This document shows, one piece after another, positions 1 to 33,120 of a DNA stretch of 33,120 bases (position 1 is the stretch's first letter; every line of letters begins with the position of its first letter). This stretch comes from Planctomycetaceae bacterium (lineage in GTDB: Bacteria; Planctomycetota; Phycisphaerae; SM23-33). A model generated the notes under the pieces. The model was not told the origin of the DNA and made no database searches. It worked only from the letters and a program-made list of their open reading frames with translations. The stretch lies in assembly GCA_039680605.1 (NCBI GenBank), contig JBDKTA010000064.1, positions 1 to 33,120 of the forward strand. The letters are read 5' to 3'. The translations under genes and the position numbers were made by a program.

Positions 1-180
1 CAGACCTGCCATCGCGGCCTATCGCCCGGACTTCTCCCGCGGTCTACTCTCAACTTTCTACTCTCTGGCAGTCGTAACAGGTTGCAGATATATAAGCTGC
101 GGTGTGCCAGAAAAGAATGTCGCTCACCATCTTCCTCTGAGCCTGTGCGTCTGAGGATTTTGCTTCCGCGGGCCTGCCTT

Positions 181-423
181 GCCCCGTAGGGGCAAAGCGT
201 TCTCAGCCCAGGGCGCAGGGCTGAAGGCTGCGACAGCAGAATTCAGGCCAAGCCCTGGGTCCGGGTCCCCTCCGCATCGAGCCCCGTAGGGGCGGACGGA
301 ATCGTCTGCCATCATCACGGCCGCCCCGCCGGGGCTCATTGAATCCACGCATCATTCCCAGGGCTTGGGCGGCTTCGCTCGCCCCGCGCCCTGGGCTAAA
401 CACGAAGGCCCCTCTGGGGCCAA
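181..423. repeat. cluster of short GC-rich palindromes
   Basis: This non-coding stretch holds four copies of a 13-bp hairpin of the form GCCCC-NNN-GGGGC at 181-193, 281-293, 323-335 and 408-420. Two longer nested inverted pairs are also present: AGCCCAGGGC (205-214) with GCCCTGGGCT (388-397), and AGCCCTGGG (251-259) with CCCAGGGCT (357-365). It lies downstream of the minus-strand GH57 gene and could form a large folded 3' structure in its transcript. The ORFs that run across it are low-complexity translations of the palindromes. Nothing recognisable was seen in bases 1-180. Confidence 0.7.
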
Positions 424-483
424 AACGCATGAAGCATGGAGTATGCAAAACCTCTGCGTCTCCGTGTCGTGCTCTGCGTCGAC

Positions 484-1665
484 CTAGCTCGCCGCGGCGA
501 TGCGGGTGCGGACGTTGTCCAGGATGTTCATGTAGTTGATATACGCGTCGTAGGGGCTCTCGTACGGATTGAAGTACTTGTGTACGTCGCCGTCGGAAAA
601 CCACTTGGTACACATGTAATAGAAATGATCGCTCGTCTGCAGCCGCCGCCAGTCGTGGATCAGGTCCATATCGCCGGTGGCCAGCACCTCGTCGGCCAGG
701 GCGTACACGTCGTGCAGGGCGTTGGCCTGCATCGAGTTGCCCAGCCAGGCCGACAGGTCCCGCTCGGTGTCGGCCCAGGAGATCATGTGCGGCACGTCGA
801 TCTGACCGGAGGGCTCGTAGCGGTCCAGGGCCTGCGAGACGGTCTGGAAGTCGTTCTTGCCCCCGCTCATCACCTTGGCGGGCAGGGCGCGCAAAAAGTC
901 GAAGATCCCCGTGTCGGCCCACTGGTGCTCGCCGAAGGTCTCGTAGTCCATGAACAGGTTGCAGACGTATCCGCATCCGTTGATCTGGTCGACCCAGCGG
1001 GCGAACTTCTCTGTCGTCAGCGGCCATTCCGCCCATCCGCGGTTGGAGAAGCGAAAGGCGATATCGTCGCTGAGGCGGTAGTTCTTCATCATCAGCCGCA
1101 GGTGGTCGCAGTTGGGCGGGCGGTAGATGAAGTTGGGGCTGCGGAAGCCCAGGATGTGATCGGCCCCCTCGGTGAGGATCGCGTCGAAGCCCATGTCCTC
1201 GACCACGCGGGCCACGTCGTTGTTGTATGTCAGCTCGGTGTTGCGGAACACGCGAGGCCGCTGGCCGAACAGCTCCTCCACCAGCTCGCGATGCATCTTC
1301 GTCTGGGCGACGAACTCCTCGCGGTTGTACAGGAACGCCAGGCTGTGGTAGTACGTCTCGGCGATGAACTCGACGCAGCCGGTGTCGGCCAGCCGCTTGA
1401 AGCTGTCCAGCGCCTCGGGCGCCCAGCGGCGGAACTGGTCGATAACCGTGGCCGTCAGCGAGTAGCTCACGCGGAAGGCCCCGCCGTGACGCTCGATCAG
1501 CTCCTGCATGACGGCGTTGGCCGGCAGGTAGCACTTCTCGGCGACCTTCTTGCAGACGAACTCGTTATGCGTGTCGTCGAAATACGTCGGCGCGGTGTCG
1601 AAGATGGTGTAGCGTCGCAGGCGGTACGGCTGATGAACCTGAAAATAAAATACGATTGAAGCCAT
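484..1665 (-). CDS. glycoside hydrolase family 57 protein (alpha-amylase-like)
   Basis: This 393-aa protein is a GH57 retaining glycosidase acting on alpha-glucans such as starch or glycogen; exact specificity cannot be read. The N-terminus has the family motif HQPYR (11-15). The presumed nucleophile is Glu144 in RNTELTY, and the presumed acid/base is Asp240 in FMDYETFGEH. The length of about 390 residues matches the short single-domain GH57 alpha-amylases rather than the long amylopullulanases. No signal peptide is visible, so it is probably cytoplasmic and may process storage glucan. The start ATG is taken because the family begins with a short strand directly before HQP; the ribosome-binding site in front is weak. 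It stands alone here, with palindromic repeats on its 3' side and a tandem repeat on its 5' side. Confidence 0.9.
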   Translation of the reverse strand: MASIVFYFQVHQPYRLRRYTIFDTAPTYFDDTHNEFVCKKVAEKCYLPANAVMQELIERHGGAFRVSYSLTATVIDQFRRWAPEALDSFKRLADTGCVEFIAETYYHSLAFLYNREEFVAQTKMHRELVEELFGQRPRVFRNTELTYNNDVARVVEDMGFDAILTEGADHILGFRSPNFIYRPPNCDHLRLMMKNYRLSDDIAFRFSNRGWAEWPLTTEKFARWVDQINGCGYVCNLFMDYETFGEHQWADTGIFDFLRALPAKVMSGGKNDFQTVSQALDRYEPSGQIDVPHMISWADTERDLSAWLGNSMQANALHDVYALADEVLATGDMDLIHDWRRLQTSDHFYYMCTKWFSDGDVHKYFNPYESPYDAYINYMNILDNVRTRIAAAS

Positions 1666-1733
1666 AAGTACCTATATCGAAGATTCCGTCGCGCCAGGTC
1701 AAGGCAAAGTTCTTCGATTGCGGATTTGGTGCG

Positions 1734-2075
1734 GGGACGGGGAGTGCGGGATTACGCGGATTGAGAGGATTAAAACAAAGATGGAGACGGGCAACGGAGA
1801 CCACTTTCTTTCGTCCTCGTCCTCGTCCTCGTCGTCGGTTGTTTCTTCAGAGCCTGGGAACGGGGAGTGCGGGATTACACGGATTGAGAAGATTAAGAGG
1901 ATTAAAACAAAGATGGAGACGGGACCGGAGACCACTTCCTTTCGTCCTCGTCCTCGTCCTCGTCCTCGTCGTCGGTTGTTTCTTCAGAGCCTGGGGACGG
2001 GGAGAGCGGGCCCGCCCGCCGGAGCCTTGGCGAAGGCGGGATTACGCGGATTGAAGAGGATTAAGAGGATTAAGA
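1734..2075. repeat. imperfect tandem repeat, about 125-135 bp unit
   Basis: Two full units (about 1734-1857 and 1858-1993) and a partial third (about 1994-2075) follow each other. Each unit starts with a GGGACGGGGAG-like segment, continues through GCGGGATTAC and GGATTGA..GATTAA segments, and ends with a TCCTCGTC microsatellite and GTTTCTTCAGAGCCTGGG. Unit 3 lacks the microsatellite and carries a different GC-rich insert. The TCCTCGTC run is longer in unit 2, suggesting slippage. The Ser- or Arg-rich ORFs across it are simple-repeat artefacts. Unit 1 is preceded by GATTGCGGATTT (about 1717), part of another dispersed repeat in this window. Confidence 0.8.
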
Positions 2076-2268
2076 AATGGAGGGGCCAGCAGGTGGACCG
2101 CGTCTGGGTGCCACGCACAACTCCGTTGTGCGTGTCCCCGGCCGTGCGCATCGCGGAGGAACACTCAAATTGATCAGGGCGTGCTCCTGGCGGGCCAGCC
2201 CCGGTTATCCCCGAAGATTGAGGCGAAGAGTTGATAGACTACTGCTGACTGAGGAGAAGGAGTACTTG

Positions 2269-3330
2269 GTGATCTACCGCGTCTACATCGGCGGGTATAC
2301 CGGCCCGCAGAACAAGGGCATCACGGTCTGTGACCTGGATAGCCGCACGGGCAGGCTGAGCAACCCGCGTCTGGCGGCCGAAACGCCCAACCCTTCGTTT
2401 CTGGCGATCCATCCCGAAGGCAAGTTCCTCTATGCGGCCAACGAGCTCGATGGAGACGGTGCCGGCTGGGACAGGCTGACGGGGTTCGCCATCGATCCGG
2501 CGACGGGGTTCCTCGCCGAGATCAACCAGCATCCCTCCGGCGGGCTGGGGCCCTGCCACGTGTCGCTCGATCCGTCGGGGAAGGTCCTGCTGGCCGCCAA
2601 CTACGGCAGTGGAAGCATCTGTTCCGTGAGCGTGGATGATCAGGGGCGGATGGGCCCCGCGGGAACGGTCATTCAGCACCATGGCAGCGGCCCGGACCAC
2701 GAGCGGCAGGAAGGGCCCCATGCCCACGGCATCTATACCGACGCATCGGGCGCCTGGGCGCTGGCCGTCGATCTGGGTCTGGACCGGGTGCTCGTCTACG
2801 CCCTCGATGCCGCCGGCGGCACGATGGCGGCAGAGCCGGCATGCGTGGGCGTGGCGCCCGCGGGCGCAGGCCCCAGGCACCTTGCGTGGTCCAACGATGG
2901 CAGGCGGGTGTACGTGGTCAACGAGATGGCGGCCTCGGTGAGCGTGTTCGCGTGGGATGCGGCCGCGCCGGCGCTGACGGCAGTGCAGACGGTGAGCTGC
3001 TATCCGCGGGAGTATCGCGGAGCCAGATCGGCGGCAGAGGTGGTGCTGCATCCCGGCGGAAGATTCGTCTTCGTATCCAACCGCGGCGACAACAGCATCA
3101 CGACGATGGCCGTCGGGTCCGATGGGACGCTGAACGTGCATGCCTCATCGCCCTGCGGAGGCAAGTCGCCGCGGCACATCTTCCTGACCCCCGGCGCGGA
3201 GTGGATGCTGGTATCGAATCAGGACAGCGGCAACGTAGCCGTGATGAAGGTCAACGCCCAGACGGGGGCAATAGAACCGACAGGATCGCAGGTCCAGGTA
3301 AGCAAGGCAACATGTGCGATTGTGGCATGA
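2269..3330 (+). CDS. lactonase family protein (6-phosphogluconolactonase-like beta-propeller)
   Basis: This is a 353-aa seven-bladed beta-propeller of the YbhE/lactonase family, whose best known member hydrolyses 6-phosphogluconolactone in the pentose phosphate pathway. Diagnostic features are the opening VYIGGYT, the blade motifs NPSFLAIHPEGKFLYAANE, GPCHVSLDPSGKVLLAANYGSGS, GPRHLAWSNDGRRVYVVNE and HPGGRFVFVSNRGDNSI, and the late SPRHIFLTPGAEWMLVSNQDS. The reading frame is open upstream to 2077, but the GTG at 2269 is preferred because AAGGAG (2257-2262) sits 6 bases before it and the family starts exactly there. There is no signal peptide, so it is probably cytoplasmic. No operon partner is adjacent. 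Other members act on other sugar lactones, so the substrate is inference. Confidence 0.88.
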   Translation: MIYRVYIGGYTGPQNKGITVCDLDSRTGRLSNPRLAAETPNPSFLAIHPEGKFLYAANELDGDGAGWDRLTGFAIDPATGFLAEINQHPSGGLGPCHVSLDPSGKVLLAANYGSGSICSVSVDDQGRMGPAGTVIQHHGSGPDHERQEGPHAHGIYTDASGAWALAVDLGLDRVLVYALDAAGGTMAAEPACVGVAPAGAGPRHLAWSNDGRRVYVVNEMAASVSVFAWDAAAPALTAVQTVSCYPREYRGARSAAEVVLHPGGRFVFVSNRGDNSITTMAVGSDGTLNVHASSPCGGKSPRHIFLTPGAEWMLVSNQDSGNVAVMKVNAQTGAIEPTGSQVQVSKATCAIVA

Positions 3331-3433
3331 TCCGATAGCGGGCCTGTCGTCATTCCGCAGCCGGGCCCATCCACCTCGCTGAAGGATCCTTACAGTCAGC
3401 GACACGCACTCATCCCCCGTCGCCGTAAGGCGA

Positions 3434-3626
3434 CCCTGGAGTGCGGCGGCAGCGACGCCGCCCTGGATGTTTTTCGGACAAGTCAACCCGTCGTCATGCA
3501 CCGAGGCCGCAAGCCGCAGAAACCCCGGGCGCGCGACCTTCCTGTGCCAAAGTCTCCAGGCCTCTGAAATGGTGATTTCGAGACCAACAACAGCCAAGGC
3601 GGCGTCGCTGCCGCCGCACTCCAGGG
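3434..3626. repeat. 193-bp segment bounded by long inverted repeats
   Basis: The outer 29 bases, 3434-3462 and 3598-3626, are perfect reverse complements. The match continues inward for 7 more bases with two mismatches (to 3469 and 3591). Each arm carries the GGAGTGCGGCGGCAGC theme also seen, in variant form, at 25144 and 33036. The loop of about 120 bp has no convincing gene. Short ORFs across it are not supported. It fills most of the gap between the lactonase gene and the next gene. Confidence 0.75.
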
Positions 3627-3803
3627 GGCCCTCCCAGCCCCCTCAGAGGCAACCGATCTGTCTGCGATCTCACCCATTCATCATCTTTCACATGCCGTCT
3701 GCCACTTCACCCGAAACGGTTCCTGACTGACTCCTTTCTGACTGACTCCTTTGTTCACCGCCGAATACAACCCTACAACTCGCTGGGCCTCCACATTCGT
3801 CCA

Positions 3804-4835
3804 TTAGTCCGCGGGGTATGTGACAAGTAGCCAAGAAGGCGCCTGCTCTTTTGAAGGCGCAGGCGCCGTTGCGGCTGAGTCCTTTCGGATATGCAACTGG
3901 CAGTGAGCAGGCACTTCCATTCCGGCTAGGTGGACCCGACATTCTTTCTTGCCGTCGTCGCGAGTCTCCTTCACAATCTTGCCGTGAGACCTCAAGTACT
4001 CATAGCATTCGACCAGCGCCTTCTCATCGATATCTGGTCCCGAGACTATCCGGATAGTGGTCTGGTTTCCCTCTCTGGACAACTTGTGAAGGAGCTGCGT
4101 GACGGGGAGTCTGCGCTCACCGAATACAAGTATCGCGTTGGGAACATTCAGTAATACTTCCTCTGGGAGGTAAACCTCCCCCAGTTGTGATGCGTCGATA
4201 AACGTTGAGCCGGAAGAAAACGGGATGTTGCCGATGCTCCCTCCGTCCTTCATGGCCGGGGACGTTGTCGGCTTGGTGGTTGGCTTTTTGTTCTCATCCA
4301 CCTGCGGGGTCCAAAGGACAAGCTTCTTTACCCGGGCAGGAGGACGTACAGCATCAACCTCATCGTTCGGCAGTTCCACCAGTGGGACATAATAGTAATG
4401 GACATCATCATCCCACCCCGGAAACCTGAGCAGACCAGCATAATTGGAGCCAGACTCGCACGGCGATCTCTTAGCTTTGTCCAGAATGTAAGAGCAAAGG
4501 TCAGACAGCAGTCTTTGATTCTTCTCGTCATCGAATGGGCCTACTTCCAGCCGTGCCTGCCTGACAATTCCATCCTTCAACGTGTACTGGACTCCGAGGC
4601 ACTTGATCGCGCTCTCTTTCCACCGCAACGTCGGCTCGACAATGGTCGCCCTTGTCTCGCCCAAAGGATAGAACGGTGCATAATGGGCCACCGCGCGGGG
4701 GCTTTGATTGCGGGCCATGTGAATACCGCAAAGCCGTTCCGGCGGGTCGGCAACCATCGGCAACCGTTCCTGTGCCAATCCTGCTACGCATATGCCTATC
4801 GCCACGGAAACGCACCGGATAAAGACCCTAAGCAT
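3804..4835 (-). CDS. exported protein of unknown function
   Basis: This 343-aa protein is not recognised. The first 20 residues (MLRVFIRC..AIGICVAGLA) form a Sec-type signal peptide, so it is probably exported to the periplasm or cell surface. The middle part is followed by a Lys/Thr/Pro linker (NKKPTTKPTTSP, about 185-195). Residues about 225-295 (LPEEVLLNVPNAILVFGERRLPVTQLLHKL...IVSGPDIDEKALVECYEYLRSHG) have the strand-helix-strand rhythm of the ExbD/TolR periplasmic domain. This is a faint resemblance only, and there is no ExbD-type N-terminal membrane anchor beyond the signal. The ATG is supported by AGGAGG about 10 bases upstream. A doubtful small ORF ends 14 bases before it on the same strand. 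Confidence 0.75.
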   Translation of the reverse strand: MLRVFIRCVSVAIGICVAGLAQERLPMVADPPERLCGIHMARNQSPRAVAHYAPFYPLGETRATIVEPTLRWKESAIKCLGVQYTLKDGIVRQARLEVGPFDDEKNQRLLSDLCSYILDKAKRSPCESGSNYAGLLRFPGWDDDVHYYYVPLVELPNDEVDAVRPPARVKKLVLWTPQVDENKKPTTKPTTSPAMKDGGSIGNIPFSSGSTFIDASQLGEVYLPEEVLLNVPNAILVFGERRLPVTQLLHKLSREGNQTTIRIVSGPDIDEKALVECYEYLRSHGKIVKETRDDGKKECRVHLAGMEVPAHCQLHIRKDSAATAPAPSKEQAPSWLLVTYPAD

Positions 4836-4849
4836 TCCTTTTGCTCCTC

Positions 4850-5050
4850 CTACGGATTCGTCGAACTGCCCAGGCGGGTTTCCAGAACCTGCCGGGCCTC
4901 ATTGAAGTACGCATAGTGCGGCCGCCCCGAGACCTTCAACTGACAGTCGTAATCCCACTCGGCGACGATCCGCCGGTCCAGGCGGCGGCCGATCCGCCAC
5001 CGGCCCGCCCGCCAGCCCACTGCCGCCGAATTGTCTGCCACTTCAACCAT
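4850..5050 (-). CDS. small ORF of unknown function, doubtful
   Basis: A 66-aa ORF ends 14 bases before the start of the exported protein and could be its operon partner. Its product has no recognisable motif; a basic, Trp-containing middle (VGWRAGRWRIGRRLDRR) is followed by VSGRPHYAYFNEARQVLE. Only a weak ribosome-binding site precedes the ATG. The opening MVEVADN resembles the opening MVEIVDN of the next ORF upstream, so the two may be diverged fragments of one older gene. It may equally be chance. Confidence 0.3.
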   Translation of the reverse strand: MVEVADNSAAVGWRAGRWRIGRRLDRRIVAEWDYDCQLKVSGRPHYAYFNEARQVLETRLGSSTNP

Positions 5051-5108
5051 TCATCACTTCTCGCTCACCGCTTCACCCGAAAAGGGTCCTGTCCCGAATG
5101 GCACTTCC

Positions 5109-5324
5109 TTAAGCTACCAGGCGGTCATGCCATTCTTTGCGGGTGATGGTTAGTCTTGAGGTAAAGGGGTCAGAGGTAAAGGGGTCAGGTACATTTGTTT
5201 GGCCCGGCGGCGGCGTGCCGGCCGTCTCCAGGTCCCCGTCGCCATCGTCCTTCCAGACCTCCTTGATCCGGTTCCAGGCGTCGTAGACGTCGTGCGAGGC
5301 CAGATTGTCCACAATCTCAACCAT
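5109..5324 (-). CDS. small ORF of unknown function, doubtful or remnant
   Basis: This 71-aa ORF begins MVEIVDNLASHDVYDAWNRI and has protein-like composition (EVWKDDGDGDLETAG) in its first half. The second half is translated from a short duplicated sequence (GTAAAGGGGTCAG twice at about 5160-5187), giving the artificial repeat DPFTSDPFTS. No ribosome-binding site is visible. The likely reading is a gene remnant whose 3' end has been overwritten by repeat sequence. Confidence 0.25.
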   Translation of the reverse strand: MVEIVDNLASHDVYDAWNRIKEVWKDDGDGDLETAGTPPPGQTNVPDPFTSDPFTSRLTITRKEWHDRLVA

Positions 5325-5510
5325 ACGTCCGAGGGCGCCTTTTGTGTCTTCAACATGCCGGCTGTATTTGAGACGAAGGAGCGGCGGATTTCTTCTGAAA
5401 AAGTTGAGAATATTTTCATCGGGAAAAGATTTGCACGAAGGGCACTAAAGAGCCCGGCGCGGCCTGTGGCCGCAACCAAAGTCGACGTTGCCGCCGCCGA
5501 CGCCATTACC

Positions 5511-5714
5511 AGTTTCGTCGGCCGCCGTCGCCGTGGGACCCCAGGCCCAAAGCCGGCCCCGCGATGACGTCCGTTTGGGGCCTGCCTGCGGCAGGCAGGC
5601 CTGCCCAGAACGCCGGCGGCCTTGGTCGTGCTGTGCCCAATCGTCGGAGCCTCTCTGCCGGAAGCCCAAAGCGATAAACTCGCCCCGCGCCTGAAATAAA
5701 CGTTGCGGTCATGG
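5511..5714. repeat. dispersed repeat of about 200 bp (copy A)
   Basis: This intergenic sequence is closely related, in the same orientation, to 25456-25640. Shared blocks include GCCGCCGTCGCCGT, GGACCCCAGGCCC, CCGTTTGGGGCCTGCC, GCCGGAAGCCCAAAGCGATAA and ATAAACGTTGCGGT. Copy A has an extra 20-bp palindromic insert (CCTGCCTGCGGCAGGCAGG, about 5580-5600). The repeat lies in a gene-free gap from 5325 to 6060. That gap also contains a CTTTGTGGTCTTTGTGCTCTC-like repeat (about 5777-5800) and an ACGCGCGGGGCAAGCCCCGC element (about 5895-5925) shared with 22701-22730. Confidence 0.75.
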
Positions 5715-6003
5715 AAAATCCTTTGCGGAACAAAGAAAGAAATAATGGTACGAAGAGGTGCAATCCAGAAAAGCCTTTGTGGTCTTTGTGCTCTCTGTGG
5801 CAAGCTTGTTTCTGGTTTCGGGTACACCGAAGGTTCATGTTCGACTGTGATTGGCCAGCGATCATGGAACATGTCCTTGGCCACGTCGCGCGGCAAAACG
5901 CGCGGGGCAAGCCCCGCCGCTAACGATCGACCACGGTTATTGCGCCGGAGGCTGTTCTCGTACTGGAAAGCACTGGTCGAAGGACCATTAGGGAATAGCA
6001 ATT

Positions 6004-6055
6004 GCTTACCTTCCCCGAAAGTAGCTGTGAAAAGTACAACAAAGTGCAAGGAAGT
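6004..6055. repeat. 52-bp perfect dispersed inverted repeat (copy A)
   Basis: All 52 bases are the exact reverse complement of 25331-25382, over 19 kb away. The copy ends 5 bp from the stop codon of the sigma-54 activator gene. The copies keep company with the pair of about 200-bp repeats but in the opposite relative orientation, so the two modules were mobilised or rearranged separately. Confidence 0.85.
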
Positions 6056-6060
6056 GGAAG

Positions 6061-7014
6061 TCAGGCCATGTTGTACAGGTCGAGCTTTCGCAGGAGGGTG
6101 GCGCGGTTGATGTCCAGGATGCGGGCGGCCTGCGAACGGTTGTTGGCGGTGGCCTTGAGGGCTCGGGCGATGGCCATGCGTTCGGCCTGTTCGATGGTCA
6201 TCACTGCCGCCGGGGCCTCGGCGGCTTGAGCGGCGGTCGGGTCCTGCTGGGAGATCAGCGCCTGGGCGAGCGTCTGGGCGTCTTGCCCCGTGGCGTAGAG
6301 GCGCTCGACCCAGCTCGACAGCTCGCGGATATTGCCCGGCCAGTTGTACGCCGCCAGCACCGCGCGAACGGCCGACCCGACATGCATCGCCGGTCGCTGG
6401 TACCGCACGGCGCAGCGCTGGCGGAAATAATCCAGCAGCGGCTCGATGTCTTCCTTGCGCTCGCGCAGGGGCAGCAGTCGCAGGCAGACGACGTTGAGGC
6501 GGTGGAACAGGTCGGTGCGGAACTTGCCTGCCGCCACTTCCTGGGCCAGGCTGCGATTGGTCGCGGCGACGAATCGCGTGTCGACCTTGGCCGGCGCGGT
6601 GCTGCCGACGGCCATCACTTCGCCGTCCTGGAGCACGCGCAGGAGCTTGGGCTGGAGGTTGATGGGGATCTCGCCGACTTCGTCCAGGAAAAGTGTTCCG
6701 CCTTCGGCGCTGCGGACGAGTCCGAGCATGGCCTGGTCGGCGCCGGTGAATGCCCCGCGAACATGACCGAAGAACTGGCTCTCGAACAGCGTCTCGCTGA
6801 TCCCGGCGCAGTTGGTGGGAATGAACGGGCTGGCGCTGCGGGGGCTCTTCTGATGCAGCCGCCGGGCGACCAGCTCCTTGCCGGTTCCGCTTTCGCCTTC
6901 GATCAGCACGCAGCAATCGCTCTTGGCGACCATGTCGATCAGTTCGGTCACCTGGCGCATCGCCGGCGAAATCGAGATCATTTCAGGTTCAGGTAATTTT
7001 ACCCTGGAGCTCAT
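6061..7014 (-). CDS. sigma-54-dependent transcriptional activator without receiver domain
   Basis: This 317-aa protein is an AAA+ activator of sigma-54 RNA polymerase. Walker A is GESGTGKE (40-47), the sigma-54 contact loop is GAFTGA (87-92) and Walker B is GGTLFLDEVGE (105-115). RTDLFHRLNV and YNWPGNIREL follow as expected for the sensor regions. A Fis-type helix-turn-helix closes the protein (ARALKATANNRSQAARILDI..LLRKL). There is almost nothing before the AAA+ domain, so no receiver, PAS or GAF input domain is present and control must come from a partner or from expression. The ATG at 7014 is chosen; an in-frame TTG at 7047 is possible. GTCCGG-N7-CCGGAC at 7030-7048 just upstream could be an operator. 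Targets are unknown, and no clear -24/-12 site was found nearby. Confidence 0.92.
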   Translation of the reverse strand: MSSRVKLPEPEMISISPAMRQVTELIDMVAKSDCCVLIEGESGTGKELVARRLHQKSPRSASPFIPTNCAGISETLFESQFFGHVRGAFTGADQAMLGLVRSAEGGTLFLDEVGEIPINLQPKLLRVLQDGEVMAVGSTAPAKVDTRFVAATNRSLAQEVAAGKFRTDLFHRLNVVCLRLLPLRERKEDIEPLLDYFRQRCAVRYQRPAMHVGSAVRAVLAAYNWPGNIRELSSWVERLYATGQDAQTLAQALISQQDPTAAQAAEAPAAVMTIEQAERMAIARALKATANNRSQAARILDINRATLLRKLDLYNMA

Positions 7015-7236
7015 TATCGGCCGCCTGTCCGGATAGTTACCGGACAATCAGGACCCAAGCCGGGATCCCGCGGCCTCCAGTTCCTCTGCTACCTAAGCGA
7101 ACAGATGTGCTTCCTCGCATTCCCGTCCGTGGGACGCCTCTCCGACGATTAAGTATATCACAGAGCCCCATGCTGTAAAGGCACAAAACCGGGTTTTTCG
7201 CTGTTTTCCATGGACGCACCGACGTGACAAAGAAAA

Positions 7237-7268
7237 GGCCGGAAGGACGCGTTGCCGCCCTTCCGGCC
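7237..7268 (-). terminator. Rho-independent terminator of the PQQ-propeller gene
   Basis: On the minus strand a stem of GGCCGGAAGG paired with CCTTCCGGCC encloses a 12-base loop and is followed by TTTTCTTT. It lies 24-55 bases after the stop codon of the gene at 7292-8515. Confidence 0.8.
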
Positions 7269-7291
7269 CTGAATCCATGCACTATGCCGCG

Positions 7292-8515
7292 TTATTGAGC
7301 CTTGATGGAATAGACGTACAGAGTGTCGTCGTAGCGAAGCAGCAGAGAGCCGTTGGTGACGACGGGGTGGGCCCAGCTCGGGCCCTTCCCGGCGACCTGG
7401 ATCTTGCCGGTGATCTTGAGGCCTTCCGGCGAGGCCGCTGCCAGGGCGGCCTGTCCGTCCTTTTCGCCGAAGAGATACAGCATGCCGTCGGCCCAGATCA
7501 GGGAGCCTTTGCCCACGGCGGGGTGCTTCCACTTGGTCTTGCCGCTGGCCAACTCGATGCAACTGACGCCGCCGCCATTGTCGCCATAGACATGACCGCC
7601 GTCGAGCACGAACCCGCCGTGATGGCAGACCATGTCCTTGCTGCGGTACGCCTCGGTGGCTGTCACCTTGCCGTCGGCGACATCGAGCTTCAGGCACACT
7701 GCGCCCCTGCCGTATCCCACCGCCCAGAACAGATACCCGTCCGAGAACATCGGGGAGGGGCAATTGGCCGTGTTGCCTGCGGCGAAATCGTTTGTCCAGA
7801 GCGTCTTGCCGGTCTTGGCGTCGACGCCGATGAGACCGCCGGCCGTGCCGTTGATGATCATCGACACGCCCTTGTACTCGACGGCGATGGCCGAGCAGTA
7901 ATGCGCGGCGCCGAACTTTTCCGACTGCCAGATATTCTTGCCGGTCTTCTTGTTCAAGGCCACCATGCACGCCGTGCCGCCGGGGGTGACGACGGCCATC
8001 TCGCCCGTCACCAGCACCGATTCGGCAAAACCCCAGTGGGGTTTCTTGCCGGCGAACTCGCTGAAGTTGCGCGTCCAGACTTTTTCGCCGGTCTTGGCGT
8101 CGCAGCAGACGACCAAGCCCGACCCGGCGACGAGGTACAGCTTGCCGTCGTCATAGGTCGCCGAAGAGCGGGCGCCCGGCCAGGAGGTCTTGAACGCCGG
8201 ACCGACGACCTTGCTCCAGAGCTTCTTGCCCTGGGTGTCCAGGCAGGTCAGCACCAAGTCGTCGCCCTTGTCGCCGGTGATGTAGATCTTGCCGTCGACC
8301 CAGGTCGGGCTGGAGTAGCCTGACCCGATCCCCTGGGCCTTCCACAGCAGCTTGGGACCGCCGGCGGGCCATTCCTTGAGCAGGCCCGTGTCGGTGCTGC
8401 GCTTGTCGCGCTGCGGTCCCGACCAGCAGGGCCAGTCGGCCCGGGCAAGGGTCCATCCGGACAAGACGATAGCCGCCGCAACCACCGCCGCCGCCAATTT
8501 GCATTTCCGTGTCAT
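7292..8515 (-). CDS. exported PQQ-type beta-propeller repeat protein
   Basis: This 407-aa protein has a Sec signal peptide (MTRKCKLAAAVVAAAIVLSG..ARA) and then repeated PQQ/quinoprotein propeller blades. Examples are LTCLDTQGKKLWSKVV, VCCDAKTGEKVWTRNF, VALNKKTGKNIWQSE, IGVDAKTGKTLWTND and IELASGKTKWKHP. The overall plan resembles BamB and the planctomycete PQQ-like proteins of the periplasm. The fold does not prove PQQ binding or enzyme activity, and many members are structural or binding proteins. The ATG at 8515 is chosen because AAAGGA stands 6 bases upstream; a TTG two codons earlier is less likely. A terminator follows the gene. It is divergent from the PEP-CTERM gene at 8707, so the gap between holds promoters for both. 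Confidence 0.9.
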   Translation of the reverse strand: MTRKCKLAAAVVAAAIVLSGWTLARADWPCWSGPQRDKRSTDTGLLKEWPAGGPKLLWKAQGIGSGYSSPTWVDGKIYITGDKGDDLVLTCLDTQGKKLWSKVVGPAFKTSWPGARSSATYDDGKLYLVAGSGLVVCCDAKTGEKVWTRNFSEFAGKKPHWGFAESVLVTGEMAVVTPGGTACMVALNKKTGKNIWQSEKFGAAHYCSAIAVEYKGVSMIINGTAGGLIGVDAKTGKTLWTNDFAAGNTANCPSPMFSDGYLFWAVGYGRGAVCLKLDVADGKVTATEAYRSKDMVCHHGGFVLDGGHVYGDNGGGVSCIELASGKTKWKHPAVGKGSLIWADGMLYLFGEKDGQAALAAASPEGLKITGKIQVAGKGPSWAHPVVTNGSLLLRYDDTLYVYSIKAQ

Positions 8516-8614
8516 AAACAATCCTTTAGTGAAGCCCCTGGGGGCGACGGAATTGTACCAGTTGCCCCGCCAATAATCTACGTGCTCCTACGGCGGAATC
8601 TCCCGGAATTAGTA

Positions 8615-8642
8615 TTGCATTTTTCAGATGTGCTTGTATAAT
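8615..8642 (+). promoter_or_regulatory. sigma70-type promoter of the first PEP-CTERM gene
   Basis: TTGCAT (8615-8620) and TATAAT (8637-8642) are separated by 16 bases. The start codon at 8707 lies about 60 bases beyond, leaving a short leader with the ribosome-binding site GAGG. Confidence 0.65.
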
Positions 8643-8706
8643 GAGCGAGTCTAAAAGGAGAGGTTTAGACCGAATCACTTAGCCGGTTCCGAGAAACGAG
8701 GACAAG

Positions 8707-9315
8707 ATGCGATCCTATGCTGCCGCGGTAACGTGCCTGGCTCTGTGTGTAGCTTCAGCGAGCGCCGGAATCACCGACTATGCTATCGCAAACGACGGCG
8801 ACGGCGCGATCAATTGCGTCGTGGACAGTTGGGCCGACGAGGGCGCAGAGACATATTCGATGACGATCGTGGGCGATCAGTTCTGGGGACCCGGGCACAT
8901 GGTCGGCGAGTTCACGGTCGACAATGATCCGACCGTTCGGGTTCGCAACATCATCGACAACGAGACATCTTCCGCCTGGATCGGCTATCGCGTCAACGTC
9001 TTCCTGGCCAATCCATTCATGGTCTCCACGGCGCCCGCCGATCTGCTGGTGTACGGCCCGACCGATTGGACAGCCACTCTCACCCAGAGCGCCACGTGGA
9101 ACGGCACGGCGTATCAAGCCATCATCGACTACACCGGTGGAACACCCATCGCCGTCGGCGAGACTTTGGACTTCGGCTACAAGTTTATCTTCCAAGGCAC
9201 GGTGCAGTACTGCCAGGAAATGATTCCGATCTCGCTTGCGATCCCTGAGCCGGCAACGATGTCGCTGCTGGCCATCGGCGGCCTTGCTGCCCTGCTCCGC
9301 CGCAAACGCAGCTAA
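8707..9315 (+). CDS. PEP-CTERM sorting-domain protein
   Basis: This 202-aa exported protein has an N-terminal signal peptide (MRSYAAAVTCLALCVASASA). Its C-terminus is a classical PEP-CTERM signal: PEP in AIPEPATMS, a hydrophobic span LLAIGGLAALL and the basic tail RRKRS. In this system exosortase cleaves the signal and the protein is attached to or released at the cell surface. The body (about 160 residues, beta-strand and Asp/Thr rich) is not recognised. It has its own promoter and a Rho-independent terminator, so it is probably monocistronic. No exosortase gene lies in the window. A second PEP-CTERM gene follows on the same strand. Confidence 0.92.
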   Translation: MRSYAAAVTCLALCVASASAGITDYAIANDGDGAINCVVDSWADEGAETYSMTIVGDQFWGPGHMVGEFTVDNDPTVRVRNIIDNETSSAWIGYRVNVFLANPFMVSTAPADLLVYGPTDWTATLTQSATWNGTAYQAIIDYTGGTPIAVGETLDFGYKFIFQGTVQYCQEMIPISLAIPEPATMSLLAIGGLAALLRRKRS

Positions 9316-9340
9316 CCATCTTTCTCAAGACGATCCCCGC

Positions 9341-9367
9341 ACGGGCGGCCCCAACCAGGCCGCCCGT
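9341..9367 (+). terminator. terminator after the first PEP-CTERM gene
   Basis: ACGGGCGGCC (9341-9350) pairs perfectly with GGCCGCCCGT (9358-9367) around a 7-base loop, and GCTTTG follows. The 3' arm and tail (GCCGCCCGTTGCYTT) are shared with the hairpin after the second PEP-CTERM gene. Confidence 0.7.
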
Positions 9368-9538
9368 TGCTTTGCGCTGCACGCGAAAAAGCGCCCGGGG
9401 GGAGGTGAGAATAAATTCTCTATGTCCGCGGGATTGGCGCTATAACTCCTGCAGGGGCGACGTCAGGCCAGGGACCCGAAGAAGCACTTAGCGGCGGCGG
9501 GCCGGAGCCGCCTTGCACTTCAAAGGAGGACGGGAGAA

Positions 9539-11098
9539 ATGGCAACAGTACTGATCAGCCGACTCATGATCGCGGTGCGCGCGGCGGCGACGGCCGCAAT
9601 CCTGCTCATGCCTGGTCCGCTTCAGGCGGCGCTGGGGCCCGACGACCTGCCGGGCCTCAACGAGGAAATCGTCATCACCGACAGCGTCGAGTACCTCATC
9701 GGCGCCGGTCAGACCGGGACCTGGGCCGGCACGTTCACGGTGCAGGCCGGCGGCAGCCTGACCATCACCAACCTGGGCACGCTCGACATTCCCTTCGGGG
9801 CCGTCAGCAGTTCGTCGGCGACATTCAGCCTGGTGAACGCCGCTACGATGGATGTGGGGAATTTCAACATGCAAAGCTATGCCGGCACGTTCAACGTCTC
9901 CAACGAGAGCACGCTGACTAGCGGCAACTGGAACATCGCCCACAGCGGCGCGGGAACGCTGACCCTGTCCAACTCCGGCACCGCGAACCTGACTAATTTA
10001 AATTCCAGTACCTACGGCGGGCAGACCAGCTTCGTCAACACCGGCACGCTGAACATCAACAACTTCAATGTGCTGGACCAGAACGACAAGACCACCATCA
10101 ACAACTCGGCATCGCTCAACGTCAACAACATCAACATGACCGCCAACGGAGCAATGGGGTTCGTTGAGCTGGCCAATACCGGAACGGTCCAGTCGGGCAC
10201 AGTCAATATCAACGCCAACTACGGCGGCACCGTCAACATCGACGGCCAATTCGGCTCGGCGACCATCGACAGCCTCAATGGTCAGGCCAACGGTTCCAGC
10301 CACGGTAAGTCCAGTGCGATCAACATCCTCAACGGGTACATGGACATCGCGCACGAGAACTTCAACGTCCACAATGCCCAGATCAACATCCAGAACAACG
10401 GCTACGATGCCATCGGCACGATGAACGTGACCTGCACGGGCACGACGGGCGTCCTGAACCTTCAGAACAACGGCACCTTCATCCTGGAGACTGGAAACTT
10501 CAACGCCTACACCGGCGGTCAGATCAACCTGGCCAACAACGGCTGGCTTGAGGGCAACGAAATGTGGATTCTGGCCCAATCGGCCGATGAGGCATCAAGG
10601 GTGGCTCTCTTCAATACCGCCACTTTGCAGCTGTCGCAATTGAGCCTCACCAGCACCGGAGCCGCCACTGTTGGTTTCCAGAATAACGGCGTCCTCGACG
10701 CCGACAAGGTTTCCATCAGCACTCTGTTCGGCGGCAAGACCGGCGTCAACACGCTATTTGGTCAGTTCAACGCCGAGGACATCGACTTCGACGTGGACTA
10801 TTCTGTCGACGGCCTGCCGCAGATCGCCGTGCTTGCCTATGGTCACCTCAAGGCCGATGGCACCTTGACCATCGAGGGCTCTGCCGTTGACAAGGCGTTC
10901 CTGGACAGCTCGGAGGCGGCATTCTTCGTCTACGACGATCAGGGCAAGACGTACCTGGTGGCCTTCAACGGCAGCAATCCGCCGGCCGTGGTGCCCGAGC
11001 CTCTGACGCTGATCGGAGGCGTTCTGGGCTGCGCCGCCGTGGCGTGGCGCCGACGCCGGTGGATTCGCAAGCATCTCCGCGGCGCGGGGACGAAATGA
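9539..11098 (+). CDS. PEP-CTERM protein with Asn-rich beta-solenoid-like repeats
   Basis: This 519-aa exported protein starts with a long hydrophobic signal region (about 1-31, ending ..GPLQA). The body, about 50-430, is a succession of short strands separated by turns rich in Asn, Thr and Gly (SLTITNLGTLDI, TLTLSNSGTANLTNLN, SLNVNNINMTANG, GTVNIDGQFGS). The spacing of about 18-22 residues looks like a right-handed beta-helix, as in adhesins and polysaccharide-binding proteins. The C-terminus has VPEPLTLIGG, a hydrophobic span and WRRRRW, an exosortase sorting signal. The basic tail (IRKHLRGAGTK) is longer than usual. AAAGGAGG precedes the ATG. It is probably a cell-surface or matrix protein; ligand unknown. 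Confidence 0.9.
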   Translation: MATVLISRLMIAVRAAATAAILLMPGPLQAALGPDDLPGLNEEIVITDSVEYLIGAGQTGTWAGTFTVQAGGSLTITNLGTLDIPFGAVSSSSATFSLVNAATMDVGNFNMQSYAGTFNVSNESTLTSGNWNIAHSGAGTLTLSNSGTANLTNLNSSTYGGQTSFVNTGTLNINNFNVLDQNDKTTINNSASLNVNNINMTANGAMGFVELANTGTVQSGTVNINANYGGTVNIDGQFGSATIDSLNGQANGSSHGKSSAINILNGYMDIAHENFNVHNAQINIQNNGYDAIGTMNVTCTGTTGVLNLQNNGTFILETGNFNAYTGGQINLANNGWLEGNEMWILAQSADEASRVALFNTATLQLSQLSLTSTGAATVGFQNNGVLDADKVSISTLFGGKTGVNTLFGQFNAEDIDFDVDYSVDGLPQIAVLAYGHLKADGTLTIEGSAVDKAFLDSSEAAFFVYDDQGKTYLVAFNGSNPPAVVPEPLTLIGGVLGCAAVAWRRRRWIRKHLRGAGTK

Positions 11099-11112
11099 AT
11101 CCTGTGCGTGTG

Positions 11113-11140
11113 AGGCGGGCAGCCATAAAGAAGCCGCCCG
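11113..11140 (+). terminator. probable terminator after the second PEP-CTERM gene
   Basis: A GC-rich hairpin (GGCGGGCAGCC with GGCCGCCCG-like pairing, one mismatch) lies 15 bases after the stop codon and is followed by TTGCCTT. It also sits just before the 3' end of the convergent minus-strand gene. Confidence 0.45.
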
Positions 11141-11154
11141 TTGCCTTCGCCCCC

Positions 11155-12066
11155 TCAATAGGACTGCACATCGAATCGCAAGAGTTTGCGAGGTAGAACG
11201 TCATCCAGATTCTGCACGTCAGCTTCATTGAGTTCGATTAGCTTGAAGGCGTATTTCTGGTACACCGCCTGCTTCTGCTCTTTGCGGGCCTGATATTTTG
11301 CGTCATCTTCAATCCCCCAGTACTCGATGTAGACTTTGCCCGAAGGAATATAGAAGTCGCAGTAAACGTCTTCTTCCACCGGCAGTTTCCGCTCGTAGGC
11401 GTGAACAATTTCGGCCATATACAGCCAATTGTCGATGAGCATCTCCGCCTTTGATCGCACGAAATGTCCATCGGCTGCGCGGTGTTTAGCCTCGAACTTC
11501 TCTCGAAATGCAACAGCCTCGCTTTTGGTCGCTTGCGTATGGCCCCCTGCTGGAGCGATCCCGACAACTTCCTCAATGCTGGAAACAAGCGTACTGTTCT
11601 GAAGGAGGTCTTCAGGCCAGACCACGTACGGGACTCCGGTTTTCGGATGCTCCATCTGCTTGCCGCCGACCCTGCGGCCTTGCTCGCTGATGTTCCATCC
11701 CTTAATCCCCTTGCTGATCCAGCCCAGCTCCGAAAGCACGGAATTGATCCGTTGCGGCGAAAGGTCGAACCGTTTCCCGATGGTCGTTGCCGAGATGATC
11801 CTACTATCATGAGCAAGGTCTTCGGGGTCGGCGCCTTCGGCAGCAAATATCGGATCAGATGCCAGTGCCTCAGGCCATCCAATGTACCGCCCGTATTGCT
11901 TGCTCTCGATATAGTCCCCGCCTTTCTGACGCCCCAGTTCGGTCAGGTGCCAGTCATCGCCTGTCTTCTCCACCAGCCCCCGGGTCTTCAGGATCGCAAA
12001 GACATCGCCCGGCTTCATGCCCATCGTCTTGGCCAGCGCAGAGGTGGAAACACGTTTGATATTCAT
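11155..12066 (-). CDS. two-winged-helix protein with C-terminal PD-(D/E)XK nuclease-like domain
   Basis: The 303-aa product has two similar N-terminal modules, about 7-66 and 92-152. Each is a winged helix (LAKTMGMKPGDVFAILKTRGLVEK; IGKRFDLSPQRINSVLSELGWIS) followed by GRQKGGDY/GRRVGGKQ and ending at (I/V)GWPE or VVWPE. The C-terminal part, about 198-300, fits the PD-(D/E)XK nuclease fold: Glu208 in RSKAEMLIDNWLY, YERKLP, Asp237 in CDFYIP, Glu248 in VYIEYWG, then a Lys-rich helix (RKEQKQAVYQKY). This core resembles the nuclease modules found fused to some helicases. A role in DNA repair, phage defence or a mobile element is possible, but no partner gene is adjacent. AGGGAGA precedes the ATG. 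Substrate and role are unknown. Confidence 0.75.
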   Translation of the reverse strand: MNIKRVSTSALAKTMGMKPGDVFAILKTRGLVEKTGDDWHLTELGRQKGGDYIESKQYGRYIGWPEALASDPIFAAEGADPEDLAHDSRIISATTIGKRFDLSPQRINSVLSELGWISKGIKGWNISEQGRRVGGKQMEHPKTGVPYVVWPEDLLQNSTLVSSIEEVVGIAPAGGHTQATKSEAVAFREKFEAKHRAADGHFVRSKAEMLIDNWLYMAEIVHAYERKLPVEEDVYCDFYIPSGKVYIEYWGIEDDAKYQARKEQKQAVYQKYAFKLIELNEADVQNLDDVLPRKLLRFDVQSY

Positions 12067-12205
12067 ATTCGTCTCCCTTTACGACATCACGACAAGTCAC
12101 ACTTTACGTCCGCCCCAACCCGCCGGTCAATGCGTGTCCTTGCCCTTTCTTATGAGATCCGCCCCGTCGCATGTCATGCGCCACATAGAAACTCCCCGCT
12201 TTGCC

Positions 12206-12234
12206 TTGACTTGCGCATGGACGTTGACTATAAA
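12206..12234 (+). promoter_or_regulatory. promoter of tRNA-Val
   Basis: TTGACT (12206-12211) and TATAAA (12229-12234) are separated by 17 bases. The mature tRNA begins 15 bases after the -10 box, so transcription would start only a few bases before it. Confidence 0.75.
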
Positions 12235-12248
12235 CTACTCTGACCGAA

Positions 12249-12322
12249 GGGCCGCTAGCTCAGTTGGCTAGAGCGCCTGCTCGACACGCAGGAGGTCACT
12301 GGTTCAAGTCCAGTGCGGCCCA
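12249..12322 (+). tRNA. tRNA-Val(GAC), with C at position 33
   Basis: The 74-nt gene folds as a full cloverleaf. The acceptor GGGCCGC pairs with GCGGCCC, the D-stem is GCTC/GAGC, the anticodon stem is CCTGC/GCAGG, the variable loop is AGGTC and the T-stem is ACTGG/CCAGT with loop TTCAAGT. The discriminator is A. The anticodon loop reads TCGACAC, giving GAC (Val). Position 33 is C instead of the nearly universal U. CCA is not encoded. It has its own promoter. Confidence 0.92.
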
Positions 12323-12519
12323 TTACGAGGATGTCGCCTGAGATCATGTTTACCGCGGCCCGATCGGTCGCGGCTCATGCCGTTCAGCCAAGCCCACTCT
12401 CCTATCGATCATGACGTCTTGGACCTTTTTTGTCGCCCGCGGATGGAGGGATTGGTAAAGTCTTCATCTGGCGCCGACCGCGGCCGCCTGCCGTTTGCCT
12501 GCTGCTTTGAAGGATTTCC

Positions 12520-13350
12520 ATGATCACCATCAGTGCTTTCGCCGACGAGATTGGACCGGACCTCACGCTCCAGATGGATACCTGCCAAGCTGTCGGCGTG
12601 CGGCACATCGACGTGCGCGGCATCGACGGGGTGAACGTCTCGGCCTTTACGCCCGCCCAGGCCAAGGACTACCGCCAGCGTCTCGACGGCCGCGGGTTTT
12701 CAGTGCCGTGCATCGGTTCTCCCATCGGCAAAATCACGATGGACGACGACTTCGACGCTCATCTGGATTTGCTGCGGCGGTGCTTCGAGGTCGCCGACAT
12801 TTTCGGCACGCGCCTGGTGCGCATCTTCAGCTTCTACGGCGGCGCGGGCAAGAAGATCGCCGACCAGCGGGCCGGCGTACTCGACCGGATGGCCGCCATG
12901 GTGCGACTGGCCGAGGACGCCGGATTCATCCTCATGCACGAAAATGAAAAGGCGATCTACGGCGCCAAGCCGCAGGGTGTGAGAGACCTGCTGACGAGCA
13001 TCCGCTCGAAGAACCTGCTGGGGGTCTTCGACCCTGCCAACTATGTCGAGGAAGGCGTAAAGCCCTTTGATGAAGGATGGGCGGCGGGCCTGGCGGAAAT
13101 GACGCAGTATTTCCACGCCAAAGACAAAGACGAAACCAAGGGCATGTGCGTTCCCGTCGGCACGGGCCAGGGGCAGTTCGCGGAGATCTTCGCCGACATG
13201 GCGAGGCGCGAGTGGTCAGGCGTCGTCACGCTCGAACCGCACCTGGCGGCCGCAGGTCAATTCAGCGGGCACACCGGTCCACAGATGTTTGCCACCGCCG
13301 CCCGGGCGCTGCAGGATCTCTGCACGCGCGCGGGGCTGGACTATTGCTGA
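12520..13350 (+). CDS. sugar phosphate isomerase/epimerase (xylose-isomerase-like TIM barrel)
   Basis: This 276-aa protein belongs to the AP-endonuclease-2/xylose-isomerase-like TIM-barrel superfamily. Members isomerise or epimerise keto-sugars or inositol derivatives using a divalent metal. Family signs are the opening ISAFADEIGPDLTLQMDTCQAVGVRHIDVR, LVRIFSFY, the Glu of ILMHENEKAIYG, DPANYVEEG, FHAKDKD and the final VTLEPHL. The Glu, Asp, His and Glu in these motifs are the likely metal ligands. GAAGGA precedes the ATG at 12520. It lies 24 bp before an aldo/keto reductase gene on the same strand, so the two are probably one transcript handling one sugar or cyclitol. The exact substrate cannot be told. 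Confidence 0.88.
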   Translation: MITISAFADEIGPDLTLQMDTCQAVGVRHIDVRGIDGVNVSAFTPAQAKDYRQRLDGRGFSVPCIGSPIGKITMDDDFDAHLDLLRRCFEVADIFGTRLVRIFSFYGGAGKKIADQRAGVLDRMAAMVRLAEDAGFILMHENEKAIYGAKPQGVRDLLTSIRSKNLLGVFDPANYVEEGVKPFDEGWAAGLAEMTQYFHAKDKDETKGMCVPVGTGQGQFAEIFADMARREWSGVVTLEPHLAAAGQFSGHTGPQMFATAARALQDLCTRAGLDYC

Positions 13351-13374
13351 AAACGCTTCGTTGGAGAAAACATT

Positions 13375-14355
13375 ATGCAGTACGCGTATCTCGGTCGAAC
13401 GGGAATGAAAGCCAGCCGCCTGTGCCTGGGCACGTGGAACTTCGGCACGTATACCGACGAACCGGAGGCATTCCGGATCATGGATACGGCGATTGAGAGC
13501 GGCATCAATTTCTTCGACACGGCGAATCACTATCCCGACTTCGTCAACTGCGGGCGCAGCGAGACGTTTATCGGCCGCTGGTTCGCCCAGGGCGGTCAGC
13601 GGCGCGAGAAGGTCGTCCTGGCGACGAAGGTCTCCCAGCCGATGAAGGACCCCCTCGACGGACCCAACGACGAGCAGGGCCTGTCGAAGTACATCATCCG
13701 CCGCCACGCCGAGGGCTCACTGCGGCGGCTGCAGACCGATCACATCGAGCTGTACCAGATGCACCACATCGATCGGCGCAGCACGTGGGAGGAAATTTGG
13801 GAGGCCTTCGAGATCCTCGTGCATGCGGGCAAGATCGACTACGTCGGCGGCAGCAACTTCGCCGGCTGGCACATGGCGATGGCGCAGGCGGCGGCGGCCA
13901 AGCGAAACTTCTTCGGTCTGGCCAGCGAGCAGCACAAGTACGGCCTCATGTGCCGCCTGCCGGAACTGGAAGTGCTGCCGGCCGCCAAGGCGCTGGGCAT
14001 TGGGGTGCTGTCGTACAGCCCGCTGCACGGGGGCTTGCTCAGCGGTCACGTGCTCAAGACCGAGCCCGGATCGCGCATCGCAAGCTGGGGCGGATGCCCC
14101 GAGCACCTGCGCGGCAAGTTGGAAGCTTATGAAAAACTCTGCCGCGAGCTGGGCGCCCCCGAGGCGGCCGTCGCGCTGGCGTGGGTGCTGGCGCACCCGG
14201 CAATGACCAGCGTAGTCATTGGACCGCGAACCGCTGCGCAGGTCACCACCGCCCTTCGCGCTCTGGAAGTGAGCCTGGACGAATCAGCCATGAAACGGCT
14301 GGACGAGCTGTTCCCCGGTCCCGGCGGGCAGACGCCCGAAGCGTATGCGTGGTAG
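13375..14355 (+). CDS. aldo/keto reductase
   Basis: This 326-aa NAD(P)H-dependent oxidoreductase has the full catalytic tetrad: Asp48 in NFFDTANHY, Tyr53, Lys85 in LATKVS and His130 in LYQMHHID. The nucleotide-binding end is seen in VIGPRTAAQVTTALRALEVSLD. The pattern (YLGRTGMKASRLCLGTWNFGT.., EALVHAGKIDYVGGSNF-like segment, GVLSYSPLHGGLLSG) matches the YajO/IolS-type AKR subfamily. It probably reduces or oxidises a sugar or cyclitol made or used by the isomerase 24 bp upstream. GGAG before the ATG at 13375 supports the start. It converges on the epimerase gene at 14501. Confidence 0.92.
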   Translation: MQYAYLGRTGMKASRLCLGTWNFGTYTDEPEAFRIMDTAIESGINFFDTANHYPDFVNCGRSETFIGRWFAQGGQRREKVVLATKVSQPMKDPLDGPNDEQGLSKYIIRRHAEGSLRRLQTDHIELYQMHHIDRRSTWEEIWEAFEILVHAGKIDYVGGSNFAGWHMAMAQAAAAKRNFFGLASEQHKYGLMCRLPELEVLPAAKALGIGVLSYSPLHGGLLSGHVLKTEPGSRIASWGGCPEHLRGKLEAYEKLCRELGAPEAAVALAWVLAHPAMTSVVIGPRTAAQVTTALRALEVSLDESAMKRLDELFPGPGGQTPEAYAW

Positions 14356-14364
14356 CGTTGGCGT

Positions 14365-14396
14365 GATTGCGGATTTTTGATTTCGGATTGCGGATT
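14365..14396. repeat. dispersed GATTGCGGATTT repeat
   Basis: GATTGCGGATTT, GATTTCGGATTG and CGGATT follow one another between two convergent genes. Nearly the same arrangement occurs at 22613-22642 and a short copy lies near 1717. Downstream, CCCTGTAGT is repeated twice (about 14458-14475). No terminator is clear. Confidence 0.55.
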
Positions 14397-14500
14397 AAGT
14401 TCGCGCGATTGCCGGGTGGCCTGGCGACACGAGAAAGTTGTCTCCCCTATTTCAGTCCCTGTAGTCCCTGTAGTCTTTGGGGTCCTTTTGTCGCCGCTTC

Positions 14501-15445
14501 TCAGCACAAGTTCGCCTTGTACCAGTCGATGGCCTTGGCCAGGCCTTCCTCGAAGTAGACCTTGGGCGTGTAGCCGATGGTCTTCTGGGCCAGCGCGACG
14601 TCGGCCAGCGAGTGCTTGATATCGCCGGCGCGGGCGGCTGCGTAGTTGGCCTTGGCGTTGACGCCCAGGAGCTTGCCCAGTTGGTCGAGGATCTCGTTGA
14701 GGCTGGTGCGCCGGCTGCAGGCGATGTTCATCGCCCGCCCGTCGCAGACCTCGGCGGGCACGGTGGCGGCGCGATAGTTGGCGTCGCAGACGTTGTCGAT
14801 GAAGCAGAAGTCGCGGCTTTGTTCGCCGTCGCCAAAGACGGTCGGGCGCTGTCCCTTGAGCAGGCCCGAGACGAACGCGGGGATGACGGCAGCGTAGGCG
14901 CCGCAGGGGTCCTGGTAAGGCCCGAAGACGTTGAAGTATCGCAGGCAGAGGGTTTCCATTCCGAAAGCGGCGGCATAGGCGCGCATGTAGACTTCGCAGG
15001 CGACCTTGCTGGAGGCGTAGGGGCTGATGGGCAGCGGGACCATGCCCTCGTGCTTGGGCGATTCGACCTGATCGCCGTAGGCGCTGCTGCTGGCGGCGAA
15101 GACCACTCGCTTGACGCCGGCGGCGCGGGCGGCTTCGAGAACGCAGACCGTGCCGTTGACGTTAATGTCGTGGCTGGTGACGGGGTCCTGCACGCTGCGG
15201 GGCACCGACCCCAGAGCCGCCTGGTGAAAGATCGCCGCACAACCGGCGACGGCTTTGTCGACCGCGGCTCGGTCCCGGATGTCGCCTTCGATCAGGTCGA
15301 TCCGGTCGACGACATCGATAAGGTTCTCGCGCTTGCCGGTCAGAAAATTATCCAGCACGACAACCTCGTGGCCTTTGGCCAGAAGATATCGCGTCAGGTT
15401 GCATCCGATAAATCCGGCCCCGCCGGTCACCAGGTACTTCGACAT
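14501..15445 (-). CDS. NAD-dependent UDP-sugar epimerase (WbpP/GalE-type extended SDR)
   Basis: This 314-aa protein is an extended short-chain dehydrogenase. It opens with the Rossmann motif TGGAGFIG (7-14), has Asp32 (LDNFLTGK) as the NAD-ribose ligand, D55 in GDIRD, and the catalytic SSSAYG plus Tyr143-x3-Lys147 (YASSK). The middle and end (LRYFNVFGPYQDPCGAYAAVIPAF, GDGEQSRDFCFIDNV, GDIKHSLADVALAQKTIGYTP) match UDP-GlcNAc or UDP-GlcA 4-epimerases of the WbpP type. It would supply epimerised nucleotide sugars for surface polysaccharide. The ATG at 15445 is chosen because GGAG stands 7 bases upstream and the family starts there; the frame is open to 15475. Substrate choice is inferred from family resemblance. 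Confidence 0.92.
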   Translation of the reverse strand: MSKYLVTGGAGFIGCNLTRYLLAKGHEVVVLDNFLTGKRENLIDVVDRIDLIEGDIRDRAAVDKAVAGCAAIFHQAALGSVPRSVQDPVTSHDINVNGTVCVLEAARAAGVKRVVFAASSSAYGDQVESPKHEGMVPLPISPYASSKVACEVYMRAYAAAFGMETLCLRYFNVFGPYQDPCGAYAAVIPAFVSGLLKGQRPTVFGDGEQSRDFCFIDNVCDANYRAATVPAEVCDGRAMNIACSRRTSLNEILDQLGKLLGVNAKANYAAARAGDIKHSLADVALAQKTIGYTPKVYFEEGLAKAIDWYKANLC

Positions 15446-15601
15446 AGCATTCTCCAGTTTCGCCACAAGCAGCATGCAAAGGCCAAGCCGCGATGTCAGA
15501 GCCCCTTCTGTCGCCCCCGGCAGACTAAAGTATATAAGAGCACGCCGCGGCGGTCAGTAAATTCATCCACAACGTCTTCATCGTCTAGCAGGAGAGTGAA
15601 G

Positions 15602-16795
15602 ATGAACAAACGATGTGCCGTGTTTCTGGCGGGGGCGCTGACAGCCGCAGCCTTGTGCTGCATCGGATGCACCGACCTGGGGGACAGGCCTCAGCACAAG
15701 CCCGGCGATCGATACTCGTTCGAGGGCGTCTCGTTCCGGATCGAGACCGTCGCGGCCGACCTGACCGTGCCGTGGGCGCTGGCGTGGCTGCCCGACGGCC
15801 GCATGCTCATCACCGAACGTCCCGGCGTCGTGCGCGTGCAGGCCCGCCCAGGCCAGACGGAGGTGCTGGCCCGCATCGACGAAGTCGACCAAAGCGGCGA
15901 AGGCGGACTGATGGGCGTGGCCGTCTCGCCGGACTTCAGCCGCGACGGGTGGATCTATCTGGCCTACACCGCCCGCGACGGCCGGCGGCAACTCAAGAAC
16001 ATGGTCGTGCGTTACCGCCTGGACGCTGGTCGTCTCGTCGAGAGAACGGTGCTGCTGGACAACCTGCCCGCCCGGACATACCACAACGGTCTGCCGCTGG
16101 CCTTCGGGCCCGACGGAAAGCTCTACGCCTCCACCGGCGACGCGGGCAAAGGGCAACTGGCGCAGGAGATGGAGTCGTTGGCCGGCAAGTTCGTCCGCCT
16201 CAACGCCGACGGGACCGTGCCGGCGGACAATCCCTTCCCCGCCCAGGCGGGGCAGGAACGCTTCGGGATCAACTCGCGGCAATCGGCGATCTGGACGCTG
16301 GGGCACCGCAACTGCCAGGGATTGGATTGGAACTCGCGCGGGCAGATGTTCGCCACCGAACATGGGCCCTCGGGAATCGACGGCGGCAGCGGGCTCGACG
16401 AGGTGAACCTGATCGAGAGAGGCGGCAACTACGGTTGGCCGCTCCACCGCGGCGGCGACAAGGCCGAAGACTTCGTCGCCCCGATCAAATATTGGGGCGA
16501 ACCGGCGATCGCCCCATCCGGCGCCACGTTCTATCGCGGAGAAACGAAGAAGTGGAAAGACTGGTTCTTCTTCTGCACGCTGCGGGGACAGTCGCTCTTC
16601 GCCATGCGATTTGACCCGGACCAGCCGCAAAAAGTGCTGCGAGTCGAACGGTTGCTGGAGGACCAGTTCGGCCGCCTTCGCGCCGCGGCGATGGGACCCG
16701 ACGGCCATCTGTACCTGACAACCTCCAATCGCGACGGCAGAGGACGACCCGGCCCCAACGACGATCGCGTGCTGCGCCTGGTGCCGATGGAGTAA
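15602..16795 (+). CDS. PQQ-dependent aldose sugar dehydrogenase-like lipoprotein
   Basis: This 397-aa protein belongs to the soluble glucose dehydrogenase (GSDH/Asd) six-bladed propeller family, which oxidises aldoses with PQQ. Typical segments are VPWALAWLPDGRMLITERPG, GEGGLMGVAVSPDF, TYHNGLPLAFGPDGKLYASTGDAG, LGHRNCQGLDWNSRGQMFATEHGP, DEVNLIERGGNYGWP, and the end GPDGHLYLTTSNRDGRG. The N-terminus MNKRCAVFLAGALTAAALCCIGC is a signal with Cys23 as a possible lipoprotein site; the -3 residue is unusual. The frame is open far upstream (to 14477), but AGGAG and the signal fix the start at 15602. It is divergent from the epimerase gene and convergent with the fucosidase gene. Confidence 0.9.
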   Translation: MNKRCAVFLAGALTAAALCCIGCTDLGDRPQHKPGDRYSFEGVSFRIETVAADLTVPWALAWLPDGRMLITERPGVVRVQARPGQTEVLARIDEVDQSGEGGLMGVAVSPDFSRDGWIYLAYTARDGRRQLKNMVVRYRLDAGRLVERTVLLDNLPARTYHNGLPLAFGPDGKLYASTGDAGKGQLAQEMESLAGKFVRLNADGTVPADNPFPAQAGQERFGINSRQSAIWTLGHRNCQGLDWNSRGQMFATEHGPSGIDGGSGLDEVNLIERGGNYGWPLHRGGDKAEDFVAPIKYWGEPAIAPSGATFYRGETKKWKDWFFFCTLRGQSLFAMRFDPDQPQKVLRVERLLEDQFGRLRAAAMGPDGHLYLTTSNRDGRGRPGPNDDRVLRLVPME

Positions 16796-16807
16796 GCGAT
16801 ATCAAGC

Positions 16808-16880
16808 CGCAGAGGTCGCTGAGGACGCTGAGGATGATGTTAACAAGATAGAACAACTTCTTCCCTCAGCGACCTCTGCG
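16808..16880. repeat. 17-bp perfect inverted repeat between convergent genes
   Basis: CGCAGAGGTCGCTGAGG (16808-16824) and its reverse complement (16864-16880) enclose 39 bases. The loop and flanks contain further partial copies (ACGCTGAGGA; GACCTCAGCGGCTG). It could end transcription of both converging genes, although no T-run follows. The sequence belongs to the CGCAGAG-type dispersed family seen at about 22024, 25880, 26030 and 28490. Confidence 0.65.
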
Positions 16881-16908
16881 ACCTCAGCGGCTGATTTGAT
16901 CTCTCAGA

Positions 16909-18210
16909 TCATTTCGGCTCCGCCAGCTCGATCACAACGACGGTGGCGATTTTGTCGGGGGCTTCTTCTGGGATCGAGACCCAGTCGGTCGCGTTTCCGG
17001 GGGTGACCTTCAGCGGCTTGTCCGGCTGGGCCAGCAGGTAAGCCTTCTTGATCTGTCCCACAGGACCCGTCAGGGGGAGCTTGCCGTCCTTGGGCCAGTC
17101 GAAGACGTGGGCGTAAAGGGTGTTGCCCTTGAGCGTGTAGCGACCCCAGTCTGGTTTGGGCAAGGGGCTCGGCCGGGTGTCGTAGATGGCCTGGCCGTTG
17201 ACCTTGAGCCATGCCCCCATCTCTCGCAGGCGCTGGACGCTTTCGGGCGGGATCGTGCCGTCGGACTTTGGCCCGACATTGAGCAGGAAGTTGCCGCCCT
17301 TGCTGACCGAGTCGATCAGCATGCGCACCAGCGTCTGGGTCGACTTCCAGTGGTCGTCGCGCGTCTTGAACCCCCAGGTGTTGTTCATCGTCATGCAGGT
17401 TTCCCAGTCGCGCCCGGGCGTGCCGGCCTTGGGAATGGTCTGCTCGGGCGTGCCGAAGTCGCCCTTGACGCCGCCGCCGAGGCGGTCGTTGGCGATGATC
17501 CCCGGCTGGAGGTTCAGCAGCGGCGCCAGCACAGCGGCCCGCTCTTTGGTAATGTCATATGGCGTGTCCCACCAGAAGATGGAGATCTTTCCGTAGTTGG
17601 TCAGCAGCTCGCGCACCTGCGGGGCGGCCTTTTCGGCAATGTACTTTTCCATCGGGACTCGCTGGAGCTGCTTGTCCCAGCGATTGCCCGCTCCGCCGCC
17701 GTGGTGCCAGTCCTGCGCCTGAGAGTAATAGAAGCCCAGCTTCATGTCGTGCTTGCGGCAGGCATCGGCGAGCTCCTTGAGCACATCGCGTTTGAACGGC
17801 GTGGCCGCGACGATGTTGTAGGGGCTGGCCTTGGAGTCGAACATCGCAAAGCCGTCGTGGTGCTTGGACGTGATGACGATGTATTTCTGCCCGGCGGCCT
17901 TGGCCAGCAGCACCCACTGCTCGGCGTCGAACTTGACGGGGTTGAACTGGCCGGCGAGTTTTTCGTACTCCGCCGCAGGGACCCCGGCGTTATTCATGAT
18001 CCATTCGCCGATCCCGCCGATGTCGCGGCCTTTCCACTGTCCGGCCGGGATGGAATACAGGCCCCAGTGGATGAAGAGGCCGAACTTGGCGTCTCGCCAC
18101 CACTGCATGCGGGCGTCGCGCTGGGCGGGAGATTCGGCGGGGACGGCAGTATCCGCATTGGCGGGGCAGACCAGGCACAGGGCCAGTGCAATTGGCAGAA
18201 GTTTCTTCAT
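16909..18210 (-). CDS. GH29 alpha-L-fucosidase, exported
   Basis: This 433-aa protein is a retaining alpha-L-fucosidase that removes fucose from algal or host glycans. It has a Sec signal (MKKLLPIALALCLVCPANA). GH29 motifs follow in order: WWRDAKFGLFIHWGLYSIPAGQW (37-59), ITSKHHDGFAMFDSKASPYN (113-132), RDVLKELADACRKHDMKLGFYYS, and ISIFWWD with the nucleophile Asp215. GNFLLNVGPKSDGTIP and a C-terminal beta-sandwich end it. The ATG at 18210 has GGAG 7 bases upstream; the frame is open to 18240. Asp215 and the surrounding motif are intact, so it should be active. It converges on the sugar dehydrogenase gene and is followed on the same strand by repeats only. Confidence 0.93.
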   Translation of the reverse strand: MKKLLPIALALCLVCPANADTAVPAESPAQRDARMQWWRDAKFGLFIHWGLYSIPAGQWKGRDIGGIGEWIMNNAGVPAAEYEKLAGQFNPVKFDAEQWVLLAKAAGQKYIVITSKHHDGFAMFDSKASPYNIVAATPFKRDVLKELADACRKHDMKLGFYYSQAQDWHHGGGAGNRWDKQLQRVPMEKYIAEKAAPQVRELLTNYGKISIFWWDTPYDITKERAAVLAPLLNLQPGIIANDRLGGGVKGDFGTPEQTIPKAGTPGRDWETCMTMNNTWGFKTRDDHWKSTQTLVRMLIDSVSKGGNFLLNVGPKSDGTIPPESVQRLREMGAWLKVNGQAIYDTRPSPLPKPDWGRYTLKGNTLYAHVFDWPKDGKLPLTGPVGQIKKAYLLAQPDKPLKVTPGNATDWVSIPEEAPDKIATVVVIELAEPK

Positions 18211-18313
18211 GAGCGCTCTCCTTACAGTTTGACGAATCATTGAACACGCAAGGTCGTGTGTTGTTTTGATATTAGCGGCTGAGAATGCCCTGCCGCCCGG
18301 GAAGAGCGCAAGA

Positions 18314-18347
18314 GAAAAGCCTCCAGATTTTCACCTGAAGGCTTTTC
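18314..18347 (-). terminator. terminator of the rRNA operon
   Basis: On the minus strand GAAAAGCCTTCAG pairs with CTGGAGGCTTTTC around an 8-base loop, six bases after the 5S gene, and is followed by TCTTGCGC. The second arm supplies the T-run. It separates the rRNA operon from the fucosidase gene downstream. Confidence 0.75.
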
Positions 18348-18353
18348 ATAAAA

Positions 18354-18460
18354 GGCGGCATTCACCTACTCTCCCGCTTGAGCAGTACCATCGGCCGCTA
18401 CGGCTTAACTTCTGTGTTCGGGATGGGAACAGGTGTGGCCCGCAGCGAATATACACCGCC
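18354..18460 (-). rRNA. rrf: 5S ribosomal RNA
   Basis: The minus strand carries the conserved 5S elements CCTGTTCCCATCCCGAACAC (loop B/C region) and GGGAGAGTAGGT. Terminal GGCGGT and ACCGCC-like ends pair. It lies about 130 bases after the 23S gene. The intervening spacer contains a hairpin built on CCCGGACAGGC and GCCTGCCCGG. Confidence 0.95.
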
Positions 18461-18589
18461 AAAGCCCGGACAGGCGGTTAGGCCTGCCCGGACAGAGGTA
18501 ATAGGGTAATAGAGTTTGCAGAGGTATCAAAGATCTCGCTGTCCTAGCGAGCTCTCGAGCCAAAGGTCCGGGTGGACCGATGGCAAATG

Positions 18590-21534
<2,945 letters not shown>

Positions 21535-21545
21535 ATTTGCCACGG

Positions 21546-22199
21546 GCCCATGCCCATGACCAATGTCCCAAGCTCGCCGGGCACATCGAGATCTTCGATG
21601 AACCTATGCAAGATCTACTATTACCCTATTTACTTTTCAAGAAACCGTTTTACCGCTCTCGTCCGGCCAGCCCTATCGGCTCACCAGACAACACTGCACT
21701 CGAAAGCTGAATGCTCTCAAGTGCAGAGCACAGCTTTATACGCGATTACCCCCACGCCGGTCAAGCACCAGTCTAACATTTTTTGCAAAAAATTATTCCG
21801 GAAGCTCAAACAGGCGCCAAAGGCTTGATTTTAAGGCTTTTTCGTCGCTTGCCAATCCCGAGCCCGCGACGGTCGGCCTCAAAATTCTTTCTTGTTCGAC
21901 TCGCCAGCCCTTCTAGAATCCCCATTCGTCATGCCGGCTTCGTACGCTTCTATCCTGATACGTCCCAGCGGCGATTTGGTTCTGGTTTTTCGCGGACGCC
22001 CGCAGGAAATCCGGGGGATTTCACCGCAGAGATCGCGGAGAACGCGCAGGGGAAGGCAGCAACAGCGTGGACGTAACGGTTTTTTCTTCTACCCCGCTGG
22101 ATTGCCAGGGCGTACTTCGCCGAAGGCGAACGAAGCCCGGCTTCGCCCCTGAAGGGGCTTCGCCGTGGCAGTTCTTCTTCGCCCTTGGCGAATAAGAAC
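21546..22199 (-). other. long spacer between tRNA-Ala and 23S
   Basis: About 650 bases separate tRNA-Ala and the 23S gene, with no gene I can support. The spacer holds a CGCAGAGATCGCGGAGAAC copy of the dispersed CGCAGAG family (about 22025) and hairpins of the type CGCCGAAGGCG and GCCCCTGAAGGGGC (about 22118-22160). It is unusually long for an internal spacer and appears to have collected repeat elements. Confidence 0.6.
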
Positions 22200-22272
22200 T
22201 GGAGACGAGCGGGCTCGAACCGCCAACCCCAGCGTTGCAAACGCTGTGCTCTTCCAATTGAGCTACGTCCCC
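22200..22272 (-). tRNA. tRNA-Ala(TGC)
   Basis: The 73-nt cloverleaf has anticodon stem CAGCG/CGCTG and loop TTTGCAA, giving anticodon TGC. The acceptor stem contains the G3-U70 pair that is the alanine identity element, and the discriminator is A. CCA is not encoded. It lies in the usual Ile-Ala order upstream of the 23S gene. Confidence 0.96.
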
Positions 22273-22278
22273 GAAAGA

Positions 22279-22385
22279 ATTTCCAATTTCCGATTTCCAA
22301 TTTCCGATTGAAAAACGGGGACGCTGCACCGAGGCACGATCGTGCCGGAGGTTCAATTGGAAATTGCCAATTGGAAATTGGCAAT
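22279..22385. repeat. AT-rich inverted repeat between two tRNA genes
   Basis: Copies of TTTCCAATTTCCGA (22279-22310) face copies of AATTGGAAATTGCCAATTGG (22354-22385). At the centre is a perfect 14-bp palindrome, GGCACGATCGTGCC (22333-22346). The whole could fold between tRNA-Ala and tRNA-Ile and affect their processing. It contrasts with the GC-rich surroundings and looks inserted. Confidence 0.6.
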
Positions 22386-22389
22386 CGAC

Positions 22390-22463
22390 TGGGCCTGGTT
22401 GGAGTCGAACCAACGACCTTGCCCTTATCAGGGGCACGCTCTAACCAACTGAGCTACAAGCCC
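22390..22463 (-). tRNA. tRNA-Ile(GAT)
   Basis: The 74-nt cloverleaf has acceptor GGGCTTG/CAGGCCC, D-stem GCTC/GAGC, anticodon stem TGCCC/GGGCA and loop CTGATAA, giving anticodon GAT. The discriminator is A and CCA is not encoded. It is the first gene of the transcript that continues to tRNA-Ala, 23S and 5S. Confidence 0.96.
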
Positions 22464-22582
22464 GTATGGCCGCTGCGACGCATTGCCTGCACGCAGCGAC
22501 ATCACATCGGTTTCCTGGAGTTTTCAAACAACACTCAGGCCGGTCCAATCGACCAGCCTCCCACTCAAGGGTCGGATATTTT

Positions 22583-22610
22583 ATCTTATCGCTTCAATCA
22601 ATCAAGTCAA
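22583..22610 (-). promoter_or_regulatory. promoter of the tRNA-23S-5S operon
   Basis: On the minus strand TTGACT (22605-22610) and TAAGAT (22583-22588) are 16 bases apart. They lie about 120 bases before tRNA-Ile and after the 3' end of the radical SAM gene. A promoter here fits an operon that begins at tRNA-Ile, with no 16S gene in front. Confidence 0.65.
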
Positions 22611-22724
22611 GATATTGCGGATTTACGATTTCGGATTGCAGATCACCGAGCGGATGTCCTGTTGGCGGGGCGAACTTGCTGGGCTTCTTCGCTCAAGCGT
22701 GAAACGCGCGGGGCAAGCCCGCCG

Positions 22725-24191
22725 CTAACGTGGCGCTTCCAGGTCTTGTTCTGCAACCCGAGGCGAATGCGCGCCGCAGCTTTCGGCGTCGGGCGCCGCG
22801 GAAGTGGCTGGATAAAAGCCCATTTCCTGCATCCCCTTGAGCTTGGGCAACACGTTGCCCGCAAGGTCCACGTGGAAGAAGCCCGGGAACACATCCGCAT
22901 TGCCCTGAATCAGATCGAAATACTCGCGATGGCGCGGCGGGATCTCTACCGTCATCCCGTGGCAAATCTCGTGGCCGGTGAAGACGAACTCCGGCAACAG
23001 CCACGGACAAAACTCCAGCGGTGCCTTGCCGGCCAGCTCGCGATAAATCTCCGTCTGGGGCAGCAGGCTCAGCAGGCTCGGCAGAATTCTCGCGCCCATC
23101 ATCCGCAGCGAAACCATCTGGAACAGCGACAAGTTGAACTGGTCCATCGTCTCGAATGGAAAGCCCCAGATGTAAAACGCGTCCACGCGCGGAAAAATAT
23201 TGATCGCCTTGGGCACGACCTCCAGCACCTCGGCAGCCGTGAATCCCTTCTTCAACCGCCGCAGGATCTCGTCGCATCCGGACTCGATGCCGAACCGCAA
23301 CTCGACGCACCCGCAGTCGGCCATCGCCTGCATCATCGGTTCGTCGACGAGATTTACGCGGCCGAACGCCTTCCACTTGACCTTGAGGCCGCGGTGATTG
23401 AGTTCGTCACAGAAATCCACCACGTGCTGACGCGAGGAGACGAAGAACTCATCCTGAAAGAGGAACAGTTCCACGCCGGCCCGTTCGTGCAGCAGGGCCA
23501 TCTCCTGCACGATGTTGGCGGGGCTGCGCGAGTGGCTCTCGAGGTTCCACGCCGGGGCCACCGAACAGAACGTGCAGGGGTACGGACAGCCGCGGCTGGT
23601 CATCATGCCGTATCCGGCGTAGCGCGACAGGTCGATGCGGTCCCAGACCGGGAAGGGAATTGAGTCAAGGTCCTGCACGCGCGGGCGGTCAGCATTGTGC
23701 ATAACGATGCCGCCGCCGCTGCGGAATGAGATGCCCGGTACGGTTGAGAGATCGCGGCCGTCGCGGAGGGCGGCCAGCAGGTCCGGGCCGGTCAGTTCGC
23801 CCTCGCCGCGGCAGATGATGTCGATCCATCCGAACCGCTCGAGCACGAGGCCTTCGACGCCCTTGGTGCCCACACCGCCGAGCACGATCTTCGCGTCGGG
23901 ATACCGCCGTCGCAATTCGCGCGCGGCCACGATCGTAAAAGGCAGCAGATTGGCCATGCACGACAGGCCGATGATGCCGGCCGGCCGGTCGAGAAAATTC
24001 AGGAAGGCCGGCAGGTCGAAGGGGTCTTCGGTATCGCAGGTCTGGTAGTCGCGAAAGTCGACTTCAAAGCCCGCCCGCTCCATTGCGCCGGTGAGATACA
24101 GGCAGCCCAGCGGCACGTGCAGCTCGCGCTCGGTCTGGTCGCCGTAGCGCATGAAGAGCATGTTCAGGTTGACCAGCGTGATGTCGGCCAT
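22725..24191 (-). CDS. B12-binding-type radical SAM enzyme, possible peptide-modifying enzyme
   Basis: This 488-aa protein has an N-terminal Rossmann-like region of the B12-binding class (about 1-150: VNLNMLFMRYGD, VPLGCLYLTGAME, IIGLSCMANLLPF, KIVLGGVGTKGVE, DIICRGEGE). The radical SAM domain (about 195-400) has the 4Fe-4S motif Cys202-x3-Cys206-x2-Cys209 in SRGCPYPCTFCS. It also has FLFQDEFF, VELRFGIESG and FYIWGFPFET, typical of this class. The classic DxHxxG B12 ligand motif is not visible, so cobalamin binding is uncertain. The start ATG is 2 bp after the stop of the upstream leader-like gene, so translation is probably coupled and they are likely functional partners. The last codons and stop lie next to a dispersed ACGCGCGGGGCAAGCC repeat (22701-22730), so the C-terminal tail may have been altered. 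Confidence 0.9.
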   Translation of the reverse strand: MADITLVNLNMLFMRYGDQTERELHVPLGCLYLTGAMERAGFEVDFRDYQTCDTEDPFDLPAFLNFLDRPAGIIGLSCMANLLPFTIVAARELRRRYPDAKIVLGGVGTKGVEGLVLERFGWIDIICRGEGELTGPDLLAALRDGRDLSTVPGISFRSGGGIVMHNADRPRVQDLDSIPFPVWDRIDLSRYAGYGMMTSRGCPYPCTFCSVAPAWNLESHSRSPANIVQEMALLHERAGVELFLFQDEFFVSSRQHVVDFCDELNHRGLKVKWKAFGRVNLVDEPMMQAMADCGCVELRFGIESGCDEILRRLKKGFTAAEVLEVVPKAINIFPRVDAFYIWGFPFETMDQFNLSLFQMVSLRMMGARILPSLLSLLPQTEIYRELAGKAPLEFCPWLLPEFVFTGHEICHGMTVEIPPRHREYFDLIQGNADVFPGFFHVDLAGNVLPKLKGMQEMGFYPATSAAPDAESCGAHSPRVAEQDLEAPR

Positions 24192-24193
24192 GG

Positions 24194-25051
24194 TTACTTG
24201 TCGTCCGAGAGGTCAGGTCGATCTTGGTTCTGCGGCGCCGGCGGCACAGGCTTGTCCGGCCTTATGCCACGGCTGACGGGCAGATCCGGCCGAATGCCTT
24301 TTGACACTGGCGGCCGAGTTGTCGGGCGACTATCAGAAGCAGGTTGGGAAGTTGGCCCTTGGATAATTGTCATACCTGCCATGCGCGGGCCTACGAAAGG
24401 GGGAGCAGGTTGGGAATCGTTGACTGGTTCTGAAGCGAGCTGAGTTGTCGTTTCACCCGGGCCGGAAATGCCACCTATTCCTTCGTCAGTAGAAGTGGCC
24501 GGTCTCTCGGGCTCCGAAGGCGATCTTTGCGGATTAAAGACCATCCCGAATATGTCAGGTCCTTGATCTGTCTGGGGCCGGGATGTTGTCGGCTGGGACG
24601 CTGTTGACGACGGCGTATTTGGTGTTTGATCGGTGCGGTGCCCAAATGAGTATCCGAGGTAGTCTACGAAATCACATCCACCGGCGGTAATTCCCAGCGC
24701 CAGCAGCATTGCCGCTGCGGCTTTGCCGAGGAACGCGGCGATGTTGCTGGGATCGACACGGGTGTTGTTGATGATGGCTTCAAGCTGCGGCTGGGGGATG
24801 ATCGCCAGCATGGCCGCTTCGGTTTCGGTGAGCTTGAGACCGATATCGCCGGCCGCGGCGGCGCGGGCTTCGAGAAGCCGTTTGCGAAACGCCGGATCGA
24901 CCGAGGCCTTCTTGACCAGCACCTCGATACCGCGCGGGATCGCCCCGATGCCCTTGCCCGCCCCGGGCGGCCGCCCGCCGACAATGGTCGTGCGAACGGC
25001 AGGTTGCTCCTGCGGAAGTTGTCCCCGTGATGCGTCGTCCCCGGTTGCCAT
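24194..25051 (-). CDS. RiPP-leader-like protein with Pro-rich tail and GIRPD repeats
   Basis: The 285-aa product starts with a polar segment holding TTIVGGRPPG (21-30). Residues 39-98 (PRGIEVLVKKASVDPAFRKRLLEARAAAA..GLKLTETEAAMLAIIPQPQLEAII) look like the leader fold of the nitrile-hydratase/Nif11-type RiPP precursor clan: an xxDPAFRxxLL helix, then GLxLTxxE. A hydrophobic stretch (108-123) ends in AGGC (123-126), which could be a membrane anchor, a Gly-Gly cleavage site or a poor lipobox. The rest (140-285) is Pro/Ser/Thr/Gln-rich, and VSKGIRPDLP is repeated as VSRGIRPDKP (249-268). AAGGAG sits 7 bases before the ATG; the longer frame upstream runs into a palindromic repeat. The radical SAM gene follows 2 bp later. 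A precursor role is inference. Confidence 0.75.
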   Translation of the reverse strand: MATGDDASRGQLPQEQPAVRTTIVGGRPPGAGKGIGAIPRGIEVLVKKASVDPAFRKRLLEARAAAAGDIGLKLTETEAAMLAIIPQPQLEAIINNTRVDPSNIAAFLGKAAAAMLLALGITAGGCDFVDYLGYSFGHRTDQTPNTPSSTASQPTTSRPQTDQGPDIFGMVFNPQRSPSEPERPATSTDEGIGGISGPGETTTQLASEPVNDSQPAPPFVGPRMAGMTIIQGPTSQPASDSRPTTRPPVSKGIRPDLPVSRGIRPDKPVPPAPQNQDRPDLSDDK

Positions 25052-25143
25052 GGCGAATCTCCTTGTACGCACAAGAATAATTGCAGAGCCATGATAAGCC
25101 CCCGGCGGGTGCGCGGGCCAGTAAAATGCCCGCCGCGCCCATC

Positions 25144-25169
25144 TATGGAGTGCGGCAGCCATAGCTGCC
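25144..25169. repeat. palindromic REP-like repeat, copy 1
   Basis: The 26 bases are identical to 33036-33061 and contain the near-palindrome CGGCAGCCATAGCTGCC. Downstream, CTTCAGGCC and GGCCTGAAG form another hairpin (about 25188-25220). The translation of this repeat produces the spurious AAMAAALH stretch in the over-extended ORF of the leader-like gene. Confidence 0.75.
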
Positions 25170-25330
25170 ACTTTCACTGTTCTTCGACGCTTCAGGCCCC
25201 AGGCGTCCGAGGTCTGAGGCCTGAAGTCTGGAGCCACTGACGCTGCTCCCGAAAAGACAAGCATCGCCCCAGTGGCCGCACGGCGCTGACAGCCCAGCCG
25301 CGAAAGAGGTACGACCTACCCCCCAATTGT

Positions 25331-25382
25331 ACTTCCTTGCACTTTGTTGTACTTTTCACAGCTACTTTCGGGGAAGGTAAGC
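25331..25382. repeat. 52-bp perfect dispersed inverted repeat (copy B)
   Basis: It is the exact reverse complement of 6004-6055. It is followed closely by copy B of the longer dispersed repeat. Confidence 0.85.
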
Positions 25383-25455
25383 TATTCCCATTGCTTTATC
25401 GCGCGGCCCTCAGTGCTTGCCTGTATGGCGAGACTCACCGCCCCAAGCCTCGATC

Positions 25456-25640
25456 AGTTTGGCCGGCCGCCGTCGCCGTAGGACCCCAGGCCCCACGCCG
25501 GCCCCCCGTGAGCCTCCGTTTGGGGCCTGCCCACGACGCCGGCGGCCTGGTCGTGCTGCCACCCAAGCGTCGGAGACTATCTGCCGGAAGCCCAAAGCGA
25601 TAAACTCACGCCACGGCTTTAATAAACGTTGCGGTAATGG
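25456..25640. repeat. dispersed repeat of about 185-200 bp (copy B)
   Basis: This sequence matches 5511-5714 in the same orientation through most of its length, with scattered substitutions and without the 20-bp palindromic insert. The gap from 25052 to 25667 has no gene I can support; it is filled by this copy, the 52-bp repeat and the REP-like copy. Confidence 0.75.
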
Positions 25641-25667
25641 AGAGAAGAAGACTGGATAAGTACGGGC

Positions 25668-25868
25668 CTACTCCAGCGGATGGCGCCACTTGAGGTCAGG
25701 GAATCGGGCATAGTCGCGGTCGGTGCTGATCCATTCGCAACCGCTCTCGATAGCCAGGGCGGCCAGATAGGCATCGGCAATTATGTTACCTCTGGCCTCG
25801 GTTTGGCGGCATAGGTCGGTAAAGATTTGCCAGTGGCGGCTGCCGGGTGCGACTGAAACAGCGTTAGC
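25668..25868 (-). pseudogene. vapC-like PIN-domain toxin, C-terminal remnant
   Basis: The C-terminal half of a VapC-type PIN ribonuclease is readable: HWQIFTDLCRQTEARGNIIADAYLAALAIESG, then ISTDRDYARFPDLKWRHPL. It retains the Asp of ADAYLAAL and the TDRDYARF motif. The N-terminal half, which would carry the opening Asp (DTNxL) and the first catalytic acids, is absent. It is replaced by a repeat element (25869-26062) that lies between this fragment and the antitoxin gene. An ATG at 25988 in the element would only add a chimeric Cys/Leu-rich head. The toxin is therefore almost certainly dead. Confidence 0.8.
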
Positions 25869-26062
25869 CCGAAAACTGCATGAACCGCAGAGACCGCAGA
25901 GTACGCAAAGAAGCAAATGGGTCAAAACAAGGACATCTAGCGTCCCAACCGGCGTTGAGCCTAAAAACACACTGTTGGTGCGGCGCAATTACACAATTGC
26001 TGTAAGTCTTTTCCCTCACAACACCTCTGCGGCATCTGCGATCTTTGCGGTGAAATATCCGG
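25869..26062. repeat. repeat element interrupting vapBC
   Basis: The element has related inverted ends. The left reads ACCGCAGAGACCGCAGAGTA (about 25880); the right, in reverse complement, reads ACCGCAAAGATCGCAGATGC (about 26035-26055), about three-quarters identical. These are members of the CGCAGAG dispersed family. The interior of about 130 bp has no gene. The element sits exactly where the start of vapC should be, directly after the vapB stop codon. Confidence 0.6.
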
Positions 26063-26063
26063 G

Positions 26064-26312
26064 TTAGGACTTTCCCGCTTCCATCAGGTCCAACAAGGAC
26101 GAAGTGTGATCGAGATCGACGCCGGGGCAAAGTCCGGGCGCTTGAGTTGAGACAGGCAGCCGAACCCTCTTGCCAGATGAAACCTGCGACTCTCGCGACA
26201 GCGACTCGCGCAGCGCATCCTCCACGATCTCGCGCAGCGGCCTGCCCGTGCGAGCGGCCAACTCCTTTGCCCGCTGCAATAGACTGTCACTCAAATCTAA
26301 TGTGGTTCTCAT
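26064..26312 (-). CDS. vapB: VapB-type antitoxin
   Basis: This 82-aa protein has the ribbon-helix-helix opening MRTTLDLSDSLLQRAKELAARTGRPLREIVEDALRESL of VapB-like antitoxins. The C-terminal tail (HTSSLLDLMEAGKS), expected to bind the PIN toxin, is present. Two ATGs are possible: 26312, where the family begins, and 26324, which is only 2 bases from GGAGG; both give the same core. The toxin gene that should follow is truncated and displaced by a repeat element. The antitoxin may persist as a DNA-binding orphan that still represses its own promoter or neutralises related toxins elsewhere. Confidence 0.82.
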   Translation of the reverse strand: MRTTLDLSDSLLQRAKELAARTGRPLREIVEDALRESLSRESQVSSGKRVRLPVSTQAPGLCPGVDLDHTSSLLDLMEAGKS

Positions 26313-26351
26313 ACATAAAAGCATATCCTCCGCGCATCAATATGTCAAAGG

Positions 26352-26596
26352 CCCGACAAGCGACTGGGCGACATCGCGTCGCTGATCAGCGGCGACCTGC
26401 AAAAGGCCGACGAGATCGGGAACTGGCGCGCGTTCCTTCTCGACGAAGCCGACGCGACCCTCGCGGAACTTCGCAAGCAAACGCACACGGGCAGGCCGTG
26501 GGGCCTGGCAACCTTTTCGACCGACTGACCGTAATGCTCGGCCGCCCCATGCACCGCCAAAAGCCCGGCCCAAAACCAAAGAAACAAACCACGTAG
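26352..26596 (+). pseudogene. REP-associated (Y1/IS200-like) transposase, frameshifted C-terminal remnant
   Basis: In one frame the sequence reads PDKRLGDIASLISG..WRAFLLDEADATLAELRKQTHTGRPWG. One base out of phase it continues GNLFDRLTVMLGRPMHRQKP and ends GPKPKKQTT. Together these match the end of REP-associated tyrosine transposases: a Trp-x2-Phe-Leu segment, LRxxxxxGRPxG, a helix ending in LGR, and a final PGRPKK-type tail. The frameshift falls at about 26505-26515, and the N-terminal HUH catalytic part is absent. It is a dead relic. The presence of such a transposase fits the many REP-like palindromes of this window. Confidence 0.7.
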
Positions 26597-26630
26597 GCCT
26601 GTAGCCGAGCTGAGTTATGGGATCTGTCGT

Positions 26631-26782
26631 TAATGGTCCTAAGTTAAGGGCTTCACGCGGCCTTTCCCGCACCATGGCGGGTAGCGGGAGAGCGAAAACG
26701 TGACAAAACAGCCCATTCGGCACGCTTCAGCTTGTCACCTTACCGGCGAAACCCCGCCCGAAACCCTTAACTTTGGGCCATT
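26631..26782. mobile_element. MITE-like element with terminal inverted and flanking direct repeats
   Basis: The ends, about 26632-26654 and 26760-26782, are inverted repeats matching at 20 of 23 positions around AAGTTAAGGG. Directly outside, the 12-mer GGGATCTGTCGT occurs at 26619-26630 and again at 26783-26794. The internal 100 bp has no ORF but contains GC-rich hairpins. A 152-bp non-coding element with inverted ends between direct repeats looks like a miniature inverted-repeat element; 12 bp is long for a target duplication, so the outer repeats could instead be part of the element. Confidence 0.55.
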
Positions 26783-26832
26783 GGGATCTGTCGTCCTAAT
26801 TCCCCCGCGGAAGAAGCAATCGAATCCATTCA

Positions 26833-27969
26833 TCATTCCGCTGGCGATGTATTCGTGACGCTTCGCACCTTGTCGTCCACAATCTCGATAACAGCGCCTG
26901 GATATTGCCTATACTGCCAGGCTTCATAGTCCTTTAACTTATACCCCCGGATTACGGGCGGCGAGACGTCCTTCTTGATATCAGGAAGACCAAGTTTCTC
27001 TATCACTTCTTTTGTACTCATCTCCAGTCTAACGGGCAGTTCAGCGACCAGAACGGGCAGGCGGAGAGTTGAGCCAGCGATAGAGTAAATGACCGTGCTT
27101 TGCCCCATTTTGATAGCATGAATGTTATATCGAGAGTCTCTGTCAAAACTGATGGAAGAACCTTCTACAGCTACTGTCAATTCACAGGCTTTACCGTCGA
27201 CTTCGTAGAAATTGTGCGTGTCATGGACCAGAGACCCGTCTTTTATATGAAGAACAGCAATCCATAGTGCTGAGGGCCATGTCTCGGTTAACATATCAGC
27301 CTCACGGAGTCCTCCTTCCGGAAGCCATAGTGTAGTATATTCTGCATGGACCTTGATTATTCCACGCCCGAGGTTGATACTCACTACGGTAGGTTGTTTT
27401 GCCTTGGATCGAGCCAGCGCGAGCATTTCTCCGCGTAACTTATCCAGTTGGGCCTTAGTCTCCTGTTCCCGCTGGCGTACCCGCTCAGCGTCTGCTCGAA
27501 CGCGCTCAGCCTCACGGTCCTGCTGTTCTTTTTGTAAGCGAATTCTTGTTACCTCTGCGGCTGCGATTGCATCGATTGCCTTCCTTGCCTGAGCAATAAT
27601 CTCTTTCTGTTTTAGGTCGGTTAAGGCATGGTCTCCAACGAATGCTACTAATTTTTCATAGGTTTGTTTTGCCTGAGCATTCTCCCCCCGCCGAAGTGCT
27701 TCGTCCGCCTGGCGCTTCATGCTGATGAGCCTCTCATTATTCCGCTCGCCCCAAGATTGGTGAGATTTCACGCCATAAAGCACAACCACAAGAAACCCCA
27801 GGATCACGCCTCCCAAAACGAGGTCATATCCCTTCAGGAAACGCTTCTTTTGGCTTGGCGCAGGCACCGTCTGGAAATGCCCGCAGTGTGGACACTTATC
27901 CGTCTGTCCAATCAAACTGTCTTCGCTCTCAATAGGATATCTACAGCGTATGCATTTGTAGCGGATCAT
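26833..27969 (-). CDS. zinc-ribbon membrane protein with coiled coil, unknown function
   Basis: The 378-aa protein opens with a zinc ribbon (MIRYKCIRCRYPIESE.., then DKCPHCGHFQTVP; two CxxC pairs). One transmembrane helix follows (about 50-68, LVLGGVILGFLVVVLYGV). A long charged coiled coil (about 125-190, KEQQDREAERVRADAERVRQREQETKAQLDKLRGEM) comes next, and then a beta-rich C-terminal domain of about 180 residues. The C-terminal end (STKEVIEKLGLPD..WQYRQYPGAVIEIVDDKVRSV) is reminiscent of SmpA/BamE-type short outer-envelope domains, but this is weak. Such ribbon-TM-coil proteins are common in planctomycetes. The ATG at 27969 fits the ribbon; the frame is open to a GTG at 28029 that lies too close to AAGGAG. 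The small zinc-ribbon gene upstream may be co-transcribed. Confidence 0.72.
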   Translation of the reverse strand: MIRYKCIRCRYPIESEDSLIGQTDKCPHCGHFQTVPAPSQKKRFLKGYDLVLGGVILGFLVVVLYGVKSHQSWGERNNERLISMKRQADEALRRGENAQAKQTYEKLVAFVGDHALTDLKQKEIIAQARKAIDAIAAAEVTRIRLQKEQQDREAERVRADAERVRQREQETKAQLDKLRGEMLALARSKAKQPTVVSINLGRGIIKVHAEYTTLWLPEGGLREADMLTETWPSALWIAVLHIKDGSLVHDTHNFYEVDGKACELTVAVEGSSISFDRDSRYNIHAIKMGQSTVIYSIAGSTLRLPVLVAELPVRLEMSTKEVIEKLGLPDIKKDVSPPVIRGYKLKDYEAWQYRQYPGAVIEIVDDKVRSVTNTSPAE

Positions 27970-28063
27970 GTTCTTTCTCAGCGGGTTAAGTTGATCGTGT
28001 TTCCGTGAGGGCTCAATATCAGCAACCACTCTCCTTCCCTCAAATGCAACATTTGATATAATT

Positions 28064-28360
28064 TCACTTCTTTTTCGCCGCCTCCCTAAGTGCGCTCCGC
28101 AACTGCTTCAAAAGCTTTCTATGCCGAACCCTCGCTCGAAGAAGGGCCGCGAAATCCTTGTCCATAATTTCACATGTGTCCAAGTAAGGTTCCTTGTTCC
28201 CGCAAGGGCACCCACTAGCGCTTTTTGTTCTTCGGTATACCTGAATCCCATCCCGTTCCTCCCAGCGAGCGACGCCGGAACCGTCATCGAAATGCTGGCT
28301 GTAGAACGTCAGAGGCTTGCCACAGTTGGGACAGGGCCATTTCTGAAAGGCCTTCGCCAT
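28064..28360 (-). CDS. small zinc-ribbon protein, unknown function
   Basis: This 98-aa protein has one N-terminal CxxC (WPCPNCGKPL, about 9-14) and a second cysteine group CPCGNKEPYLDTC (about 51-63), which together could hold one zinc. The C-terminal third is a basic helix (LLRARVRHRKLLKQLRSALREAAKKK) that may bind nucleic acid. GAGGAGA stands about 6-8 bases before the ATG at 28360. It is 94 bp upstream of the zinc-ribbon membrane protein on the same strand and may be in one operon with it. No family is recognised. Confidence 0.65.
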   Translation of the reverse strand: MAKAFQKWPCPNCGKPLTFYSQHFDDGSGVARWEERDGIQVYRRTKSASGCPCGNKEPYLDTCEIMDKDFAALLRARVRHRKLLKQLRSALREAAKKK

Positions 28361-28528
28361 ACCCCATCTCCTCTGAAAGAACTGCTTCTTTCGCGCAGAG
28401 GGACTATTTTCCGTTGGTTCCCTACAGCTACACTAAAAGAATATACCGGCCTCACTGGAGTTGGCAAGACCCAGTACATCCAAAATACCCTTTGCGTCCT
28501 TTGCGTGCTTTGCGGTTAAATTGGCTTC

Positions 28529-29110
28529 ATGTTCAAGTGGTTGCTCGACATTGTCCTGAGCCTGATCGCCCTGGCGGTCCTGGCGCTGCCGATGCTGGTC
28601 ATTGCGATCATCATTCGCACGACGTCGCCGGGGGCGGCGATCTTTCGCCAGCAGCGCGTCGGGCTGCGGGGGAAGCTCTTCACCATGCTCAAGTTCCGCA
28701 CCATGCGCAGCGACGCCGAGCCCTTCGGGCGCTCGCCGCAGTCGGCCCAGGACCCGCGACTGACGCGGGTGGGAAAGTTCCTGCGACAGACCAGCCTCGA
28801 CGAACTGCCGCAATTGCTCAACGTGCTGGCTGGGCACATGAGCCTGGTTGGCCCGCGGCCGCTGTATCAGGTGCAGGCGGAAAAGTGGAACGCCCGCCAG
28901 CTCCGCCGGCTCGACGTGCGACCGGGCCTGACCGGCTACGCCCAGGTCTACGGCCGCGGCGACATCACGCACGAAGAGAAGATCGAGCTGGACGTGTACT
29001 ACGTCGAGAATGGCAGCCTGGGCCTGGACCTCAAGCTCATCGCCCTGACGCTGTGGCAGGTCGTCGCGTCGCGCAGCATCGTCTATGAGCGCCCCGGACA
29101 CGGGGGCTGA
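28529..29110 (+). CDS. polyprenyl-phosphate sugar-1-phosphate transferase (PglC/WbaP C-terminal type)
   Basis: This 193-aa membrane protein transfers a sugar-1-phosphate from a nucleotide sugar to undecaprenyl phosphate, the first step of exopolysaccharide or glycan assembly. It has a re-entrant membrane helix at the N-terminus (FKWLLDIVLSLIALAVLALP, 2-21), KFRTM (55-59), the catalytic pair Asp91-Glu92 in TSLDELPQLLNVL, MSLVGPRP (104-111) and RPGLTGYAQV. It corresponds to the minimal PglC-like form, without the extra membrane domain of WbaP. No ribosome-binding site is clear; the region before the ATG is a TTTGCG-type dispersed repeat, so expression may be unusual. No other glycosyltransferase is adjacent. 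Confidence 0.93.
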   Translation: MFKWLLDIVLSLIALAVLALPMLVIAIIIRTTSPGAAIFRQQRVGLRGKLFTMLKFRTMRSDAEPFGRSPQSAQDPRLTRVGKFLRQTSLDELPQLLNVLAGHMSLVGPRPLYQVQAEKWNARQLRRLDVRPGLTGYAQVYGRGDITHEEKIELDVYYVENGSLGLDLKLIALTLWQVVASRSIVYERPGHGG

Positions 29111-29179
29111 GTCTGCATGTCCCTTTCCGATTCGTCGCAAGTCAATGACAGGACAGTCCGCAAATAAAAAGGGCGACAC

Positions 29180-29248
29180 CCAGGTGGAGGGAGACCTTGG
29201 CATCGCCCCGATAGCCGCTTCCCTATAGGGCCAGGTGGAGGGAGACCT
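29180..29248. repeat. 18-bp direct repeat
   Basis: CCAGGTGGAGGGAGACCT occurs at 29180-29197 and 29231-29248, 51 bp apart. They lie in the gap between the sugar transferase and the end of nrdJ (29111-29514), which has no gene I can support. Confidence 0.7.
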
Positions 29249-29417
29249 GACGCCAAAACAGGAAGCAGCGGACAAAACTTTTTCTCGTCCGGCCAGGCAG
29301 CAATTTCAGGAAAACTCCGACAACCGGCCGTGACTTCTTTCTTCGGCAAAGAACCCGCTGCAGGCTGAGACTATTTTCGAAGACGAGGGCCCATCCATGG
29401 GCTCCCGCCTCCAGTAG

Positions 29418-29500
29418 CACAGCCTTTCCAGGCTGTGACCACTCGCCAGCACTGCGGCCAGCCTCTCCAGGCTGTTACGCCACAGGCTGAAAAGCCTGTG
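29418..29500. repeat. three related hairpins after nrdJ
   Basis: CACAGCCT-TTCC-AGGCTGTG (29418-29437), CAGCCT-CTCC-AGGCTG (29459-29474) and CACAGGCT-GAAA-AGCCTGTG (29481-29500, a stem with a GAAA tetraloop) follow one another. They lie directly after the nrdJ stop on its transcript and probably end or stabilise it. They are REP-like, being built on the same CACAGGCTG core. Confidence 0.65.
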
Positions 29501-29514
29501 CCACCCCAAACCGC

Positions 29515-32500
29515 TCAACTGCAGCCCAATGAGGACCCGCAGTTGTAGCACTTATAGCAGTTACCGTTTCGGACGGTAATCGCCCCGCACACGTCGCAGG
29601 CCGGCGCGTCTTCCTGGAATCCGCTGAACTGCTTGTCCAACTGGTCCAGGCGATTAACGCGAGGCTGCTTCTCGACCGCCGCCGCAGCGACGGCCTTCTC
29701 CCGCCCCTTGGATGGACTTCTGGGCGTCGAAACCGAGCCGACGTACGAACCGTCTAATAATGCGCCGCCAGACCTCTGATCGTCCGTGTCGGAGGTCCGG
29801 TCGGCGCGGCCAGGTTCCGAGGGTTTGTCATCCTTGACCGCCTCGGGCGCTGCATCAATGACCAGCCGGGGAATGGCTGGACTGGTGTTGTTGGCTCCGC
29901 GGTCGGGCATGTTGGCCTTGCGATATTCCTCAAGGAACGTCAGGCCCAACCAGCGGAAGATGTAATCGACGATGCTCTTGGCGAAGGGAATGTCGCGGTT
30001 GCTCGTCATGCCCGAAGGCTCGAACCGCTGATGCGTGAACTTCTTGACCAGCGCGTCGAGCGGCACGCCGTACTGCAGGCACAGGCTGATGGCCGTGGCG
30101 AAGGCGTCCATCATGCCCCCGACGGTCGAGCCTTCCTTGGCCATGGTGATGAACAACTCGCCGGGCTCGCCGTTGGCATAGAGGCCCACGTTGAGGTACC
30201 CCTCGTGCCCGGCGACGTCGAACTTGTGCGTCATCGACGGGCGGGTGGCGGGCAGGCGGTTGCGGTGCGGCTGGCGGCGGGCGGCGTCGAGAGCGGCGGC
30301 CAGCGCCTCGGCCGTCATCAGCGATTCGGTCTTTTCGGCGACGACCTTCTTGTCGCCTTCTTTGCGGACGTTGAGCGGCTGCGTGCGCTTCGAGCCGTCG
30401 CGGTAGATGGCCACGGCCTTGATGCCGAGCTTCCAGGCCTCGGTGTAGACCTGCTGGATCTGCTCGACGGAGGCCTCATTGGGGATGTTGACGGTCTTGG
30501 AGATCGCGCCGGAGATAAACGGCTGCACCGCGCCCATCATGCGGATGTGTCCCATGTAGTGGATGCAGCGTCGGCCGTTGGCGGGCTTGAAGGCGCAGTC
30601 GAAGACGCTCAGGTGGCTTTCCTGGATATGCGGGGCGTCTTCAATGGTGTCGTGCTCGTCGATGTACTCGATGATCTCGGCGACCTGGGCGGGGCTGTAG
30701 CCCAGTTGCTTCAGGGCCAGCGGCACGGTCTGGTTGACGAGTTTGAACATGCCGCCGCCGGCAAGCTGCTTGTACTTGACCAGGGCGATATCGGGCTCGA
30801 TGCCGGTGGTGTCGCAGTCCATCATGAAGCCGATGGTGCCCGTCGGGGCCAGCACCGTCACCTGGGCGTTGCGGTAGCCCGCCCGGCTGCCCGCTTCGAG
30901 AGCCTGGTCCCAGGCGGCACGGGCGGCGGCGATGAGTTCCTCGCGGCAGTGCTGGGGCGAGATCTTGTCGACGGCCCCGCGGTGCATGGCCATCACGTCG
31001 AGCATTGGGCGGCGGTTGGCCTCGAAACGGTCGAACGTGCCGACATTGGCGGCGATCTCGGAACTGGCGGCGTACGCCGTGGCGGTCATGATGGCGGTGA
31101 TGGCCGCGGCGGTCGCCCGCCCGGCGTCGCCGTCGTAAGGCATGCCCAGCGACATCAGCAAGGCGCCCAGGTTCGCATAGCCCAGGCCCAGCGGGCGGTA
31201 GGCGTGGCTGTTGGCGCAGATGCGGTCGCTGGGATAGCTGGCATGGTCGACCAGGATGTCCTGGGCGATGATGAACAGCCGCGCCGCGGCGCGGAATCGC
31301 TCGATGTCCATGCTGCCGTCTTCGCGGCGGAATTTCATGAGGTTGAGGCTGGCGAGGTTGCACGCCGAGTCGTTGAGGAACATGTACTCGCTGCAGGGGT
31401 TCGAGGCGCAGATCTCGCCGTCGGTCTTGCAGGTGTGCCAGCGATTGATCGTGGTGTGGAACTGCACGCCCGGGTCGCCGCAGACATGCGTGCCCTCGGC
31501 GATGGCGCCCAGCAGATCCTTGGCCTTGTACTTGATCGAAGGTTTGCGCTCGCCGGTGACTTCGCGCGTCTGCCAGTCGAGGTCTTCGATCGCCGCCTGC
31601 ATGAACTCGTCGGTGGCGCGGATCGAGAGGTTGGCGTTCTGGTACATCACCGAGGAATACGCCTCGCCGTTGAACGAGCCGTCGTAACCCTGCTCGATCA
31701 AGGCCCAGGCCTTGCGCTCCTCGTTCATCTTGCACTCGATGAACTCTTTAATGTCCGGGTGATCGCAGCGCAGCGACTGCATCTTGGCGGCGCGGCGCGT
31801 CTTGCCGCCGCTCTTGACGACCGCGGCGATCTGGTCGAACACCCGCATGAAACTCAGCGGGCCCGAGGGCGTGCCGCCGCCGGAGAGCTTCTCGCGGCTG
31901 GACCGAAGCGTCGAGAGGTCCGTGCCGGTGCCCGAACCGTACTTGAAGAGCATCGCCTCGGCGTGGCAGAGGCGCATGATGTCTTCCATCGTGTCGGCCA
32001 CCGACTGGATGAAGCACGCCGATGCCTGGGGGTACTCGTACCCGTGCATCGTCTTGGCGGGCTGGGCGGTCTTGGCGTCCCAGTGATAGTTGCCTTCGGA
32101 GCCTTTGACGCCGCCCTGGTGGAACAGCCCGACGTTGAACCATACCGGCGAGTTGAACGAACCGTACTGGTTGACGCACAGGTACGTCAGGTCCTGGTAG
32201 AACCGCTCGGCGTCCTCTGCCGTGGCGAACATGCCGTCGGCCTTTCCCCAGTCGGCGATGGTGCGCGTGACGCGGTGGACCAGCGTGCGGACGCTCTTCT
32301 CGCGGGCGGCGCTGGACGGGTCGCCGTAAAAATACTTGCTGACGACGACGTTGGTGGCCAGTTGGCTCCAGGCCGAGGGCACCTCGACGTCGGTCTGCTG
32401 GAAAATGACTTTGCCCTTATCGTCGCCGATATGGGCGGTGCGGGATTCCCACTCGATGTCGTCGAAAGGATGTATCTGTCCGTTCGAGAACACCTGCTCG

Positions 32501-32595
32501 ATCGCCAGGCCCCGGCCGGAGGGGCGATGGGCTGCGATCCTTTCGCGGCGACGCGAAAACCTTTCGCCGGACTCGTTAGATTTTTGCACCGCCAT
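29515..32595 (-). CDS. nrdJ: vitamin B12-dependent ribonucleoside-diphosphate reductase (class II)
   Basis: This 1026-aa enzyme makes deoxyribonucleotides by a cobalamin-generated thiyl radical, with or without oxygen. The catalytic region is clear: Cys194 in QASACFIQS and Cys412 in NDSACNLASLNL form the redox pair, and Cys401 in NPCSEYMF carries the radical. KYGSGTGTDLSTLRSSRE and the substrate-loop motifs follow the class II pattern. The C-terminus has a TSCPD-type domain (EPGELFITMAKEGSTVGGMMDAFATAISLCLQYGVPLDALV), a low-complexity Pro/Ser/Asp/Ala linker (about 920-995), and a final zinc-ribbon-like tail (ACDVCGAITVRNGNCYKCYNCGSSLGC) that probably reduces the active site. GGGAG precedes the ATG. 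It is likely essential and is transcribed alone. No B12 riboswitch is evident upstream. Confidence 0.97.
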   Translation of the reverse strand: MAVQKSNESGERFSRRRERIAAHRPSGRGLAIEQVFSNGQIHPFDDIEWESRTAHIGDDKGKVIFQQTDVEVPSAWSQLATNVVVSKYFYGDPSSAAREKSVRTLVHRVTRTIADWGKADGMFATAEDAERFYQDLTYLCVNQYGSFNSPVWFNVGLFHQGGVKGSEGNYHWDAKTAQPAKTMHGYEYPQASACFIQSVADTMEDIMRLCHAEAMLFKYGSGTGTDLSTLRSSREKLSGGGTPSGPLSFMRVFDQIAAVVKSGGKTRRAAKMQSLRCDHPDIKEFIECKMNEERKAWALIEQGYDGSFNGEAYSSVMYQNANLSIRATDEFMQAAIEDLDWQTREVTGERKPSIKYKAKDLLGAIAEGTHVCGDPGVQFHTTINRWHTCKTDGEICASNPCSEYMFLNDSACNLASLNLMKFRREDGSMDIERFRAAARLFIIAQDILVDHASYPSDRICANSHAYRPLGLGYANLGALLMSLGMPYDGDAGRATAAAITAIMTATAYAASSEIAANVGTFDRFEANRRPMLDVMAMHRGAVDKISPQHCREELIAAARAAWDQALEAGSRAGYRNAQVTVLAPTGTIGFMMDCDTTGIEPDIALVKYKQLAGGGMFKLVNQTVPLALKQLGYSPAQVAEIIEYIDEHDTIEDAPHIQESHLSVFDCAFKPANGRRCIHYMGHIRMMGAVQPFISGAISKTVNIPNEASVEQIQQVYTEAWKLGIKAVAIYRDGSKRTQPLNVRKEGDKKVVAEKTESLMTAEALAAALDAARRQPHRNRLPATRPSMTHKFDVAGHEGYLNVGLYANGEPGELFITMAKEGSTVGGMMDAFATAISLCLQYGVPLDALVKKFTHQRFEPSGMTSNRDIPFAKSIVDYIFRWLGLTFLEEYRKANMPDRGANNTSPAIPRLVIDAAPEAVKDDKPSEPGRADRTSDTDDQRSGGALLDGSYVGSVSTPRSPSKGREKAVAAAAVEKQPRVNRLDQLDKQFSGFQEDAPACDVCGAITVRNGNCYKCYNCGSSLGCS

Positions 32596-32734
32596 GACTG
32601 ACTCCCAACCCGCAAATGTAATCCGTTACCGTTGTGGCAAAAGCCGCTTCGAGCACACTGACCACCTGGCAGCCATGCCGGACCCGAATGTGCTATCGCC
32701 GCAGACCCGCCATCGGGCACCACAGCGGTCCGCT

Positions 32735-32762
32735 AGCATACCCAATCTGTAGTGGTCAACAA
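32735..32762 (-). promoter_or_regulatory. candidate nrdJ promoter
   Basis: On the minus strand TTGTTG (32757-32762) and TATGCT (32735-32740) are 16 bases apart. The start codon lies about 140 bases further on. The boxes are only moderately good. Confidence 0.4.
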
Positions 32763-32771
32763 GACTATAAA

Positions 32772-32787
32772 TCACTAAATATTGAGA
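32772..32787 (-). promoter_or_regulatory. candidate NrdR-like box upstream of nrdJ
   Basis: TCACTAAATATTGAGA matches the general NrdR-box consensus (ACACWATATATWGTGT as I remember it) at about 12 of 16 positions and is partly palindromic. It lies directly before the -35 box of the candidate nrdJ promoter. NrdR is the usual repressor of ribonucleotide reductase genes. Only one good copy is seen, whereas two are normal. Confidence 0.3.
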
Positions 32788-32990
32788 TTTTTTTTAAGTC
32801 ATTGCCAAAACGCAGCTTGCCGAAGCCGAAATCAGAAGCCCACAGCTTCCAACATCCGAACTGTATCCTAACAAACATAGTATACGCTCGTCAAGCCCCT
32901 ATATTTAGCGGTTCAAAAAAATATTTTGCCCTACATATAGCAACATGTGGATAGCCTGTGTGCAGGTGCTGGGTAAGATCTGTGCAAGCC
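32788..32990. other. AT-rich gap with a DnaA-box-like motif
   Basis: The stretch upstream of nrdJ is much richer in A and T than the rest of the window, with runs such as TTTTTTTT and AAAAAAATATTTT. TGTGGATAG (32946-32954) differs by one base from a DnaA box. No gene is supported here. It may be a promoter region or an early replication-type sequence; there is not enough to decide. Confidence 0.35.
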
Positions 32991-33035
32991 CGAAACGTCG
33001 TCCTCGACTGACTGGTAAAGCGGCAGGGGCGGAAT

Positions 33036-33120
33036 TATGGAGTGCGGCAGCCATAGCTGCCGCTTTGAGAGTTTCTCGGTGTCGAACAACTCCTAAAGCG
33101 GCAGCTATGGCTGCCGCACT
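33036..33120. repeat. paired palindromic REP-like repeats at the right edge
   Basis: The first unit (33036-33061) is identical in 26 bases to 25144-25169. The second (33095-33120) is inverted, AAAGCGGCAGCTATGGCTGC and on to the window end. The pair brackets about 33 bases and makes a BIME-like inverted unit. It is cut by the window edge. Confidence 0.75.

Follow-up and report, generated by a model that had tools for sequence, protein, structure and literature searches.

A putative modification-and-export system pairing an NHLP-type leader protein with a B12-binding radical SAM enzyme in Planctomycetota and other bacteria

Two adjacent genes on the reverse strand of the window (the whole 33,120-nucleotide stretch of DNA analysed here) raise the question of whether they form a functional unit and, if so, what kind of product this unit would make. 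Inspection of the open reading frames placed the first gene, P0001, at 24194..25051 (minus strand), with its ATG at 25051 and its stop at 24194. It codes for a 285-aa putative precursor or substrate protein composed of an NHLP leader, a predicted export signal and a tail bearing GIRPD motifs, and the sequence contains a Shine-Dalgarno motif, AAGGAG (25064-25059, minus strand), 7 nt ahead of the ATG. The second gene, P0002 (22725..24191, minus strand), codes for a 488-aa B12-binding radical SAM enzyme, and its ATG at 24191 lies 2 bp past the P0001 stop. Since the two genes are so closely spaced and P0002 lacks a strong Shine-Dalgarno of its own, translation of P0002 is likely coupled to that of P0001, an inference drawn from sequence. 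The positions of both genes, the 2-bp spacing and the good Shine-Dalgarno on the first gene had been reported in an initial annotation and held exactly as described. The same annotation had interpreted the leader-like protein and the radical SAM enzyme as a peptide-modification pair, and had named three findings that would refute this reading: no leader-family profile match, homologues of the two genes mostly found apart, and no conservation of the GIRPD region. None of these three turned out to hold. The pairing is supported by the results below, while modification of the tail itself is inferred.

Other features of the window were recorded in passing. Upstream of the precursor gene, a gene for a VapB-like antitoxin (26067-26324, minus strand) precedes a PIN domain of which just the C-terminal portion is present (25671-25988, minus strand), and the region 25671-26324 is probably a broken toxin-antitoxin pair. 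Genes for 5S rRNA, 23S rRNA, tRNA-Ala and tRNA-Ile lie in a row at 18353-22463 (minus strand); upstream of tRNA-Ile there is the radical SAM gene P0002 and no 16S rRNA gene. The sole 16S gene found sits on another contig (C50), and the rRNA genes are therefore unlinked.

Profile searches matched residues 41-92 of P0001 (24776..24931, minus strand) to the NHLP-clan leader model NF038399 with an E-value of 7e-9 and 35.6 bits, which is below the curated cut-off of 40; weak similarity to nitrile hydratase alpha and to Frankia_peptide was also detected. The same model matched all of the homologue leaders scanned (23/23, best 2.9e-11), and its cut-off was passed by two distant members of the family, at L062 and L060 (scores of 46.2 and 42.9 bits). 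The AlphaFold model of P0001 contains four helices within residues 40-96, followed by a hydrophobic helix at residues 101-123. Among 350,542 chains, Os1348 (6lk7) ranked first as the nearest fold to the predicted leader, but the match was weak both in Foldseek (E 0.7) and upon superposition (Z 5.7, rmsd 4.0 over 65 residues). We consider it very likely that the P0001 leader is of the NHLP (Os1348) type, with the reservation that its own score falls under the cut-off and that the case leans on its relatives. A leader pattern of NHLP/Nif11 type had been proposed for residues 39-98; the leader-family profile match now found supports the NHLP part of that proposal, for residues 41-92, whereas the Nif11 part failed, as no Nif11 model matched P0001. 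The TTIVGGRPPG segment noted ahead of the leader was confirmed at residues 21-30 (24962..24991, minus strand). TIVGGRP is invariant among the 23 aligned homologues that carry the segment, and TIVGGRPPG is optional, being missing from many precursors in the same clusters.

P0002 contains a B12-binding domain at residues 25-138 (23778..24119, minus strand; Pfam PF02310, 48 bits, cut-off 32.1) and a radical SAM core at residues 198-352 (23136..23600, minus strand; PF04055, 55 bits, cut-off 29.5). The CxxxCxxC motif for the 4Fe-4S cluster (C202, C206 and C209; 23565..23588, minus strand) is invariant in 17 P0002 orthologues, along with many further positions. The structural model (pLDDT 77, pTM 0.82) has TsrM, CysS, OxsB, TokK and MgmA as fold neighbours and does not reveal which residue is modified. 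By sequence, the best match in the PDB is likewise CysS (7.5e-20), and the best NCBIfam match is ApyD (NF050148; 182.8 bits, not reaching the equivalog cut-off of 750). P0002 thus belongs to the B12-binding radical SAM enzymes, and its modelled fold is of the TsrM/CysS/TokK type. Most of the enzymes TsrM, CysS, OxsB, TokK and MgmA are cobalamin-dependent methylases, as is also indicated by the titles of their PDB entries, and the B12-binding radical SAM fold also includes the non-methylating enzymes AprD4 and OxsB. C-methylation is likely to be the chemistry of P0002, an inference made by analogy and without biochemistry; because OxsB and AprD4 carry out other chemistry, it is not the sole option. 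The window also encodes a class II B12-dependent ribonucleotide reductase (29518-32595, minus strand), which fits a cobalamin-using host.

The closest other radical SAM enzymes, at 340-364 bits, belong to the tandem pairs of a separate family, f61, and no NHLP or GIRPD precursor was found beside them at the loci concerned (L102-L104). At each of these loci three radical SAM genes lie in a row (L102, 5211-9330; L103, 7123-11209; L104, 1191-5286), and two of the three are closer to P0002 than any other enzyme found beyond its own clade. A small upstream open reading frame at L103 (6433-6834) looks PqqD-like by eye and has no profile support.

The simplest objection is that P0001 is an ordinary lipoprotein that lies beside an unrelated radical SAM gene by chance, an explanation for which we found no support beyond the generic annotation of the parts. 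Scanning genome contigs with the leader alignment revealed 21 loci, in Planctomycetota and in records labelled Coatesbacteria, Zixibacteria, Muiribacteriota, Verrucomicrobia, Chloroflexota, Desulfomonile and others; taxon labels of metagenome bins may be wrong, and two of the Coatesbacteria records are chromosomes. Most loci contain one to six precursor genes followed immediately by a radical SAM gene whose product is 65-72% identical to P0002. The start of the radical SAM gene lies 1-98 bp past the last precursor in 16 of the 17 loci measured, and in the seventeenth (L028) an 800-bp gap is filled by a further related open reading frame. The loci that depart from this arrangement are accounted for: L027 ends near a contig edge, L040 is masked inside the radical SAM gene, L039 belongs to the genome that also contains L033, and one genome carries the precursor and the enzyme on separate contigs (L035 and L101). 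The radical SAM enzymes group together in a single clade, fully supported against the nearest outgroup.

Among 392 genomes drawn evenly from the phylum, nine contained leader proteins and close radical SAM orthologues were found (at least 748 bits, the next radical SAM enzymes scoring 364 or less) in eight, all eight being among the nine leader-bearing genomes (Fisher test, 7e-16; related genomes are not independent). In the ninth genome (G223), the leader runs in frame into the final 64 residues of the radical SAM enzyme, the remains of a decayed cluster. The pair is rare, occurring in about 2% of the genomes sampled in this phylum, and the expectation that homologues of the two genes stay together held for nearly every genome having either one. 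This phylum-wide co-occurrence refutes the chance-neighbour explanation, which is further opposed by the conserved gene order and the shared leader and is all but excluded; the leader protein and the radical SAM enzyme constitute a real unit. The fusion at L065 (6725-7339, minus strand) joins leader and lipobox in frame to the last 64 radical SAM residues, a deletion having removed most of the enzyme along with the tail.

When neighbouring open reading frames were compared all against all, nothing proved conserved beyond the precursors and the radical SAM enzyme; a conserved transporter, protease, peptidase-transporter or RRE protein was not found in these neighbourhoods. Neither protein searches nor NF038399 searches found a second family member in the window's genome. 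The approximately 60 precursors follow one plan: an optional TIVGGRPPG segment, the NHLP domain, a hydrophobic segment that we interpret below as an export signal, and a variable, GIRPDxP-bearing tail. The protein at L016 (G038; 7779-9857, minus strand), in which an NHLP-like domain precedes a transmembrane helix and a long tail rich in Pro, was excluded from the family; it is leader-like and hydrophobic, but its genome has no close radical SAM orthologue and it has no GIRPD motif. At L063 (5771-7131, minus strand), two more NHLP-like proteins with a hydrophobic segment and tails that look pseudopilin-like by eye are encoded downstream of the radical SAM gene.

The tail of P0001 contains a degenerate first motif, GHRTDQT, just past the signal (24623..24643, minus strand), whose G137 is nearly invariant in the alignment, and two copies near the C terminus, GIRPDLP (24278..24298, minus strand) and GIRPDKP (24248..24268, minus strand), the latter two being the doubled VS(K/R)GIRPDxP of the initial annotation. 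Conservation of this region is strong. In homologue tails that are otherwise unalignable, G.RP[DE] occurs 46 times compared to 0.28 in shuffles, and a profile version of the motif found 127 sites in 47 of 56 tails compared to a mean of 2.5 in shuffled tails. The consensus is T-[RK]-G-I-R-P-D-x-P, with G, D and the last P the most constant positions. A motif lies within 30 residues of the signal in 43 tails and within 12 residues of the C terminus in 29. A search of the window's genome with a GIRPDxP codon pattern gave five matches, two of them in P0001 and the other three in frames unlike genes, leaving P0001 as the sole real gene in which the motif was found. Tail length ranges from approximately 50 to over 600 aa, and some tails contain folded domains (TonB_C, acyl-carrier-like or CarboxypepD_reg).

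Two alternative interpretations of the motif were considered. The GIRPDxP repeats could be excised to give a natural product made of small modified peptides, with the remaining tail acting as spacer, as in a classical multi-core RiPP. The tails with several repeats (four or five in L035, three in L022 and eight motif-like in L026) do resemble multi-core precursors, and precursors of natural products are where NHLP leaders are usually found (Haft 2010, cited in PMC7726476). Against this, a conserved protease or peptidase-transporter was not found, some tails carry large folded domains, and several have a single motif just past the signal; we therefore regard this interpretation as unlikely. Alternatively, the enzyme could act elsewhere in the precursor, for instance on TIVGGRPPG or on an embedded domain, with GIRPDxP serving as an independent sorting or binding tag. 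TIVGGRPPG is as conserved as the GIRPD motif, and a clear motif is missing from several precursors, such as the first copies of L028 and L022, and L070. This explanation also seems improbable, since TIVGGRPPG is missing from many precursors of the same clusters and sits in the part predicted to be removed, and the only feature that most mature tails have in common is the GIRPD motif.

The hydrophobic segment between leader and tail, FLGKAAAAMLLALGITAGGC (residues 107-126; 24674..24733, minus strand), reads as a lipoprotein-type signal ending in a lipobox-like AGGC, which had been recognized as the end of a hydrophobic segment in the initial annotation and does end at residue 126. The signals were assessed with regular expressions, hydrophobicity and the TIGR01409 model, without a dedicated predictor such as SignalP. 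Regular expressions identified a lipobox-like Cys in the window protein (ITAGGC) and in 34 of 59 precursors, and AXA sites only in 24 of 59. RRxF[LK] occurs just ahead of the hydrophobic segment in 14 of 59. The TIGR01409 Tat model exceeded its cut-off in three homologues (two proteins of L060 and one of L061), placed directly behind the NHLP domain, and TatC is present in the window's genome. Based on the lipoboxes and AXA sites of the relatives, the TIGR01409 matches and the genomic TatC, the segment is likely an export signal of lipoprotein or Tat type, probably Tat-derived, an interpretation inferred from sequence and not from experiment. Lying approximately 105 residues into the protein, the segment is in an unusual place for an export signal, which counts against this interpretation. 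The export route of P0001 is uncertain because its own signal has no RR pair.

Alternatively, the segment could be a stop-transfer anchor that holds the uncleaved protein in the membrane, with its NHLP domain on the cytoplasmic side and its modified tail on the outer side. The long hydrophobic helix predicted at residues 101-123 favors this possibility, as does the existence of precursors with neither a lipobox nor a clear AXA site. However, Cys is 11-fold enriched in the C-region of the signal, at the lipobox position (43/1180 positions compared to 47/13813), and AXA sites or Tat signals occur among members without this Cys, making an uncleaved anchor unlikely. The export-signal interpretation revises the suggestion of a membrane-held or very large precursor in favor of a protein that is probably modified and exported, although this too is inferred.

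Taken together, a two-gene modification-and-export system is the explanation that we favor, with moderate confidence. The leader family, the enzyme family, their co-occurrence, the shared architecture, the conservation of the motif and the signal-like sequences are shown. The remaining steps are inferred and lack biochemistry. In the cytoplasm, the NHLP-clan helical domain would serve as the docking site for the dedicated, cobalamin-dependent radical SAM enzyme. This enzyme would modify the short GIRPDxP motifs of the tail before export, most likely by adding a methyl group onto an unactivated carbon of the Ile-Arg-Pro-Asp segment. Export would proceed via the signal behind the NHLP domain, of lipoprotein or AXA type, and of Tat type in a distant clade. 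Signal peptidase II or I would cut at this signal, making leader removal and export a single step. The released product would be a lipoprotein or a secreted protein carrying the modification, with no need for a dedicated RiPP protease or transporter. A peptidase-transporter is usual in NHLP pathways; removal of leader and signal together by signal peptidase would dispense with it, and none is conserved here. The product would probably serve as a tag on a surface or periplasmic protein.

Comparison with known systems indicates which parts of this arrangement have precedents. As in NHLP/Os1348 RiPP precursors (NF038399, TIGR03793; 6lk7, PMC7726476), an NHLP-clan leader, helical by prediction, is present and the precursor gene adjoins the gene of the modifying enzyme. 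In contrast to those precursors (Os1348 itself is 85 aa), the present leader precedes an export signal and long, sometimes multi-domain tails, and no peptidase-transporter is conserved in the neighbourhoods of the family. ApyD (NF050148), the best NCBIfam match of P0002, is likewise a B12-binding radical SAM enzyme; it acts in the aminopyruvatide pathway, where it C-methylates its peptide substrate to give beta-methyl-Tyr (PMC10635010). Unlike P0002, ApyD contains an RRE and works with a P450 and an MNIO on a short-peptide substrate (PMC10635010). P0002 shares the two-domain fold of TsrM, CysS, TokK and MgmA but only 16-20% identity, and their substrates differ. For export by a general signal, the bufferins offer the nearest precedent; in them, Sec signals replace the leader, some signals are of lipoprotein type and some precursors are large fusions; export signals were called rare among bacterial RiPPs (PMC12452194). 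Products of the present family, like bufferins and other MNIO-modified RiPPs, would be modified and then exported via a general signal peptide. The bufferins differ in relying on an MNIO and a partner protein with mostly Cys-based chemistry, and in having no separate NHLP docking domain ahead of the signal. An export signal behind an NHLP leader, paired with a radical SAM enzyme, would be new relative to these systems. The literature that we searched contained no report of this combination and no relevant mention of the GIRPD or IVGGRPP motifs.

If correct, the proposed system would link peptide-natural-product enzymology to protein secretion and would explain leader removal without a dedicated protease. 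Because the signal lies approximately 105 residues into the protein, signal-peptide predictors focused on the N terminus may miss such precursors. With short members that carry repeats, the chemistry can be tested directly, and a short portable motif with one enzyme offers a possible test system for radical modification of whole proteins. In a bolder interpretation, which we rate as slightly less likely than not, an NHLP domain placed before a Tat or lipoprotein signal would recruit the B12-binding radical SAM enzyme and signal peptidase would strip the docking domain, amounting to a general, export-coupled tagging of GIRPDxP on otherwise unrelated folded proteins. RiPP machinery would then serve in these bacteria to mark structural or surface proteins and not to make a natural product.
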